This document shows positions 1 through 64,000 of a stretch of DNA of 64,000 bases, piece after piece. The DNA is taken from contig CAMYLJ010000005.1 in NCBI GenBank assembly GCA_947259215.1, positions 1 to 64,000 of the forward strand, read 5' to 3'. This DNA is from an uncultured delta proteobacterium. Lineage in GTDB: Bacteria; Myxococcota_A; UBA9160; JAFDET01. Position 1 is the stretch's first letter. Every line of letters starts with the position of its first letter. Below the pieces are notes generated by a model. The model ran no database searches. It saw nothing but the letters and a program-made list of their open reading frames with translations, and was not told where the DNA came from. The position numbers were made by a program, and so were the translations under genes.

Positions 1-1
1 C

Positions 2-1504
2 CCGATCGACTACGGCATCGACCGCGGCGTCTTCCGGGATCACGCCCGGGCGGCCTTGCCGGTCGAGCGCCTGGTGCGCCCCGCGCCCGGCGCCGGACCC
101 GGGCGTCCGAACCTGGTCGTGATCCTCGCCGACGACCTGGGCTACGGGGACCTCGGGATCCAGGGCAGCCGCGCGATCGAGACGCCGCACATCGACCGGC
201 TGGCCGCGGAGGGCATGCGCTTCACGCAGTTCTACGCCAGCGCGCCGGTCTGCTCGCCCTCGCGCGCGGGGTTGCTGACCGGCCGCTACCCGTTGCGCAG
301 CGGCATCACCACCGCCCTCCAGGCCGCGGACGACAGCTTCCTGCGCCGGCTCAGCTACCGGGCGGGCAGCGTGTTCGCGAAGCTTGGCTCCGTCGATCTG
401 GCGGGGGGCGGGAGCGCGGTGGCGGGGCTCCCTCCCTCGGAGATCACGCTGGCCGAGGCGCTGCGCGTGGCCGGCTACCGCAGCATGGCGGTCGGCAAGT
501 GGCACCTGGGCGACTTCACCGAGCGCCGCGAGTTCCACCCCCTGAACCACGGCTTTGACCGCTTCGTCGGCTTCAACATGTCGAACGACGACTGGCCGGT
601 CGCCTTCTGGCGCGACCAGACGGAGGTGGTGGCCGACATCGGCCTGGACCAGGCGCGCTATACCGCGCTCTTCAGCGAGGAGGCGGTGCGCTTCATCGAG
701 GAGGCGTCGGAGCGGCCGTTCTTCCTCTACCTGGCCCACAAGGATCCCCACCAGCCGTTCTTTCCGGGCGAGGCCTTCGCCGGGCGCTCCGCCGCGGGCC
801 CCTACGGCGACGCCGTGGCGGAGCTCGACTGGAGCGTCGGCCAGGTGGTGGCCGCGCTGCAGCGGGCGGGCGTCGCCGGGAACACGCTGGTCGTCGTGAC
901 CAGCGACAACGGGCCCTGGTACGAGGGGGACCCGGGCGGGCTCCGGGGCCGCAAGGGGCAGAGCTACGAAGGCGGCTTCCGCGTCCCCTTCGTCGCCTGG
1001 TGGCCCGGCCGGGTGCCGGCGGGCGCCGTCGCCGACGTCCCCGCCATGAACATCGACCTCTTCCCCACCTTCCTCGCCCTCGCGGGCCTGGCGCTGCCGG
1101 ACGACCGGGTCGTCGACGGCGCGAACCTGTGGCCGGTGCTCTCGGGTGCGCGCACCGCCCTGGGCGAACGTGCCCTCTACTTCTTCCACGACTACGACGT
1201 GGAGGCGGTGCGGCTCGGGCCGTGGAAGCTCGTCGAACGGGGCAGCCACTACGTCTGGCCGGCGCCCCTCGACAAGCAGGACACGCCCGGGGGTCGGATC
1301 CTGACCGGGCGGGACTACCGGCCTCCCGGCGCCAGCGAGGCGGTTCCGACCCTCGGCACCTGGCCGCTCCTCTACCAGCTGGAGCGCGACCCGGCCGAGG
1401 CCTACAACCTGGCCGCGACCCATCCCGAGAAGACCGCCGAGCTGGCCCGGGGACTGGCGGCCTGGCGCGAGGCGTTCCGCGCGAATCCGAGGGGCTGGCG
1501 CTAG
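2..1504 (+). CDS. Sulfatase (type I, formylglycine-dependent), 5' partial
   Basis: Hydrolyses sulfate esters in the alkaline-phosphatase-like superfamily; specific substrate unknown. Counting from an in-frame TTG at 56, the metal-binding DD pair is at residues 26-27 (LADDLGYGD) and the formylglycine motif CSPSR has its cysteine at residue 66, followed by the usual AGLLTGRYP context. GKWHLG and TSDNG (about 282-286) are further conserved metal or substrate segments. The reading frame stays open to the left edge of the window, so the true start and any signal peptide probably lie outside; the TTG at 56 is a fallback start. Converges on the acyltransferase gene 25 bp away. The Cys-type motif requires a formylglycine-generating enzyme, which is not encoded in this window. 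Confidence 0.92.
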   Translation, partial: PIDYGIDRGVFRDHARAALPVERLVRPAPGAGPGRPNLVVILADDLGYGDLGIQGSRAIETPHIDRLAAEGMRFTQFYASAPVCSPSRAGLLTGRYPLRSGITTALQAADDSFLRRLSYRAGSVFAKLGSVDLAGGGSAVAGLPPSEITLAEALRVAGYRSMAVGKWHLGDFTERREFHPLNHGFDRFVGFNMSNDDWPVAFWRDQTEVVADIGLDQARYTALFSEEAVRFIEEASERPFFLYLAHKDPHQPFFPGEAFAGRSAAGPYGDAVAELDWSVGQVVAALQRAGVAGNTLVVVTSDNGPWYEGDPGGLRGRKGQSYEGGFRVPFVAWWPGRVPAGAVADVPAMNIDLFPTFLALAGLALPDDRVVDGANLWPVLSGARTALGERALYFFHDYDVEAVRLGPWKLVERGSHYVWPAPLDKQDTPGGRILTGRDYRPPGASEAVPTLGTWPLLYQLERDPAEAYNLAATHPEKTAELARGLAAWREAFRANPRGWR

Positions 1505-1529
1505 CCGCGAAACGCCGCAGCGCGCTCGC

Positions 1530-2378
1530 TCAGGTGAAGATGCCGCTGCGCTCTTCGCGCCCGCGGGTCAGCAGCGCGTCCATCGCCGCCTTCACCACGT
1601 CCACCTTCTCCTGGATGACCGCGTCCTCGTCGTCGTGACGCCCCTCGAAGTGCAGCGGCTCGCCGAACCAGATCCGGTACTTGACCGGCGCCGCCATGGC
1701 GACGCCCCAGGGAAAGATCCACGGCGAGGTCACGGTGATCGGGAAGGAGGGGAGCCCGAGCGCGTGGCCCACGCCCTCGAGGTTGGCGATCCCGGGTTGC
1801 TGCTCCTCGGAGCCGACGATCCCGATGGGGACGATCGGGGTGTCGGTCTCGAGCGCCAGGCGCATGAAGCCCTGCCCGAAGCGCTGGAGCTGATAGCGCT
1901 TGCGGAAGGGCTTGTTGGCGCCGCGCGCGCCCTCCGGAAACACCATCACGCACTCGCCGGCGTGGAGCATCTCGACGCAGTTGTCGTGCGTCCCGACCAG
2001 AGTGCCCGTGCGCGAGGCCGTGATCCCCGCCCAGGGCACCTTCCAGAAGAGGTACTCGCCCATGCCCCGGACGAGCCGCGGCGGCTCCGCCTCGAGCAGC
2101 ATCGCCATCGAGAGCATGGCGCCGTCGTAGGCGAACTGGCCCGCGTGGTTGGCGATCAGCAGCACGCGGCCCTCGGGCACGCGGTCGATGTGGTGGTTCT
2201 CCACCCGGAAGTAATAGCGGTAGAGGAGGGCGGTCCAGAGGAACACGGGCTTCGCGCCGTCCGGATGGAAGCCGTAGGGGTCGTAGCCGTACTCGTTGAG
2301 GCGCAGGGGCGCCTTGGCCAGGCGGTCCATGATCTCGCGCTCGAGCCGGCGCACGACGGGGGGCAGGGGGAGCTGCAC
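1530..2378 (-). CDS. Lysophospholipid acyltransferase family protein (PlsC/MGAT-like)
   Basis: Likely transfers an acyl chain to a glycerolipid or related alcohol at the inner membrane. From a GTG start, the catalytic motif is a spaced variant, NHAGQFAYD (H78, D85), instead of the textbook HX4D; the substrate motif FPEG follows at about 147-150 and GSEEQQPG later. This spacing is typical of the MGAT-like branch. The frame could be read further upstream to a GTG at 2516, but that stretch would overlap the divergent gene and has no acyltransferase character, so I chose the GTG just before the first conserved residues. The exact start is uncertain by a few codons. The short divergent spacer to the sulfotransferase-like gene must hold both promoters. 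Confidence 0.85.
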   Translation of the reverse strand: MQLPLPPVVRRLEREIMDRLAKAPLRLNEYGYDPYGFHPDGAKPVFLWTALLYRYYFRVENHHIDRVPEGRVLLIANHAGQFAYDGAMLSMAMLLEAEPPRLVRGMGEYLFWKVPWAGITASRTGTLVGTHDNCVEMLHAGECVMVFPEGARGANKPFRKRYQLQRFGQGFMRLALETDTPIVPIGIVGSEEQQPGIANLEGVGHALGLPSFPITVTSPWIFPWGVAMAAPVKYRIWFGEPLHFEGRHDDEDAVIQEKVDVVKAAMDALLTRGREERSGIFT

Positions 2379-2455
2379 CCCCCCAGGATACCCCGTCCAC
2401 GCGCGTCCCGGAGGGTCTCGAGCCTGCGCTAGCGTTCGGCGCCGGGAGGGCTGGT

Positions 2456-3961
2456 ATGACCAGGCTTGCGTGCGCGTTGCTCCCGATCCTGCTGCTCGCG
2501 GGCAGCGCCCCGGCACAACCGCCCGCGCCGCCGCCGCCCCTGCAGCCCCGGGGTCTCATCGCGAAGACGCCGCGTGTGGCGCCGGGCTACGTGCTCTTCA
2601 CGCCCATCCTGTCCGACACCATCTACCTTCTGAATAACGACGGGCGGGTCGTACACCGCTGGAAGACGGCCTACTCGAGCATCAGCCTCTACCTGCTCCC
2701 GAACGGGAACCTCCTGCGCGGCGCCCGCGACCCGGAGGCGCTCGGCTTCCGCGCCGGCGGCGCCGGGGGGATCGTCCAGGAGCTCGACTGGGACGGGAAG
2801 GTCGTCTGGGAGTGGAGGCTCTCCGAGGCCACGCGGATCCTGCACCACGACATCGAGCCGCTTCCGAACGGGAACCTGCTGGCCATCGGCTGGGAGACGA
2901 AGTCGCGCGAGGAGGCGCTCCGCGCGGGGCGCCGCCCCGACGCGCTCCCCGAGCAGGGGCTTCACCCGGAGTTCGTGCTGGAGGTCGAGCCCGTGCGGCC
3001 GGAGGGCGGGAAGATCGTCTGGGAGTGGCACGTCTGGGACCACCTGGTGCAGGACCACGACCCGAAGGCGGCGAACCACGGCGATCCCGCCGCCCACCCC
3101 GAGCGCCTCGACCTCAACGCCGACGCCGGGGCGCCGGCCCTCAGCCCCGAGGAGATCGAGCAGCTGAAGGCGCTGGGCTACGTGCCGGAGGACGCGGAGG
3201 CCGCCGACATCGAGGCCGACTTCCTGCACATGAACGCCGTCGACTACCACCCGGAGCTCGACCAGCTGGCGCTCTCGGTGCCGACCCTCGGCGAAATCTG
3301 GATCGTCGACCACTCGACGACCCGCGCGGAGGCCGCAGGCTCCAAGGGCGGACGCGCCGGGAAGGGCGGGGATCTGCTCTACCGCTGGGGGAACCCGTCC
3401 AGCTACGGCCGCGGGGCGGGCTCACCGCTGCGGCTCTTCTACCAGCACGACGTACGCTGGATCCCGCCGGGCCAGGCGGGCGCGGGGAACCTCACGATCT
3501 TCAACAACGGCCGCAACCGACCCGAGGGGCCGTGGTCGTCGGTGGATCAGATCGTGCCGCCGCTCCGCCCGGACGGGACCTACGCGCTCGCAGACGGGAA
3601 GCCCTTCGGGCCAGCCGATCTGGCCTGGACCTACCGGGTTCCGGAGGACCGCTTCGCGCCCTTCATCTCCGGATCCGAACGGCTCGCGAACGGCAACACG
3701 ATCCTGTGCGCCGGCACCGGCGGCGTGCTGCTCGAGGTGACGCCCCCGGGCGAGATCGTGTGGGAGTACCGCAACCCGTTCGGCGGCGACGTGCGCCTCG
3801 CCGACGGCTCGCTGCCGCAGCCCGGCCTCGACGCCTCGCCCTTCGCCGTCTTCCGCGCGAGCCGCATTCCGCCGGACCACCCGGGCCTGGCGGGCCGCAC
3901 GCTCGCGCCGCTCGATCCTCAGCCCGCGTGGGCCGAGCAGGCGACGACCCGCCGGCGCTAG
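2456..3961 (+). CDS. Arylsulfotransferase (ASST) family secreted protein
   Basis: A 501-residue exported protein. Residues 1-20 form a signal peptide ending near ...APAQPP, followed by a proline-rich linker. The body has the propeller-like repeats of ASST-family proteins: GGIVQELDWDGKVVWEW, HHDIEPLPNGNLLAIGWE, HMNAVDYHPELDQLALSV and a late GNTILCAGTGGVLLEVTPPGEIVWEY. In the family the enzyme moves sulfate between phenolic compounds in the periplasm. Many relatives of this length are annotated only by domain and may not be sulfotransferases. The ATG at 2456 has a GGGAGGG ribosome site 8-10 nt upstream. Proximity to a sulfatase is suggestive of sulfate-ester metabolism but does not prove it. 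Confidence 0.8.
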   Translation: MTRLACALLPILLLAGSAPAQPPAPPPPLQPRGLIAKTPRVAPGYVLFTPILSDTIYLLNNDGRVVHRWKTAYSSISLYLLPNGNLLRGARDPEALGFRAGGAGGIVQELDWDGKVVWEWRLSEATRILHHDIEPLPNGNLLAIGWETKSREEALRAGRRPDALPEQGLHPEFVLEVEPVRPEGGKIVWEWHVWDHLVQDHDPKAANHGDPAAHPERLDLNADAGAPALSPEEIEQLKALGYVPEDAEAADIEADFLHMNAVDYHPELDQLALSVPTLGEIWIVDHSTTRAEAAGSKGGRAGKGGDLLYRWGNPSSYGRGAGSPLRLFYQHDVRWIPPGQAGAGNLTIFNNGRNRPEGPWSSVDQIVPPLRPDGTYALADGKPFGPADLAWTYRVPEDRFAPFISGSERLANGNTILCAGTGGVLLEVTPPGEIVWEYRNPFGGDVRLADGSLPQPGLDASPFAVFRASRIPPDHPGLAGRTLAPLDPQPAWAEQATTRRR

Positions 3962-3976
3962 CCCGGTTTCCCCGCG

Positions 3977-4390
3977 CTAGACGCCGAGCCTCTCGGCCGC
4001 CAGCTCGTAGTGCTCGGGTCTCACCCAGATCAGGTACCCGAAGTGGCCCCGGCCGTCGGTCACGCCGTTGGCCGCGTAGACGTTCACGCCCGCCTCGTAG
4101 AGCTGCTCGTGGATCCGGGAGAGCGCGCCGAGCTCGTCGTCTCCCTGCACCAGCAGCGCGGGATGGGGCCCGTCCAGCTCGAGGCCGGACTTCTCCGCCG
4201 CCGTCTTCAGGAGGGTGTCGTCCTCGGGGAAGAGCGTGAGCTGGGTCTGCGAGGGGCCGATCGGGACCGCCGTGAAGGCCAGCAGGTTGACCTGGAGGCC
4301 GGCCAGGGCCTCCAGCAGGCGGTACGCCTCGCCGGGCTGGTCCTGCACCGTGGTGTGGAAGTAGTCGACGCGACGGACCTCGGTGGACAT
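3977..4390 (-). CDS. Small ACT-domain-like protein
   Basis: A 137-residue cytosolic protein built of two ACT-like halves: residues about 6-65 (VDYFHTTVQDQPGEAYRLLE...VNLLAFTAVPIG) and 75-135 (LVQGDDELGALSRIHEQLYEAGVNVYAANGV). ACT domains bind amino acids or similar small ligands and give allosteric control. No catalytic domain is attached, so it is probably a free-standing regulator. The ATG at 4390 is preferred; the reading frame continues upstream through the permease gene in another frame without meaning. It lies 65 bp downstream of the amino-acid permease on the same strand, so a shared transcript and a role in sensing amino-acid supply are plausible. Confidence 0.8.
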   Translation of the reverse strand: MSTEVRRVDYFHTTVQDQPGEAYRLLEALAGLQVNLLAFTAVPIGPSQTQLTLFPEDDTLLKTAAEKSGLELDGPHPALLVQGDDELGALSRIHEQLYEAGVNVYAANGVTDGRGHFGYLIWVRPEHYELAAERLGV

Positions 4391-4455
4391 GGCTGGCTCC
4401 TGCAAAGGGTGGCGCCCAACCATATCCCGTCGTCGGCGTATCCGGAAGCGCGCGC

Positions 4456-5781
4456 CTAGCCGGCGAAGAACGCCTGCGCGCCGCGGATTCCGAGCAGGCC
4501 GAGGCTCACGACGCAGCCGGTCGCAGGCACCCAGAGGGGAACGCGCAGGGTGCCGGAGACCGTCTCCTCGCCGCGCCGCTTCACCAGCACCAGCGACAGG
4601 TTCGCCAGTGCGAAGACCACCAGGGTGACGCCCGAGGTGGCCTCCGCCAGGGTCTCGAGTGGAAACGAGACGGCGAGCAGGGCGCACACCCCCGTCACCA
4701 GCGCCGTCGGCAGGAGTGGCGTGCGCGTGCGCGGGTGGACGCGCGCGAGAGGAGCCGGCAGGAGGCCCTGGGCGGCCAGCCCGTAGAGGACCCGCGCCGA
4801 CTTCACGATCTGGATCAGCGCGCCGTTCAGGAGCGCCGCCAGGGCGACCAGGCCGAACACGCGCGCCGAGCCGCCGCAGCGCTCGAAGACGAGCGCCAGC
4901 GGCGCCTCGGAGGCGGCGAGCTCGTCGGGGGGCACCGCCAGCACGCACACCGCGGCGATCAGCGCGTAGAGCGTGACCGTGACCACGAGCGTCACGAGGA
5001 TGGCCTGGGGGACCGTGCGCCGCGGGTTCCGCGTCTCCTCCGCCACGTTCACGATGTCCTCGAAGCCGATGAAGGCGTAGAAGGCGATGACGGACGCGGC
5101 GGTCACGCCGAGCCAGGCGTCCGCGGAGAGCGGCACCAGATCCGCGACCCGGGCGGGGAGCGCGGCCAGGTGCGCATGCCCCCAGGCGAGGATCGCCAGG
5201 AGGCCGCCCACCTCCACGAGCGTCACCAGGCCCGCCAGGAAGATCGACTCGCGGATCCCCCACGCTGCCACCGCGCCGAGCGCCAGCACCACCAGCGCGG
5301 CTGCCAGCAGCCGGGGCACCGGCAGCAGGCTGGCCAGATAGCCGGTGAAGGCGACGCTGATGGTCGCCGCCGAGATCACGCCCGCCGCCACCGCCAGCAC
5401 GCCCACCGTCACCGCTGCGTCGCGCCGGCGCAGCCCGCGGAAGACGTAGATCGCCTCGCCCCCGGCCTGCGGATAGCGCGCGGCGAGCTCGCCGAAGGAG
5501 AGGGCGGAGAAGATCGCCAGCACGGAGGCCACCACGAATGCCGCCGGCGCCTGCATGCCGGCCCGCTCGGCGACCACGCCCGTCAGCGCGTAGATGCCGG
5601 CGCCGATGGTGGTGCCGAGCCCGTAGAGCACGAGCCCGGTGAGCGACACGCTCCGCCGCAGCGCGACGCGCTCGGAATCTGAATCGGACGCGACGTCGGG
5701 CGGGGCGATGCGGAGGGGGTAGCAGCTTCCGACGGGCCGGGCGACGGAGCAGACGTCTTTCGGCCCTGCCGCGCCGCGCAA
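4456..5781 (-). CDS. APC-superfamily amino-acid permease
   Basis: An integral inner-membrane transporter of 441 residues with about 12 hydrophobic segments. The first membrane segment contains the APC signature GLGTTIGAGIYALTG, and FYAFIGFEDIVNVAEE in the middle resembles the CAT/YfnA branch (cationic or general amino acids). The only start close to the conserved N-terminus is a TTG at 5781, immediately preceded by an in-frame stop, so this start is effectively forced. It heads a likely two-gene unit with the ACT-domain protein. The substrate cannot be told from sequence. Confidence 0.88.
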   Translation of the reverse strand: MRGAAGPKDVCSVARPVGSCYPLRIAPPDVASDSDSERVALRRSVSLTGLVLYGLGTTIGAGIYALTGVVAERAGMQAPAAFVVASVLAIFSALSFGELAARYPQAGGEAIYVFRGLRRRDAAVTVGVLAVAAGVISAATISVAFTGYLASLLPVPRLLAAALVVLALGAVAAWGIRESIFLAGLVTLVEVGGLLAILAWGHAHLAALPARVADLVPLSADAWLGVTAASVIAFYAFIGFEDIVNVAEETRNPRRTVPQAILVTLVVTVTLYALIAAVCVLAVPPDELAASEAPLALVFERCGGSARVFGLVALAALLNGALIQIVKSARVLYGLAAQGLLPAPLARVHPRTRTPLLPTALVTGVCALLAVSFPLETLAEATSGVTLVVFALANLSLVLVKRRGEETVSGTLRVPLWVPATGCVVSLGLLGIRGAQAFFAG

Positions 5782-5853
5782 TCAATCGTTGGTTGGCGCG
5801 CGGCCATGAGCCATCCTTTCCGTCGGGTGTGCGAACCGGCGGAGGTGGTCCCG

Positions 5854-6237
5854 ATGCAGCGCGTGCTACCGATCCTGCTCGTCGCGACGATGCTGGCGGG
5901 CTGCAGCTCGACGGGCAACCTCGGTCTGATGACGCGACCCGGAGCGAATCCGGGCCGGCACCTGACGGGGGAGCAGCGCTACCAGGAGGTGGGCCCCGTT
6001 GAGGGCCGCTCCTGCCGCTACTTCCTGGCGGCGATCATTCCCTGGGGCGATTCGAGTCCGTCGGCGGCGATGGAGAAGGCGCTCGCCGGGAGTGACGCGG
6101 ACGCGATCCTGAACGCCTCCGTCACCGCCAGCCTCTACGGCTTCGTACCGGTCTACAATGTATTCGCCTTCGCCTGCACGACGGTGAAGGGAACGGCGAT
6201 CCGGTTCGTGGACGGAGAGATGGGGCTGGGTGACTGA
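5854..6237 (+). CDS. TRL-like small lipoprotein
   Basis: A 127-residue lipoprotein: hydrophobic N-terminus and lipobox LAGC with the acylated cysteine at residue 17, then a short globular domain. The region GRSCRYFLAAIIPWGDSS...DADAILNASVTASLYGFVPVYNVFAFACTTVKGTAI resembles the TRL-like lipoprotein family, whose function is unknown. The ATG at 5854 is favoured over an in-frame ATG at 5806 because it is followed directly by the lipoprotein signal and preceded by CGGAGGTGG. Converges on the DUF6498 gene with 10 bp between stops. Confidence 0.8.
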   Translation: MQRVLPILLVATMLAGCSSTGNLGLMTRPGANPGRHLTGEQRYQEVGPVEGRSCRYFLAAIIPWGDSSPSAAMEKALAGSDADAILNASVTASLYGFVPVYNVFAFACTTVKGTAIRFVDGEMGLGD

Positions 6238-6247
6238 GAGGGGGCTC

Positions 6248-6952
6248 TCACGCCGCCGCGGGGGCGGCGCCGGCGGGAGCCTCGGCGCGCGGCGCGCGCT
6301 TTGCCAGGCTCCGGTGCAGCCAGCGGTGGCTGAGCAGATCGCCGCCGCACTTGAGCGTGACCAGCGCGAAGGCGAAGCCGGTGCTCGGGGAGACGAGCGG
6401 CTGGAGCGCAGCCGCCACCAGGGCGACGACGAGGATCGCGAACAGGTAGAGCATCCGCAGGTAGGGCGAGAAGAGCAGGTGGATCACGCTCATGCTCTCG
6501 TACTCGCGCCGGCCGATGAAGTTGCGCAGGAACGAGATGCCGTGGCTCACGAAGAGCACCGCGGTGCAGAGGGCGATGACGGGGAGCGACGCGCGGAGAG
6601 CCTGCATCACGACCGCGCCGTCGTCGGCTCCCTCTTCCGCCAGGAACCCGGGGAGCAGGAAGACCATGAAGCCCACGCCCAGCACGAACCCGCCGAACTT
6701 CACCAGGAAGAATCCCACTGCCAGGCTGACGAACAGGAAGGCGCTGAATTTGTCCTCGAAGCCGATCCAGCGGCCGAACGGGCTGCCGAACATGGCGGCC
6801 ACGTACATCCGGCCGACGTTGTAGAAGCCGGCGATCCCAACCTCGAGCCAGAAGACGACCATGGCCTGGTAGTAGCCCCAGCCGGAGAAGAGGATCGCCG
6901 CGGCCAGGAAGGCGTTGGCGAAGAGCAGGGCGGTGGTGGCGGCGCGGTCCAT
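6248..6952 (-). CDS. DUF6498-like integral membrane protein
   Basis: A 234-residue protein with about six hydrophobic segments. The N-terminal run NAFLAAAILFSGWGYYQAMVVFWLE and the following GFYNVGRM are typical of DUF6498 proteins, which have no assigned function. The C-terminal tail is short, basic and alanine-rich (APAGAAPAAA). The ATG at 6952 is the obvious start. A 13-bp perfect palindrome with a TACAAT-like -10 element lies about 140 bp upstream in a long leader, suggesting repressor control. Confidence 0.78.
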   Translation of the reverse strand: MDRAATTALLFANAFLAAAILFSGWGYYQAMVVFWLEVGIAGFYNVGRMYVAAMFGSPFGRWIGFEDKFSAFLFVSLAVGFFLVKFGGFVLGVGFMVFLLPGFLAEEGADDGAVVMQALRASLPVIALCTAVLFVSHGISFLRNFIGRREYESMSVIHLLFSPYLRMLYLFAILVVALVAAALQPLVSPSTGFAFALVTLKCGGDLLSHRWLHRSLAKRAPRAEAPAGAAPAAA

Positions 6953-7089
6953 GGGCTCGAGTCCTCCGCATCGGCCTGCCGACGGCGCGGTTCGAGCCCG
7001 ATCTGCCGGGCGATCGTTTCGGGACGAGGGTTGCCCCCCCCTCTATGCCTTTGTTTCCATTGAAGATTTCACCGGTCGAAATTGTAATT

Positions 7090-7102
7090 GACTGACTCAG
7101 TC
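7090..7102. promoter_or_regulatory. Candidate repressor operator (palindrome)
   Basis: GACTGA-C-TCAGTC is a perfect 13-bp inverted repeat in an unusually AT-rich patch. On the minus strand it falls just upstream of TACAAT (complement of 7081-7086), i.e. where a -35/-10 spacer would be for the DUF6498 gene. TetR-type sites often look like this. The regulator is not identified. Confidence 0.4.
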
Positions 7103-7220
7103 GGTTGTCGGCCAGGAAGGGAGGTCGGGCGTGACCGCATCCGTCACAGGGGCCCTGCACCTTGGGATCGGACACCCCAAGCGGTCCCGAGAAGGCCCCC
7201 CTCTCATGGCCGCCCCCCTC

Positions 7221-7260
7221 GGCGCCGGGCCCGCCAGCATCCCACTCCGGGCCCGGCGCC
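7221..7260 (-). terminator. Strong GC hairpin downstream of the large exported protein gene
   Basis: Perfect 12-bp stem GGCGCCGGGCCC / GGGCCCGGCGCC with a 16-nt loop, 28 bp after the stop of the gene ending at 7289. No U-tract follows, so it may act as a weak intrinsic terminator or as an mRNA 3' stabiliser. Confidence 0.5.
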
Positions 7261-7288
7261 GCACTTGGGGCGCAGGGGCCGGGCGCGT

Positions 7289-9112
7289 TCAGCGCGCGCT
7301 GGCTCCGTGGGCGCCGTTGGGTTCCGGTGCCGCCGCGTCGATCGCGGTCGCTTCGCTCGCGGGGCGAGCCTGCTCGTCAGCGTCGGTGACCTCCGGTCGC
7401 CACCTGCGGAGATTCTGGCGCTCCGGGACCCGGTGCTGCCCCAGCTCCACGCGCACGTTGTTCAGGAGCCGGATCGTCTTCCGGTCCGAGCGCGCGCGGA
7501 AGGACTCGGCGGTCTCGAGCTGCATCGCGGCGCGCTCCAGGGTCAGGAACTCCTCGCCGTAGCGCGCGATCCGCGCATCGATGCTGGTGGTCTCGCCGTC
7601 GGCCTTGATGCGCGCCGCCAGCCCGCGCAGCTGGCGGCGGATCGCCCTGCGGTCGCCCGCCACCACGTCGAAGACGCCGACAGGGCTGCGGGAGGGGTGG
7701 TGGGGGTCGAAATCGTGCTCGGCCACGTAGGTCCAGCGGCCGAACTCGTTGGGCTGGAAGTCCACCTCCCAGCGGTAGTCGCCGGTGTAGGCCGACTCGA
7801 GGCGGTGCACCCTCCCGCTCGGCGACACGAAGGTCCAGCGGGCGTGCTGGTTCTCGGGCTCGCCGATGGCGAACCGGGTGTCGCCCAGGGTCTCGCGGAA
7901 GCGGGAGCCGCGCGTCAGCGGATCGTGCAGCGCACGCGCCCGGATCGCGATGCGCTCGGCCGGCGCGGCGAAGGGGCGGCTGGCGTTGCGCCAGGCCTCG
8001 TTCGACCCGTCCGGGCGGGCCTCGAGCAGCGCCGGCTCGTAGCGGGGGGCCGGCAGGAAGGTCATGGCGACCTGTCCGCCGGCCGGGATCTCGAGCGGCG
8101 TGAAGTCGAGGCTGCGGTCGTACTCCAGGTGGATCGGCCGCTCCCAGCCGCTCACCTCGGCAGGGCTCTCCCAGTCGAGCACCAGGCGCGGGCGCCGCAC
8201 GGGGTTGCGGTCCCCGTCGGCGTTGCCGGAGATCAGGGTCAGGACCGTGCGCAGGCGATCCTCGTAGGGGTTGGCCAGCTTGATCAGCAGGCGCACCGGG
8301 CGCTGCGCCCGGACCTGCCGCTCCACGTAGCTGGCGAGCGCCAGCGATTCGAAGACGACCTGCTCCTGTTCGGGCTGCCAGCGGGCCTCGGCCAGCGGCA
8401 TGGATCCGATGTCCGCGTCCGGGTCGTCGTCGGAGGCGTAGCTCGCCCCCGGGAGCCCCCAGCTCTCGACGCCGCGGGCGGCCTCGTTCCACCAGACCTC
8501 GCCGCTCGCAGGGATCGAGTGGTCGTTGCCGTCGACCCCGCCGGATCCCGGCCGCCACTCCCGCTTCACCTCGTAGAGCAGCAGCTCCAGGGGCTTGCGC
8601 GGCCCGCCGGCCGCGGTGAGCTCGAGGCGCGCGCGATGCACCCGGGCAGCGGGCGGGAGCCGGATGTCGTCCCACAGCTGAAGCACCCGGAAGAGCTCGT
8701 ACTCGCCGAAGCGCGAGCGGCTGTGACGGCGCCCGACGCGCACGATGGCCTGGTGCACCTGGTTCCAGCCGAACTTGAAGTGACCGTCCAGGAAGCCGCG
8801 CAGGTCGTTGTCCTCCATGCCCGCGTAGGTCCGGTCCCGGACGTAGACGGTCTGGTGGATCTGCGGCTGCCGGCTGCCGGCGGAGGGCGCGGGCCCGTAG
8901 ACGCTCACCCGGAGCAGGCCCTTGGCGCTGCGCGGCTCCTCGGGCTCGGGCGCCGGCGCGGCCGCGAGCTCCTCTTCGGGCGTCTCGCCGCACGCCACCC
9001 ATGCGACGCCGGCGCCGAAGAGGGCGGCGGCGAGCAGACCAACGGCGCCGCGCGTGCTGCGCGCGACACCGGCGTCGGTCCGGAGAGGGGTTCCGCGACC
9101 TCGAGCTCTCAT
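7289..9112 (-). CDS. Large exported protein with carbohydrate-active-enzyme-like beta domains, function unknown
   Basis: A 607-residue protein. Residues 1-40 look like a secretion signal (basic start, LLAAALFGAGVAWVACG; the cysteine could be lipidated). Residues about 65-290 contain a DNRLRE-like pattern (VYVRDRTYAGM..., LELLLYEVKREWRPG, WWNEAARGVESWG), a domain type seen in surface proteins. Residues about 424-468 (WTFVSPSGRVHRLES...WEVDFQPNEFGRWTYVAEHD) resemble the DUF5060 module that precedes some glycoside hydrolases. A charged helical segment follows (about 485-560) and then a low-complexity Ala/Pro tail. No catalytic residues can be named. The ATG at 9112 opens directly on the signal. 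Confidence 0.7.
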   Translation of the reverse strand: MRARGRGTPLRTDAGVARSTRGAVGLLAAALFGAGVAWVACGETPEEELAAAPAPEPEEPRSAKGLLRVSVYGPAPSAGSRQPQIHQTVYVRDRTYAGMEDNDLRGFLDGHFKFGWNQVHQAIVRVGRRHSRSRFGEYELFRVLQLWDDIRLPPAARVHRARLELTAAGGPRKPLELLLYEVKREWRPGSGGVDGNDHSIPASGEVWWNEAARGVESWGLPGASYASDDDPDADIGSMPLAEARWQPEQEQVVFESLALASYVERQVRAQRPVRLLIKLANPYEDRLRTVLTLISGNADGDRNPVRRPRLVLDWESPAEVSGWERPIHLEYDRSLDFTPLEIPAGGQVAMTFLPAPRYEPALLEARPDGSNEAWRNASRPFAAPAERIAIRARALHDPLTRGSRFRETLGDTRFAIGEPENQHARWTFVSPSGRVHRLESAYTGDYRWEVDFQPNEFGRWTYVAEHDFDPHHPSRSPVGVFDVVAGDRRAIRRQLRGLAARIKADGETTSIDARIARYGEEFLTLERAAMQLETAESFRARSDRKTIRLLNNVRVELGQHRVPERQNLRRWRPEVTDADEQARPASEATAIDAAAPEPNGAHGASAR

Positions 9113-9151
9113 CCCGTCCAGATTCTCGGTACGTCCTACGCGTCTCTAGAG

Positions 9152-9165
9152 CCCAACGTGTTCGA
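9152..9165. promoter_or_regulatory. Near-match to the KstR-type operator
   Basis: The minus strand reads TCGAACACGTTGGG, fitting TnnAACnnGTTnnA at 7 of 8 fixed positions. It lies 40 bp upstream of the 607-residue exported protein gene and about 10 bp downstream of a TATATT -10-like element (complement of 9175-9180). Weak evidence alone; noted because two perfect matches occur elsewhere in the window. Confidence 0.3.
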
Positions 9166-9232
9166 GCGGACGGGAATATATCCAGATTGGGATCGGTCGC
9201 ACGCCCCCGAAATGGGCCGGTGAGGGGGAGGG

Positions 9233-9263
9233 CCCGCGGGTCGGCCGCCGGCCGACCCGCGGG
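9233..9263 (-). terminator. Hairpin terminator after the DUF1302 gene
   Basis: Perfect 14-bp stem CCCGCGGGTCGGCC / GGCCGACCCGCGGG with a 3-nt loop, 5 bp beyond the DUF1302 stop codon on the minus strand. No clear U-run follows. Confidence 0.6.
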
Positions 9264-9268
9264 GATGC

Positions 9269-12200
9269 CTAGAACGTGTAGCGGATGCGGGCGAAGATCT
9301 CGTCGCGGTCGCGCACCGCCGAGAGGCCCCGCTCGGTGAAGGTGTTCTCGCGGTTCCCGCCCGCGGCGTAGGGCGGGCTGCCGACCCCCGCGATCGGTCG
9401 CACCACGTTCTGGAACCGGCCGTAGAAGACCGCCACCCCGAGCTGGGCCGAGAAGTTCTGGGTGAAGCGCCAGGTGATGTTGGGCAGGATCGCGCCGGAG
9501 TTGGACTGGAAGTCGTAGACGAAGGTCACCGCCTGGAGCAGCCGGTCCTGGAAGTAGCCCGTGTTGATGGTGAAGGTCATCAGCACGTTCCAGGGCCCGC
9601 TCGACGGGAAGCTGCCCTTGTGACCCTCCACGTACTGGAAGAACCACTGGGTGTTGAAGAAGAGGGTGCGGTTGGCGTTCAGGAAGTTCACGAACGTGGG
9701 GCGATCGATCGAGACCGTCAGGTTGTAGGTGTCCACGTCGGTCAGGCCGTTGAACTCGTCGTTGTTCGCCTGCGGGAAGTCGTTGATCCAGGTGGCCTCG
9801 AGGCTCCAGCTGGTCTTGGTGCGGTCCTCCGCGAAGTCCATGGAGAAGCCCAGCACGTTGCGCTTGGCGTAGCGGATGACGCCCTGGCCGCCCACGTGCC
9901 AGTCCGAGTCCACGCGGCCGTAACGGCCGGTGCCGCCGGCGCGGAGCGTCTTGCGGGTGGTGTGGGCGATCGAGTAGATGGCCTGCGGGTTGGAGCAGAA
10001 CTGGGGCTGGCGCAGCGAGCAGGCGCCCAGGCGGTACGCGTCGTTGGTCTTGAACTCGTTGATGAACTTGTCGTCGTCGGCCTTGCCCAGGCCCGAGAGG
10101 GCCACCAGGGTGACCAGGTAGTTCCAGGAGAGGGCCGCCATCTCGGTGCGGAACTGCTGGCCCGTGAAGGGGTGCACGAGTCCGGTGATGGTTCCGTCGA
10201 CGCCCGGGTCGTAGTTCTCGTCACCCGGCCCGCGGCAGCCGGGCAGGATGAAGATGTGCCCGCCTTCGTAGCGGGTACAGACGGCCCCTCCCTCGAAGCC
10301 CACCGTGCCAGGCTGGGGCGTGTGGGCGTCGAAGGTGTCCCAGTCGCCGAAGGTCCCGGGGAATCCCGGCCACGACTGCATCAGCGTCCCCAGTTCCGCA
10401 TTCAGCAGGTCGATGCCCTGGGCGTCGCAGTTGGTGCCGAAGAGGGGCCCGCAGCCGAGCAGCGCCTCCTGCTCGTCGGTCAGGCGCTCCGAGAGGCACT
10501 GCGGGAACGAAGTGCCTGTCAGCAGCCGCACCAGCGGGGTGGTGCAGAAGATGGACTGGCTCGGGATGCCCCCGTCGTTGACGTCGGCGTTCAAGGGCAC
10601 GATCACGGAGCCGCCGAACGGGTTGGCGATGGTCGCTCCGGTCGGCATGAGCCCGACCAGGCCCCCGAGGACCGCGTCGCCCAGCGCGTGGCCGGCCAAG
10701 ATCAGACCGAAGGCGTCGGTGGGCGCGATCGGGAAGCCGGCGAAGTCGGCCACCTGGTTGCTGCTGTTGAAGATGCTCTGGGCGCAGACGGAGCGGTCCA
10801 GGTCGCTGAAGCCGACGCTCGACGAGCAGATGACGGCGAAGCGCTGCTGGTTGGCAGCGGTGTTGAAGAGGGCGTCGTCGCCGGGCTTCAGGCAGCCGCG
10901 GGTGTCGCCGTCGAAGAGGCCCTCCGGGTCGCAGCCGAGGCGCGAGTTCAGGCGCCGGATGCGGCCGGTGCGCGGGTCCACGTTGCGCTCGTAGGTGAAG
11001 ATCTTCTCGATGTAGGGGAGGTCGCTGTAGCCCCAGAAGTCGGTGATCGCGACGCTCACGGGCCCGGCGCGAAACTCGACCCGGGCGCCGATCTCGGTAC
11101 CCGAGGCGTCATCCCACGGCAGCGGCGGCCGCCGCTCGCCACCGAGGCCGATTCCCACGACACCGCTGGCGAAGCCGCCGATGGTCTTGTTGCAGACCGG
11201 GTTCGGCGAGTACGGCTCGCCGCAGCGGCCGAGGTCGTTGGGCGTGAAGTCGTCCACGTTGACCGCGACCTCGAAGCGCAGGTCCTCCACGGGACCCAAG
11301 GTGCCGAAGGACCACACGCCCCGGACCGCCCACAGGGGGACGCGGGCCTCTTCCAGGCTGGGCAGCGAGGCCAGGGCCAGATCCACGGGGTTGAACTGGT
11401 CGGTCGTGCGGAAGAGCTCCGTCTTGCCCCAGACGATGCTCTGGCGGCCCGCGCGCACCCAGAGCTGCGACTCGAAGAACTCGAGATCGAAGTAGGCCTC
11501 CTTGAGCTCGCGGGTCTGCTCCTGGCTGGCGCCGTGGTTCCAGGCCAGCTGGTTCTGGCTGAAGTTCTGGTCGAAGTCGTCGAAGTCGTTGTCGCGCAGG
11601 ATGCGGGCAAACGAGTGGTTCGGTATGAAGAGCCCGCGCGGCTCCGCCGGGTTGCCGTTGGGCGAGACGGCGGCGGCCGCGATGTTCGGCGGCGGGCGGT
11701 AGGGCAGGGCGGTGGAGCCGACGCTCATCGAGCTCGGGTTGAAGTCCAGGGGGTTGAAGGGGTTCGCGCGGTCGGCGAGCGCGCCTGCGTTGATGATCCA
11801 GTTCTCGGGCTTCCAGGGCCCGAGGAGCTGCTTTTCCGTGCCGCCCTCGGAGCCCAGCACCTCGCGTGACGCCCAGCGGTACTGCGCCTGGCCCACCGGG
11901 TTGATGAAGCGCGCGAAGGTGTAGGCGGCCGGGTCGTCGGGGGTCCCGAGTACGCCGTCCAGGCCCTCGACGCCGAAGAGGGTGTCGACCCCGGGCACGT
12001 GCCAGATGAAGGCCAACGAGCTGGTCTGCGGTACCGGCGCGTCCCTGAACTCGAAGCCCAGCTCCTCGATCGGGATGGTGTGGAGCCGGCGGGTGTCGCC
12101 GGTGGGGAGCGTGCCTGTCAAGCCCGAGCGCCGCGCGCTCGAGAGGCGACCCGGCAGCCGGCGGGCACGGTCGCCGAAGGTGTTGGCGCTCGGCATGGTC

Positions 12201-12517
12201 CCGCAGCCCCGGGTCCAGACGCAGTCGTAGCGGGCCTCGAGGCGCACGAAGGCCGCCGCGTAGTCGATCGGGCCCCAGCCGTCGGGCAGCAGCTCGGCTT
12301 CGATCTCGATATTCAGGATGTTGTACCACTGGGTCAGGTCGAGGCCGTCGTCCAGACTGAAGTCGGCGGCCATGCCCCGGATCTGACTCTCGTAGAAGCC
12401 GTGGACCTGGAGACGGCCGTCGAAGAACTCGAAGGCCTCGGCGCGCGGGGCCACCAGCCCCAGCACGACGACGAAACCCAGCCCGACCCACGCACGCGCG
12501 ACCCCGGAGCACCCCAT
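9269..12517 (-). CDS. DUF1302 family outer-membrane beta-barrel protein
   Basis: A 1082-residue outer-membrane protein. The signal peptide (MGCSGVARAWVGLGFVVVLGLVAPRAEA) leads into FEFFDGRLQVHGFYESQIRG, characteristic of DUF1302. Long loop-rich regions with GW/aromatic strands follow (QSQLWVRAGRQSIVWGKTELFRTTDQFNP), and the protein ends in RIRYTF, a terminal-phenylalanine barrel signature. In other bacteria DUF1302 porins occur with DUF1329 proteins and have been linked to uptake or export of hydrophobic compounds; no DUF1329 gene is in this window. The ATG at 12517 is chosen over a longer frame because AGGAGGGATCCTG precedes it and the signal peptide starts there. It is followed by a strong terminator hairpin. 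Confidence 0.88.
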   Translation of the reverse strand: MGCSGVARAWVGLGFVVVLGLVAPRAEAFEFFDGRLQVHGFYESQIRGMAADFSLDDGLDLTQWYNILNIEIEAELLPDGWGPIDYAAAFVRLEARYDCVWTRGCGTMPSANTFGDRARRLPGRLSSARRSGLTGTLPTGDTRRLHTIPIEELGFEFRDAPVPQTSSLAFIWHVPGVDTLFGVEGLDGVLGTPDDPAAYTFARFINPVGQAQYRWASREVLGSEGGTEKQLLGPWKPENWIINAGALADRANPFNPLDFNPSSMSVGSTALPYRPPPNIAAAAVSPNGNPAEPRGLFIPNHSFARILRDNDFDDFDQNFSQNQLAWNHGASQEQTRELKEAYFDLEFFESQLWVRAGRQSIVWGKTELFRTTDQFNPVDLALASLPSLEEARVPLWAVRGVWSFGTLGPVEDLRFEVAVNVDDFTPNDLGRCGEPYSPNPVCNKTIGGFASGVVGIGLGGERRPPLPWDDASGTEIGARVEFRAGPVSVAITDFWGYSDLPYIEKIFTYERNVDPRTGRIRRLNSRLGCDPEGLFDGDTRGCLKPGDDALFNTAANQQRFAVICSSSVGFSDLDRSVCAQSIFNSSNQVADFAGFPIAPTDAFGLILAGHALGDAVLGGLVGLMPTGATIANPFGGSVIVPLNADVNDGGIPSQSIFCTTPLVRLLTGTSFPQCLSERLTDEQEALLGCGPLFGTNCDAQGIDLLNAELGTLMQSWPGFPGTFGDWDTFDAHTPQPGTVGFEGGAVCTRYEGGHIFILPGCRGPGDENYDPGVDGTITGLVHPFTGQQFRTEMAALSWNYLVTLVALSGLGKADDDKFINEFKTNDAYRLGACSLRQPQFCSNPQAIYSIAHTTRKTLRAGGTGRYGRVDSDWHVGGQGVIRYAKRNVLGFSMDFAEDRTKTSWSLEATWINDFPQANNDEFNGLTDVDTYNLTVSIDRPTFVNFLNANRTLFFNTQWFFQYVEGHKGSFPSSGPWNVLMTFTINTGYFQDRLLQAVTFVYDFQSNSGAILPNITWRFTQNFSAQLGVAVFYGRFQNVVRPIAGVGSPPYAAGGNRENTFTERGLSAVRDRDEIFARIRYTF

Positions 12518-12733
12518 CAGGATCCCTCCTCGCTTTCCCCGCCGAACGAGCGAGCAAGGTGCGTGCCGGCCGCCGCAGGCCCGGAGCGGGCCGTACGGCC
12601 GCGCGACGTCGCCGTTCTGCCACACCCCGCGCGATCGCATTGTGACAGAACGCGGCAGCTCTCCCAGCAAGAAATTGATGGGGCATGCCTCATTTCCGAG
12701 TCGGGGTGAAACCGCAACGCTGCGAGGGAGTTC

Positions 12734-12739
12734 TATACT
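12734..12739 (+). promoter_or_regulatory. -10 element, probable leaderless transcript
   Basis: TATACT ends 7 nt before the GTG start at 12747, and no Shine-Dalgarno sequence is present. The transcription start would coincide with the start codon. No good -35 was found. Confidence 0.45.
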
Positions 12740-12746
12740 CCCGGCC

Positions 12747-13865
12747 GTGACGGACACGCGCAGCCGACTCGTGATGGTCTTCGCCCTCGCCGCCGGTCTC
12801 GGCCTGGCCGCGGCCGCGCCGGTGCGCGCCGACGAGCCGCCGGCGCCCGAGACCGTCGAGGAGAGCGCCGCCCTGGCCGAGGCCGACGCCCGCGCCGCCC
12901 TGGCGCGGGGCGACCTCGAGCGCGCCGCCGAGCTCGCGCGCGCGGCCGAGCGCCTGGCGCCGAGCGAGGAGCGCCGCGCCTTCCGCGACGAGACCGTGTC
13001 GCTGGCGGTCCACGAGTTCCGCTTCCGCGGCGACGGTGCCTTCGCGGCCGGGCGCTGGGCGGACGCGCTGGCGTTCTACGAGGAGGCCGCGGACTTCGCG
13101 CCGGGCGAGCCCAAGCTGAAGGAGCGGGTGACTGCGGCGCGCCAACGCCTCGCGCTGGAGAACTCCCTGGCGGCCCAGGCCCGCGGCGACATCGCCGCGG
13201 CCTCCGATCACGCCCAGCGTGCCGAGGAGCTGGAGCGCGAGCTGGCCGAGCACCGGCGCCTCTCGCGGCTCTCGCCCGACGCTCCGGCTCCGGCGGACGC
13301 GCCCGCCTGGAGCGGCGCCCGCATCTACGAGAGTCGGCGCGACTCCATCGTGCTGGTGGAGTCGACCGCCGGCGATGCGCTCGGGGTCGTGATCGAGCCC
13401 GGCGTGGTGCTGACCCAGCGCAGCGCCCTCTCCGGACCGTCCGGGAAGCTCCGGCTGGTCGGCGGCGGCTCGCTGCCCTTCTTCCGCACGGCGCCCCACA
13501 CCCAGGTGGACCTGGCGCTGGTCTTCGTCGGGGAGCTCGACCGCGAGTCGGTGCCCATGGCGTCGGGCCTGCGCATCGAGCGCGGCTCACGGGTCAGCCT
13601 GATCGGCGCCCAGGGGATGGACCTCGGTTACGAGGACGGCGCGGTGGTGCGGGTGGGACGCGCGCTGGCGGGGCCGGCGCAGCTGATCCAGTTCACGGGA
13701 CCGGTCTTCACCGGCACCGGCGGCCTGCTGTTCGACGAGAAGGGGCAGCTGGTGGGATACGGGCTTCCGGCCGTGATGGGCGGCCCCGGCTTCCACTACG
13801 CGATTCCCGTGGAGTACGCCCTCGAGCTCCTCGAAGGCGCGAGGACCACCGCCACCAGCGATTAA
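12747..13865 (+). CDS. Exported helical-repeat protein with degenerate HtrA-like (trypsin-fold) domain
   Basis: A 372-residue periplasmic protein. The signal peptide runs to about residue 28 (APVRA|DE). Residues about 35-180 form alanine-rich helical hairpins like TPRs. From about residue 195 the chain follows an S1C/HtrA protease pattern: SIVLVEST.GDALGVVIEPGVVLTQ, VDLALVFVG, and a FHYAIPVEYALELL end. The expected catalytic His position reads TQRSAL (around R225-S226), the Asp is retained (D255), and the GNSGG serine motif reads GTGGLLFD with Thr at 324. It is therefore probably a non-proteolytic scaffold or sensor. GTG at 12747 starts the signal peptide. The stop codon lies inside a long hairpin repeat. 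Confidence 0.72.
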   Translation: MTDTRSRLVMVFALAAGLGLAAAAPVRADEPPAPETVEESAALAEADARAALARGDLERAAELARAAERLAPSEERRAFRDETVSLAVHEFRFRGDGAFAAGRWADALAFYEEAADFAPGEPKLKERVTAARQRLALENSLAAQARGDIAAASDHAQRAEELERELAEHRRLSRLSPDAPAPADAPAWSGARIYESRRDSIVLVESTAGDALGVVIEPGVVLTQRSALSGPSGKLRLVGGGSLPFFRTAPHTQVDLALVFVGELDRESVPMASGLRIERGSRVSLIGAQGMDLGYEDGAVVRVGRALAGPAQLIQFTGPVFTGTGGLLFDEKGQLVGYGLPAVMGGPGFHYAIPVEYALELLEGARTTATSD

Positions 13866-13924
13866 GAAACGGGGACGGTCCTAAGAAACTGCTGCAGTTT
13901 CTTAGGACCGTCCCCGTTTCTTAA
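13862..13924. repeat. GGGGACG-family perfect hairpin (copy A)
   Basis: Perfect inverted repeat with 30-bp arms around a CTG loop; both ends read TTAA, and the arms carry GGGGACGG / CCGTCCCC. The TAA stop of the upstream gene is inside the left arm and the convergent gene stops 9 bp away, so it may serve as a bidirectional terminator. Same family as the elements at 21293 and 30964. Confidence 0.85.
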
Positions 13925-13933
13925 TCTGCCCGC

Positions 13934-14407
13934 TCAGTCGGCGAAGCGGTTGGCGGTGAGGCGGGTGGGGCTGTCGCCGGGGCGGGGCTCCATCTCCTCG
14001 TAGGTGCGCTGGTAGCCGGTGGAACGGAAGCGCCACTGGCCGTTCTGCTTGGCGTACTCGTCGCGGTAGAAGGCGGCGCCGCGGATCGTGAGCTGGTGCT
14101 CGAGGTCGATGACGGTGTCCCACAGCGCCCAGACGCCGGTCGCCGTCGACTCGCTGGTGAGCTCGATCTCGGGCTGGTGGACGTGGTGCGCGGTCAGGAT
14201 GCTCGGTCGGCCGAGGGCGTCGCGCAGGAAGGTCATGATCGCTTCGCGGCCCTCGAAGGCGTACTTGCCGTCGCCGTAGGCCGAGCTGGCGTCCTCCAGG
14301 AAGAGCTCCGCCAGCGCGTCCCACGCCTTGGTGTCGAGGAAGCGCAGGTAGCGGTACTTGAGCTGCTTGATCTCCTCGATCGCCAGGATGCGCTGCAGGT
14401 CGTCCAC
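13934..14407 (-). CDS. SnoaL-like / NTF2-fold protein
   Basis: A 157-residue protein of the SnoaL_4 type. It has the typical N-terminal helix IEEIKQLKYRYLRFLDTKAWDALAELFLEDA, then the cone-shaped beta sheet. Members are isomerases, hydratases, dioxygenase small subunits or non-catalytic binders; the reaction here cannot be told. Close relatives cluster with steroid and aromatic catabolism. GTG at 14407 is preferred because GGAGGAAAGAC precedes it; the longer frame to 14464 lacks a ribosome site. It lies 61 bp downstream of the Ap4A phosphorylase gene on the same strand. Confidence 0.8.
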   Translation of the reverse strand: MDDLQRILAIEEIKQLKYRYLRFLDTKAWDALAELFLEDASSAYGDGKYAFEGREAIMTFLRDALGRPSILTAHHVHQPEIELTSESTATGVWALWDTVIDLEHQLTIRGAAFYRDEYAKQNGQWRFRSTGYQRTYEEMEPRPGDSPTRLTANRFAD

Positions 14408-14468
14408 GTCTTTCCTCCGGGCTGTCGGGAGAGTGTCCGGGGACGGTTCCCGAAGCGCAAGCACGCCC

Positions 14469-15305
14469 TCAGGCAGCGGGCGGTACGACGGCCGTCAGGA
14501 CCGTCAGGGGGCCGGCCGCGCGGACGCGCTCGAGGCCCGCGCGATCGCGGACCAGGAGGGCGCCGGCGAAACCCAGGGCGTTCACCGGCACGTCCCGCCA
14601 GCACTCGCGGCTGCGCGGGACGAGGAGCATCCACGCCCGGGTGAGGAGCAGGTTGTAGGCGCCTGGCGAGGCTGCGGGCGCCTCCCGAGCGTCCGCGAGT
14701 CCGACCTCGCCGAGCAGCCGCCCGTAGCAGGCGAGCAGGGCGTCGGGGTCGGCGCCGGGCGGGAGCGGCGCGTACGCGTGGGCGAAGGGGAGCGTTCCGC
14801 TGCGGATGAGGGGCTCGCTGGGGACGCGCTCGGGGCCTTCGCCGAGGGGCGTCGGTACGAGCTGGAGATGCTTTCTCCGCTGGCTCGCGCCGGCGTCGGG
14901 CCCGGCGTTGAAGAACACGAGCCCGTCCATCCGCGCGAGCGCCCAGCCGGCCGCGGCCAGGTCCGCGCGGGAGAGCGGGGACTCCTGCTCCTCGAACTTG
15001 CGGGTCACCAGCAGCGCGTGCTCCCCCAGCGACGGGAACTTGTTCAGGAGACACACGTGGCTGTCTCCCGCGTCGCAGACGCTCAGCAGCGGATCGGGCC
15101 GGGCGAAGGGGTCGGGGCGCGCGGCGTCTCCGGGCCGGTTCGTCGCCACCGCCTGCCTGCGGTTCATGCTGGCCAGCACGCGCACGACGAAGCGGACGCC
15201 CGCCTCCTCCACCACCTCGGAGACGGTGGGAATGGGCGCCAGCGCCCCGCGTGCCAGCGCGTCGGCTGCGCGGGCGCGGATCGCCCCGCGCAGGTCGTCG
15301 GTCAC
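14469..15305 (-). CDS. Ap4A phosphorylase / ATP adenylyltransferase family
   Basis: A 278-residue member of the HIT-superfamily GalT-like branch that cleaves diadenosine tetraphosphate with phosphate to ATP and ADP. Visible motifs are LLNKFPSLGEHALLVTRKFEEQ, the NAGPDAGASQ loop and KHLQLVPTP. The family's HxHxQ motif here reads RKHLQ, so the first histidine is replaced by arginine, while the catalytic central His and the Gln remain. GTG at 15305 overlaps the xthA stop by 4 nt (GTGA), indicating translational coupling. Grouping with XthA and an SDR suggests a nucleotide-stress operon. Confidence 0.85.
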   Translation of the reverse strand: MTDDLRGAIRARAADALARGALAPIPTVSEVVEEAGVRFVVRVLASMNRRQAVATNRPGDAARPDPFARPDPLLSVCDAGDSHVCLLNKFPSLGEHALLVTRKFEEQESPLSRADLAAAGWALARMDGLVFFNAGPDAGASQRRKHLQLVPTPLGEGPERVPSEPLIRSGTLPFAHAYAPLPPGADPDALLACYGRLLGEVGLADAREAPAASPGAYNLLLTRAWMLLVPRSRECWRDVPVNALGFAGALLVRDRAGLERVRAAGPLTVLTAVVPPAA

Positions 15306-16093
15306 TGCCAGTCCAGGTCGGCCCAGACCGGGGCGTGATCCGAAGCGGTGAGACCGTCCTGTTTCTTGCGGTAGTCCCGGTCGATCTCGACAGCGCGCAC
15401 CCGCTCGGCCACCGGGGCGGTCGCCAGCAGGAAGTCGATGCGCAGGCCCCGGCCCTGGTGGAAGGCGCCGCCGCGGTAGTCCCACCACGAGAAGGCCTGG
15501 AGGTCCGGGTGCGCCTCGCGGTAGAGGTCGCGAAAGCCGCAGGCCAGGAGCTTCTCGAAGCGGCCCCGCTCGTCGTCGGTGTGGAAGATGCCGCCGGCCA
15601 GCTCCGCCTCGTTCCAGCTGTCCGCCGCCGCCGGCACGATGTTGAGGTCGCCGCACAGGACGTGGGGCTCGCCGGCAGCGCCGGCGGCCAGGTGCTCGCC
15701 CAGGGCGTCGAGCCAGGCGAGCTTGCGCGGAAAGTCCGCGTGTCCCAGGTGCTTGCCGTTGGGCACGTAGATCGTGGTGAAGGTCAGGCCCGTGACCCGC
15801 ACCGAGAGCAGCCGGGCCCCGAAGTCCTCCTGGCCCGGCAGGCCGGTCTGCGCCACATCCAGGTCGAGGCCGTCGCGCACCAGCACGCCCACTCCGTTCC
15901 AGCCCTTCTGGCCGTGGACGGCGGCGCGGTAGCCGACTTCCGCGAAGGCCTCGTGCGGGAACTGCTCGTCGGTGGTCTTCAGCTCCTGGAGCCCGACCAC
16001 GTCGGGCGCGCGGGCGCCGAGCCAGTGGCGCACGAAGTCCAGGCGCGCACGCAGGCCGTTGACGTTCCAGGTGGCGATCCGGAGCGGGGGCAT
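15302..16093 (-). CDS. xthA: Exodeoxyribonuclease III (AP endonuclease)
   Basis: A 263-residue Mg-dependent AP endonuclease and 3'-5' exonuclease of base-excision repair. Family motifs are present: IATWNVNGLRAR at the N-terminus, LQELKTTDEQFP (metal Glu), CGDLNIVP (catalytic Asp/Asn), and the C-terminal LTASDHAPVWADL with the catalytic Asp-His pair. Full length for the family. ATG at 16093 sits 3 nt after the upstream SDR stop, and the gene overlaps the following Ap4A phosphorylase start. Confidence 0.95.
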   Translation of the reverse strand: MPPLRIATWNVNGLRARLDFVRHWLGARAPDVVGLQELKTTDEQFPHEAFAEVGYRAAVHGQKGWNGVGVLVRDGLDLDVAQTGLPGQEDFGARLLSVRVTGLTFTTIYVPNGKHLGHADFPRKLAWLDALGEHLAAGAAGEPHVLCGDLNIVPAAADSWNEAELAGGIFHTDDERGRFEKLLACGFRDLYREAHPDLQAFSWWDYRGGAFHQGRGLRIDFLLATAPVAERVRAVEIDRDYRKKQDGLTASDHAPVWADLDWQ

Positions 16094-16096
16094 GCG

Positions 16097-17035
16097 TCAG
16101 CTCGCGAGGGCCTCGTAGCGCTCGCCGGTGAGCTGTTCGGAGAGCGCCCACAGGCGCCCGGCGTCGCCTTCGTCACGGGACGGACGCGACGACTGCACCT
16201 GCGTCGGGTGTCCCCACATCTGCTGGAAGCCGTCGGGGCCGATGTAGTCGCCGCCTGCGACGTAGGGTCCGAAGGCCGCGTAGAGGGTCGGGAGCGCTCC
16301 CATCTCCGCGCTCTGGGAGAAGACCCGGTTCACGCCGAGCATCAGGTACTCCTGCAGCGAGGAGCCCTGCATGCGCGGGCCGGCGGTCTGGAGGTTGGTG
16401 GCCGCGTAGCCCGGATGGCACGCCACCGAGCGCACGTTCGCATCGACGGCGGCGAAGCGCCGCTCGAGCTCGTAGCTGAAGAGCAGGTTCGCGAGCTTGC
16501 TCTGGCCATAGGCGCGCCACTTGGAGTACCTGCGGCGCTCCCAGTTGGGATCGTCGAAGTCCATGCGTCCCCACTGGTGGGCGGCGGAGCTCACGTTCAC
16601 CACCCGGGCGTCGGGCGCGGCCAGCAGCTGCGGGAGCAGCAGGCCGGTCAGGGCGAAGTGCCCCAGGTGGTTCGTCCCGAACTGCATCTCGAAGCCGTCG
16701 GCGGTGCGGCGCAGGGGGAGCGCCATCACGCCGGCGTTGTTGGCGAGCACGTCGATCCGCGGATGGCGGTCGGCCAGGGCCTTGGCGAAGTCGCGCACCG
16801 AGGCCAGGCTCGCCAGGTCGAGGGGCAGCACCTCGACCTGGACGTCGGCGCCCGCCTCGGAGCGGATCGACTCGGCGGCCGCGATGCCCCGGCTGGCGTC
16901 GCGGCAGGCCAGCACCACCTCGGCGCCCTTGGCGGCCAGGGCCCGGGTCGCCTCCAGGCCGATCCCGCTGTTGGCGCCGGTGACGACGACCGTGTGGGCG
17001 GAGAGGTCGGGCAGATCGCGGGCGGTCCAGGACAT
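16097..17035 (-). CDS. Short-chain dehydrogenase (retinol-dehydrogenase-like)
   Basis: A 312-residue NAD(P)-dependent SDR. The Rossmann motif is VTGANSGIGLEATRAL near residue 17; NNAGVM, NVSSAAH and the catalytic YGQSK (Tyr/Lys) follow. The segment RMDFDDPNWERRRYSKWRAYGQSK is typical of the retinol-dehydrogenase/WWOX-like group with lipid or polyprenol-like alcohols as usual substrates. ATG at 17035 is chosen; the longer frame to 17116 has no coding character. First gene of a three-gene unit with xthA and the Ap4A phosphorylase. Confidence 0.88.
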   Translation of the reverse strand: MSWTARDLPDLSAHTVVVTGANSGIGLEATRALAAKGAEVVLACRDASRGIAAAESIRSEAGADVQVEVLPLDLASLASVRDFAKALADRHPRIDVLANNAGVMALPLRRTADGFEMQFGTNHLGHFALTGLLLPQLLAAPDARVVNVSSAAHQWGRMDFDDPNWERRRYSKWRAYGQSKLANLLFSYELERRFAAVDANVRSVACHPGYAATNLQTAGPRMQGSSLQEYLMLGVNRVFSQSAEMGALPTLYAAFGPYVAGGDYIGPDGFQQMWGHPTQVQSSRPSRDEGDAGRLWALSEQLTGERYEALAS

Positions 17036-17096
17036 GGGGGGTCTCCTCAGCGCGAGTATAGGCGGCGCCGGGGGGTCGGAGTGACCTCTGCCTCCC

Positions 17097-17786
17097 ATGA
17101 GGCATCTTCCAGACAACCACCCCAGCCTGGAGGACGTCGTGCTGCGACTCGGGAAGAAGCTCGAGATCCCCTCGCCGGAGGCGGCCCTGCCGGGCCGCTC
17201 CGAGGCGCTGTCCGTCGCCCCGCGCCATCAGGTGCTCGGGACTCTCATGGCACCCCCCTGGCCCGACGACGTAGCGCCCCACCTGGAGGAGGCGCTCTTC
17301 GGACTGGGCTGCTTCTGGGGCGCGGAGCGCAAGTTCTGGGAGGCTCCGGGCGTCTACACCACGGCCGTGGGCTACGCGGCCGGTTCCACCCCGAACCCGA
17401 CCTACGAGGAGATCTGCAGCGGGCGGACCGGCCACGTCGAGGTGGTGCGGGTGGTCTTCGACCGGCGCGAGACCGACTTCGCCGCCCTGCTGCGGATCTT
17501 CTGGGAGGTCCACGACCCGACCCAGGGCATGCGCCAGGGCAACGATGTGGGCACCCAGTACCGGTCCGGGATCTACGTCTTCTCCGACGAGCAACGGGCC
17601 CTGGCCGAGGCCTCCCGGGACGCCTACGGCGAGCGCCTGGCGCAGGCCGGCCACGGGCCGATCACCAGCGAGATCCTGGCCGCGCCGCCCTTCTACTTCG
17701 CCGAGGACTACCACCAGCAGTACCTGGCAAAGAACCCCGGGGGCTACTGCGGCCTGGGTGGCACCGGCGTCGACTGCCCCGTCTAG
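17097..17786 (+). CDS. msrA: Peptide methionine-S-sulfoxide reductase
   Basis: Repairs methionine-S-sulfoxide in oxidised proteins. The catalytic GCFWGAER is preceded by the plant-like N-terminal extension (ALPGR...RHQVLGT). Other conserved parts are [44 protein letters not shown] and [20 protein letters not shown]; the C-terminal cysteines (GYCG, VDCPV) can resolve the disulfide. Start: ATG at 17097, or GTG at 17139, which has TGGAGG just upstream and fits the family's usual N-terminus. The TAG stop is also the left edge of a 74-bp repeat. Confidence 0.93.
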
Positions 17787-17857
17787 CGGGCCGACCCAGG
17801 ACCAGGTCCTGGGTCGGCTTGCGCCGCAACCGGAGCCCTTCGGGCTCCGTCAGCTAG
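17784..17857. repeat. 74-bp double-hairpin repeat, copy 1
   Basis: Begins at the TAG stop of msrA. Hairpin 1: GCCGACCCAGGAC / GTCCTGGGTCGGC around CAG. Hairpin 2: CGGAGCCC / GGGCTCCG around TTC. Ends in CAGCTAG. Nearly identical to 63445-63518; the differences in hairpin 1 include a paired G-C to A-T change. TAG at one end and CTAG at the other supply stop codons for genes entering from either side. Confidence 0.85.
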
Positions 17858-17938
17858 CTCAATCCCGCCCGCCGATCCGCCGAAAGGAGAGGTGCACCCG
17901 GGTATTTCCCGGGGGCCGGGCCTCTCGGCGGAGGGCGG

Positions 17939-18829
17939 ATGCCCCACTGCAAGTCCTGCAACACGACTCTCGCTCCGGCGGAGCGGCACTGCCCGAACTG
18001 CGGTCGGACGGCCAGCCCGGGCTCGTCGTTGTCGGGCTTCTCGCCCGTGGTGCCGCCGGCCCTGACGGGCCCCTCACCCCTGTCCGAAACCCAGCCGCCC
18101 GAGCTGCCTCCCGAGGAGGAGCCCGAGGCGGAGGCCGAATCCGCCGCCGAGGCGGCTCCGTCCCAGGAAGCCGCAGCGCCCGAGAGCCCGGAGCTGCCGG
18201 AGGAGTCCCCCGTCGAGCCGCCCACGACCGAGGAGATCCTCGAGGAGCTCGAGCTCAGCGAGCCTCCGCGTCCGCCCGTCCGCGAGATCATCGAAGACCC
18301 GGACGACGATACCCAGACCCAGGAGCGTCCCCGGCCCGTCCGGGAAGACGCCGGAGCCGAAGCCATGCCCGAGAAGACCGCCAAGGCCGCCGCCCGCCCT
18401 GCCGTCAAGGCCACCCCGGCCACCGGCCCGGCCTCCCTCTTCAGCCTCCAGCCCGACGAGCTGCGGGCTCGGGTGGCGGAGAAGCCCGATATGCTCGAAA
18501 AGGGCCTCTCGGTCTTCAAATCGGGGGGAAAGACCGTCGGTGCGGGCTACGAGACGGAGGTGGGGGAGATCGACCTCCTGGCCGTGGACGCCTCCGGGGG
18601 CCTGGTGGTGGTGATGGTGGCGCCTCGCGGCACCAATCCCGTGGGGCCCGTCCTCGAGCGGCTCGGCTGGGTGTCCAAGCACGTGGCCGAGGAGGGCCAG
18701 GATGTGCGGGCCATGGTGCTCCTGGAGCCCCCGGCGCCCGAGCTCCCCTATGCCGCCAAGGCCGTGGCCGACACCGTGTCCTTCAAGACCTATCGGGTCA
18801 CCGTCGCCCTCGACGACGTGGTTCCGTAA
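17939..18829 (+). CDS. Zinc-ribbon protein with acidic linker and degenerate NucS-like (PD-D/ExK) domain
   Basis: A 296-residue protein of novel-looking architecture. A zinc ribbon at the N-terminus (C4-x2-C7, C18-x2-C21) is followed by a long Glu/Pro/Ala-rich linker (about 45-165). The C-terminal domain (about 170-296) resembles the NucS/DUF91 nuclease: GYETEVGEIDLLAVDASGGLVVV has E210 and D212, then LERLGWVSKHVAEEGQDVRAMVLLEP. The expected ExK pair of the nuclease reads M226-V-A228, so the catalytic lysine is gone. It is probably a non-cleaving binder. GGAGGGCGG precedes the ATG. It lies in the same direction as the 18883 gene. Confidence 0.7.
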   Translation: MPHCKSCNTTLAPAERHCPNCGRTASPGSSLSGFSPVVPPALTGPSPLSETQPPELPPEEEPEAEAESAAEAAPSQEAAAPESPELPEESPVEPPTTEEILEELELSEPPRPPVREIIEDPDDDTQTQERPRPVREDAGAEAMPEKTAKAAARPAVKATPATGPASLFSLQPDELRARVAEKPDMLEKGLSVFKSGGKTVGAGYETEVGEIDLLAVDASGGLVVVMVAPRGTNPVGPVLERLGWVSKHVAEEGQDVRAMVLLEPPAPELPYAAKAVADTVSFKTYRVTVALDDVVP

Positions 18830-18850
18830 GCCTCCAGCGCGCCCCCCGGG

Positions 18851-18879
18851 TATACTGTCACCCTCCAACAACGGAGGGT
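18851..18879 (+). promoter_or_regulatory. Promoter -10 with hairpin covering the ribosome site
   Basis: TATACT at 18851-18856 is followed by ACCCTCC-AACAAC-GGAGGGT (18860-18879), a perfect 7-bp hairpin whose right arm is the Shine-Dalgarno of the TTG-start gene at 18883. If transcription begins near 18860-18863, the 5' end of the mRNA would mask its own ribosome site. Confidence 0.4.
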
Positions 18880-18882
18880 GCG

Positions 18883-20022
18883 TTGGAAGCCAAGACCCTG
18901 ATCGAGCTCGCCCAGGACCGCGAGGTGCGCAAGGCCGCCGGATTCCGCGTCGTGGCCGAGCGCCTGGACGCCGCGGTGCTGGCGGGACTCTACGCCGGGC
19001 AGCGCGACACCGCGCCGCGCCGCGGCGACGCCGGCAAGAAGTACCTCGGCGGGCGCGACGGCACGCTGCCGAAGCGCGGCGCTCGCCGCGACGAAGACCA
19101 GCTCGCCATCGCGCTCGTGAACCACGCGCGCGAGAACTCGCAGACCCTGAAAATTCCGCCGCGCTTGCACGGCGAGGAGTGGGGTGAGCTGCTGCCGCTC
19201 GACTACCACGTGCCGCTCAAGCTGTCGGCGTCGGAGCCGGCGGGCGTGAACCGCGTCGACGTGCTCGGGATCGGGCCGGACGATCGCATGGCCGTGATCC
19301 TGCTGAAGTACGTGGCGCCTTCGGCCACCCGCGGCTCCACCGGCGACACTCCGCTGCGCGCACTGCTCGAGGCGCTGGCCTACGCGGCGATTCTCGACGC
19401 CAACGCGGAGACCCTGCGCGCGGAGGCGCAGGAGACCTTCGGACGCACCTTCGCGGAGGCGCCGCCCCTGGTCTACGTGATCGGAAGCCCGCGCTACTGG
19501 GAGCTCTGCCGGCGGCGCGAGGCGCAGAAGGGCGCGGCCTGGATCAACCAGCTCGAGCGCCTGGTCACGGTGCTGCACGAAGGCGACCCGCGCGTGATCG
19601 ACGAGGACGAGGAACCGGGACCGGCGCCGAACGCCCTCGGGCTCGGCGTGCGCTTCCTCGGGCTCCAGCTCGACGGCGACCCGCCCTGGGAGCTGCGGGA
19701 CGACAAGCCCACCTTCGAGGCGGCGCCTCGGCTGGTCCCGGCGTGGGAGTCCACGGCCGGGCGCATCAAGCCCAAGTCGAGGCCGCGCTCCAAGCCGAAG
19801 TCCGATGAGCCGGAGATCGTCGAGGCGGACCTCTCGCGCCCGATGCGCGGCTACGCCGTCACCGAGGCGTACACCGCGGGCGACCGCATCCAGCACCCCA
19901 CCCTGGGTGTCGGGGTCGTGCAGGGGGTGGCAGGGCCCACCAAGATCGAGGTGCTCTTCGATGGGGTGAAGCGGGTGCTGGTGCACGGCCGCGGTAGCCC
20001 CTCGTCACCCGCCGCCGTCTGA
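18883..20022 (+). CDS. Uncharacterised protein with C-terminal beta-barrel-like tail
   Basis: A 379-residue protein I do not recognise. The N-terminus (IELAQDREVRKAAGFRVVAERLD) is helical. A central alpha/beta region (about 95-240) includes PLDYHVPLKLSASEPAGVNRVDVLGIGPDDRMAVILLKYV and APPLVYVIGSPRYWELCRRREAQ, which has the feel of a restriction-endonuclease-like or PD-(D/E)xK fold, but no catalytic set can be named. A Lys/Arg/Pro linker precedes a terminal module, AGDRIQHPTLGVGVVQGVAGPTKIEVLFDGVKRVLVH, resembling CarD/Tudor-like barrels that end several myxobacterial proteins. TTG at 18883 is supported by GGAGGGTGCG; a longer frame upstream overlaps the previous gene. Confidence 0.6.
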   Translation: MEAKTLIELAQDREVRKAAGFRVVAERLDAAVLAGLYAGQRDTAPRRGDAGKKYLGGRDGTLPKRGARRDEDQLAIALVNHARENSQTLKIPPRLHGEEWGELLPLDYHVPLKLSASEPAGVNRVDVLGIGPDDRMAVILLKYVAPSATRGSTGDTPLRALLEALAYAAILDANAETLRAEAQETFGRTFAEAPPLVYVIGSPRYWELCRRREAQKGAAWINQLERLVTVLHEGDPRVIDEDEEPGPAPNALGLGVRFLGLQLDGDPPWELRDDKPTFEAAPRLVPAWESTAGRIKPKSRPRSKPKSDEPEIVEADLSRPMRGYAVTEAYTAGDRIQHPTLGVGVVQGVAGPTKIEVLFDGVKRVLVHGRGSPSSPAAV

Positions 20023-20036
20023 GTCATCCCAGCCGC

Positions 20037-21278
20037 GTGGGACGGATCTCGCGTTGGTGCGCCGCGGGAGCGGTGGCGCTGGTCGCCGGCTGCGGGGCGG
20101 GCGAGGGCGAGGAGCCGCCTGCGGACTCGCCCATGGCAGCGCGCGCGCCGGACGCCGCCGCCGAAGGCCTCGACCGCGCGGCGGTGCTGGGTTCCTTCCT
20201 CGACGCCCACTGGCAGCTCCCGGTTCCGGCTCAGGGCCCGCCGCCCGAGGGTTGGAGCGAGGCCGAGGCGTCGCTCGATCCCCAGGTCTGCGGCGCCTGT
20301 CACCCGAAGCAGCACGCCGAGTGGGAGACGAGCCTGCATGCCGGGGCCTGGTCCCCGGGCTTCGCGGGCCAGCTGGTGGAGGGGGGCCTCGCCGACCCGG
20401 ACGCGCGCGCCAGCTGCATGACCTGCCATGCGCCGTTGACGGAGCAGCTCGCGGACGCGGAGCTGCGGGCCCAGGGCATCGTGTGCGCCGGCTGCCACGT
20501 GCGCACCCACGAGCACCGGGGACCGCCTCGGCGCTCCGAGCTTCCCCCCGCCGCGGACCCGCTGCCTCACGGCGGCTTCACGCCGCGCGAGGAGTTCCAG
20601 CAGGCCCGCTTCTGCGCGACCTGCCACCAGTTCTTCCACGACGCGGGCGTGAACGGGAAGGCCGTCGAGAATACCTTCGCCGAGTGGCAGGCGAGTCCGT
20701 TCGCCGAGCCGGGGCCGGACCAGCGCGACTGCCAGGACTGCCACATGCCGGACCGCGCCCACCTGTGGCGCGGCATCCACGACCCGGAGATGGTGCGCTC
20801 GGGCGTCGAGGCATCCCTCGAGCCGGCCGGCGCGGGCCTCTCGGGCGAGCGGCTCGAGGCCAGGCTCGTGCTGCGCAGCACGGCCGTCGGCCACGCCTTC
20901 CCCAGCTACGTGACACCCCGCGTCTTCCTCGAGCTGTGGCAGGCGGACGCCGCCGGTGCCGAGATCGCGGAGACCCGCGAGGCCTTCACGGTGGCCCGCA
21001 TCCTCGACTTCGGCAGCCACCCCTGGGAAGAGATCCAGGACACGCGCATTCTCCCGGGCGGCGCCGCGACTCTCGACTACGCCCGTCCGCGCGCGCCGGG
21101 CGCCGCCGCCCTGAAGGGCCGCGTGCGCGTCGACCCCGACTTCCACTACCGCAGCGTGTTCGCCGCGCTGAAGGACTCCTACACCACCGAAGAAGCCCGA
21201 GGCCTGATGCGCGACGCCCACCGCCGCACCCTCCAGTCCCCCTACGCCCTCTACGAACTGAACCTCCCCCTGCAATAG
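20037..21278 (+). CDS. Pentaheme c-type cytochrome lipoprotein
   Basis: A 413-residue exported electron-transfer protein. Lipobox VAGC is near residue 19. Five CXXCH heme sites occur: CGACH, CMTCH, CAGCH, CATCH and CQDCH, all between about residues 85 and 240. The remaining C-terminal half (VEASLEPAGAGLSGERLEARLVLRSTAVGHAFPSY...) is a beta-rich domain without hemes, like those of cytochrome c-554-type family proteins. The redox partner is unknown. GTG at 20037, 14 nt after the previous stop, has no clear ribosome site. Converges on the NPC-repeat cytochrome across a GGGGACG-type hairpin. Confidence 0.82.
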   Translation: MGRISRWCAAGAVALVAGCGAGEGEEPPADSPMAARAPDAAAEGLDRAAVLGSFLDAHWQLPVPAQGPPPEGWSEAEASLDPQVCGACHPKQHAEWETSLHAGAWSPGFAGQLVEGGLADPDARASCMTCHAPLTEQLADAELRAQGIVCAGCHVRTHEHRGPPRRSELPPAADPLPHGGFTPREEFQQARFCATCHQFFHDAGVNGKAVENTFAEWQASPFAEPGPDQRDCQDCHMPDRAHLWRGIHDPEMVRSGVEASLEPAGAGLSGERLEARLVLRSTAVGHAFPSYVTPRVFLELWQADAAGAEIAETREAFTVARILDFGSHPWEEIQDTRILPGGAATLDYARPRAPGAAALKGRVRVDPDFHYRSVFAALKDSYTTEEARGLMRDAHRRTLQSPYALYELNLPLQ

Positions 21279-21292
21279 AGGGGACGAATGGA

Positions 21293-21375
21293 GGGGACGT
21301 TCCTCAGCTCTTGCGCCAGGTGCCACTCCTCGACTCGAGGAGTGGCACCTGGCGCAAATCTCGAGGAACGTCCCC
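21293..21375. repeat. GGGGACG-family hairpin (copy B)
   Basis: Inverted repeat with arms of 38 nt: 13 matching outer bases (GGGGACGTTCCTC), a 5-nt internal mismatch, then 20 matching bases, closed by CGACTCG. A fragment GGGGACGAATG directly precedes it (21281). It lies between two convergent cytochrome genes. Confidence 0.82.
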
Positions 21376-21393
21376 GTTCTTGCGCTGCTGGGC

Positions 21394-22077
21394 CTACCTG
21401 CGCGGCTTGCAGGGGTTGCACGGGTTGGCCGCGCAGGGATTCGCCCCGCACGGATTCGGCTTCCAGCTCTTCTGGACCTGCTCCACGTACGCGGCCAGGG
21501 CGGCCAGCTTGCGGGCGTCCTGCTTGTCGTTCCAGTCGAAGGCCTCGGCCTGCATGGGCTGGAGCATGCAGAACTGCACCATCTCGGCCGCGCTCACCTC
21601 GCTGGCGCCCGACTGCTGCTTCACCATGGCGACCGGGTGCGGGTAGGCCTTGGCGAAGGTCGGCTGGAACTGGGCGCCGCCGGTGTGGCAGGTGGCGCAG
21701 GCGGCGCCGTTCGTGCTGAGCGACGTGTCGTTCCAGAGCTGCCTGCCGAGCGCCACGTCGCCGCCGCCGAGGGTGTAGCCGGCGGGCTGCTTGAACTTCT
21801 TCGGGTCCACGGAGGCGCTGCCGCCGCACGGGTTCGCGCCTGCACAGGGATTCTTGCCCGCACACGGGTTCTTGCCGGCGCAGGGATTCTTTGGGGCGCA
21901 GGGGTTCTTCTTGGCGCACGGATTGGCGCAGGGGTTCGCGCACGGGTTCTCGTGGTGGTCCGCCTGGGCGGCCGGCGGCGCCACGCCCGCCAGCGAGAGG
22001 GCGAAGGCGAGGCCGAGCAGGCCGCGCGCGAGCGCCAGCCCGACCCGGGGTGCACGCGTCTGAAATACCGAGATCAT
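21394..22077 (-). CDS. Monoheme cytochrome c with NPC cysteine repeats
   Basis: A 227-residue exported protein. The signal peptide ends near residue 39 (PPAAQA|D). Residues about 44-84 contain eight Asn-Pro-Cys tripeptides spaced by 1-3 residues, and the last 20 residues contain four more. Between them is a class-I cytochrome c core with CATCH at 127-131, FVGG-like GGGDVALGRQLWND, and a Met-rich segment FCMLQPM that could supply the axial methionine. The twelve extra cysteines could bind metal or form a disulfide/thioether network. AGGAGGACCC precedes the ATG. Regulation and partner are unknown; another cytochrome gene is convergent. Confidence 0.8.
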   Translation of the reverse strand: MISVFQTRAPRVGLALARGLLGLAFALSLAGVAPPAAQADHHENPCANPCANPCAKKNPCAPKNPCAGKNPCAGKNPCAGANPCGGSASVDPKKFKQPAGYTLGGGDVALGRQLWNDTSLSTNGAACATCHTGGAQFQPTFAKAYPHPVAMVKQQSGASEVSAAEMVQFCMLQPMQAEAFDWNDKQDARKLAALAAYVEQVQKSWKPNPCGANPCAANPCNPCKPRR

Positions 22078-22198
22078 CGATTGGGTCCTCCTTCGGATCC
22101 TGGGTCCACTACGTCGCTCCGGTCTGGAGAGTTACGGGGGCCGGTGGGTCCGGAGCTCCTCACCGATCCCTTCCCTTGGGGGGGCTCTCCCCCGCCGG

Positions 22199-22204
22199 TA
22201 TGCT
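22199..22204 (+). promoter_or_regulatory. -10 element, possible leaderless transcript
   Basis: TATGCT ends 9 nt before the ATG at 22214; the intervening CGGCCGCC region has no Shine-Dalgarno sequence. Confidence 0.35.
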
Positions 22205-22213
22205 TCGGCCGCC

Positions 22214-23128
22214 ATGTCCGCCGAATCGCTGCAGCCGACGAGCGTCCGCATCCACGCTCGCGCCGGGCTGCTCGGCAACCCGTCGGATGTCTACGGCGGC
22301 AAGGCGCTTGCCGTCTCCCTGGCCGACTGGTCGGCCGTGGTGCGCCTCGAGCCCTCGGACGAACTGCGCTTCGATGCGGCACCCGACGGTCGGAAACTGC
22401 TGGAGGCCGCCCTGGGCCGCCTGCCCGAGCTGCCCCACCGCCGCCTCGCCCTCTCGTTCGAGAGCGACATCCCCCGCCAGGTCGGACTGGCGGGCTCGAG
22501 CGCCATCGTGGTGGGGGCGCTGCGCGCGCTGTGCCGGGGCTTCGGGCTCGAGCTCCACCCGGCGGAGCTGGCCGAGCGCGCGCTGGCCGCCGAGGCCGAG
22601 GACCTGGGGATCGTCGCGGGGCCGATGGACCGGGTGATCCAGGCCTACGGGGGTCTGGTGGCGATGGACTTTCGCGGGCCGCGCGGTCCCGACGCGTATC
22701 GGCGTCTCGACCCGCAGCTCCTGCCCCCCCTCTTCGTGGCCTGGGATCCCGAGCCTGGCGAGGTCTCCGGGGTGCCCCACGCGGCCGTGCGCGAGCGCTG
22801 GCGGCGCGGCGACCCGGCGGTGCGCGAGGCCATGGCGATCTTCCCGAAGCTCGTGGACGAGGGTGTGACCTGTCTCGAACGGGGCGACCTCGACGGTTTC
22901 CGCCACTGCGTCGACCGCAGCTTCGACACCCGCGCCGCCATCTGGCCCCTGCGAGAGCGCGACGTCGAGTTGGTGCGAATCGGCCGCGCGCAGGGCGCGG
23001 CGGTGAAGTTCTGCGGCTCCGGCGGCGCCGTGGTCGGCGTGTTGCGCAGCCCGGACGCCTACCCGCCCCTGGCGCGCGCCTACGCCGACGCTGGCTTCCG
23101 CAGCCTCGTCCCGACGGTGGCTCCGTGA
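22214..23128 (+). CDS. GHMP kinase (sugar-1-kinase / glucuronokinase-like)
   Basis: A 304-residue small-molecule kinase. GHMP motif 1 is RAGLLGNPSDVYGGKAL, motif 2 (ATP loop) QVGLAGSSAIVVGAL, motif 3 KFCGSGGAVVGVL. The LLGNPSD N-terminus and EDLGIVAGPMDRVIQAYGG resemble glucuronokinase and related sugar-1-kinases. It would phosphorylate a sugar at C1. The next gene, a nucleotidyltransferase, overlaps it by 4 nt, so together they could salvage a free sugar to an NDP-sugar. The sugar cannot be told from sequence; mevalonate-type substrates are less likely given the partner. Confidence 0.82.
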   Translation: MSAESLQPTSVRIHARAGLLGNPSDVYGGKALAVSLADWSAVVRLEPSDELRFDAAPDGRKLLEAALGRLPELPHRRLALSFESDIPRQVGLAGSSAIVVGALRALCRGFGLELHPAELAERALAAEAEDLGIVAGPMDRVIQAYGGLVAMDFRGPRGPDAYRRLDPQLLPPLFVAWDPEPGEVSGVPHAAVRERWRRGDPAVREAMAIFPKLVDEGVTCLERGDLDGFRHCVDRSFDTRAAIWPLRERDVELVRIGRAQGAAVKFCGSGGAVVGVLRSPDAYPPLARAYADAGFRSLVPTVAP

Positions 23129-23859
23129 AGGCCTACCTGCTGGCCGCCGGCTACGCGACCCGTCTCTACCCGCTCACGAAGGACCGGGCCAAGCCGCTGC
23201 TCGAGGTGGGAGGAAAGGCGCTTCTCACGCACATCCTGGAGCGCATCACGCCCTTGGCGGGGCTCTCCGAGGTGGCGGTGGTCGGCAACACGAAGTTCGC
23301 CGGCCAGCTCGAGGCCTGGGCCGCGAACGTCGACTGCCCGGTCCCGGTGCGCGTCCTCGACGACGGCTCGACGCAGGAGGGCGATCGGCTCGGCGCGGTC
23401 GGCGACATCGCCTTCGCGCTGGAGCACGTCCCGCCGGCGGGGGAGGACATCGTCGTCGTGGCCGGCGACAACCTGCTCGGCTTCGACCTGGCGCCGGCGC
23501 AGGCCGCGTTTCTGGCGGCGCGCCGGCCCACGATCCTGGTGCGCCGGCTGGAGCGCGACGGCCCGTCCGCGTACAACGAGGTGACGCTCGGCGAGAACGA
23601 CGGGGTCACGGGCTTCCGCGAGAAGCCGCCGGACCCGGGCACGCCCTGGGCCGCCATCTGCCTCTACTTCTGGCCGCCGGAAGTGGAGGCGCTGCTGCGC
23701 GAGTACCTGGCCGGCGGCGGAAATCCGGACGCGCCGGGCCACTTCATCGAGTGGCTCGTCCGCCGCACCGAGGTCGTCGCCCAACGCACCGACGGCGCCT
23801 GGTTCGACATCGGCAGCCACGAGGCCCTGGTGGAAGCTCGCGCGCGCTTCGGCGGCTAG
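23125..23859 (+). CDS. Sugar-1-phosphate nucleotidyltransferase
   Basis: A 244-residue NTP transferase. The nucleotide-binding motif is LLAAGYATRLYPLTKDRAKPLLEVGGK at the N-terminus, VVAGDNLLGFDL carries the metal Asp, and TGFREKPPDPGTP the sugar-phosphate loop. It makes an NDP-sugar from the product of the upstream kinase. GTG at 23125 sits in GTGA, overlapping the kinase stop. Short for the family: no C-terminal left-handed helix, so no acetyltransferase activity is fused. Confidence 0.9.
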   Translation: MKAYLLAAGYATRLYPLTKDRAKPLLEVGGKALLTHILERITPLAGLSEVAVVGNTKFAGQLEAWAANVDCPVPVRVLDDGSTQEGDRLGAVGDIAFALEHVPPAGEDIVVVAGDNLLGFDLAPAQAAFLAARRPTILVRRLERDGPSAYNEVTLGENDGVTGFREKPPDPGTPWAAICLYFWPPEVEALLREYLAGGGNPDAPGHFIEWLVRRTEVVAQRTDGAWFDIGSHEALVEARARFGG

Positions 23860-24000
23860 CCAGGCAACCCGGAGCAAGAGCCTCCACGCTGCGTCCAGCG
23901 CGCCGGAGTCCCGACGCCCGCAAGCCCGGCGCCCCGAGTCGCGCGCGCCCTGGTGGCCCGGACGCCGGGCGCGCAGCGAGCCGAAGGCGAGCGGAGTTCA

Positions 24001-24897
24001 TCAGGCCTGAACCGTCATCTTCTTCAGCGCTTCGATCCGCTCGTCGAGCGGGGGGTGACTGAGGAAGAGGCGCTTCAGGCCGTGTGCGCCGCCGCCGGCG
24101 ATGCCGAAGGCCGCCATCTGCTCGGGCAGCGGCTCGTTGGCGCCGCCCTTCAGCCGCTCCAGCGCCGCGATCATCTTCTCCCGCCCCGCCAGCCGTGCCG
24201 AGCCCGCGTCGGCCCGGAACTCGCGGCGGCGCGAGAACGACATCACGATCATGGTGGCCAGGATCGAGAGCAGGATCTGCGACACGATCACGCCCACGAA
24301 GTAGCCGATCCCGGGGCCGCGCTCGTTGCGGAAGACCACCCGGTCGATGGTGTGGCCGATCACGCGCGAGAAGAAGATCACGAAGGTGTTCACCACGCCG
24401 GAGATCAGGGTCAGGGTGACCATGTCGCCGTTGGCGACGTGGCTGATCTCGTGGCCCAGGACCGCGTCCACCTCGTCGCGGGTCATGCCCTGCATGAGGC
24501 CCGTCGAGACGGCCACCAGCGCTTTGTCCTTGCGGGCGCCTGTCGCGAAGGCGTTCGGCGGGCCTTCGTAGACCGCGACCTCGGGCATGCCGATCCCGGC
24601 GGCGTCGGCGTGGCGCTTCACCGTCTGCACCAGCCAAAGCTCGGCGTCGCTGCGCGGGTCGGTCAGCACCTGGCAGCCAGTCATGCGCTTGGCGCTCCAC
24701 TTGGAGATGGCCAGTGAGATGAACGCGCCGCCGAAGCCGAAGACCGCGGCGAAGGCCAGCAGGGGCCCGAGCTGCAGGTTGTAGTTCTCGTCCAGCGTCG
24801 TGCCGATCCCGAAGAAGTGCGACAGCACCATCCAGGCGATCGACAGCACGATCAGGATCGCGAAGTTCGTGACCAGGAACAGGAATACCCGCTTCAT
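24001..24897 (-). CDS. htpX: Membrane zinc metalloprotease HtpX
   Basis: A 298-residue M48 protease of the inner membrane involved in quality control of misfolded membrane proteins. Two N-terminal membrane segments (about 5-28, 38-60) are followed by [25 protein letters not shown] with the zinc motif HEISH near residue 146, and two more hydrophobic segments ([37 protein letters not shown]). The third zinc ligand is in the [16 protein letters not shown] region. C-terminal [14 protein letters not shown] is typical. Full length. ATG at 24897 directly starts the first membrane segment. Confidence 0.95.
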
Positions 24898-25007
24898 ACG
24901 CTTGCTCTCACCTCCGAGGCCTAGAGGATGGGACGGCGGCGGCCCGCGTCAAGTTCCGATGTCCCCCGGGGACAAGGTCGCCCGGCCCCTGCGGGTACCC
25001 TATCGGC

Positions 25008-25055
25008 GTGACGGAGGCCCTCGGCAAGCAGGCTCGGCGGGCCGTCTTCGACTGA
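25008..25055 (+). CDS. Possible 15-residue leader ORF upstream of an SDR
   Basis: GTG at 25008 opens a 15-codon frame (VTEALGKQARRAVFD) ending 30 bp before the SDR start. TACCCT lies 6 nt upstream of the GTG, the same layout as the leaderless starts at 12747 and 50898. Too short to be confident; could be chance. Confidence 0.2.
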   Translation: MTEALGKQARRAVFD

Positions 25056-25085
25056 GCCCTACCCTCACGGCTCGAGGAGGTTCCC

Positions 25086-25922
25086 ATGAGCGACCCGGCG
25101 ATCCCGACCCCCGCGCCCGAGGCGACCCCTTCCGGCCGGCGCCGCGCCCTGGTGACCGGCGCGTCGTCGGGCATCGGGGCGGCCTACGCGCGGCGGCTGG
25201 CGGCGGACGACTGGGACCTGGTGCTGGTGGCGCGGCGGGTGCCCGAGCTCGAGGCCCTGGCGGGTGAGCTGGAGGAGCGCCGCGGGGTGGGGGCCGAGGT
25301 GTTGGCCGCGGACCTGACCGATCCGGACGGCCTCGGTCGCGTGGAGCAGCGCGTGCGCGACGACCCGGCGCTGGAGCTGCTGGTCAACAACGCCGGCTTC
25401 GGCACCACGGGGCCCTTCCACGAGAGCGACCTGGCGCGCCAGACCCAGATGCTGCGCCTCAACGTGGAGGCGCTGGTGCGGCTCACCCATGCGGCGCTCG
25501 GGCGCATGGTCGGGAACGCGCGCGGCGAGATCGTGAACGTGGCGTCCGGCATCGGCCTGATGCCCGCGCCCTTCTTCGCCACCTACGGCGCCACGAAGGC
25601 CTTCGTGGTGAGCTTCAGCGAGGCCCTGGCCGAGGAGGTGGCGGGGACCGGCGTGTCGGTGCAGGTGCTCTGCCCGGGACTGACGCGCACCGAGTTCCAG
25701 CGAGTGGCCGATACCGACATCTCGAGCCTGCCGGACTTCGTGTGGCAGGACGCGGAGGAGGTGGTCGAGGCGTCGCTCGAGGGGCTGCGCCGGGGCACCT
25801 TGGTCGTCGTGCCGGGGCTGAAGAACCGGCTGCCGCTGGCTTTCCGCGGGGTCGTGGGCCGGACGCTCGTGCGCAAAGCCACGGGCTTCGCCGGCCGGCG
25901 CGGCTGGCTGCGCTCGCTCTAG
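25086..25922 (+). CDS. Short-chain dehydrogenase/reductase
   Basis: A 278-residue NAD(P)-dependent oxidoreductase of the YqjQ/DltE-like group. Cofactor motif VTGASSGIGAAYARRL at about residue 20, NNAGFGTTGPF, catalytic YGATK with the preceding NVASGIGLMPAPFFATYG. C-terminal RGTLVVVPGLKNRLPLAFRG is typical of this group. GAGGAGG precedes the ATG. The last 4 nt overlap the end of the convergent Ltp2-like gene. Confidence 0.9.
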   Translation: MSDPAIPTPAPEATPSGRRRALVTGASSGIGAAYARRLAADDWDLVLVARRVPELEALAGELEERRGVGAEVLAADLTDPDGLGRVEQRVRDDPALELLVNNAGFGTTGPFHESDLARQTQMLRLNVEALVRLTHAALGRMVGNARGEIVNVASGIGLMPAPFFATYGATKAFVVSFSEALAEEVAGTGVSVQVLCPGLTRTEFQRVADTDISSLPDFVWQDAEEVVEASLEGLRRGTLVVVPGLKNRLPLAFRGVVGRTLVRKATGFAGRRGWLRSL

Positions 25923-27100
25923 GCGCGCCCGAGCAGGATGCCGCTGGTGGGGACGCCGGTGCCGGCGGTGACCAGCACGTTCTCCACGTCCGGCACCTGG
26001 TTGACGCCGGTACCGCGCACCTGACGCACGCCCTCGGCGATGCCGTTCATGCCGTGGATGTAGGCCTCGCCGAGCTGACCGCCGTGGGTGTTGATGGGGA
26101 GACCCCCGCCGAGCTCGAGGTTCGCGTTCTTCACGAAGTCCTTGGCCTCGCCCCGGCCGCAGAAGCCGAACTCCTCCAGCTGCACCAGCACGAAGGGGGT
26201 GAAGTGGTCGTAGACGACGGCGGTCTGCACGTCGGCGGGGGTGAGGCCGGAGGTCTCCCAGAGCTGGCGGGCCACCAGGCCCATCTCCGGGAGTCCCGTG
26301 ATGTCGTCGCGGTAGTAGCTGGTCATCATATGCTGGTCTTCGGCCATGGCCTGGGCGGCGGCGCGCACCAGGACCGGCGGGCGGCGCAGGTCGCGGGCGC
26401 GCTCGGCGGAGGTCACCACCACCGCCACGCCGCCGTCGCTCTCCTGGCAGCAGTCGAGGAGCCGCAGCGGGTCGACGATCCAGCGTGAGGCGCGGTGGTC
26501 CTCGAGGGTGATCGGCTGCCCGTAGAACCAGGCCGCAGGGTTGGTCGCCGCGTGCTTGCGGTCGGCCACCGAGATGCGGCCGAAGTCGTCGCTGCTGACG
26601 CCGAACTCGTGCATGTAGCGGCGCGCGAACATGGCCACCCAGGCGGCTGGCGTGAGCAGGCCGAAGGGCGCGTACCAGCCGAAGTGGGCGCTCTCGGCGG
26701 TGGGCTGGGGCGACAGGCGCTGCACCCCGGTGCCGAAGCGCTGCTGGGAGCGCTCGTTCATGGCGCGGTAGCAGACCACCACGTCCGCCACCCCGGCGAC
26801 GACCGCCATGGCGGCCTGGAGCACCGTGGCGCAGGCCGCGCCGCCGCCGTAGTGCGTGCGCCCGAAGAAGCGCAGGCCGGGGATTCCGAGGTTGCGCGTG
26901 ATCTCGGCGTCCGGGTTGTTCTCGATCGTGTAGGCGGCCATGCCGTCCACGTCCTCGGGCGCGAGCCCGGCGTCGTCCAGCGCCGCCGCGATGCACTCCA
27001 CCGCCAGGCTCATCTCGCTGCGGCCCGAGTCCTTGGAGAACTCCGTGGCGCCGATCCCGACGATGGCCGTGCGGTTCGCGAGCTCGCTCCGGAACCTCAC
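25919..27100 (-). CDS. Thiolase-like lipid-transfer protein (Ltp2-type aldolase), copy 1
   Basis: A 393-residue thiolase-fold protein of the SCP-x/lipid-transfer group. The usual thiolase nucleophile motif is replaced by THYGGGAACATVLQ. VVYDHFTPFVLVQLEEFGFC and the terminal THGGQLGEAYIHGMNGI carry tyrosines conserved in Ltp2, the retro-aldolase that removes propionyl-CoA from the C17 side chain of steroids. Ltp2 needs a DUF35 partner, and one is encoded two genes upstream in this operon. GTG at 27100 overlaps the MaoC stop (GTGA). Substrate is inferred, not shown; other branched acyl-CoAs are possible. Confidence 0.8.
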   Translation of the reverse strand: MRFRSELANRTAIVGIGATEFSKDSGRSEMSLAVECIAAALDDAGLAPEDVDGMAAYTIENNPDAEITRNLGIPGLRFFGRTHYGGGAACATVLQAAMAVVAGVADVVVCYRAMNERSQQRFGTGVQRLSPQPTAESAHFGWYAPFGLLTPAAWVAMFARRYMHEFGVSSDDFGRISVADRKHAATNPAAWFYGQPITLEDHRASRWIVDPLRLLDCCQESDGGVAVVVTSAERARDLRRPPVLVRAAAQAMAEDQHMMTSYYRDDITGLPEMGLVARQLWETSGLTPADVQTAVVYDHFTPFVLVQLEEFGFCGRGEAKDFVKNANLELGGGLPINTHGGQLGEAYIHGMNGIAEGVRQVRGTGVNQVPDVENVLVTAGTGVPTSGILLGRA

Positions 27101-27534
27101 GCGCCGCTCCGGGGCAGGGCCAGCTCGACGGTGCCGGTCACGTGATCGCCCAGGCCGTTGGCGCCGCGCACCTCGACGGCCACGCGGCCCTCGCCGTTCT
27201 CCTCGCGCACGTCGGCGACCCGGCCGGTCATCACCATGGTGTCGTAGGGGTAGTTGGGGGCGCCGAGCCGGATGCTCACCTTGCGGATCGACGCCGCCGG
27301 ACCGGCCCAGTCCGTCACGAAGCGGCCGACGAAGCCGTTGGTGCTGAGGATGTTCATGAAGATGTCCTTGGAGCCGCGTTGCTGCGCCAGGTCGCGGTCG
27401 TGATGCACGTCCTGGTAGTCGCGCGAGGCGATGGCGGTGGAGACGATCAGGGTGGGGGTGAGGGGGACCTCCAGGCGCGGGAGCTCCTGGCCGACGGAGA
27501 CGTCCTCGAAGCGGAGCGAGTCCCTGCCGCTCAC
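27097..27534 (-). CDS. MaoC-like hydratase, ChsH1-type
   Basis: A 145-residue single-hotdog hydratase subunit. The catalytic dyad is visible in SRDYQDVHHD (D39, H44) with the MNILSTNGFVGRFVTDW loop. In the actinobacterial ChsH1-ChsH2 complex this subunit supplies the active site for hydrating a 3-oxo-pregnadiene-carboxyl-CoA. Here it lies between the MaoC-DUF35 gene and the aldolase gene, overlapping both by GTGA. GTG at 27534. Confidence 0.82.
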   Translation of the reverse strand: MSGRDSLRFEDVSVGQELPRLEVPLTPTLIVSTAIASRDYQDVHHDRDLAQQRGSKDIFMNILSTNGFVGRFVTDWAGPAASIRKVSIRLGAPNYPYDTMVMTGRVADVREENGEGRVAVEVRGANGLGDHVTGTVELALPRSGA

Positions 27535-28490
27535 GGCGTCAGCGGCCGAAACTGGGGCAGGATCAGCTCGTCGTCCACCGCGTTGAACTCCACCTGCACG
27601 CGCATGCCGACGTGCACCTCTTCGGGCTCGACGCCGACGAGGTCCGCCACCAGGCGCGTGCCCTCGTCGAGCGCCACGAGGGCGACGGGGTGGCCCGGCT
27701 CGAAGGGCGGGATCTGCGGGTGGTAGTGGAGGACGTAGCTGTACACCTCGCCGCGGCCCGCCGACTCGAGGGTGTCCCACTCGAGGCTGCGGCAGCCGGG
27801 GCACATGGGGCCGGGCGGGTGGCGCAGGCGTCCGCAGGCGGCGCAGCGCTGGATCAGGAGCTTCCCGGCGCGCACGCCGTCCCAGAAGAAGCGGTTGTCG
27901 TGGGTGATGCCCGGGCGCGGCCGGGGACGCGCGGGCTTCGGCGCCGGGGTGGCCGCGGATGCCTCCGGTGGCCGGAACTTGAGCATGCGGAAGCGCATCG
28001 TGGCCACGACCTCGTCGGACTGGTCGCGAAAGCTGTAGTGCTGGGTCACGAAGTGTCCCGTGCCGAGGGCGGTCTGCTTCTCGTCGGAGACGTGCTCGAT
28101 CGTGACGCTCGTGCGCAGCACGTCGCCGGGTACGAGCTCGCGCTGATACTCCTGCTCGCAGTTCGTGGCCACCACCGAGGTGAAGCCCGCCTCGTCCAGC
28201 ACCCGCAGGATCGACCCGACCGCGCTGCCCGCGCCCGGGCGGTCCCGCCAGCGGCGCAGCCCCGGCATCACCCAGGCCTGGAGCATGGTGGGCGGCGCAA
28301 TCATCTGGCCGCGCGGGCTGGCCGCGGCCCACTCGGCGTCCAGGTAGGCCGGGTTGCGGTCGCCCATGGCGTCGCACCAGTGCTCGATCATCGGCACGTT
28401 CACCGGGAAGCGGGCGGTCTGGGGCTCGCTGCTCGCCTTGCCCTCGAAGGCGCGCAGGCGCGCCATCAGCTCTGCCTTGGGGTCGCTCAT
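27531..28490 (-). CDS. MaoC-DUF35 fusion, ChsH2-type
   Basis: A 319-residue two-domain protein. Residues about 10-175 are a non-catalytic MaoC hotdog (HWCDAMGDRNPAYLD, PPTMLQAWVMPG); residues about 195-319 are a DUF35/OB domain with a zinc ribbon (C216, C219, C230, C233). In ChsH2 the MaoC half pairs with ChsH1 and the DUF35 half docks the Ltp2 aldolase, channelling the acyl-CoA. The proline-rich linker (about 180-193) is longer than the rest of the fold needs. ATG at 28490 is the first gene of a three-gene operon, 63 bp from the divergent CoA-transferase. Confidence 0.85.
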   Translation of the reverse strand: MSDPKAELMARLRAFEGKASSEPQTARFPVNVPMIEHWCDAMGDRNPAYLDAEWAAASPRGQMIAPPTMLQAWVMPGLRRWRDRPGAGSAVGSILRVLDEAGFTSVVATNCEQEYQRELVPGDVLRTSVTIEHVSDEKQTALGTGHFVTQHYSFRDQSDEVVATMRFRMLKFRPPEASAATPAPKPARPRPRPGITHDNRFFWDGVRAGKLLIQRCAACGRLRHPPGPMCPGCRSLEWDTLESAGRGEVYSYVLHYHPQIPPFEPGHPVALVALDEGTRLVADLVGVEPEEVHVGMRVQVEFNAVDDELILPQFRPLTP

Positions 28491-28553
28491 GGGCGGCCCA
28501 AAATAGGCGATACTCCCGGGCTCCGGAAGCAGGCGGAGCATCGGGAGGCACGC

Positions 28554-30944
28554 ATGGACGAGGCGCAGGGCTGGCCGCTGGAGGGGCTGCGGGTGGTGGA
28601 TCTCTCGACGGAGATCGCCGGCCCGTACGCCAGCAAGCTGCTCCTGGACGCGGGGGCGGAGGTGGTGAAGGTGGAGCCGCCCGGGGGCGACCCCCTGCGC
28701 CGCTGGAGCGCGTCGGGGGCGCGGCCCGAGGGCGAGGACGGCGCGCTCTTCCGCTTCCTCAACGCCTCGAAGCGCAGCATCTGCCTCGACCCCGCGAGCG
28801 AGGCCGATCGCGAGACGCTGCTCGCGCTGGCGACACGCGCCGACGTGGTGCTGCAGAGCGGGGCGCCGGGCGACGGCGCGCCGCCGCCGCTCGGGTTCGA
28901 GGCGCTCCAGGCGCGCGATCCGGCGGTCTCGTTGCTGACGCTCACGCCCTGGGGCACGAGCGGCCCGTGGGCGGAACGCCCGGCCAGCGAGTTCACGCTC
29001 CAGGCCGCCACCGGATCCACGGGCTACCGCGGCCTGCCGGACCGCAAGCCCGTTGCGGCCGGCGGCCGGATCGGCGAGTGGGCTGCCGGCAGCTTTGCGG
29101 CCGTGGGCGCGCTGGCCGCCTGGCTCTCGGCGCGGCGCACCGGCGCCGGCCAGCACGTGGACGTCTCGGTCTTCGAGGCCATGGTGCTCTGCCTGACGAT
29201 CTACCCCGACCTGATGAGCCAGTGGGTGGACGGGCCGCTGCCGCGCTCCATCGAGCTGCCGTCGGTCGAGCCGGCGAAGGACGGCTGGGTGGGCTTCTGC
29301 ACCATCACCGGGCAGCAGTGGCTGGACTTCTGCGCGCTGCTCGGCCGCCCGGACGTGGGCGAGGACGAGCGCTTCCTGGACGGACGCCGGCGCATGGAGC
29401 ACCTGGACTTCATGCAGGAGCTCATCCACGGCTGGACCCGAGAGCGCAGCGTGGAGGAGATCGTCGAGCTGGCCAACCTGATGCGGATTCCCGCGGCGCC
29501 CGTGGGCGACGGCCGCAGCCTGCCGCAGATGGACCACCTGGTGGAGCGACGCGTCTTCGCGCCGGGCCCACACGGCTTCTTGCAGCCGCGGATTCCCTAC
29601 CGCCTCGAGCAGACGCCCCTGCGCCCGTTCGGCGCTGCGCCCGCGGCGGGCCAGCACGACGCGGAGGTGCGCGCGGAGCTGGCGACGCCGGCGCCCGCGC
29701 GCCCGGCGCCCGAAGGCGGCGGCGCGCTGCCGCTGGCGGGCGTGCGGGTGGTGGACTTCACCGCCTTCTGGGCCGGTCCCTTCACGACCGCCTGCCTCGC
29801 GGACCTGGGCGCCGACGTGGTGAAGATCGAGTCGATCCAGCGGCCCGACGGCATGCGCTTCGCCGGCGCGGCGCGAACCGAGCGCATGTGGGAGTGGTCG
29901 CCGGTCTTCCACGGCGCCAACGTGGGCAAGCGCGCCGTCACCCTGGACCTCGACAGCGACGACGGCCGCGCGCTCCTGCGCCGGATGGTCGAGGGCGCCG
30001 ACGTCGTGATCGAGAACTACTCGGTGCGCGTGCTCGAGCACTTCGGCCTCGGCTGGGACGCGATCCACGCCTGGAACCCGCGCGCCATCATGCTGCGCAT
30101 GCCGGCCTTCGGCCTCGACGGTCCCTGGCGCGACCGGCCGGGCTTCGCCATGACGGTGGAGCAGGTGAGCGGCATGGCCTGGGTGACGGGCTACCCGGAC
30201 CTGCCGCTGGTGGTGCGTGGCGCCTGCGATCCGATCGGCGGCATGCACGCGCTGGTGGCGCTCGTGGGCGCCCTCGAGCACCGGCGGCGCAGCGGCGAGG
30301 GTCAGCTCGTGGAGGTGCCGCTGCTCGAGGTGGCGGTGAACCTGGCCGCCGAGCAGGTGATCGAGTACTCGGCCTACGGGGAGCTCCTCACCCGCGACGA
30401 GAACCGGGGACCCGTGGCTGCACCCCAGGGCGTCTATCGCTGCGCGGGCGACGACACACTGGTGGCGGTGGCCGTGGCGAGCGACGCCCACTGGCAGGGG
30501 CTCCGGCGCGCCCTCGGCGATCCCGACTGGGCGCGCGACGAGGCATTCGCTACCGCCGCCGGGCGCCGCGCGCAGCACGACGCGCTGGACGAGCGCATCG
30601 AGGCATGGACGTCGCAGCGTTCGCTCGCGGAGGCAGAGGAGACGCTCGTCTCCGCCGGCGTACCCGCCCACGCGGTGGTGAACGCCCACTTCGTGATGCC
30701 GAACCCGCAGCTCGAGCAACGGGAGTTCTTCCAGGTGCTGAAGCACCCGGTCACCGGCGAGACCCGCTACCCGGGCCTCCCGATGCGCTTCTCGGCCCTC
30801 GGCCCGCACCTCCACCGCGCGCCGCCCCCGACCCTGGGCCAGCACAACGACGAGATCCTGCGCGGCGAGCTGGGCCTCTCCGACGAAGAGCTCGCCCGCC
30901 TGCGCGAAGCCAGGTGCATCGGCGACCGCCCCACCTTCATGTAG
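28554..30944 (+). CDS. Tandem CaiB/BaiF (family III) CoA-transferase
   Basis: A 796-residue fusion of two complete family III domains (about 1-385 and 395-796). Each starts with the signature GLRVVDLSTEIAGPYASKLL or GVRVVDFTAFWAGPFTTACL and carries the ADVVKIE CoA-binding loop. The catalytic region reads GAGQHVDVSVFEA in the first half and GEGQLVEVPLLEV in the second, so the usual Asp is Glu in the second copy. It would load CoA on an organic acid. SD GGGAGGCACGC precedes the ATG. Divergent from the ChsH2-type gene, consistent with feeding acyl-CoAs to that pathway. A GATACT -10-like element lies near 28509. Confidence 0.87.
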   Translation: MDEAQGWPLEGLRVVDLSTEIAGPYASKLLLDAGAEVVKVEPPGGDPLRRWSASGARPEGEDGALFRFLNASKRSICLDPASEADRETLLALATRADVVLQSGAPGDGAPPPLGFEALQARDPAVSLLTLTPWGTSGPWAERPASEFTLQAATGSTGYRGLPDRKPVAAGGRIGEWAAGSFAAVGALAAWLSARRTGAGQHVDVSVFEAMVLCLTIYPDLMSQWVDGPLPRSIELPSVEPAKDGWVGFCTITGQQWLDFCALLGRPDVGEDERFLDGRRRMEHLDFMQELIHGWTRERSVEEIVELANLMRIPAAPVGDGRSLPQMDHLVERRVFAPGPHGFLQPRIPYRLEQTPLRPFGAAPAAGQHDAEVRAELATPAPARPAPEGGGALPLAGVRVVDFTAFWAGPFTTACLADLGADVVKIESIQRPDGMRFAGAARTERMWEWSPVFHGANVGKRAVTLDLDSDDGRALLRRMVEGADVVIENYSVRVLEHFGLGWDAIHAWNPRAIMLRMPAFGLDGPWRDRPGFAMTVEQVSGMAWVTGYPDLPLVVRGACDPIGGMHALVALVGALEHRRRSGEGQLVEVPLLEVAVNLAAEQVIEYSAYGELLTRDENRGPVAAPQGVYRCAGDDTLVAVAVASDAHWQGLRRALGDPDWARDEAFATAAGRRAQHDALDERIEAWTSQRSLAEAEETLVSAGVPAHAVVNAHFVMPNPQLEQREFFQVLKHPVTGETRYPGLPMRFSALGPHLHRAPPPTLGQHNDEILRGELGLSDEELARLREARCIGDRPTFM

Positions 30945-30963
30945 CCCGCCAGAGGCGGAGCGG

Positions 30964-31044
30964 CGGGGACGTTGGTTCAGTTGTTCAGTTGTTCAGAAAC
31001 AGCTGCTGTTTCTGAACAACTGAACAACTGAACCAACGTCCCCG
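30964..31044. repeat. GGGGACG-family perfect hairpin (copy C)
   Basis: Perfect inverted repeat with 39-bp arms and a CTG loop. Arms begin CGGGGACGTTGG and contain internal direct repeats of GTTCAGTT. It lies between the convergent CoA-transferase and TetR genes. The loop is the same as in copy A. Confidence 0.87.
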
Positions 31045-31068
31045 TTCACCGTTCACGTTCATGGACCG

Positions 31069-31647
31069 TCAGTGGGGGTCGGGGAGGAGGGCCGGCGCCA
31101 CGAAGCGTTCGACGAGGGCTCGCTCCTCGGCGGCGTTGGCGCCGGGCATGGCGAGGAGCGAGACGATCACCCGCACCATCCAACGCGCGCGCAGGCGGCT
31201 GTTGCGATCGTTCCTTCCCAGTCCGTGCAGATCCGACACGAACGACGTGGTGAAGAGATCGACGAGCTCCGACGAGCGCGACATCCGGGCCGCCAGCTCC
31301 GAGACCCCGGGCTCGAACCACGCCGCCGTGGCCGGGTTCCGCCGCACCTCGCGCACCGAGCGCAGGATGGACTCCACCAGCCGCTCCCGGGGATCCGCGA
31401 TCCCGGCCGTGCCCTTGCGGACCCGCTCCGCGATCCGCACCGCCTCCCGATTGATGTAGGCCACGTGGAGGGCGTGGCGGCTCTCGAAGTAGCGGTAGAG
31501 CGTGCCGCGGGAGCAGCCGGCGAAAGTCGCGATCTGCGCCATCCCGGCTGCCGACACCCCGAGCTCGACGAACGCCTTCTCGGCGGCGTCGAGGAGCTTC
31601 TGCGCGGCGACGTCCGGCTGGTCGCTCCGGAGCCAGGCGGACGTCAC
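31069..31647 (-). CDS. TetR-family transcriptional regulator
   Basis: A 192-residue repressor. The N-terminal helix-turn-helix spans about 35-55 (MAQIATFAGCSRGTLYRYFE). The ligand domain is helical and variable. GTG at 31647 overlaps the P450 stop by 4 nt, so regulator and P450 are made together and the regulator probably controls its own operon. It is a candidate, but unproven, for the factor that reads the KstR-like palindromes at 40902 and 57696; its recognition helix was not compared with KstR. Confidence 0.88.
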   Translation of the reverse strand: MTSAWLRSDQPDVAAQKLLDAAEKAFVELGVSAAGMAQIATFAGCSRGTLYRYFESRHALHVAYINREAVRIAERVRKGTAGIADPRERLVESILRSVREVRRNPATAAWFEPGVSELAARMSRSSELVDLFTTSFVSDLHGLGRNDRNSRLRARWMVRVIVSLLAMPGANAAEERALVERFVAPALLPDPH

Positions 31648-32855
31648 GCGGCGGCGCCCTTGACCTGGAAGGGCAGCGACTCGAAGCGGCGCACGAAGGG
31701 TCCCGGGGCGTAGCGTCCCGCCTCGGCATCGACGACGAAGTCCGGGCAGCGCGCGAGCAGCTCCTCGATGGCGATGCGCCCCTGGAGCCGGGCCGCCGCC
31801 GCCCCGATGCAGTGATGCGGGCCGTAGCTGAAGCTCATGTGGCGCCGGATCTTGCGGGTGATGTCGCACTCCTCCGCATCCGGGCCGAACTCACGCTCGT
31901 CGCGGTTCGCCGAGGCGTAAAGCAGCATGACCTTGCGGCCCTTCGGGATCGTCGTGCCCTCGATCTCGACGTCCCGCGTCAGCGTGCGCGCCAGGCCCTG
32001 AACCGGGGAGGTGAGCCGCAGGAACTCCTCGACGGCGTTCGGCAGGCGCTCGGCGTCGTCGAGCAGCATGGCGCGCTGCTCGGGATGCCGGGTCAGGAGC
32101 TCGAGGGTGCCGCCCAGCATCCCGGTGGTCGTGTCGTTGCCGCCCGTGACCAGGGTGAACCCCATGCCCAGGATCTTCGCGAGCGAGACGTCCTGCTCGC
32201 CCTTCAGCTTGCCGTGCACCAGGGCCGAGATCATGTCCTCGCCCGGGTCGCTGCGGCGCTTCTCGATCAGGCCGTTGAAGTAGCCGAACATCTCGCCTAC
32301 GGCGTCCATGGCGGTGAGCATGTCGCCCTCGGCGTTGGCGGCGACGATGGCATTGGTCCAGCGGTCGAAGAGCGCCCGGTCCTCGGGCGGCACGCCGAGG
32401 TAGTGCGCCACCACGAGGCTCGGGAGGGGCTTCAGGAGCTCCTCCACCACGTCGCCCTCGCCCATCTCGCGCAGGCGCTCGACCCGCGCCACCACGAACT
32501 CGCGGATCATGAACTCGAGCGCCTTCACCTGCTGCGGCGTGAAGCGCTTGATGGCGAGCTTGCGCAGGGCGGTGTGGTCGGGCGGGTCCATCATCACGAT
32601 GGGCGCCTCGATGCCGAGCTTCTCCATCTCGCCGTAGGTGAAGGTGAGGCCCTCGGCGGAGGAGAAGCTGGCCGCGTCCACGGCCGCGTCGAGCACGTGC
32701 CGGAAGCGCGACAGCACCCAGTAGTCCTCGCCGTCCCCGTTGTCCGGGACGCGATGCACCGGATCGTGGTCGCGCAGGGCCCGGTACATGGAGAAGGGGT
32801 CGCGCCAGCTCTCGGCGCCCCGGGGCTCGAACACGGCCTGGGCTGCGGCGGTCAT
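31644..32855 (-). CDS. Cytochrome P450
   Basis: A 403-residue soluble bacterial P450. The I-helix is LVTGGNDTTTGML, the ExxR is in AVEEFLRLTSPV, and the heme loop FSYGPHHCIGAAAARL has Cys349. Length and motifs fit the CYP107/125/130-like bacterial soluble group. In actinobacterial sterol regulons a P450 opens the side chain at C26; here it lies 110 bp after the igr-like operon, which makes a related hydroxylation plausible. No ferredoxin gene is adjacent. GAGGTGAGCG precedes the ATG. Confidence 0.92.
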   Translation of the reverse strand: MTAAAQAVFEPRGAESWRDPFSMYRALRDHDPVHRVPDNGDGEDYWVLSRFRHVLDAAVDAASFSSAEGLTFTYGEMEKLGIEAPIVMMDPPDHTALRKLAIKRFTPQQVKALEFMIREFVVARVERLREMGEGDVVEELLKPLPSLVVAHYLGVPPEDRALFDRWTNAIVAANAEGDMLTAMDAVGEMFGYFNGLIEKRRSDPGEDMISALVHGKLKGEQDVSLAKILGMGFTLVTGGNDTTTGMLGGTLELLTRHPEQRAMLLDDAERLPNAVEEFLRLTSPVQGLARTLTRDVEIEGTTIPKGRKVMLLYASANRDEREFGPDAEECDITRKIRRHMSFSYGPHHCIGAAAARLQGRIAIEELLARCPDFVVDAEAGRYAPGPFVRRFESLPFQVKGAAA

Positions 32856-32881
32856 CGCTCACCTCGCTGCGGGGTTCCGCC

Positions 32882-32909
32882 TGTTTAACAAAAACTGGAT
32901 TCTGTGCAA
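32882..32909 (-). promoter_or_regulatory. Candidate promoter of the P450-TetR pair
   Basis: In the 110-bp gap, an AT-rich stretch on the minus strand has TTGCAC (complement of 32904-32909), a 16-nt spacer and TAAACA, ending 27 bp before the P450 start. No clear operator palindrome was found. Confidence 0.3.
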
Positions 32910-32965
32910 CGGAAGCACGGAGGCTTCCCCGAGGAGTTCCTGCCCGAGCCAGCCGCCGCGCTGAG

Positions 32966-33844
32966 CTAGCGCAGCGTAATCGCGGCGTTCGTGATGATGG
33001 GCTCGCCCCGCTCCTTGCTCTTCGCCTCGAGCAGGATGGTGTCGCCCTCCCTCCACCAGGAGACCACGTAGGTCTCGCCGGGGAAGGCGACGCCGCGGAA
33101 GCGCGCCGCGTAGTTCTTCACCTGCGTGACGTCGCCGCCAAGGGCGTCGTCCACGATGGCCTTGCAGGCGATCCCGTAGGAGCAGAGGCCGTGGATGATC
33201 GGCGTGTCGAAGCCGCCCATCTTGGCGAACTCGGGATCGGCGTGGAGCGGGTTCTTGTCGCCGTTCAGGCGGTAGAGCAGCGCCTGCTGGGGCAGCGTGA
33301 CCTGCTCCACCACGCCGTCGGGCTCGCGCTCGGGCGCGGCGTTGCCGGCCTTGGGCCCCGACGGACCGCCGAAGCCGCCCTCGCCGCGGATGAAAGCGGA
33401 CATGCGCGAGGCGAAGAGCGGGCCGTCGTCGTCCTCGGCGCTGTTCTCGATGATCACCAGGGCCGCCTTGCCCTTGTCGAAGATGTCCGCGATCACGGAC
33501 TTCGTCTTGAACGAAGCCGCCGTCGGCAGCGGCCGCTGGATCTCGATCTCCTGCTCGCCGTGTAGCAGCATGGCGGGGTTGAACTCGAGGCCCTCGACCT
33601 TGAACATCCCCGGCCCGCTGGCGCCCTGGCTGCGGGCGCGGCTGGAGAAGCTGCTGGTCGCCACGACAGAGAAGCTCGGCAGCACCTTCAGATTCTTCTC
33701 GAAGGTGTACTCGAGCTCCCGGGGGTCGGTGGCGGCGAAGCCGGCTCCGATTCCCAGGTGGTAGAGGATGACGTCGTCGGGCCCGTACGAGCCCTCTCCC
33801 TCGCCCAGGACGGCCCCGAGCGCCTTGTCTCGATCGATCGGCAT
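32966..33844 (-). CDS. Double-hotdog enoyl-CoA hydratase 2 (MaoC family)
   Basis: A 292-residue R-specific enoyl-CoA hydratase. The hydratase-2 signature is LNGDKNPLHADPEFAKMGGFDTPIIHG with catalytic Asp and His. It matches the C-terminal half of the peroxisomal multifunctional enzyme 2 and the mycobacterial hydratases ChsH3/Hsd4B. The upstream SDR corresponds to the dehydrogenase half, so the pair could do hydration and oxidation in one beta-oxidation round. CGGAGGAAACC precedes the ATG. Last gene of the long igr-like operon. Confidence 0.9.
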   Translation of the reverse strand: MPIDRDKALGAVLGEGEGSYGPDDVILYHLGIGAGFAATDPRELEYTFEKNLKVLPSFSVVATSSFSSRARSQGASGPGMFKVEGLEFNPAMLLHGEQEIEIQRPLPTAASFKTKSVIADIFDKGKAALVIIENSAEDDDGPLFASRMSAFIRGEGGFGGPSGPKAGNAAPEREPDGVVEQVTLPQQALLYRLNGDKNPLHADPEFAKMGGFDTPIIHGLCSYGIACKAIVDDALGGDVTQVKNYAARFRGVAFPGETYVVSWWREGDTILLEAKSKERGEPIITNAAITLR

Positions 33845-33862
33845 GGTTTCCTCCGGCTTTGG

Positions 33863-34783
33863 CTAGGCCATGGGCAGCGCGAACGAGTCCTCGATGGGCT
33901 TCTTGCCCTCGAAGAAGGGACCCAGCACCTTCTGCAGCTCGTCCACGCTCCACTCCACCTCGTTCTCGTGATCGAGGGCCGCCTGCGGCCGCTCGAAGAC
34001 GCGCACGTGCTTGCCCCACACCTGGAGCAGGTTGCCCGACACGTGCGCCGCGTGGGGCGAGGCCAGCCACGCCACCACCGGCCCGACGTGCTCGGGCGCG
34101 AACTGGTCGAAGCCTTCCTCGGGCTTCTGGAAGATGGCGGCCCAGGGCCCCGAGTCGGTCATGCGCGTGCGTGCGCGCGGCAGCACCACGTTGGCGGTGG
34201 CGCCGAAGCGCTGGCACTCGCGGGCGGCCGAGAGCGTGAGGAACGTGATCCCGCCCTTGGCGGCCGCGTAGTTCGGCTGGCCCAGGTTGCCCATCAGGAA
34301 GGCGTCGGAGGCGGTGCTGATGAGCCGTCCGTAGAGCGGCGCGCCGCCCTCGGCCTTCGACTTCTCGCGCCAGAAGTCCATGGTGTGCTTGATCATGCAG
34401 AAGTGGCCCTTCACGTGGACCCGCAGCACCGAGTCGAACTGGTCCTCGCTCATCTTCACGATCATGCCGTCGCGGGAGAAGCCCGCGTTGTTCACCAGGA
34501 TGTGGAGGTCGCCGAAGGTGTCGACGGCGGTGCGCACGATGCGGCGCGCCGCGTCCCAGTCCGCCACGTCGCCGAAGGCCGTGGCGGCCTTGCCGCCGGC
34601 GGCCTCGATCTCATTCACCACCGCGCGGGCGGGCTCCTCCGAGGAGCCGCTGCCGTCGGCCGCTACACCGAGGTCGTTCACCACCACGCTGGCGCCGTTG
34701 CGCGCCAGCTCCAGGGCCTCCACGCGCCCCAGGCCCTGACCGGCCCCGGTGACGACGGCGACCTTTCCGTCCAGGATTCCCAT
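33863..34783 (-). CDS. SDR of the 17beta-HSD type 4 / Hsd4B type
   Basis: A 306-residue NAD-dependent dehydrogenase. VTGAGQGLGRVEALELARNG is the cofactor loop, NNAGFSRDGMIVKM the middle strand, and PNYAAAKGGI the catalytic Tyr-Lys. A C-terminal extension (about 255-306) is longer than in FabG. This form oxidises 3-hydroxyacyl-CoAs of branched or sterol side chains in multifunctional enzyme 2 relatives. ATG at 34783; an in-frame upstream extension has no coding character. Spacing of 14-18 bp to both neighbours indicates a single transcript. Confidence 0.88.
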   Translation of the reverse strand: MGILDGKVAVVTGAGQGLGRVEALELARNGASVVVNDLGVAADGSGSSEEPARAVVNEIEAAGGKAATAFGDVADWDAARRIVRTAVDTFGDLHILVNNAGFSRDGMIVKMSEDQFDSVLRVHVKGHFCMIKHTMDFWREKSKAEGGAPLYGRLISTASDAFLMGNLGQPNYAAAKGGITFLTLSAARECQRFGATANVVLPRARTRMTDSGPWAAIFQKPEEGFDQFAPEHVGPVVAWLASPHAAHVSGNLLQVWGKHVRVFERPQAALDHENEVEWSVDELQKVLGPFFEGKKPIEDSFALPMA

Positions 34784-34797
34784 GTCTCTCGCTCCCT

Positions 34798-37172
<2,375 letters not shown>

Positions 37173-37174
37173 GC

Positions 37175-37579
37175 TCAGGCTCCCTCGGGCAGGGCGAGCT
37201 TCACCGTGCCTTCCACGTGGTTGCCCCAGGCGTTCTTTCCGATCACCGCCACCTCGACGTCGCCGCCCTCGGCGGCGGTGACGGTGCCGGTCATCTTCAT
37301 GGTGTCGCCCGGCATGTTGGGCGCACCGAGCTTGACCTGGAGCTCCTTCACGATGGCGTCGGGTCCCGCCCAGTCCGTGACGTAGCGCCCGACGTAGCCG
37401 TTGGTGGTGAGGATGTTCATGATCACGTCCGAGAGGCCCTGGGCCTGGGCGGCGCCGCGGTCGTGGTGCACGGGGGTGTAGTCGCGGGAGGCGAGGGCGC
37501 CGCCCACGATCAGCGCCGCCGTGAGCGGCACGTCGAGGGGCGGGAGCTCCTGCCCCACCTGCACGTCGTCGAAGTTCAT
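37175..37579 (-). CDS. MaoC-like hydratase, ChsH1-type (igr-like operon)
   Basis: A 134-residue single-hotdog hydratase. The catalytic Asp/His pair in SRDYTPVHHD (D33, H38) has the five-residue spacing of ChsH1. IMNILTTNGYVGRYVTDW completes the fold. It should partner the MaoC half of the DUF35 fusion encoded two genes upstream. ATG at 37579 overlaps the dehydrogenase stop (ATGA). Confidence 0.86.
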   Translation of the reverse strand: MNFDDVQVGQELPPLDVPLTAALIVGGALASRDYTPVHHDRGAAQAQGLSDVIMNILTTNGYVGRYVTDWAGPDAIVKELQVKLGAPNMPGDTMKMTGTVTAAEGGDVEVAVIGKNAWGNHVEGTVKLALPEGA

Positions 37580-38712
37580 GCGTGCTCCTGGGCGTGGGGT
37601 CCGGTCCGGGCCAGGTCGCGTCCCAGGCGGGCGAGCTGTCGGCTCGCGCCCCCGAGGCTGAGCTCCAGGGCCTTGGACCACAGGAAGTAGCGGGCGATCG
37701 GGTAGTCGACGTCGGAGCCGAGCCCGCCGTGGAGATGGATCGTGGCATTGGCGATGCGCGAGCCCGCCTCGGCGGCCCAGAACTTGGCGACCCGCGCTTC
37801 GCGGGCGGACGGCAGCCCTTCGGCCAGGCGCCAGGCGGCGCGCAAGCTGGTCCAGCGCAGCGCCTGGAGGTCGATGAAGGCGTCGGCCGCGCGGTGCTGC
37901 ACAGCCTGGAACGTGCCGATGGGTACCCCGAACTGCTCCCGCTCGCGCGTGTAGTCCGACGTGATCTCGATGGCGCGCGCCGAGACGCCGGTCTGGAGCG
38001 CGGCCAGCGCCACGAGCGCGCGCTCCTCCAGCCAGGGGCCGAGCTTCGCGCCGTCGGAGGGGGCGAGACGTGCCTCGTCGGCGACGCGCACCCCGGCCAG
38101 GGTGAGGTCGTAGAGCGGCTGTCCGCTGGAGGTGACGTGGGCGGCGAGCTCCACGCCGGACGCGCGCGGGTCCACCAGGAAGCCGGCCACGCCTTCGGGC
38201 GTGGCTGCCAGCACCAGCACCGCGTCGGCGCGGGCCGCCCAGGGCACGACCCGCTTCGCACCGTCGAGCACCCAGGCGTCGCCGTCGCGGCGGGCGCGCG
38301 TGGCCGGCGCGGCCGCGTCGGAGGACTCCGCGTCGACCAACGCGGCGGTCAGGACCGCGTCGCCCGCCGCCACCCGAGGCAGCCAGCGCGCGCGCTGGGC
38401 CTCGCTCCCGAAGCCGGCCAGCGGCAGCGCGCCGAGCACCAGGGTCTCGAGGGCGGGAACTGGCGCCACCTGACGGCCCAGCTCCTCCAGCAGCACGCAG
38501 AGCTCCACGAAGCCGAACCCCATGCCGCCGTGGGCCTCGTCGATGGCGACGCCCAGCAGGTTGGCCTCGGCCAGGGTCTTCCAGAGCGCCTGGTCGAGCC
38601 AGTGCTCCGTGGCCTCGGCGGCCTTCACACGTTCGATGCTGGCCTCGCGCTCCAGGATCTCCCGGGCCAGGTCGCGGATCGCGAGCTGCTCTTCGCCGAA
38701 GCGGAAGTCCAT
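37576..38712 (-). CDS. Acyl-CoA dehydrogenase, ChsE1/FadE28-like subunit
   Basis: A 378-residue ACAD. DEAHGGMGFGFVELCVLLEELGRQ and YTREREQFGVPIGTFQAVQHRAAD are family signatures, and HLHGGLGSDVDYPIARYF is the C-terminal flavin region. It is divergent and short of the usual mid-domain motifs, as expected for the non-catalytic partner in heterotetrameric alpha2beta2 steroid ACADs (ChsE1-ChsE2). Its start abuts the ChsH2-type stop with no gap, and its stop overlaps the next gene. Confidence 0.86.
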   Translation of the reverse strand: MDFRFGEEQLAIRDLAREILEREASIERVKAAEATEHWLDQALWKTLAEANLLGVAIDEAHGGMGFGFVELCVLLEELGRQVAPVPALETLVLGALPLAGFGSEAQRARWLPRVAAGDAVLTAALVDAESSDAAAPATRARRDGDAWVLDGAKRVVPWAARADAVLVLAATPEGVAGFLVDPRASGVELAAHVTSSGQPLYDLTLAGVRVADEARLAPSDGAKLGPWLEERALVALAALQTGVSARAIEITSDYTREREQFGVPIGTFQAVQHRAADAFIDLQALRWTSLRAAWRLAEGLPSAREARVAKFWAAEAGSRIANATIHLHGGLGSDVDYPIARYFLWSKALELSLGGASRQLARLGRDLARTGPHAQEHA

Positions 38713-39690
38713 CTAGGCCGCCGGCCGGAAGAGGGGCAGCTTGAAGCCGTCCTCGTCCTCGTGGATGAAGCCCTCGAGCGCCATGCCGATGTGCACGTCT
38801 TCGGGCGGGCACTCCACCACGTTGGAGACGATGCGCGTGCCCTCTTCCAGGTCCACCAGGGCCGCGACGATCGGGAAGTCGTAGCCCGGGAACTGGGGAT
38901 GGCGGATCACCGTGAAGCTGTGGAGCGTGCCGCGGCCGGAGGCCTCGACCCAGCCCAGGTCCTGGGAGCGGCACGCGCTGCACATGGGCCGGGGCGGGTG
39001 GTGCAGCGTCCCGCACGCGTTGCACTTCTGGATCGGGAACGTGCCCTCGTCCACCCGGTCCCACCACCAGGCGTTGTCGTGGCCCTTGGGCGCGCGGATG
39101 CGGCCGGGCACGGCGGGCTGGCCCGCCGGCGCGTCGGCGGCGGCCTGAGGCTGCTGGGCCGGGATGTACTTCAACACCCGGAAGGTCATCCAGCCCACTT
39201 CCTCGCCGTCCTGGTCGCGGAAGCTGGTGCGGGTGACGATGAAGTAGCCGATGCCGAGGGCCGTGGCCTTCTCCTCGGAGATCGACTCGATCACGATCTC
39301 CGCGCTGACGCTGTCGCCGGGGCGCAGGTAGCGCGTGTAGCCCTGGGCCGTGTTGGTGCCGACCACGCCGGTGTAGCCGTGCTCGCTCAGGATCTTGTGG
39401 AGGCGCTGCTCCTCATTGGTGGGCTCGTCGTAGCCCTTCGCCATCTCGAAGCCGTGCATGGTCCAGGCCTGGAGCATGGTGGGCGGCGCCACGATGCCGC
39501 CGTGCACGCTCTCCTTGGCGGCGGCCGGGTCGAGGTAGGCGGGATTCGTGTCGCCCATGGCGTCGCACCACTGGCGGATCATGGGCTCGTTCACGGCGTC
39601 GCGGCCCTGGTAGGGCGGTCCGATGGGCTTCCCGACGAACTCACGCAGGGTCGCCTCGAGTTGCTGCTTCTTCTCGGGGGAGAGGGGCAT
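38713..39690 (-). CDS. MaoC-DUF35 fusion, ChsH2-type (igr-like operon)
   Basis: A 325-residue protein: MaoC hotdog (WCDAMGDTNPAYLD; PPTMLQAWTMHG) at about 30-185, linker, then a DUF35 domain with zinc ribbon CNACGTLHHPPRPMCSAC. Same architecture as the product of 27531-28490, but the two differ throughout, so the duplication is old. Predicted scaffold for hydratase (with the 37175 product) and aldolase (with the 36000 product). ATG at 39690. Confidence 0.87.
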   Translation of the reverse strand: MPLSPEKKQQLEATLREFVGKPIGPPYQGRDAVNEPMIRQWCDAMGDTNPAYLDPAAAKESVHGGIVAPPTMLQAWTMHGFEMAKGYDEPTNEEQRLHKILSEHGYTGVVGTNTAQGYTRYLRPGDSVSAEIVIESISEEKATALGIGYFIVTRTSFRDQDGEEVGWMTFRVLKYIPAQQPQAAADAPAGQPAVPGRIRAPKGHDNAWWWDRVDEGTFPIQKCNACGTLHHPPRPMCSACRSQDLGWVEASGRGTLHSFTVIRHPQFPGYDFPIVAALVDLEEGTRIVSNVVECPPEDVHIGMALEGFIHEDEDGFKLPLFRPAA

Positions 39691-39707
39691 GGGGGTCTCC
39701 AGCTCGC

Positions 39708-40889
39708 TCAGCGGCGGGCGCGCGGCATGCGCAGGCCGGCGGCCGCGATGATGTCGCGCATCACCTCGTTCACGCCGCCGCCGAAGGTGTTCACCATGGC
39801 GCCGCGGTAGGCGTGCTCCAGCAGCCCGCCGAAGAGCGTGCCCGGCTGGAACTTGCGCACCGTGCCGGCCGCCTCGGTGATCTCGAGCAGCAGGCGGTAG
39901 CACTCGATCAGCATCTCGGTGCCGAGCACCTTCACCGCCGAGGCGTCGGCCATGTCGGGCTGGCCCTGGTCCAGGGACCAGGCCGAGCGCCAGTTCAGCA
40001 CCCGCAGCGCGTCGAGCTTGGAGTAGACGCGCGCCAGGTTCTGCTGCACCCACGGCACGTCGAGCATGCGGCCTCCCTCGGGAGACGGCGTCTTCTCGGC
40101 CCAGCCCCAGACCTCGTCCAGCAGGCGATCGGCTGGACCGGGCATGGCCAGCGTGATGCGCTCCAGGTTGAGCTGGCCCGTGATCAGGCCCCAGCCGCCG
40201 TGGAGCGGGCCGATCAGGTTCTCCGCCGGCACGCGCACGTTCTCGTAGTAGGTGGCATTGGTGCGCTCGCCGCCGATGGTGCGGATCGGCGTACAGGAGA
40301 AGCCGGGTGTGTCCGTCGGCACCAGGATGATGGAGATGCCCTTGTGCTTGGGCGCGTCCGGGTCGGTGCGCGCCGCCAGCCAGATGTACTCCGCGTCCTG
40401 GGCGTGGGTGGTGTAGATCTTCTGGCCGTTGATGACCCACTCGTCGCCGTCGCGCTCGGCGCGGGTCTGGAGCGAGGCCAGGTCGGTGCCGGCGCTGGGC
40501 TCCGTGTAGCCGATCCCGACCAGCAGCTCGCCGTCCCTGATCCTGGGCAGGAGCTCCGCCTTCTGGGCTTCGCTCCCGTGCCGCATCAGCATCGGGCCGA
40601 CGGTGTTGACGGTGATCACCGGCAGCGGCGCGCGGGCCCGGTAGGTCTCGTCCCAGAAGATGAACTGCTCGAGGTGGCTGCGGCCCTGGCCGCCCCACTC
40701 GGTGGGCCAGCCGATCACCAGCCAGCCGTCCTTTCCCATCCGGCCCATGGCCTCGCGGAAGGCCGGGCCCCCCAGCTCGTCCCACTGTTCGTCCAGCCGC
40801 TGGCGCAGGTCGGGCGTGAACAGGCCCCGGTAGTACTCCCGGATCTCCTGGCGCAGGGCCTGCTGCTGGGGCGTGAACTCGATCCGCAT
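39708..40889 (-). CDS. Acyl-CoA dehydrogenase, ChsE2/FadE29-like subunit
   Basis: A 393-residue ACAD that opens the operon. Family motifs: VGIGYTEPSAGTDLASLQTRAERDGDEWVINGQKIYTT, GGERTNATYYENVRVPAENLIG and the C-terminal FGGGVNEVMRDIIA. It resembles FadE29 (ChsE2), the FAD- and substrate-binding partner of ChsE1. Predicted to desaturate a C22/C20 steroid acyl-CoA. ATG at 40889 lacks a strong ribosome site, and a KstR-type palindrome ends 12 bp upstream of it, suggesting a very short leader. Confidence 0.9.
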   Translation of the reverse strand: MRIEFTPQQQALRQEIREYYRGLFTPDLRQRLDEQWDELGGPAFREAMGRMGKDGWLVIGWPTEWGGQGRSHLEQFIFWDETYRARAPLPVITVNTVGPMLMRHGSEAQKAELLPRIRDGELLVGIGYTEPSAGTDLASLQTRAERDGDEWVINGQKIYTTHAQDAEYIWLAARTDPDAPKHKGISIILVPTDTPGFSCTPIRTIGGERTNATYYENVRVPAENLIGPLHGGWGLITGQLNLERITLAMPGPADRLLDEVWGWAEKTPSPEGGRMLDVPWVQQNLARVYSKLDALRVLNWRSAWSLDQGQPDMADASAVKVLGTEMLIECYRLLLEITEAAGTVRKFQPGTLFGGLLEHAYRGAMVNTFGGGVNEVMRDIIAAAGLRMPRARR

Positions 40890-40901
40890 GGGGGCCGGAA
40901 G

Positions 40902-40915
40902 TGAAACACGTTCTA
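40902..40915. promoter_or_regulatory. KstR-type operator upstream of the igr-like operon
   Basis: TGAAACACGTTCTA fits TnnAACnnGTTnnA at all eight fixed positions, 12 bp before the first gene of the operon. TnnAACnnGTTnnA is the operator of KstR, the TetR-family repressor of cholesterol catabolism in Actinobacteria. The second perfect copy is at 57696. The binding protein in this genome is unknown. Confidence 0.6.
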
Positions 40916-40959
40916 CTTCGGCTCGCAAGCCCGGCAAGCCCGATCCCCTGGGGGAATAG

Positions 40960-42981
40960 TCAGCGGCGGCGGGCTCGTGCGAGCAAGGGCAGCAGCAGGG
41001 CGAGCTCGAAGCCCAGGCCGCAGGCCGGCTCCTCGCTGGCTCCGGTGGGATCGGCGCAGTCGGGGTCCGTCGGGTAGTCGGCGAGCTCGTCGCCGTCGTT
41101 GTCCTCGCCGTCGTTGCAGGCGAAGCACGCCTCGGGTCGCTCCGCGGGGGCGAAGCAGTCCTCGCCGCCGCTCATCTCTGCGAGCGAGAGGCGCGCGAAG
41201 CTCACGTGCTCCACGTCCACGCTTCCGCCCTCGCGGCGCGAGCGCTCGAAGAGCACGCCGAGCGAGTGATCGTCGAGGACCGCGAGCGAGCTGTAGGCGA
41301 ACTTCCCCGGGTGCACGAGGGCTCCGGGCAGCGTCCAGTGCTCGCCCTCGTCGAGGCTGGTGTGGACCCGGCCGGCGGCGCGGTAGTTGCTGCTGTCTGG
41401 CGTCGAGTGCAGGATCCGGCTGCGGGCGAAGCCGTCCAGAGGATCCGTGAAGCGCAGCAGGCTCGTCATCACGCCGTCCAGCGGCTGCTTCAGCTGCGGG
41501 TGCAGCTGCGACGGCGTCCAGGTCGCGCCCCCGTCGAAGCTGTAGGAGAAGCTTCGGAGGCCGGGCGTGCGGATGCTCGCCAGCAGCGCGCCGTCAACGA
41601 GCTCCACCATCTGGTTCTCGTTGCCGGGCTGGGTGATCCCGCCCGTGCTCCAGCGGTCGCCGCCGTCGTCGCTCCAGGCAGCGTAGCTCCCGCCGCTGCC
41701 GCGCATGGGCATGACGATGCGGCCCTCGTACGGGGACCGGCGCAGCTGGATTCCGGTTCCCGGGGCGGGGCCTCCGCCGACGGCGGCGCTCACCTGAGAC
41801 GTGATCTCCACGGGGCTGCTCCAGCTCTGACCGTCGTCGTCGCTGGTCATCAGCAGTACCTGGCGCGGCCCGGGCGCGCGCGGGATGACGTTGAACATCA
41901 GCAGGATGCGGCCGTCGCGGGCGCCGCCCGAGACCTGCACCGCGAGCGGATCGTTCAGCGAGTCGTCGCCCTCGTCGTGGAGCAGCACGATCGGTCCCCA
42001 GCTGGCGCCGCGATCCGTGCTCCGGCGCATCACGATGTCGTTCCGCGCCTGGTCGACGAATACGCTGCCCCGATCCTCGACGAACGCGAGCAGCGTCCCC
42101 GCGCGCGTCGCCAGCAGCGAGGGGATCCGATAGGACTGCGCGAGCGGGTCCGTGCGACTGAAGACGTCCACGAAGGGCAGGTAGACGGGCGCCGGCGCCG
42201 GCGGGTACTTGCGCAGCAGGTACTCCTCCAGCTGGTTGCGCTCCTGGGTGGGCAGGGGCTCCGCGTAGACCAGCAGCTCCGCCACCTCGCCGTTCAGGCG
42301 CAGGGCGCGACCGCGGGTCGCCCCCAGCACCAGGCCCGAGACGGGGTCGCTGGCGGCCGGACCCGCGCTCAGCGGGAGCCCGTTGCGGAAGTGGGCGGTG
42401 CTGTCGTCGGCCACGACCACGCTGTGGACCTCGAACACGTCGAGGTCGGGCGGGGGGCCCACGACCGTCAGCCGGTCCGGATGCAGCAGCCAGGCGATGG
42501 TGCCGCTGATCGGGGGAATGAAGACGCCGGTGGCGATCCCGCTCCAGACGCCGGTCTGGGCGTCGAGCAGGAAGCCGCCGTCCGCCGCGCGCAGGCGGGT
42601 CACGAAGAAGAGGGTGCGTTGGCCGATCGCCGCGGTGTCGGCCGCCGTCTCGAGGAGGTCGCCTCCGTCGAAGGACAACGCCGGCCTTCCGCCCGCGGCC
42701 TCGGCTCGGAAGCGGGGCAGCTCGTCTTCGTTCGCCGCGCTCGAGAGGTGGTGGTCGCGTCCACTGCGGTCCTGCCAGAACAAGATCGGGCTGCCGTCCT
42801 CCAGCGGCTCCGGACCCTCGACTCCCGTTCCCGCGTCGTACCAGGCGTGAAGGGAGGGCCAAGCCGGGTCGGGTTGGCCCTCCGAGTCGAGCACGCCCCC
42901 GGCATGGGCGGCGGAAGCGCCGAGCGTGAGGCCGAGCAGCAGGAGCCACAGCAGAACGGAACGTCGGGAGCGGGTCGGCAC
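40960..42981 (-). CDS. Secreted sialidase (BNR repeats) with LamG-like domain and C-terminal sorting tail
   Basis: A 673-residue exo-alpha-sialidase-like protein. Signal peptide about 1-27 (GASAAHAGG), concanavalin/LamG-like domain about 30-235 (LHAWYDAGTGVEGPEPLEDG...), then the six-bladed propeller. The RIP motif SYRIPSLL has Arg at about 285, and five Asp boxes are visible (STDRGASWG, SDDDGQSWS, SDDGGDRWS, SFDGGATWT, SLDEGEHWT). The tail has DNDGDELADYPTDPDC calcium-type repeats, then CGLGFELALLLPLLARARRR: hydrophobic helix plus Arg cluster, like MYXO-CTERM-type sorting signals. GTG at 42981 with AGAGGAAG upstream. Confidence 0.87.
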   Translation of the reverse strand: MPTRSRRSVLLWLLLLGLTLGASAAHAGGVLDSEGQPDPAWPSLHAWYDAGTGVEGPEPLEDGSPILFWQDRSGRDHHLSSAANEDELPRFRAEAAGGRPALSFDGGDLLETAADTAAIGQRTLFFVTRLRAADGGFLLDAQTGVWSGIATGVFIPPISGTIAWLLHPDRLTVVGPPPDLDVFEVHSVVVADDSTAHFRNGLPLSAGPAASDPVSGLVLGATRGRALRLNGEVAELLVYAEPLPTQERNQLEEYLLRKYPPAPAPVYLPFVDVFSRTDPLAQSYRIPSLLATRAGTLLAFVEDRGSVFVDQARNDIVMRRSTDRGASWGPIVLLHDEGDDSLNDPLAVQVSGGARDGRILLMFNVIPRAPGPRQVLLMTSDDDGQSWSSPVEITSQVSAAVGGGPAPGTGIQLRRSPYEGRIVMPMRGSGGSYAAWSDDGGDRWSTGGITQPGNENQMVELVDGALLASIRTPGLRSFSYSFDGGATWTPSQLHPQLKQPLDGVMTSLLRFTDPLDGFARSRILHSTPDSSNYRAAGRVHTSLDEGEHWTLPGALVHPGKFAYSSLAVLDDHSLGVLFERSRREGGSVDVEHVSFARLSLAEMSGGEDCFAPAERPEACFACNDGEDNDGDELADYPTDPDCADPTGASEEPACGLGFELALLLPLLARARRR

Positions 42982-43004
42982 GGGGGGCTTCCTCTCGGCG
43001 CGCC

Positions 43005-44180
43005 CTAGCTCGGCAGGCCGCGGCCCATCAGGTCCACGAAGTTGTCGAAGTAGAAGCGCTGCTTCTGCGTCTCGGTCAGCCCCTGCATGCTGGTCTCGAA
43101 GCGCCGGATCGGGTTGCGCCCGCCCTCGACGTGCGGGTAGTCCGACGAGAAGAGGCAGATCTCGTCGCCGCTCTGCTGGATGATCCAGCCCACGTCCTCG
43201 GCGGGGTAGGGCGTCACGCGCACCTGGCGCCGCACGAACTCGCTCGGCCGCAGCGACAGCTTCTGGAGCCGCTCCTCGTTCTTGCGGAAGGCCTCGAAGG
43301 CGGAGTCCAGCAGACGCATCCAGCTCGGCACCCAGGAGGCGCCCTGCTCGATCACCCCGATCCGCAGCTCCGGGAAGCGGTCGAGCACGCCGTCCAGGAT
43401 CAGGGTGGCCAGGGTCTGCATGGGCGAGGTGGGGATCGCCATGTAGTCGACCGAGCGGAAGTTCTCCTCGCCGCCGTGGAAGTCCGGGATGGGCGGCCCG
43501 CCGTTCTCGAAGTAGTCCGGGTCGAGCAGCTGGTTGTCGGCGGCGCGGATGCCGCCGCCCACGTGGAACACGATGGGGACGCCCGCCTCGACGGCCAGTG
43601 CCCACAGCGGATCGAGGCCCAGGTGGCTCGGCGCGTGTCCGCGCGGGCAGCCCGACGGCACCAGCAGCGCCTTGCAGCCGAGCGCCAGGTTCTCCTCCGC
43701 CATGGCGCGCGCGCGGGCGAAGTCGCGCAGGGGCACGTAGCCCGTGGCCAGGAGCCGCGGGTCCACGGAGCAGAAGGCGGCCAGGGCGCGATTGTGGGCG
43801 CGCGCGAAGCCGTAGGCGTAGTCCACGTCGTCGCCGCGCTCGGCCACCAGCAGCTTCTGGTTCAGGAACGTGTTGAAGACGAGCTGGCTCCGGAAGCCCA
43901 GCAGATCGAGCGCCTGAGGCCGGTCCTCCGCCAGGAAGGAGCCCGTCGCGGCCCAGTTCTTGCGCTGCATCAGCTGGGCCTCGTCCTCGGCGCGGTAGGC
44001 CGGGTCGGCATGACGCCGCCGGAAGGTGTCGAGCAGCTTCTCCTCGCCGGGCTTCACGCTGGCCAGGAAGAGGGGCGGCAGCCGGTCGCGGATCGCCGGG
44101 TCGGCGTGCTCGTGCAGCCAGTCCGGCGTCTCCATCACGTGGGCGTCGGCGTCGTGGATCGCACGGTGGGCGTAGGGCAA
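43005..44180 (-). CDS. Amidohydrolase-2 family protein
   Basis: A 391-residue TIM-barrel metal-dependent hydrolase or decarboxylase of the ACMSD-like group. IHDADAHVMETPDWL carries the metal-binding DADAH motif, FHVGG the second metal region, and CLFSSDYPHVEGG the distal Asp. Such proteins decarboxylate or hydrolyse aromatic and cyclic acids; the substrate is unknown. TTG at 44180 is chosen because GGGAGG sits 8 nt upstream; no ATG or GTG lies near. Divergent from the lipoprotein hydrolase gene 39 bp away. Confidence 0.86.
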   Translation of the reverse strand: MPYAHRAIHDADAHVMETPDWLHEHADPAIRDRLPPLFLASVKPGEEKLLDTFRRRHADPAYRAEDEAQLMQRKNWAATGSFLAEDRPQALDLLGFRSQLVFNTFLNQKLLVAERGDDVDYAYGFARAHNRALAAFCSVDPRLLATGYVPLRDFARARAMAEENLALGCKALLVPSGCPRGHAPSHLGLDPLWALAVEAGVPIVFHVGGGIRAADNQLLDPDYFENGGPPIPDFHGGEENFRSVDYMAIPTSPMQTLATLILDGVLDRFPELRIGVIEQGASWVPSWMRLLDSAFEAFRKNEERLQKLSLRPSEFVRRQVRVTPYPAEDVGWIIQQSGDEICLFSSDYPHVEGGRNPIRRFETSMQGLTETQKQRFYFDNFVDLMGRGLPS

Positions 44181-44201
44181 TGGGGGGACCTCCCTCGGCA
44201 G

Positions 44202-44207
44202 TCTACT
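44202..44207 (+). promoter_or_regulatory. -10-like element before the lipoprotein hydrolase gene
   Basis: TCTACT ends 12 nt upstream of the GTG at 44220, with no Shine-Dalgarno between. A short-leader or leaderless transcript is possible. Confidence 0.28.
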
Positions 44208-44219
44208 ACCCTTCTCGCC

Positions 44220-45155
44220 GTGCGGTCCCTGGTCCTCCTGCTCGTGTTCTGCCTGGCGGCCTGCGGGGCTCCCGGCGGGGCGGAGCCGGAGATCCCGAGC
44301 CGGCCCCGGGCCGTGCGCGCGACTTCCTTCGAGCAGCGGGACGTCGAGGTGGACGGGCTCCGGCTCCGCTACATCGACGTCGGGCCCGAACGCCGGGATC
44401 GCGGGACCCTGGTCCTGATCCCGGGCCATACGTCGCGGATCGAGGAGTACGACGGCCTCGTCCCGGCCCTGTCGCGCTCGCATCGGGTGCTGGTGCTGGA
44501 CTTTCCCGGGAGCGGCTACTCGGACAAGCCCCGGCGCGAGTACGGCCTGCGCCTCTACGAGGACACGCTGGTCGGCTTCCTCGACGCGCTCGGTGTGGAG
44601 CGCGCGCACCTGGCCGGCGGGAGTCTCGGAGGGAACCTGGTGCTGCGCCTCGGCCATCGCTACCCGGAGCGCTTCGAGCGCCTGGCGCCCTGGGCGCCGG
44701 GCAGCGCCTGGGAGGCGCGGCCGCTTCTGGCGCGGGCGATGCGCGCCGTCACCAGTCGCGCGGGCTTCGAGGCCATCGTACGCGTGCAGTCGCGCTTCTG
44801 GTACCGGGACGACTTCCCGGGCCGCGACGCCGCGCTGGATGAGACCTTCCGCTACTACGGCGAGGTGATGGAGCCCGGCTTCGTGGACATGTACTTCGGG
44901 ATGGCCGCGGATCAGCTGGAGCGGAGCCTGTTTCCGCTGGCGCCGGAGATCCGCCAGCCGGTCTGGCTCGGCTGGGGCGACCGCGACCACGGCGCCGACA
45001 TGGGCGTCGGCGTCGCCGAGCTGCACGGCCTCCTCCCCCGCTCGGAGCTGCGCATCTTCCCCAACGCCGGCCACGCCCTCGCGACCGAGATCCCGGATCT
45101 CCTGGCCGAAGCCCTGGTGGACTTCCTCACCCGCCCCGCAAGTCAGCTCCCCTAG
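44220..45155 (+). CDS. Alpha/beta-hydrolase lipoprotein
   Basis: A 311-residue envelope hydrolase. Lipobox LAAC at about residues 12-15. Fold motifs: LVLIPGHTSRIEEYDGLVPAL (oxyanion), LAGGSLGGNLVL with the nucleophile Ser, WLGWGDRDHGAD with the acid Asp, and FPNAGHALATE with the catalytic His. It cleaves esters or C-C bonds; the MhpC-like C-C hydrolases share this pattern, so a ring-cleavage role cannot be excluded, but the lipid anchor is unusual for that. GTG start at 44220. Confidence 0.86.
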   Translation: MRSLVLLLVFCLAACGAPGGAEPEIPSRPRAVRATSFEQRDVEVDGLRLRYIDVGPERRDRGTLVLIPGHTSRIEEYDGLVPALSRSHRVLVLDFPGSGYSDKPRREYGLRLYEDTLVGFLDALGVERAHLAGGSLGGNLVLRLGHRYPERFERLAPWAPGSAWEARPLLARAMRAVTSRAGFEAIVRVQSRFWYRDDFPGRDAALDETFRYYGEVMEPGFVDMYFGMAADQLERSLFPLAPEIRQPVWLGWGDRDHGADMGVGVAELHGLLPRSELRIFPNAGHALATEIPDLLAEALVDFLTRPASQLP

Positions 45156-45165
45156 CCGGCAACCC

Positions 45166-45196
45166 GGGGACGCAAGCCCGGGCACGTTCCTCGAAA
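45166..45196. repeat. Decayed GGGGACG-family element
   Basis: GGGGACGCAAGCCCGGGC followed by ACGTTCCTCGAAA, fragments of the arms seen in copy B, in the gap after the lipoprotein hydrolase stop. No full hairpin. Confidence 0.4.
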
Positions 45197-45312
45197 TGGG
45201 CCTCGAGGGACAGTCCTTGGGCTGGCCCCCGCGCAACCTCCGGCCCGCGGCCGGGTTGGACCCTGCAAGGCCCGGGGGAGCGAACGGGCCGCAGGGGAAC
45301 CGGGAGGTCGCG

Positions 45313-46446
45313 ATGCGCAGCACGTTTCGACTGGGGGTGATCGCCGGGCTCGGAGCCCTTCTGACGGGGTCCGCCGCCTGGGCCGATGCCGCCGACGGCG
45401 AGCACGGGGTGGTGACGACGCGCGAGCGGGGCGTGTCGCACAACGAAGACGGGACGGTCACGATCGACCGCAGCTTCGGGCGGCTCCACGAGCGCTCGGG
45501 ACGCACGGCGACCGGCGATAGCACCACCACGCGGACACGGACGGAGGCCGGCGTGGAGTGGGACGGCAGCGGGAGTCGCACGACCCTGCGCGGCCGCAGC
45601 TACGAGGGCGAGGCCAGCGGGTCACGGGTCCGAAACGAGGACGGCTCCGTCGACTTCGAGCGCAGCCGCAGCGTCACGAACCCGGAGACCGGCGCTTCGC
45701 GTAGCAAGGACGTGAGCGGGACGCGGAGCCGGGACGGCGAGGGCGGCGTCTCGGCCGAGGGCACGCGCGCCTGGACGCGGACCGACGCCGAGGGCGAGAC
45801 CCGGACCCGGACCGTGGACTACGAACGGGACCGCAGCGTCACGAAGAACGACGACGGCTCCGTCACCATCGACCGCAGCTACGAGAAGACGCACCAGGAG
45901 TCTGGAAAGACGGCCAGTGGCTTGAGCAGCACCCTCGTCACCCGAGGCGAGGACGGCGCCTCCTGGGAGACCACGGGGAGCCGCAGCACCTTCGACGGCA
46001 GGACCCTCGAGGGCGCGGGCTCGGGCTCACGCACGCGGAGTGGCGACGGCTCCGTCGACTTCCAGCAAGATCGCAGCGTGACCAACAGCGACACCGGCGC
46101 GTCGCGCACGCAGAGCGTCTCGGGCAACCGCACGCGAAACGGCGACGGCACGGGCAGCTTCCGCCGCGATGCCGACGGCGAGCGCCGCCGCGCGGACGGC
46201 ACCACCCGCAGCCGCCGCAGCGAGACCTCGGGGGAGTGGAGCGGCAACGACCGCGGCGGTCGCGACGGGAGCAGCCGAACGGTCCACACCAACGACCGCG
46301 GCGGCAGCCGGCAGGTGGACCGACAGAGCTCGACCTGGCGCGACGGCGACTCCCGTGGCAGCACCCGCCGCGTCGAGCGAAGCGGCGACACCCGCCGCTC
46401 GAAGAGCCGCACGCAGCGCCGCTCCGGCTCCCGCCGCGGGCGCTAG
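45313..46446 (+). CDS. Secreted internally duplicated Ser/Thr/Arg-rich repeat protein
   Basis: A 377-residue exported protein, otherwise unrecognised. Signal peptide 1-26 (GSAAWADA). Two units of about 135 residues (33-167 and 168-300) repeat the same order of motifs: NEDGTVTIDRS / DDGSVTIDRS, then HERSGRTATG / HQESGKTASG, then SGSR.RNEDGSVDFERSRSVTNPETGASR and its twin. The pattern of short polar strands looks like a beta-solenoid or extended shell. The C-terminal third is Arg/Ser-rich and very basic, so nucleic acid or polyanion binding is possible. There are no cysteines. CGGGAGGTCGCG precedes the ATG. Confidence 0.75.
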   Translation: MRSTFRLGVIAGLGALLTGSAAWADAADGEHGVVTTRERGVSHNEDGTVTIDRSFGRLHERSGRTATGDSTTTRTRTEAGVEWDGSGSRTTLRGRSYEGEASGSRVRNEDGSVDFERSRSVTNPETGASRSKDVSGTRSRDGEGGVSAEGTRAWTRTDAEGETRTRTVDYERDRSVTKNDDGSVTIDRSYEKTHQESGKTASGLSSTLVTRGEDGASWETTGSRSTFDGRTLEGAGSGSRTRSGDGSVDFQQDRSVTNSDTGASRTQSVSGNRTRNGDGTGSFRRDADGERRRADGTTRSRRSETSGEWSGNDRGGRDGSSRTVHTNDRGGSRQVDRQSSTWRDGDSRGSTRRVERSGDTRRSKSRTQRRSGSRRGR

Positions 46447-46457
46447 CCGCGCGCAGC

Positions 46458-46474
46458 GGGGACGCTCCTCGAAA
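46458..46474. repeat. Decayed GGGGACG-family element
   Basis: GGGGACGCTCCTCGAAA, 11 bp after the repeat-protein stop; matches the outer arm of copy B with one change but lacks its partner arm. Confidence 0.4.
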
Positions 46475-46495
46475 GCTGCACTCGCTGCCTGCCTG

Positions 46496-47503
46496 CTACT
46501 CCTCGAAGAGGATGGTGGGCTGCCACCAGGGGAGGAGGGCGAACTCCAGCTCGGGGTTGGCTTCGGCCCGGGCGATGAGCTCGTCGAAGGTGAGGGTAAC
46601 GTCGTCCACGAGGGCGGGTCCCGGCACGAGCGGTCCATCCCACGGCGCGGTCAGGTCGTCGAAGTGGATCGGGATCACCCGGTGCGCGCCGACGCCGTCG
46701 AGGAGCGCCTGGTAGTACGCCTCGCGATACGTCGGATCCCGACGTCCGAGCGCCCCCGTGCCGAGCAGCACGGTGTGGGCCTGGACGCCTTGCAGCGCGC
46801 CCTCCAGGAAGTTGGCGCTGCCCTGCACCAGGGTCGTTCCCAGCGGATGAGCGATTTCGATCGTAAAGGCGCCGCCCATGGGGTAGTCCGACACGCCCAC
46901 CGGCGGCACCAGCGGGGCGTCAAGCTCCTCGTCCAGGCGACCGAGCCCGAAGGGCAGCGGCACGTGGCGCGACTCGTGGAAGGTGACCGTGAAGTCGCCC
47001 AGCCGGATCGGGACGCCGGGCTCGACGACCCGGATCTGCTCCTCCGGCAGGCCGTCGCCGCGTCCGATCCAGGCGGTGGTGCGCGAGCCCAGTAGCAGCG
47101 CGCCCGTGCGCCGCGCTACCTCCGGCGCGTCCATGGCGTGGTCGTAGTGGGAGTGCACTGCCATCACCGCGGCCAGCCGCGTCACGCCCGCCCGCGCCAG
47201 CGCCCGGGCCACGGCGTCCCGGTCCGGAGCCACGGCCCGGTTGCGGAGACCGTCGAGGTACGAGACGCGTGTGAAGAAGCCGTCGGTCATCAGGTGCGTG
47301 TGCCCGTCGGAGAAGAGCAGCGTGGCCACGCCCAGGAAGGCGACGCTGACCCGGCGCCCGGGGCCCGCCGGGCCAGCCTGCGGCAGCAGGTAGGCGTCGT
47401 AGACCGAGAGGTCCGGGCGGTCGCCGAGCTTCCACGCAACCCAGCCCGCCCCGGCCAGGCCCAGCAGCAGGAGCGCCGCGGCGCCGCGCAGCAGCCGGCT
47501 CAC
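46496..47503 (-). CDS. Membrane-anchored metallo-beta-lactamase-fold hydrolase
   Basis: A 335-residue protein with an N-terminal membrane anchor (RGAAALLLLGLAGAGWVAWKLG). The MBL zinc motif is MAVHSHYDHAMDAPE (HxHxDH), preceded by LLFSDGHTHLMTDGFFTR. Relatives include UlaG-like lactonases and phospholipase D-type hydrolases such as NAPE-PLD. The fold places the active site in the periplasm. The reaction is not known. GTG at 47503 overlaps the oxidoreductase stop (GTGA). Confidence 0.85.
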   Translation of the reverse strand: MSRLLRGAAALLLLGLAGAGWVAWKLGDRPDLSVYDAYLLPQAGPAGPGRRVSVAFLGVATLLFSDGHTHLMTDGFFTRVSYLDGLRNRAVAPDRDAVARALARAGVTRLAAVMAVHSHYDHAMDAPEVARRTGALLLGSRTTAWIGRGDGLPEEQIRVVEPGVPIRLGDFTVTFHESRHVPLPFGLGRLDEELDAPLVPPVGVSDYPMGGAFTIEIAHPLGTTLVQGSANFLEGALQGVQAHTVLLGTGALGRRDPTYREAYYQALLDGVGAHRVIPIHFDDLTAPWDGPLVPGPALVDDVTLTFDELIARAEANPELEFALLPWWQPTILFEE

Positions 47504-48570
47504 GAGACGCCGAGCTCCGCCAGGCTGACGGGTCGGCCCAGCTCCACCGAGCGCTCGCCCGCCTGGCCCATGGCCACCGCCAGCAGCCCGTCGCGCACGC
47601 TCACCTCCACCGGTCCGCCTTCCGCGATGGCGCGCCGGAAGGCCACGTGCTCGTAGTAGGTGGCTCCGTGGTGGAAGCCGGCCTTCAGCACGCGCTCGTC
47701 CACGGGTACGTGGACCGTCTCTACCTCGCGCGGGATGCGCCGCCCGATCACGACGTTCGACTCCGGCACGAAGCACTCGATCTTGCCGGCGTCGCCGGTG
47801 GCGGCGATCTCCTGCTCGTTGCGCGTGCCCTCGGCGAACATGCAGAGGTCGAGCAGCGCGCGCGACCCGTCGTTGAAATCGACCACGGCGTAGGCGTTGT
47901 CCAGGATGTCCGGGCGCTCGCCGTCGTAGTCCTCGGCGAGGTGGTTCACGTCCATGGCGCCGGAGGCGAAGACGCGCACCGGCTCGGCGTCGAGGATCAG
48001 GCGCATCAGGTCGAAGAAGTGGCAGCACTTCTCCACCAGGGTGCCGCCGGTGTTGCGCGAGAAGCGGTTCCAGTTGCCCACCTTGGGCAGGAACGGGAAG
48101 CGGTGCTCGCGGATGGCGCACATGCGCATGCGTCCGGCCCGGCCCGAGCGCACCTCGTGCACCAGCCGCGCGACGGGCGGCATGTAGCGGTACTCCATCG
48201 CCACCCAGACGACGCCCGGGTGCCCGGCGGCCTTCTGCTCCACCCGCAAGCAGTCTTCCACCGTGGTGCACAGGGGCTTCTCCACCAGGACGTGCTTGTC
48301 GGTCTGGAAGACGTCGTCGAGCACGTCCACGTGGGTGTGGTTGGGGGTGCAGATCACCACGGCGTCGACGTCGTCTCGGGCCAGGAGGTCGCGGTAGTCC
48401 TCGTGGACGTCGGCGTCGGGACCCGCGGTGTTCTTGCCGTTCACCCGGGAGGGCTCGTGGGGATCGGCGATGGCCGTCACCACCGCGTCCGGGATGAGCC
48501 GTAGGTTCAGCAGGTGCTCGAGGCCCATCATGCCGGTCCCGATGATTCCGTAGCGGATGGAATCGCCCAC
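47500..48570 (-). CDS. Gfo/Idh/MocA family oxidoreductase
   Basis: A 356-residue NAD(P)-dependent sugar-type dehydrogenase. The Rossmann motif is YGIIGTGMMGLEHL at the N-terminus, DDVDAVVICTPNHTHVD the middle, and LVEKPLCTT the EKP signature. It typically oxidises inositol or another cyclic or amino sugar. GTG at 48570 has GGAGGAGCAGGC upstream. Translationally coupled to the MBL-fold hydrolase, so the two probably act on one substrate. Confidence 0.9.
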   Translation of the reverse strand: MGDSIRYGIIGTGMMGLEHLLNLRLIPDAVVTAIADPHEPSRVNGKNTAGPDADVHEDYRDLLARDDVDAVVICTPNHTHVDVLDDVFQTDKHVLVEKPLCTTVEDCLRVEQKAAGHPGVVWVAMEYRYMPPVARLVHEVRSGRAGRMRMCAIREHRFPFLPKVGNWNRFSRNTGGTLVEKCCHFFDLMRLILDAEPVRVFASGAMDVNHLAEDYDGERPDILDNAYAVVDFNDGSRALLDLCMFAEGTRNEQEIAATGDAGKIECFVPESNVVIGRRIPREVETVHVPVDERVLKAGFHHGATYYEHVAFRRAIAEGGPVEVSVRDGLLAVAMGQAGERSVELGRPVSLAELGVS

Positions 48571-48702
48571 GCCTGCTCCTCCCGCGGATGCCCTAGCCGG
48601 CCCGCCGCCGTGTCACCGCCGCCCCACGGCCTCGCTCCCCCACGGAAACAGCTTCAGTCGCCGCGTCAACGGTGATAGGCTGAACAACTGGGAGGGCGCC
48701 CC

Positions 48703-49002
48703 GTGGGCAAGAGACTCTACATCGGAAACCTGCCGTTCTCGACGACCGACGACGACCTTCGCTCGCTGTTCGAAGCGCACGGCGAGCTCGAGTCCGCCTC
48801 GGTGATCGAGGACCGCGAGACCGGCCGCTCCCGCGGCTTCGGATTCGTGGAGTACGCGCAGGGAGAGGCGGCGGACAAGGCGATCCAGGCCCTGGACGGC
48901 CAGGACTTCGGAGGCCGCAGCCTGCGCGTCAGCGAGGCGCGCGAGCGCGGCAGCGGCGGCGGCCGCCGCGACGGTCCGCGCCAGTCGCGCCCGCGCTACT
49001 GA
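48703..49002 (+). CDS. Single-RRM RNA-binding protein
   Basis: A 99-residue RNA recognition motif protein. RNP2 is LYIGNLPF (residues 5-12) and RNP1 RGFGFVEY (about 45-52). A short Arg/Gly/Ser tail follows. Bacterial proteins of this type bind single-stranded RNA and are often cold-induced. GTG at 48703 with GGAGGG upstream. TAGGCT at 48676-48681 may be its -10. Confidence 0.92.
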   Translation: MGKRLYIGNLPFSTTDDDLRSLFEAHGELESASVIEDRETGRSRGFGFVEYAQGEAADKAIQALDGQDFGGRSLRVSEARERGSGGGRRDGPRQSRPRY

Positions 49003-49012
49003 GCCGCGCTCG

Positions 49013-50074
49013 TCACGGGCGCACCACGTAGAACGCGTTGATCGGGTGCCCCAGGTCCAGGGGCTCGAAGTGGGCGAAGCCCGCCTGGCGCGCCATCTCA
49101 CGCGCCAGCCCCTCGTGCAGGCCCAGGGTGCCGAGGCCCGCGCCGCCCGGCTCGGACAGGGCGGACGACATGCACGTGAGCAGCGACACCCCGTACATCA
49201 TGGCGGCCATGGGGTTGTGCTCGACGTTCTCCTCGTAGCTGGGGTGGGCCTTGATGTCCGCGATCAGCCAGGTGCCGTCGTCGCGGAGCGCTCCGCGGAT
49301 GCGTGCCATCATCCCGGCCGGGTTGGTCATGTCGTGCAGGCAGTCGAAGCTGGTGATGAAGGCGTAGCGCCCGTCGTCGGGGATCGGCTCCTCCCGCGCA
49401 TCGTGGAAGAACGCGTTCGTCACCCCTGCGCCGTCCCGGTTCTGCTCCGCCCGCTCCAGCGCGAAGCGCGAGATGTCGTAGCCGTGGAACTCCGAGGCCG
49501 GCCACGCCTTGGCCATCTCCAGCATGGCGACACCGGCGCCGCAGCCGACGTCGGCCGCCGCCGCGCCGCCCGCGAGCGTCTTCACCACCCCGGGCACGCG
49601 GGGCAGCGCAAAGGGCACCAGCAGCGCGCGGAACCACGGGGCCAGCCCCCGCTCCACGCCCACCGCGCCCTCGGGGCCGAAGGCGTCGTAGGGGAGGCCG
49701 ATCCCGCTGCGGAAGGCCTCGGGCAGGCGCTCGGCCACGCCCAGGGTCTGGGGCAGGTGCCCGAAGAAGCCGGCGCCGAAGGCCGGATGGTTCTCGTCGG
49801 CCAGGACGGCGCCGCCCTCCTCGCAGAGTGCGAAGCGCCCCTCGCCGCGGTGCTCGAGCACGCCGGCGGCGCCCTGCTGGTAGAGCCACTCGCGCAGCCA
49901 GCGCTCGTCGAGTCCGGTCTCTTCCGCCAGCTCGCCGCTCGTGCGCGGGGTGCCGTCGGCGAGCGCGCGGTAGAGGCCCATGCGATCGCCCAGGTGGATC
50001 ATGGTGGCCGTCATGGCGCCGCCCAGGGCGCCGAACACGGTGGCGAGAAACTCCTTCAGGCGCTCGGGATCCAC
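49013..50074 (-). CDS. SAM-dependent methyltransferase with winged-helix dimerisation domain
   Basis: A 353-residue protein. Residues about 5-85 form a winged-helix or dimerisation domain (RTSGELAEETGLDERWLREWLYQQGAAG); the methyltransferase core begins near 170 with AADVGCGAGVAMLEMAKAWP and continues with GYDISRFALERAEQN and FDCLHDMTNP. Related to Rv2258c-like methyltransferases; the acceptor is unknown. GTG at 50074 comes 2 nt after the crotonase stop, so the two are co-transcribed. Confidence 0.87.
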   Translation of the reverse strand: MDPERLKEFLATVFGALGGAMTATMIHLGDRMGLYRALADGTPRTSGELAEETGLDERWLREWLYQQGAAGVLEHRGEGRFALCEEGGAVLADENHPAFGAGFFGHLPQTLGVAERLPEAFRSGIGLPYDAFGPEGAVGVERGLAPWFRALLVPFALPRVPGVVKTLAGGAAAADVGCGAGVAMLEMAKAWPASEFHGYDISRFALERAEQNRDGAGVTNAFFHDAREEPIPDDGRYAFITSFDCLHDMTNPAGMMARIRGALRDDGTWLIADIKAHPSYEENVEHNPMAAMMYGVSLLTCMSSALSEPGGAGLGTLGLHEGLAREMARQAGFAHFEPLDLGHPINAFYVVRP

Positions 50075-50076
50075 GC

Positions 50077-50826
50077 TCAGCCCTTTCGCGCGAAGAAGGC
50101 GCGCAGCGCCTCCAGGTTCTCCGGCGTGCCCACGCGCTCCGCCATGGACTTCATCTCGCGATCCAGGGTGACGCGCACCAATTCGGTGCGCGGCGCCAGC
50201 AGCAGCTGCTTGATGGCGCGCAGGGCCCCCACCGGGTGCACCGCGATCTCGGCGGCGCGGGCGAGGGTGGCCTCCAGCACCTCGGCGTCGGGCAGGACGC
50301 GCGCCGCCAGCCCGAGCTCGAGGGCGCGCGGCGCGTGCACCCACTCCGCGCCGAGCAGCACTTCGGCGGCAGGCTGGGGTCCGATCACCAGCGGCAGCAG
50401 CAGGCTGCTGGCCGCCTCGGGCACGAGTCCGAGGGCCGCGAAGGGGAAGCGCAGCCGCGCCGACTCGCCGAGATAGACGACGTCGCAGTGCAGGGGCAGG
50501 GTGGCGCCGATTCCCACCCCCACCCCGCGCACCGCTGCCAGCAGCGGCTTGTCGAACGCCACCAGCACGTCCATGAAGTGGGGGAAGGCGCGCCCGGCCT
50601 CCTCGTTGCCCGCGCCCATGTCCGACAGATCCTGGCCCGCCGAGAAGTCGCCACCGGCGCCGGTCACCACCACGCAACCGACGCCGTCGTCGCTGCGGGC
50701 ATCGTCCAGCGCGTCGGCCAGCGCGTGCCACTGCGCCACGTTGAACGCGTTCTTCTTCTCGGGTCGGTTCAGGGTCAGGAGCAGCACCTTCTCGCGCTGC
50801 TCCCGGACGACGGCTTGGCTGCTCAC
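50077..50826 (-). CDS. Enoyl-CoA hydratase/isomerase (crotonase) family
   Basis: A 249-residue crotonase. LNRPEKKNAFN, GAGGDFSAGQDLSDM and AAVRGVGVGIGATLPLHCD form the oxyanion-hole and CoA-binding regions. The acid/base position GLVPEAASSLLLP has Glu where classical hydratases keep one of their two Glu, consistent with either a hydratase or an isomerase. GTG at 50826 with CTGGAGGATC upstream. Upstream partner of the methyltransferase. Confidence 0.9.
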   Translation of the reverse strand: MSSQAVVREQREKVLLLTLNRPEKKNAFNVAQWHALADALDDARSDDGVGCVVVTGAGGDFSAGQDLSDMGAGNEEAGRAFPHFMDVLVAFDKPLLAAVRGVGVGIGATLPLHCDVVYLGESARLRFPFAALGLVPEAASSLLLPLVIGPQPAAEVLLGAEWVHAPRALELGLAARVLPDAEVLEATLARAAEIAVHPVGALRAIKQLLLAPRTELVRVTLDREMKSMAERVGTPENLEALRAFFARKG

Positions 50827-50885
50827 GCGGATCCTCCAGGCGTTCCAGTCTACCGGCCCGCCGGGCGTGCGCCCGCCCGGCGCAC

Positions 50886-50891
50886 TATCCT
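50886..50891 (+). promoter_or_regulatory. -10 element, probable leaderless transcript
   Basis: TATCCT ends 6 nt before the GTG at 50898, with CCCGCC between and no Shine-Dalgarno. Same layout as at 12734. Confidence 0.42.
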
Positions 50892-50897
50892 CCCGCC

Positions 50898-51716
50898 GTG
50901 CGCCCGCCGCCGCGCTTCGCCCTCGCCGCGCTGGTCCTCGGGGTCGCGCTCGTCGCGCCCGCGGATGTCCTGGCCGCCTCCGAGGTCTACCGCCCGAAGC
51001 ATCGGCTCGCCGAAGAGCTCGCACCCCTGGCGGAGGTGGCCATGGCGGGCCGCGGCTCGGTGGCCGTCGACCGCATGAGCAACTCCATCGTGCTGGTGGG
51101 CGACGCGCAGGCGGTGGCCGAGGCGCGGGCGCTCCTCGCACAACAGGACCTGGCGCTTCCGAGCATCGTCCTGCACTACGCGGAGCGGCGCAGTGCGGAT
51201 CTCGAAGCGGAGGGGTTCCAGGTGCGCTGGAGCCTCGGGTCGGGGGGCCTGCGCGTGGGAAACGTGGTGCGGCCCGACGGTGAGGAGGGCGTGGCCGTGC
51301 GCCCGATCGGGCGCGACGAGGTGGTGGCCGGCGAGCGGCGGGGCACCCTGCGACTCCTGCCGGGCAAGACGGGCCAGATCGGCGGAGGCGTCCAGGTGCC
51401 CGTGACGCTCGGACGACCGGGCTACGAGAGTACCACCTACGTCGACGCACAGAGTGGGTTCCGCGTTACCCCGCGGATCCTGGGGGACGGCCGCGTGCGA
51501 CTCGAGCTCGAGCCCTTCGGCGGCCGACTGCGCCCCGACGGCAGCATCGAGACCCTGTCCGCCTCCACGGTGGTGGACGTGGCGCCCGGCGAGACCGTGG
51601 TGGTGGGGGGCCTGGCGCGCGAGACGGACAGCGGGCGTCGGGACGTCGGGGGAGGCGCGGTTCGCAGCCGGGGACGCGACGAGCGCGTGCTCCTCGTGCG
51701 CATCGAGGTGGATTGA
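50898..51716 (+). CDS. Secretin-like periplasmic mini-protein
   Basis: A 272-residue exported protein. Signal peptide 1-27 (PADVLAAS). Residues about 30-95 resemble the short N-domain of secretins (GSVAVDRMSNSIVLVGDAQAVAEARALL). The C-terminal part has the secretin strand pattern FRVTPRILGDGRVRLELEPFGGRLR and VVDVAPGETVVVGGLARE. It is much too short for an outer-membrane pore, so it may be an accessory or stand-alone relative. The 3' end overlaps the transporter start (TTGA). Confidence 0.68.
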   Translation: MRPPPRFALAALVLGVALVAPADVLAASEVYRPKHRLAEELAPLAEVAMAGRGSVAVDRMSNSIVLVGDAQAVAEARALLAQQDLALPSIVLHYAERRSADLEAEGFQVRWSLGSGGLRVGNVVRPDGEEGVAVRPIGRDEVVAGERRGTLRLLPGKTGQIGGGVQVPVTLGRPGYESTTYVDAQSGFRVTPRILGDGRVRLELEPFGGRLRPDGSIETLSASTVVDVAPGETVVVGGLARETDSGRRDVGGGAVRSRGRDERVLLVRIEVD

Positions 51717-52645
51717 GGAGCCTCGCGGCCGTGCTCGTGCGCGCGACCATGTTGTTCCCGTTGTGGGCGATCGGGGTCTCGCTCGCGGCGGCCCTGTGGC
51801 CCGGCTTCTTTGCGCCGCTGCGCCCGGCCATCGTGCCCCTGCTCGGTGTCGTGATGTTCGGGATGGGCATCACCCTCACGCCCGCCGACTTCAGGCGCGT
51901 CGCGCGACGGCCCGGCCTGCTGGCCTTCGGGGCAGTCCTCCAGTTCGGCCTCATGCCGCTCGCCGGCTTCGGGGTGGCGCGCGGGCTCGGGCTCGAGCCC
52001 CAGCTCGTGGCGGGTCTCGTGCTGGTGGGAAGCTGCCCCGGCGGCACGGCATCGAACGTGATCTGCTATCTGGCGCGCGCCGACGTGGCGCTCTCCATCA
52101 GCCTGACCGCGGTCTCGACGGGGCTCGCCGTCCTGGCGACACCGTTGCTGGTGGACCTCTACGTGGGCCGCGCCGTCGAGGTGGACGTCGCCGGCATGAT
52201 CGCATCCATCTTCCGGATCGTGATCGTGCCCGTGGCCCTCGGCGTGGCGCTGAACGCCTGGCTCGGCCCGCGCCTCGGCGGGCTGAAGCGCGTCTTCCCG
52301 CTGGCCTCGGTAGCGGCGATCTGCCTGATCATCGGCATCGTGCTGGCCCTGTCCCACGACCGCCTGCGGGCCGTCAGCGGCGGCGTGGCCCTGGCCGTGG
52401 CGCTCCACAACGGGCTCGGCCTGGCGGCAGGCTACCTGCTGCCGCGCCTGGCGCGGGTCCCGGAAGCCCAGGCGCGCACCCTGGCCATCGAGGTCGGGAT
52501 GCAGAACTCGGGCCTCGGCGTGGCGCTGGCCCTCCAGTACTTCTCGCCACTCGCCGCCCTGCCCGGGGCGCTATTCTCGATCTGGCACAACCTGTCGGGC
52601 TCGCTCCTCGCGAGCCTCTGGGCGCGCAGGCAAAGGGAGCCTTGA
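51713..52645 (+). CDS. Bile-acid:sodium symporter (BASS) family transporter
   Basis: A 310-residue membrane protein with about 9-10 membrane segments. BASS signatures are LVGSCPGGTASNVICYLARADVALSISLT (sodium-site region) and IEVGMQNSGLGVALALQYF. The family moves organic anions, including bile acids, with sodium. In a window with steroid-type catabolism, uptake of a sterol-derived acid is an attractive idea but not shown. TTG at 51713 overlaps the upstream stop by 4 nt; the hemerythrin gene starts at its stop codon (TGATG). Confidence 0.88.
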   Translation: MRSLAAVLVRATMLFPLWAIGVSLAAALWPGFFAPLRPAIVPLLGVVMFGMGITLTPADFRRVARRPGLLAFGAVLQFGLMPLAGFGVARGLGLEPQLVAGLVLVGSCPGGTASNVICYLARADVALSISLTAVSTGLAVLATPLLVDLYVGRAVEVDVAGMIASIFRIVIVPVALGVALNAWLGPRLGGLKRVFPLASVAAICLIIGIVLALSHDRLRAVSGGVALAVALHNGLGLAAGYLLPRLARVPEAQARTLAIEVGMQNSGLGVALALQYFSPLAALPGALFSIWHNLSGSLLASLWARRQREP

Positions 52646-53073
52646 TGAACCTGAAGCAGACCGGCCTCGGCCGGCGCATGCAGATCGAAGGGCGGCGCAT
52701 CTCCGCCCAGCACCGCCAGCTCGACCAGCTCTTCGGGCTGCTCGCGGCTGCGCTCGAAAGCGACGACGCCGAGGCCGCCCGCGCCGCCTTCCAGCGCTTC
52801 CGCGACGCCCTGGAAGCGCACTTCTCCATGGAGGACGACGTGCACTTCCCCGCCCTGCACGGCCTGCGGCCCGCGCTCGAGGCCGAGCTCACCGCGCTGG
52901 TGGAGGAGCACCGGCGCTTCCGCACGGAGCTCGAGGCGCTGGCGGCACAGCTCACGAGCGGCACGCTGGCCGAGGCCGCGGACGCCGTCGACCGCTTCGT
53001 GACCGGCCTCGCCACCCACGAGGGCCGGGAGGAGAAGCTCCTGGCCGCGCTCCTCGCCGAGCGCAACGGCTAG
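52645..53073 (+). CDS. Hemerythrin-like (HHE) protein
   Basis: A 142-residue four-helix protein. Probable di-iron ligands: ISAQHRQLD (first His), EAHFSMEDDVHFPAL (His, Glu, His), EEHRRF and ATHEGREEKLL. Such proteins sense or store oxygen or handle iron or nitric oxide. ATG at 52645 shares a base with the transporter stop (TGATG). Confidence 0.88.
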   Translation: MNLKQTGLGRRMQIEGRRISAQHRQLDQLFGLLAAALESDDAEAARAAFQRFRDALEAHFSMEDDVHFPALHGLRPALEAELTALVEEHRRFRTELEALAAQLTSGTLAEAADAVDRFVTGLATHEGREEKLLAALLAERNG

Positions 53074-53076
53074 TCG

Positions 53077-53922
53077 GTGCGCTTCGGGCTCTACGGGATC
53101 AACGTCGGGCCCTGCGCCGATCCGAAGGTGGCCGCGCGCGTGGCGCGCGCCGCGGAGCAGGCGGGCTTCGACTCCGTCTGGACCGGGGAGCACGTGGTGC
53201 TTCCGGACCCCCAGGTGCCGCCCTCGCCCGCGCCGCCGGAGCTGGCCATGCTCGATCCCGTGGCGGCCCTGGCCTTCGTGGCGGCGCACACGGAGGACGT
53301 CCGGCTCGCCACCGGCATCATCATCCTGCCCCAGCGCAATCCCCTGGTGCTGGCGAAGTCGCTCGCCAGCCTGGACGTCCTCTCGGGCGGGCGTCTGATC
53401 TTCGGTCTCGGGGCCGGCTACCTGCACCAGGAGTTCGCCGCCTTGGGCGTTCCCTTCGACGATCGCGGGCCGCGCACCGACGACTACCTGGACGCCATCC
53501 TCGCCATCTGGACCCAGAAGAGGCCCCGCCACGCCGGCGCCTTCAGCGCCTTCGAGGGCGTGCAGGCCAACCCGCGTCCGACGTCCCGGCCGCACCCGCC
53601 GATCGTCGTCGGCGGCCAGAGCCCGCCCGCCTATCGCCGGGCGCTGGCGCGCGGGAACGGCTGGTACGGGTTTGCGCTCGACCCGGACGCGGTGCGTCGC
53701 TGCCTCGACGGCCTGGCGGAGGCGGCGCGTCGGGTGGAGCGGCCGGCCGAGCTGGGCGAGCTCGAGATCAGCATCACGCCGCCCCCCGGGCCGCTCGACC
53801 GCGACAGCGTGGCCCGCTACGCGGACCTCGGCGTGCACCGCCTGATCCCGTTCCCCCTGCACCGGAGCGGAGTGGCGGTGGAGGGTGAGGTTCGCGCGAT
53901 CGGCGACAAGCTGGTCCGCTGA
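53077..53922 (+). CDS. LLM-class flavin-dependent (F420-type) oxidoreductase
   Basis: A 281-residue luciferase-like TIM barrel. FDSVWTGEHVVLPD, EDVRLATGIIILPQRNPLVLAKSLASLDVLSGGRLIFGLGAGYL and PPIVVGGQSPPAYRRAL are typical of the F420-dependent subgroup. F420 biosynthesis genes are not visible here; FMN use is possible. GTG at 53077, 3 nt after the hemerythrin stop. Last of a tightly packed four-gene run. Confidence 0.88.
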   Translation: MRFGLYGINVGPCADPKVAARVARAAEQAGFDSVWTGEHVVLPDPQVPPSPAPPELAMLDPVAALAFVAAHTEDVRLATGIIILPQRNPLVLAKSLASLDVLSGGRLIFGLGAGYLHQEFAALGVPFDDRGPRTDDYLDAILAIWTQKRPRHAGAFSAFEGVQANPRPTSRPHPPIVVGGQSPPAYRRALARGNGWYGFALDPDAVRRCLDGLAEAARRVERPAELGELEISITPPPGPLDRDSVARYADLGVHRLIPFPLHRSGVAVEGEVRAIGDKLVR

Positions 53923-53932
53923 GAGTCGCCGG

Positions 53933-54835
53933 TCAGCGCACGCGCTCGACCCGCCACCCCCGCCGGCGCAGGAACTCCTGGAGGCTGTCCTCCCCCAGCA
54001 GGTGACCGGCGCCCACGGCGACGAGGCGCGTGCGGCCGTCGCCGGCGCGTCCCACCAGCCGCTCCACCATGCGCGCGTTGCGCTCGAAGTAGACGGCGTC
54101 GAAGATCGGGCGCAGGCTCGGGTCGGCCCGCAGGTCCGCGAAGAGCAGCTTCTCGAGCTTCTTGCCGTCGCCAGCGTGCCAGGCCGTTGCCATGCGGTCC
54201 AGGATGTCGCTGCTCTTCGGATCGAGGGCGTCCAGCAGGAACCGTTCCTGGAGATCCGGCGGCATGCGGTCGAAGATCTGCATCTGCTCCAGCACGGTCT
54301 CCAGCTCCTCGATCGGGATGTCGGCGGCGCGGGCCTGGGCCGTGAGGGCCTGTTCGAGGCCGTGCTCCGGATCGATACCCCGCCCTTGCAGGCTCAGGAG
54401 CTCCACGGTCAGCGCCGCGAACCACGGCTTCATGCGATCGAAGGAGGCGATGGGCACGCCCTGGGCGTCGCACCAGGTGTAGAGGGCCTCGTAGGTCTCG
54501 CGCGCGACCTGCGTCCACAGGCGTTTGCCCGCGGGCAGGGTGGCCATCTCCAGCACGAGCTGCGCCTGGGCCAGGGCGTCCAGGTTCTCCGGGTCCACCT
54601 CCACCACCAGCGCGTCGGACCCGAAGAACTCCTGCGCCAGGTCGGGGCCCAGCTCGAGGGGCGCGCGGTTCACGTGGATGGTGCCGAGCAGCCGCAGCTC
54701 CCCGAGCTCGCCAGAAGGATGGGTGGCGCGCCAGTAGAGCGCGTTGTCGAAGTCGAGCCGGTCCGTCGGCGCCGGAGTGGCGCAGGCCAGTGCGAACGCG
54801 ACGGCCGCCAGCGCGGCGCCGAAGAGCCGCTTCAC
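53933..54835 (-). CDS. TraB/GumN family lipoprotein
   Basis: A 300-residue envelope protein. Lipobox ALAC near residue 18. GLxH-type motifs: LLGTIHVN at the N-terminus, VEVDPENLDAL, and the C-terminal VAVGAGHLLGEDSLQEFLRRRG with the conserved GxxH. TraB/GumN proteins are thought to be metal-dependent peptidases related to Tiki. GTG at 54835 overlaps the upstream SDR stop. Terminal gene of the operon behind the KstR-like operator at 57696. Confidence 0.88.
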   Translation of the reverse strand: MKRLFGAALAAVAFALACATPAPTDRLDFDNALYWRATHPSGELGELRLLGTIHVNRAPLELGPDLAQEFFGSDALVVEVDPENLDALAQAQLVLEMATLPAGKRLWTQVARETYEALYTWCDAQGVPIASFDRMKPWFAALTVELLSLQGRGIDPEHGLEQALTAQARAADIPIEELETVLEQMQIFDRMPPDLQERFLLDALDPKSSDILDRMATAWHAGDGKKLEKLLFADLRADPSLRPIFDAVYFERNARMVERLVGRAGDGRTRLVAVGAGHLLGEDSLQEFLRRRGWRVERVR

Positions 54836-55599
54836 GTGCACATGGCGTCGTCGACGCGCAGGAACTCGCCGTTCACGTGGCGGGCGTCGTCCGAGGCGAG
54901 GAAGGCGATGGCGGCGGCGCAGTCTTCGGGCTTGCCGAACTTGCTGAGCGGCATGAGGCGCCGCAAGAGCTTGGGGTTGGCTCCGTCCGGGATGTGGAAG
55001 GACTCGTGGATCGGCGTCTCGATGGCTCCCGGGCAGAGGCAGTTCACGCGCACGCCCTGCTTCCCGTACTCGACGGCCAGCGCCAGGGTGAGCGCCTGCA
55101 CGCCGCCTTTGGAGGCGGCGTACGCCACGGCCCACGGCGTCCCCTTGATGGCGGCGCTCGACGACATGTTCACGATCACACCGCCGCTCTCGACGAGGTG
55201 GGGGAGCGTTGCGCGGCACACCAGGAAGGTGCCGGTCAGGTTCACGGCCAGGATGCGGTTCCACTCCTCCACCTCCTCCTCGTGGGAATGGGAGAAGCGC
55301 AGGATGCCCGCGCTGTTGACCACCAGGTCCAGGCGCCCCAGGTGGGACCGCGCCTCGTGGACGGCGCGTTCCACGTCCGCGGCGTTCGCGACGTCGCAGG
55401 AACAGGCCCGAGCATCGGCTCCGGCCTCCCGCAGCGACTTGGCCAGCTGGTCCGCGGCCTCCTGGTTCAGGTCCAGGCAGGCCAGGGAGGCGCCCTCGGC
55501 CGCCAGGCGTTCGCACGCCGCCCGGCCGATGCCGGACGCGGCGCCCGTCACGAGCACCGCGCGCCCCTCGAAGCGTCTACCCAGCGTGGGCTCAGCCAT
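54832..55599 (-). CDS. Short-chain dehydrogenase/reductase
   Basis: A 255-residue classical SDR. VTGAASGIGRAACERLAAEG near residue 16, VNSAGILRFSH, NMSSSAAIKGTPWAVAYAASKGG with catalytic Tyr-Lys, and CPGAIETPI. Full length; acts on an alcohol or ketone, for example a steroid hydroxyl. Its start overlaps the phosphotransferase stop by 8 nt. Confidence 0.92.
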   Translation of the reverse strand: MAEPTLGRRFEGRAVLVTGAASGIGRAACERLAAEGASLACLDLNQEAADQLAKSLREAGADARACSCDVANAADVERAVHEARSHLGRLDLVVNSAGILRFSHSHEEEVEEWNRILAVNLTGTFLVCRATLPHLVESGGVIVNMSSSAAIKGTPWAVAYAASKGGVQALTLALAVEYGKQGVRVNCLCPGAIETPIHESFHIPDGANPKLLRRLMPLSKFGKPEDCAAAIAFLASDDARHVNGEFLRVDDAMCT

Positions 55600-56686
55600 C
55601 GTCGTCTCCTGTCAGCTCCGTCACGGGGATGCCCAGCACGGTGGCCAGCAGGCGTGACGCCGTGTTGTCCACCTCGAAGCGCGAGTCCGCCGGCAGCAGC
55701 CCGTAGTGGTCGAACTGCTGTGCCAGCCGCACCATGATGACGGCAAAGCGCACGGCCCCGAAGACCTCGTAGTAGTCGAGGTGGCGGACCCGGTGGCCGG
55801 TCAGCTCTTCGTAGCGCGCCACCGTGGCTTCGCGGTCCGGAAGTCCCTCGAGTCGCGGCGCTCCCGCGCCCTCGCTGTGGTGGCGGTCGATGTAGATCCA
55901 CCAGGCCAGGTCGAGCTCCGGGCTCGCGATGCCGGCCATCTCCCAGTCCAGCACCGCGGCGCAGCGTGTGCCGTCGAAGATCATGTTGCCGATGCGCGCG
56001 TCGCCCCAGGAGATGACCTCCGGCTCCTCGTTCCGGGGCTGGTGGGCGCGCAGCCAGGCGAATGCCCGCTCCAGGACCGGCTTCGGGCGCCCGCCGGCCC
56101 AGCGCAGCATGCGTTCGTAGCTGTCGAGCTGGAAGTCCAGGGGGGTCGGCGCGTCCGGTCGCAGGAAGTCGAGCCCGCGGGCGCGCCAGTCCACCCGGTG
56201 AATGGCGGCCAGGGCCTCGAGCCCGCTCCACCACAGGTCTGCCCGCTCCTGCGGTGCGAGTTCCTGCTTCAGCCAGCCGTCCTGATGGTAGGTCGGGCTG
56301 TCCGGGGGGATGCGCCCGTCCACGCGGCCCATCAGGTAGAAGGGCGCGCCCAGGAAGCGCTCGTCCTCCTCCAGCCAGAACATGCGGGCCGTGGGCACGT
56401 CCGTGTCGGCCAGGGCTCGCTGGATGTGGAACTGCTTGGCGATGTCGTAGGCGGGGAAGACGGGGAAGCCGCTCGGGCGCAGGCGGACCACGAGGCCCTC
56501 ACGCCGCTCGCGCTCGCCCTCGCGCCAGCTGGCGTCGAATAGGAAGGTGTCGCTCGAGAAGCCGGTGAGTCCGGGACCCGAGAGCGGGCCCAGCTCCAGG
56601 TCCGTCGCCTCGGGCAGCTTCGCGCCCAGCCAGACGGCCAGGTCCTTGCGGGTCTGCTCGAAGTCGCGTCCGCGCGGCGCCGGCAC
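55592..56686 (-). CDS. Phosphotransferase family (APH-like) protein
   Basis: A 364-residue kinase-fold protein. The catalytic loop is ISWGDARIGNMIFDG and the metal loop AAVLDWEMAGIASPELDLAWWIY. It is of the ACAD11/aminoglycoside-phosphotransferase-like type frequently found with acyl-CoA dehydrogenases and DUF7064 proteins in lipid or sterol catabolism. It may phosphorylate a hydroxyacyl-CoA. GTG at 56686 shares one base with the DUF7064 stop. Confidence 0.87.
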   Translation of the reverse strand: MPAPRGRDFEQTRKDLAVWLGAKLPEATDLELGPLSGPGLTGFSSDTFLFDASWREGERERREGLVVRLRPSGFPVFPAYDIAKQFHIQRALADTDVPTARMFWLEEDERFLGAPFYLMGRVDGRIPPDSPTYHQDGWLKQELAPQERADLWWSGLEALAAIHRVDWRARGLDFLRPDAPTPLDFQLDSYERMLRWAGGRPKPVLERAFAWLRAHQPRNEEPEVISWGDARIGNMIFDGTRCAAVLDWEMAGIASPELDLAWWIYIDRHHSEGAGAPRLEGLPDREATVARYEELTGHRVRHLDYYEVFGAVRFAVIMVRLAQQFDHYGLLPADSRFEVDNTASRLLATVLGIPVTELTGDDDG

Positions 56687-57681
56687 TAGCCGCCCTCGCG
56701 CAGGCGGTTGAACTCGATCCAACCCAGGCTCGGCTGCGAGCCGTCGTCGGGGTGCACGCGGACGAGGGCGCGGCGGTAGAGCGAGCGTTGGGGCGGCACG
56801 AAGGCGTGGCTGATGTCGATCTCCGCCGCAGTCAGGGCTTCGATCTCGCCCGAGAAGCCGTCGCCGTCTTCGGTCTTCACGCTGACGCGACCGGAGACCG
56901 GCTGCTCCACGTTCGCCTCCTCGAGGGAGACGTCGAAGTCCACCTCCGTGATGGTGCGCGTCTCGTCCCGCAGCAGGTAGCCGCCCGGGAAGCGGCCGGC
57001 GCCCGGGATCTCCGCCACTGCGCACTGCATGCGCAGCACGTCGTCGTTCAGCACCAGCAGGGTCCACTCCATGTTCCAGTGTCGCGGGCCCCAGGAGTGG
57101 TCGCGCTCGCCGCGGCCCTGGAACGCGACGCGCTCGTCGCCGTAGCGCAGCACCCCGTCCAGAGCGATCGGCTGCTCGAAGCGGCTGGCGGGGTACGTCT
57201 CGGAGCTCTGGCCGGCGGCCCGGGCGCGGCCCAGGGAGTGGGGCGGGCCGAGGGCCGAGACCGTCAGATCGGCGCCCAGCGCCTGGACCATGCCCGCGCG
57301 CGGCCCGGACACGACGCGCCCGAAGCCGTCGAAGCGGAAGGCCCCGCCGCGCAGGGGCTGGACGTTCCGCCAGCCGAAGCGCAGGCCCCAGCTGTCGTAG
57401 GCGAGATTCGCGCGGTCGAATGCGGCCAGCGGCAGGCGCGGCTCCTCGACGACGATCCACTCCCCGTCGCGGTACGCGAAGAACCACACCCAGACCCGGT
57501 TCTGGTTGGGGTGGATCCCGATCCGGCAGTGGCCCGCCACGCTCCCCTCGGCGTCGTACCAGTCCCAGAACCAGGACTCGTTCCACCACTCCACGCCAGG
57601 GTCGAAGTCGTGCACGTGCTCGTCGTCGAACTCGACGCCGAAGCGCCGCAGCGCGTCGTCCGTGAACAGGGGAGCCGACAT
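56686..57681 (-). CDS. DUF7064/DUF7065-type (AttH/CrtC-like) protein
   Basis: A 331-residue beta-rich protein. The conserved core RGERDHSWGPRHWNMEWT marks the lipocalin-like DUF7064 family, related to carotenoid hydratases (AttH/CrtC). The N-terminal half carries tryptophan-rich strands (EWWNESWFWDWYDAEGS). Function in bacteria is unknown; it may bind or hydrate an isoprenoid. GGAGGCCCCCGC precedes the ATG. A perfect KstR-type palindrome ends 14 bp upstream. Confidence 0.82.
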   Translation of the reverse strand: MSAPLFTDDALRRFGVEFDDEHVHDFDPGVEWWNESWFWDWYDAEGSVAGHCRIGIHPNQNRVWVWFFAYRDGEWIVVEEPRLPLAAFDRANLAYDSWGLRFGWRNVQPLRGGAFRFDGFGRVVSGPRAGMVQALGADLTVSALGPPHSLGRARAAGQSSETYPASRFEQPIALDGVLRYGDERVAFQGRGERDHSWGPRHWNMEWTLLVLNDDVLRMQCAVAEIPGAGRFPGGYLLRDETRTITEVDFDVSLEEANVEQPVSGRVSVKTEDGDGFSGEIEALTAAEIDISHAFVPPQRSLYRRALVRVHPDDGSQPSLGWIEFNRLREGG

Positions 57682-57695
57682 GCGGGGGCCTCCGA

Positions 57696-57709
57696 TGGAA
57701 CGCGTTCCA
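57696..57709. promoter_or_regulatory. KstR-type operator upstream of the DUF7064 operon
   Basis: TGGAACGCGTTCCA is a perfect palindrome (16 bp with flanking A/T) that fits TnnAACnnGTTnnA at all fixed positions. It lies in the 59-bp gap between the amidohydrolase stop and the DUF7064 start, placing it over that operon's promoter. Confidence 0.6.
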
Positions 57710-57740
57710 TGGTAGACGGGATCCGCAAACGCTGCCGCAG

Positions 57741-58916
57741 CTAGCGACTGGCCGGCACGTCGAGATCGTAGAGGTCCACCGCGTTCTCGTGGAGCATCTG
57801 GCGCACCAGGTGGGCGGGGACGCCGCGGAAGACGCGCTCGATCACCACCCGCGAGTTGGGCCAGTCGCTGCCGCTGTGGGGGTAGTCGGTGGACCACATC
57901 AGGTGATCCACGTTCATGCGGTGCAGCAGGTCCATGCCCACGGTGTCGAGCATGAAGGTCGCCCAGAAATTCCGGTGGAAGATCTCGCTCGGGGTGCTCT
58001 TCATCTCCTCATGCGCGCCGGTGTACCAGCGGTAGCGCATGAACATGTCGTCGCTCTGCTCGAGCAGGGTCGGGATCCAGCCGATGTTGGCCTCCACCAG
58101 CAGGATGCGCAGGTCGGGAAAGCGCTCGAAGATGCCGCTGAACAGGATCTCGCACACGGCGGGAAGCGTCTGGCCGCCCGCCTTGGTGAGGGCCGCCGCA
58201 CCGACGAAGGCCAGGCCGGTCCAGTTGCGCGTGCGCCCGCCGCCCATCACGGGTCCGCGCAGGAAGCTGCCGATGTGGACCGCCACCGGCCAGGCCGCTT
58301 CCTGGGCTGCGGCCCAGAAGGCGTCGTCCTCGGGCGCCGGGTCGAGGCTGCCGTTCGGGAACGACGAGATCACGGCGCCCCGGTGGCCGTGCTCCATCGC
58401 CCACTCCAGCTCGGCCACGGCGTCGTCCACTCCGGTGGTGGGGATGATGGCCTGGGGGATCAGGCGCCCGCCGGAGCCCTCGCAGAATTCCAGCAGCCAC
58501 TCGTTGTAGGCTCGCACGCAGGCGATCTGCAGCTCCCGCTCGCCGGAGTAGATCTTGGCACCCTTCAGGGTCACGCTCGGGTAGAGGACCTGGGCGTAGA
58601 TGCCGTCGGCGTCCATGTCGGCCAAGCGCGCCTTGGTGTCGAAGCTGCCGGGGCGGATGGTCTCGTAGGTGAGGCCGAAGGCCTTGTAGTCGAAGAAGGA
58701 CATGCCGGCGACGGCGGTCAGGCCCACCGGCCACTTCTCCTTGCCGCCGTCGAAGATCCAGATGTCGCCCTTGTCGGTCTTCTGCACCTGGGGCGCGCGC
58801 TCGCGCCACTTGCGGGGCACGCGCTCCAGCCACAGGTCCGGCGGCTCGTTCACGTGGGCGTCGGCGTCCACGATCGGGTAGTCGATGCTGGCGACGTCGT
58901 GGAAGAGCTCGCTCAT
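57741..58916 (-). CDS. Amidohydrolase-2 family protein
   Basis: A 391-residue metal-dependent hydrolase. IVDADAHVNEPPDLWLERVP, VAVHIGSFLRG, LLVEANIGWIP and LMWSTDYPHSGSDWPN are conserved metal-binding regions. Similar proteins accompany steroid, terpene and aromatic degradation; activity unknown. ATG at 58916, 13 bp after the DUF35 stop, in one operon with the thiolase-like gene. Confidence 0.88.
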   Translation of the reverse strand: MSELFHDVASIDYPIVDADAHVNEPPDLWLERVPRKWRERAPQVQKTDKGDIWIFDGGKEKWPVGLTAVAGMSFFDYKAFGLTYETIRPGSFDTKARLADMDADGIYAQVLYPSVTLKGAKIYSGERELQIACVRAYNEWLLEFCEGSGGRLIPQAIIPTTGVDDAVAELEWAMEHGHRGAVISSFPNGSLDPAPEDDAFWAAAQEAAWPVAVHIGSFLRGPVMGGGRTRNWTGLAFVGAAALTKAGGQTLPAVCEILFSGIFERFPDLRILLVEANIGWIPTLLEQSDDMFMRYRWYTGAHEEMKSTPSEIFHRNFWATFMLDTVGMDLLHRMNVDHLMWSTDYPHSGSDWPNSRVVIERVFRGVPAHLVRQMLHENAVDLYDLDVPASR

Positions 58917-58929
58917 GGGGCGTCAGATG

Positions 58930-59376
58930 CTACCGCGTCGGCGCGAAGAACGGCACTACCAGCGCGCGGTCGCTGTCGGCGAAGGCGAGCGGCCGGAAGA
59001 CAGCGTGTACCGCCATGTCGGCGTGCAGCTCCTCGGGAGCGCAGTCCGCCAGCAGGCTGACGAGGCGTACCCTCGGATCCTCCTCCAGCGCGACCAGCCC
59101 CGTCGTGTAGGGGACCTTCTCGGCGAAGGGCTTCCAGAGCGGGCGCCGTACGGTGGCCCAGGAGAAGAGCGCTCCGCGTCCCGACACCGGAGCCCACGGC
59201 AGCGCGCGCCCGCCGCAATCGGGGCAGGCCGGCTTCGGGTACCAGACCAGTCGCTGGCAGGCGGCGCAGCGCGGGATCGCCAGCTCGCTGCGCGCCGCCG
59301 CCTCGAAGAAGCCGCGACCGGGTGCCCACTCCGTGTCCGGGAGCGGGAAGTCGGGCATGCGGCGCGGGAGGTCCAC
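58930..59376 (-). CDS. Stand-alone DUF35 OB-fold protein
   Basis: A 148-residue protein with a zinc ribbon CAACQRLVWYPKPACPDCGG at about 36-55 and an acyl-CoA-binding OB fold after it (SGRGALFSWATVRRP, GLVALEEDPRVRLVSLL). It lacks the MaoC half present in the two fusions, so it is probably a dedicated partner of the neighbouring thiolase-like protein. GTG at 59376 immediately follows the thiolase stop; ATG at 59358 is the alternative. Confidence 0.85.
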   Translation of the reverse strand: MDLPRRMPDFPLPDTEWAPGRGFFEAAARSELAIPRCAACQRLVWYPKPACPDCGGRALPWAPVSGRGALFSWATVRRPLWKPFAEKVPYTTGLVALEEDPRVRLVSLLADCAPEELHADMAVHAVFRPLAFADSDRALVVPFFAPTR

Positions 59377-60579
59377 TCAGTCCCTCGCCAACACCAGGGT
59401 GCTGGCCAGATGGCCGGTGTAGCCGCCGTAGACGCCCACTCGCGCGCCCGGCACCTGGGCCGCAGCCTCGCCGCGGAGCTGGCGCACCACCTCCACCACG
59501 TGGGCGATCCCGAGCACGTAGGCGTGGGAGAGGAGCCCGCCGTGGGTGTTGTAGGGCAGGGCGCCGCCGTCGAAGTGCAGACGGCTGCCCTCGACGAAGG
59601 CGCCGCCATCGCCCTTGGGGCAGAAGCCCATGTCCTCGATCTGCATCAGCGCCACGATGGTGAAGGGGTCGTAGAGCGTGAGCACGTCCACCTCGGCGGG
59701 CGCGATCCCCGCCATCTCGAAGGCGGCGGGCGCCGAGAAGACCTGGGGCGTGGCGGTGAAGTCGCCCTGCTGGCTCCAGTAGAGGCCGGCGCCCGACCGG
59801 CCCTCCCCGACCCCGAGCACCCAGGCGGGAGGCTTCGCCGCGTCGCGCGCGCGCTCGGGCCCGGTCATCACGTACGCCGCCCCCCCGTCGGAGATCAGGC
59901 AGCAGTCCTCCACGCGCAGCGGGTCCACGAGCATCGGCCGCGCCAGGTAGCCCTCCAGGTCGAGGGGCTTGTCGTGCATCAGCGCGCCCGGTGTGAGGTT
60001 CGCGTGGCGTCGGCACGCCACCGCGATGGCGCCGAGCTGCTCCAAGGTGGTGCCGTACTCGTGCATGTGGCGGCGCGCGATGGTGGCGAAGTAGACGGGT
60101 TGCGGGAACCAGCCGAAGGGCAGCTCGAAGACCGCCTTCATGGGCTCGGCGGCGTGGAAGGCGCCGGGTCCACCCTCCATCTGTTCGCGCTCGCTGGCCC
60201 AGGCCACCGAGAAGACGTTCACGACGTTCCGGGCCTCGCCCGCCGCGATCGCGCGGGCTGCGGCGTGGGGCGCCGTGGCGGCCCAGGTCATGCCCCCGCC
60301 CGGACCCGTCCAGAGATCGTGGTTTGTCCCGAAGTGGCTGTGGAACTCGGCGGGCGCGAGCTGCGCACCCATCCCGGCGCTCGTCATCAGGCCGTCCACC
60401 TCGGCGGGCGCGAGCCCCGCGTCGGCGATCGCGCGCTCCACGGCCTGGAGCGCGATCTCGGACGCGCTGCGGCCGGACGCCCTGCTGTGGTCGGCTTCGC
60501 CCACGCCGGTGATCGCCACCTGGCGAGACACGTCGTCCAGGGGCGTGGCGGATCCCCAGTCCGGGAGCGGCTGCGGCAC
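59377..60579 (-). CDS. Thiolase-like lipid-transfer protein, copy 3
   Basis: A 400-residue thiolase-fold protein. The nucleophile region is GPGGGMTWAATAPH, with no cysteine. LYDPFTIVALMQIEDMGFC and NTHGGLLSHAYVLGIAHVVE correspond to the motifs in copies 1 and 2 but are more diverged. Operon with DUF35 and an amidohydrolase. Its substrate probably differs from the other two. GTG at 60579. Divergent from the D-aminoacylase-like gene (73-bp gap). Confidence 0.82.
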   Translation of the reverse strand: MPQPLPDWGSATPLDDVSRQVAITGVGEADHSRASGRSASEIALQAVERAIADAGLAPAEVDGLMTSAGMGAQLAPAEFHSHFGTNHDLWTGPGGGMTWAATAPHAAARAIAAGEARNVVNVFSVAWASEREQMEGGPGAFHAAEPMKAVFELPFGWFPQPVYFATIARRHMHEYGTTLEQLGAIAVACRRHANLTPGALMHDKPLDLEGYLARPMLVDPLRVEDCCLISDGGAAYVMTGPERARDAAKPPAWVLGVGEGRSGAGLYWSQQGDFTATPQVFSAPAAFEMAGIAPAEVDVLTLYDPFTIVALMQIEDMGFCPKGDGGAFVEGSRLHFDGGALPYNTHGGLLSHAYVLGIAHVVEVVRQLRGEAAAQVPGARVGVYGGYTGHLASTLVLARD

Positions 60580-60652
60580 GGCCGGAGTCTAGACGCCTTC
60601 CGCCCGTCCACCTAGAGTCTGCGAGGCGCTCGCGTCGGGAACGGAGGTGCGC

Positions 60653-62380
60653 ATGCTCGATCGGCTGATCCGCGGCGGAACCGTGCTCGACGGCAGCGGC
60701 GGGCCGGGGCGGCGCGCGGACGTCGGCCTTCGCGACGGGCGCATCGTGGCGATCGGCCAGCTGGACGAGCCGGCGCGCGAGACCACGGACGCCAGCGACC
60801 TCTTCGTGGCGCCGGGCTTCGTGGACATCCACACCCACTACGACGCCCAGGCGTTCTGGGACCCGACCCTCTCGCCCTCGCCGCTCCACGGTGTCACCAC
60901 GGTGGTGGGGGGCAACTGCGGCTTCAGCATCGCGCCGCTCACGGAAGGCGCTGGCGACTACCTGATGCGCATGCTCGCGCGGGTCGAGGGCATCCCGCTG
61001 GAGGCGCTCCAGGCCGGCGTCGACTGGAAGTGGCGCAGCTTCGGCGACTACCTGGACCGCCTGGAGGGAAACCTGCTCGTGAACGCGGGCTTCCTGGTCG
61101 GACACTCCGCCCTGCGCCGCGTGGTGATGGGTGAGGACGCGGTGGGTGGCGAGGCGAACGCCGAGCAGGTGGCGGAGATGGCGCGCCTCCTGGGGACGTC
61201 GCTCGCCGAAGGCGGCCTCGGCTTCTCGTCGTCCTGGGCGCCGACGCACCACGACGGCGCCGGCGAGCCGGTGCCCTCGCGCGCGGCGGGCCGCGACGAG
61301 ATCCTGGCCCTGTGCCGCGCCGTGCGGGAGCACCCGGGGACGACCCTCGAGTTCATCCCGACCGTCGGCCCCTTCTCCGACGAGCACGTCGACCTGATGA
61401 GCGAGATGTCGCTGGCCGCCGACCGGCCGCTCAACTGGAACGTGCTGTTCGTGAACCCCGGGAGCCCGGAGCTGCACGAGAGCCAGCTCGCGGCCTCGGA
61501 CCGCGCCGCAGCCCGCGGCGCGCGCGTGCTGGCGCTGACGCCGCCCCAGGTGATGACCGTGCGCCTGAACTTCGTGTCGGGCATGGTGCTGGACGCGCTG
61601 CCGGGCTGGGCGCCGCTCTTCGGCAAGCCGCTGCCCGAGCGCATGCAGGCGCTGCGCGGTGACGAGTGGCGCCGCCGGCTGCACGAGGGCGCCGCCCAGG
61701 CTCAGGCAGGTCCGCTGAAGGCGATCGCGCGTTGGGAGCGGATGATCGTGGCCGAGACCTTCCGGCCGGAGAACGCGGATGCCACGGGCAGGAGCCTGGG
61801 CGAGCTAGCGGAGAAGGCGGGCAAGGATCCCCTCGACGTGATGCTCGACCTGGCGCTCTCCGAGGACCTGCGGACCTCGTTCTCGCCGGGCGCGCCGCCG
61901 GAGACGCGCTCGGTGTGGGAGGGCCGCGCCGCGGTCTGGACCGACCCGCGCGCGCTGGTCGGCGCCTCGGACGCCGGCGCCCATCTCGACATGCTGGACA
62001 CCTTCACCTGCGCGACGACGCTCCTCGGCCGCGGTGCGCGCGAGCACGGGGTGATCTCCTTCGAGGAGGCGGTGCGCCAGCTCACGACGGTGCCGGCGGA
62101 CCTCTACGGCATGCCGGAGCGCGGGCGCATCGCCGAGGGCGCCCACGCGGACCTCGTGCTCTTCGACCCGACGCGTGTGGGCCCCGGGCCCGTGCACACC
62201 CGCAACGACCTGCCGGCCGGCGCCTCGCGCCTCTACGCCGAGGCCGAGGGCATCGAGCGCGTCTTCGTGGCGGGCGAAGAGGTGGTGGCGAACGGCGTGT
62301 TCCAGGACGCGCGCCCGGGCACGGTGCTGCGCTCGGGCCGGGACACGCGTACCGTGCGCGCGAATGGAGGCTCTGCATGA
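60653..62380 (+). CDS. N-acyl-D-amino-acid deacylase-like amidohydrolase
   Basis: A 575-residue amidohydrolase. The N-terminal beta sandwich (LIRGGTVLDGSGGPGRRADVGLRDGRI) precedes APGFVDIHTHYDAQAFWDP with the metal HxH; TTVVGGNCGFSIAP and GASDAGAHLDMLDTFTC (catalytic Asp) follow. It is homologous to D-aminoacylase, but members also act on other amides. ATG at 60653 is chosen over GTG at 60647 because GGAGG lies 5 nt upstream. Overlaps the next amidohydrolase by ATGA. Confidence 0.88.
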   Translation: MLDRLIRGGTVLDGSGGPGRRADVGLRDGRIVAIGQLDEPARETTDASDLFVAPGFVDIHTHYDAQAFWDPTLSPSPLHGVTTVVGGNCGFSIAPLTEGAGDYLMRMLARVEGIPLEALQAGVDWKWRSFGDYLDRLEGNLLVNAGFLVGHSALRRVVMGEDAVGGEANAEQVAEMARLLGTSLAEGGLGFSSSWAPTHHDGAGEPVPSRAAGRDEILALCRAVREHPGTTLEFIPTVGPFSDEHVDLMSEMSLAADRPLNWNVLFVNPGSPELHESQLAASDRAAARGARVLALTPPQVMTVRLNFVSGMVLDALPGWAPLFGKPLPERMQALRGDEWRRRLHEGAAQAQAGPLKAIARWERMIVAETFRPENADATGRSLGELAEKAGKDPLDVMLDLALSEDLRTSFSPGAPPETRSVWEGRAAVWTDPRALVGASDAGAHLDMLDTFTCATTLLGRGAREHGVISFEEAVRQLTTVPADLYGMPERGRIAEGAHADLVLFDPTRVGPGPVHTRNDLPAGASRLYAEAEGIERVFVAGEEVVANGVFQDARPGTVLRSGRDTRTVRANGGSA

Positions 62381-63447
62381 CCCGGGTGATCGACGCCGAC
62401 GCGCACGTGCTGGAGGGAGCGTCCTTCTTCGGACAGGCGTTGAAGCGCTGGCCGGACCGGATCCGCGTCGGCGGCGGCCCCGTCCCCGGCATCCAGGTGG
62501 ACGGCAACCGCTACCCCGAGACCGAGGGACCCGGCGCCGGCTGCCCGCCCGCCCACGCCGTGGTGGAGGGCGCCGGCGACAACCCGGCGACTCCGGAAGG
62601 CGTGCTGTCGGACGCTGGCCGCGAGGGTATCGACCGGATGGTGCTCTTCCCGAGCTTCGGCCTGGGCGTGCCCACCTTCCGCGACCTCGGCTTCGGCGCC
62701 GAGATCGCGGGCTTCTACAACGAGTGGCTCCTCGACTGGATGGGCGACCAGCGCGATCGCCTGTTCGGGGTGGCGGTGGTGCCGATCGAGGACGCGAAGG
62801 CCTCCATCCAGCTCATGACCCGCGCCAGGGAGCTCGGCCACGTCTGCACCGCGATCCCGCCGGCCCTGCGGGAACGCAACCTCGACCACCCGGACCTGGA
62901 CGACTTCTACGCCGCCGCGGCCGACCTGGACATGCCCCTGGGCGTCCATGGTGCGCCGGGTGTGCACCTGCCGAAGATCGGCGTGGACCGCTTCACCAAC
63001 TACATCCAGGTGCATTGCATCAGCTTCCCCTTCGACCAGATGACCGCCATGACGGCGCTCGTGAGCGGGGGTGTCTTCGAGCGCCACCCGAAGCTGCGGG
63101 TGGCCTTCCTCGAGTCCGGCGTGGGCTGGATCGCGTACTTCCTCGACCGCATGCACGAGCACTACGAGAAGCGCGGCGACTGGCTGGAGAACGGCTGGAA
63201 GCGCGAGCCCGTGGAGTACCTCCAGCGCGGCCAGATCTACGCCACCTGCGAGGCGGCGGAGCCGATGCTGGGCGCCACCGTGGACCAGCTCGGCGCCGAC
63301 TTCATCATGTACGCCAGCGATTACCCCCACTGGGACTCGGAGTTCCCCGAGAGCTCCAAGCCCCTGCGCGAGCGCGACGACATCGACGACGCGGCCCGCG
63401 CCGCCATCCTCGGCGGGACGGCGGCTCGGCTCTTCGGGATCGCCTAG
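62377..63447 (+). CDS. Amidohydrolase-2 family protein
   Basis: A 356-residue TIM-barrel hydrolase. VIDADAHVLEG is the first metal motif, LGVHGAPGVHLPKIG the second, LRVAFLESGVGWIAYFLDR a family hallmark, and FIMYASDYPHWDSEFP the distal Asp. ATG at 62377 overlaps the preceding gene (ATGA), so they are co-translated. The TAG stop forms the left edge of the second 74-bp repeat. Confidence 0.89.
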   Translation: MTRVIDADAHVLEGASFFGQALKRWPDRIRVGGGPVPGIQVDGNRYPETEGPGAGCPPAHAVVEGAGDNPATPEGVLSDAGREGIDRMVLFPSFGLGVPTFRDLGFGAEIAGFYNEWLLDWMGDQRDRLFGVAVVPIEDAKASIQLMTRARELGHVCTAIPPALRERNLDHPDLDDFYAAAADLDMPLGVHGAPGVHLPKIGVDRFTNYIQVHCISFPFDQMTAMTALVSGGVFERHPKLRVAFLESGVGWIAYFLDRMHEHYEKRGDWLENGWKREPVEYLQRGQIYATCEAAEPMLGATVDQLGADFIMYASDYPHWDSEFPESSKPLRERDDIDDAARAAILGGTAARLFGIA

Positions 63448-63518
63448 CAGGCCGACCCAAGACGAAGTCTTGGGTCGGCTTGCGCCGTAAACGGAGCCCT
63501 TCGGGCTCCGTCAGCTAG
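63445..63518. repeat. 74-bp double-hairpin repeat, copy 2
   Basis: Starts at the TAG stop of the amidohydrolase gene and ends with CTAG, which contains the stop codon of the minus-strand PIG-L gene. Hairpin 1: GCCGACCCAAGAC / GTCTTGGGTCGGC with a GAA loop; hairpin 2 identical to copy 1. One of the substitutions relative to copy 1 keeps the base pair. Confidence 0.85.
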
Positions 63519-64000
63519 GCGAGCTCCGGCAGCAGGTTCACGTGCAGCCGGCCCGGCGGCAGGACCTTCAGCGCCTCGCCGTGGCTGAAGGGCTCGTCCG
63601 CTGCCCAACGCTGCTCCATGCCTGCGAGTCCCTGCTGGAGGAAGCGGATCTCGTCGTCGGAGAGCTGGGTCCGGTAGGCCTCGAGGGCGCGGTACTTGCG
63701 CTCCCGCGTCGCGCTGGTGTCGAAGCAGAGGTTCGGCGCGGTGGTGAAGTAGAAGCCGACGGCGTGGATCTCGTGGGGCTCCCAGGCGGCCTCCAGCGCG
63801 GGATCGAGCCGCAGGCGCCGGTGCTTGTGCAGCATGCACGCCTCGGCGACGGCGCGGCCCACGCGCAGGTGGTCGCTGTGGGCCTCGTAGGGGAGCCAGG
63901 GGTCGCAGGTGAAGACCAGCTCCGGGCGCAGCCTGCGGATGTGGCGCACGACGCCGTTGCGGAGCGCGTAGTAGTCGTAGGGCCCCGCGTCGGGCAGGCC
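63515..64000 (-). CDS. PIG-L / GlcNAc deacetylase family protein, 5' partial
   Basis: C-terminal 161 residues are visible and the frame is open to the right edge. YEAHSDHLRVGRAVAEA contains the family's second zinc motif AHxDH. PIG-L-type enzymes remove an N-acetyl group from an amino sugar or related conjugate. The N-terminal HPDD motif would lie outside the window. The stop is within the 74-bp repeat. Confidence 0.8.
   Translation of the reverse strand, partial: GLPDAGPYDYYALRNGVVRHIRRLRPELVFTCDPWLPYEAHSDHLRVGRAVAEACMLHKHRRLRLDPALEAAWEPHEIHAVGFYFTTAPNLCFDTSATRERKYRALEAYRTQLSDDEIRFLQQGLAGMEQRWAADEPFSHGEALKVLPPGRLHVNLLPELA

Follow-up and report, generated by a model that had tools for sequence, protein, structure and literature searches.

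What is a cytochrome c doing with twelve Asn-Pro-Cys (NPC) tripeptides around its heme domain? The question is raised by a gene in a 64-kb stretch of DNA (64,000 nucleotides, hereafter the window) from an uncultured delta proteobacterium. The initial annotation described eight NPC units on the N-terminal side and four on the C-terminal side of one CATCH motif, and this was borne out on the minus strand (Table 1). The units start at residues 44, 48, 52, 58, 64, 70, 76, 82, 208, 213, 218, and 221, and the protein has a single CATCH and 15 cysteines overall. Across the six frames of the window, 21394-22077 is the only open frame of at least 40 aa with at least two NPC. The 12 units are written in six codon spellings and are therefore not the result of a fresh DNA duplication. 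By eye, an AAGGAGG sequence was found at 22087-22093, 9 nt 5' of the ATG. The cytochrome is probably exported, as predicted from a hydrophobic N-terminus followed by the candidate cleavage site AQA/DHHENPC in a crude scan that also listed earlier sites. The mature protein would then start with Asp-His-His, which we take to be an ATCUN-like site.

Table 1. Features of the cytochrome locus, in positions of the window.
Feature	Position	Strand	Basis
NPC-arm monoheme cytochrome c, 227 aa	21394..22077	-	Open reading frame, relatives and Pfam
Predicted Sec signal peptide, residues 1-39, cut AQA/DHHE	21961..22077	-	Crude hydrophobicity and A-X-A scan
N-terminal arm, residues 40-86, eight NPC	21820..21960	-	Block mean pLDDT 43-58
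SoxA/TsdA-type cytochrome core, residues 87-206	21460..21819	-	Block mean pLDDT 83-98, alignments, fold matches
CATCH heme attachment motif, residues 127-131	21685..21699	-	Sequence
Cys170, invariant, probable axial heme ligand	21568..21570	-	Alignment of 67 rows and SoxA alignment
C-terminal arm, residues 207-227, four NPC	21397..21459	-	Mean pLDDT about 50
Convergent pentaheme c-type lipoprotein, MccSep/ExtKL- and cytochrome-c552-like	20037..21278	+	Five CXXCH
Near-perfect palindrome between the convergent genes	21293..21375		Arms 92% alike

One scan of genome contigs with the core found 147 relatives, of which the best 80 were kept; these 80 are thus not a random sample, and they come mostly from Beta- and Gammaproteobacteria. 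The search for NPC-repeat cytochromes in other genomes, which the initial annotation had proposed together with a survey of their neighbours, was productive: the core and at least four NPC share one open frame in 70 of 81 sequences (the window and the best 80 of 147). NPC units lie on both sides of the core in 65 of these 70, with a median of 12 units, and the cytochrome with arms on both sides is a widespread family found across phyla. In the core tree, the rows closest to the window are Myxococcota MAGs, and 7 of 97 related genomes, the window's own included, have the cytochrome form. Culturable carriers include Pseudomonas (P. alcaligenes) and Marinobacter, and a plasmid search gave one match, an unannotated Cupriavidus record. 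Two gammaproteobacterial members (L116 and L118) have mostly GPC in place of NPC. Seven members (L068, L076, L083, L085, L090, L095, and L099) are armless and form a single clade (support 100/99), Comamonadaceae where named, nested among armed ones. Near this clade are two rows, L082 and L069, with 1 and 4 NPC, as if arms had been lost stepwise. No description of NPC-repeat cytochromes was found in the PMC literature searched, among the matches listed. The architecture is real and conserved, and its component parts are of known kinds.

Arms of this sort could be neutral tails, made by slippage and without a role of their own, and the initial annotation had named frameshifts or wildly varying copy number among strains as a sign of this. 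Copy number is labile between species (0-43), near relatives also differ, and one clade is armless. However, within the 25 most similar core pairs, the difference between armed near relatives is 0-3 units in each arm (truncated or masked members set aside). NPC codon changes were 162 silent versus 18 replacing over 14 armed pairs among these 25, and 153 versus 6 in 12 armed pairs without the masked L113. The pairs overlap, and the counts are biased toward silent changes by repeat units that can be aligned to one another. The small unit differences between near relatives and the almost exclusively silent changes of NPC codons make a neutral tail unlikely; arms at both ends across phyla and a correlation between N- and C-arm sizes (rho 0.48, kinship ignored) also argue against it, and we consider this explanation very improbable. 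Among 1151 arm cysteines, taken from 80 of 82 sequences as the pattern missed the other two, 922 follow Asn-Pro and just 2 precede His, and the arms thus do not make heme sites. They are low in His (0.4%), Asp (1.2%), and Glu (0.7%). In the AlphaFold2 model, 102 core residues have a pLDDT of at least 90 and the arms are near or below 50, giving a well-modelled core with arms predicted to be disordered.

The core had been called a normal heme core. A more accurate description is a SoxA/TsdA-like domain whose heme probably has His/Cys ligation. Pfam searches of the window protein gave CCP_MauG at 30.1 bits (cut-off 25.6), with only profile positions 4-41 of 149 aligned, and the two heme c motifs of di-heme CCP/MauG (PF03150) are absent from a protein with one CXXCH. 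SoxA-TsdA_cyt-c (PF21342) scored 26.4 bits, just below the cut-off of 27, which was passed by all seven relatives scanned (L058, L085, L103, L120, L004, L034, and L068). VIA-align gave as its best matches TsdA (Z 6.5) and, over 84 residues at 2.8 A, the N-terminal domain of SoxA (Z 7.9), and Foldseek returned weak E-values of 0.014 and above. All fold matches have Z below 8 and are alone no proof of kinship; the claim of SoxA/TsdA kinship is carried by the Pfam hits. In the alignment of 67 rows, invariant positions include C127, C130, H131, H147, M151, C170, and M175. Cys170, 39 residues past the heme His, pairs in a profile alignment with the Cys of QMINACRTSRM in Rhodovulum sulfidophilum SoxA, presumably a heme ligand there. 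From these alignments, Cys170 is probably an axial ligand of a His/Cys heme. According to sections of PMC4423706, the heme ligands of TsdA are His80 and Cys123, and by the same numbering the active-site Arg119 is four residues ahead of Cys123. At this Cys-4 position the window protein has Met166, which is nearly invariant in the 67 rows and invariant in 33. Thus, the fold and the probable His/Cys heme are SoxA-like, while the catalytic signature is not. The protein shares with the SoxA/TsdA domain one CXXCH and an invariant Cys some 40 residues C-terminal to the heme His, and differs from these enzymes by its Cys-rich arms and by its single heme; a second heme domain, such as the C-terminal domain of TsdA, is absent from the window protein with its one CXXCH.

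A possible, though rather unlikely, function follows the SoxA likeness: the His/Cys heme would oxidatively link thiosulfate, sulfide or sulfane sulfur to the NPC-arm thiols, which would serve as does the carrier cysteine of SoxY. The PF21342 scores of the seven relatives, the SoxA and TsdA fold matches and the pairing of Cys170 with the SoxA Cys are consistent with such sulfur carriage, as is the joining of thiosulfate to thiolates by the SoxA family, described in the same sections of PMC4423706. The replacement of the TsdA Arg by Met argues against it, and so does the best SoxA match, which is to the N-terminal and not to the catalytic domain. When the neighbourhood ORFs were scanned for a GGCG tail like that of SoxY, the single match, an ORF of 75 aa, was unconvincing, which likewise weakens the case.

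The neighbourhoods bear on both sulfur and metals. Neighbour gene calls were rough and served only to collect candidates, and as many loci end near the gene, the counts are lower bounds. Within 3 kb of the cytochrome, at the 80 loci where a cytochrome cluster was recognised, we found DUF6969 (48 loci), ECF sigma factors (24), zf-HC2 (11), Sulf_transp/YedE (16), DUF302 (15), and DUF3179 (13), together with a merged cluster of pentaheme or FGE-like genes (36 of 80), which were told apart by heme count. The fetched flanks of 82 loci contained DUF6969 at 50, a pentaheme gene at 28, and an FGE-sulfatase-like gene at 10. DUF6969 was considered as an obligatory partner and rejected: it is in the flanks of 50 of the 82 loci, but in 0 of 97 of the window's relatives, in a search that had no match in any control genome either and is alone no proof of absence. 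No mention of DUF6969 was found in the PMC literature searched. A DUF3179-cluster gene lies directly upstream of the cytochrome in G006 (Pfam-checked), G008, G042, and G083, and not in the window. The FGE-sulfatase-like genes are at L057, L070, L087, L103, L104, L106, L112, L117, L119, and L129, two called by Pfam and the other eight by similarity. GCGVC is kept in eight of the ten, and NPC units tend to be more numerous at loci with such a gene (P 1.4e-4, without correction for kinship). As for an FGE-like neighbour acting as oxidase of the arm cysteines, the copper-site spacing that we assume for FGE was unmatched by eye.

The YedE and DUF302 genes are the kind of neighbour that sulfur carriage would lead one to expect, and these sulfur-type neighbours are commoner than mer genes. 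A CcdA-type gene is found close downstream of all seven armless members and in the flanks of 2 of the 75 other members, and a thioredoxin gene adjoins four of the seven, which again favours sulfur carriage; DUF6969 is on the opposite strand in all seven. Mercury genes point to the other function. The merA test covered the first 50 of 75 carrier genome handles, seven of the 50 being armless, and found 23 copies over the curated cut-off in 19 of these 50 carrier genomes other than the window's own. In four of the 50 (L054, L059, L101, and L102; places matched by hand), merA is at most 8 kb from the cytochrome where 0.098 was expected (P 3.5e-6, related genomes counted as independent), and three further mer neighbours lie beyond the test (L111, L113, and L120). 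The P values for mer and CcdA are optimistic, since both are clustered on the tree. Searching by the motif DKTGT gave two P-type ATPases in the flanks.

The NPC cytochrome keeps the same company as the bufferins, for which sections of PMC12452194 describe Buf1/cytochrome c/FGE-sulfatase fusions and MerC fusions as well as sigma/anti-sigma genes. Bufferins (Buf1/Buf2, Buf_EGKCG/oxazolin) are exported and Cys-rich; the window protein is Cys-rich and has a signal peptide by the crude scan. It differs in its NPC rather than EGKCG repeats, in having arms, predicted to be disordered, at both ends, and in coming from a genome without an MNIO gene. That the arms are MNIO-modified peptides, making the protein a bufferin-type RiPP with heme, is suggested by the likeness of the Cys-repeat arms to Buf_EGKCG repeats and by the bufferin/cytochrome fusions. 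However, PF05114 (MNIO) was found neither in the window's genome (95.7% complete), for which an MNIO-RiPP is thereby largely ruled out, nor in any of the 13 further genomes that make up the 14 with the NPC pattern among the 97, and it is absent from 37 of 50 other cytochrome-carrying genomes, seven of the 50 armless. We regard this as the least probable of the explanations. Among the 97 relatives, PF05114 is in 0 of 14 NPC-pattern genomes versus 49 of 83 others (P 1.7e-5). This exclusion probably reflects kinship and is not a rule, because 13 of 50 cytochrome carriers elsewhere have PF05114 (11 of 43 armed and 2 of 7 armless).

The NPC repeat is not confined to cytochromes. A pattern of three repeats matched in 14 of the 97 related genomes, the window's own included, and the reversed control pattern in none; the pattern misses wider spacings, at least in G048, an NPC genome that also is without PF05114. 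In the window's lineage the repeat is found on at least three scaffolds, namely small stand-alone proteins, OmpA-domain proteins and the SoxA/TsdA-type cytochrome, and the non-cytochrome forms comprise small exported-looking proteins, a lipoprotein-like protein, and the OmpA-domain proteins of G000 and G032. At least three NPC proteins are encoded by the window's own genome (G000). The second (G000:C12:62972-63241; L002 718-1791) has ten NPC units followed by an OmpA domain, and its gene begins just before a TlpA/ResA-like thioredoxin gene has ended, so that the two overlap. The third (L171 7458-7790) is small and exported-looking, without a Pfam match, has three C-terminal NPC, and reads LAAAEHHE, with EHHE after the signal by eye. 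In genus g5, small NPC proteins (L045, L046, L047, L048, and L049) are encoded downstream of a DUF2330-like gene, called by Pfam for L049 and by eye at the other loci, and a WCDPC motif is present in each of the three that are full-length. A His at mature position 3 (xHH or DSH; DHH in the window), presumably an ATCUN-like copper/nickel site, is possible in 10 of 20 lineage NPC proteins scanned (the window, L010, L011, L012, L022, L025, L027, L029, L032, and L173), where other cuts are often possible as well. Such an N-terminus is missing from the other five lineage NPC cytochromes scanned, and none was noticed by eye in the 80 named loci.

These proteins also bear on the wall-linking arm of the initial annotation, for which the case is weaker than for its metal-binding arm. 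The arms would cross-link to each other, or to the small and OmpA-domain NPC proteins, by disulfides into a matrix or anchor that fixes the cytochrome beside the pentaheme lipoprotein. The OmpA-domain NPC proteins of G000, beside its TlpA/ResA-like gene, and of G032 are what such an anchor could use. Cornifin, a family that we take to belong to the cornified envelope, is matched by the arms of L034, probably by composition. In sections of PMC7677010, CdeC of the Clostridioides difficile exosporium is described as a Cys-rich spore protein with a repeat of six NPC and redox-sensitive multimers. The part of CdeC that drives multimerisation is not evident in these sections and heme is unmentioned; CdeC is likened to the NPC cytochrome by its repeat and its many cysteines. 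Cross-linking fits poorly with arms carried on a redox domain and with an armless clade, and it leaves the mer linkage unexplained; we therefore consider it improbable.

The pentaheme gene was described as facing the cytochrome gene across a hairpin repeat. The convergent pentaheme gene and the hairpin are both real, but the hairpin is not locus-specific. The palindrome has an MFE of -83.7 kcal/mol (z -10.6) and belongs to a dispersed repeat that gave 26 hits spread over 16 genomic places, which rules out a feature particular to this locus and a special link between the two genes; possibly, it works as a two-way terminator. One copy touches the third NPC gene (C40:49409-49460). Rfam searches of 19500-23500 at gathering thresholds gave nothing. 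The pentaheme gene is convergent to the NPC cytochrome in all five lineage members with enough contig (the window, G006, G008, G028, and G083); the contigs of G042 and G045 end too early to be counted. By eye, its product has the lipobox VAGC. PDB profile searches matched 5ze8 (4.3e-13) and 9wt8 (1.4e-12), Foldseek matched 5ze8 (2.1e-10, TM 0.55), and NCBIfam ExtKL (NF040886) scored 44.4 bits, far below its cut-off of 250. Five hemes are also found in MccSep/ExtKL (9wt8) and Thermochromatium tepidum cytochrome c552 (5ze8), and the window gene is readable without an in-frame TGA, unlike the selenoprotein MccSep. Sections of PMC13188914 list ExtKL, DUF3179, and YeeE/YedE among families with selenocysteine members (DUF3179 also in PMC9312934), and according to sections of PMC5877670, extKL of Geobacter sulfurreducens belongs to the ext cluster, which also holds a rhodanese-like gene, and selenite and tellurite are reduced more slowly in that species when extI is lost. 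By analogy, these family members and the ext cluster suggest redox-active thiol or chalcogen chemistry.

Soft-metal buffering and sulfur carriage would both need reactive thiols, and we rank buffering first and sulfur carriage second. A metal-binding arm, as the initial annotation suggested, fits the evidence and is the likeliest reading, drawn from context. We propose tentatively, at rather less than even confidence, that the NPC arms are a thiol sponge for mercury and copper tied to a heme, similar to a bufferin without the MNIO enzyme. This is favoured by arms on both sides of the core across phyla, arm cysteines that mostly follow Asn-Pro and hardly ever precede His, NPC codons that change almost only silently, the predicted disorder of the arms, nearby merA, the His-3 N-termini, the ECF sigma, zf-HC2 and FGE-like neighbours, the bufferin fusions, and CcdA beside the armless members. 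The more numerous sulfur-type neighbours, the patchy His-3, the scarcity of His and acidic residues in the arms and the armless clade count against it. Because Dsb systems oxidise them, free thiols are considered scarce outside the cytoplasm. In a thiol buffer for soft metals, the arms would stay free thiols there and capture Hg(II) and Cu(I), with plain cysteines in place of the heterocycles made by MNIO. Electrons would pass between the arm thiols, or the bound metal, and both the probably His/Cys-ligated heme and the pentaheme lipoprotein, and arms that had become oxidised would thereby be recharged. For the armless clade, an alternative source of thiols may be the CcdA-type thiol reductase, often accompanied by thioredoxin, that is encoded beside the cytochrome.

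On a wider and more doubtful reading, NPC-arm proteins would form a so far undescribed class of exported thiol buffers that does without MNIO, and the cytochrome form would wire soft metal or sulfane sulfur via a His/Cys heme to the pentaheme cytochrome for redox-driven detoxification. A family with Cys-rich disordered arms and a probably Cys-ligated heme would join thiosulfate-type cytochromes with metal-buffering peptides, and would give a role to the recurrent neighbourhood of DUF6969, DUF3179, DUF302, YedE and the pentaheme cytochrome.
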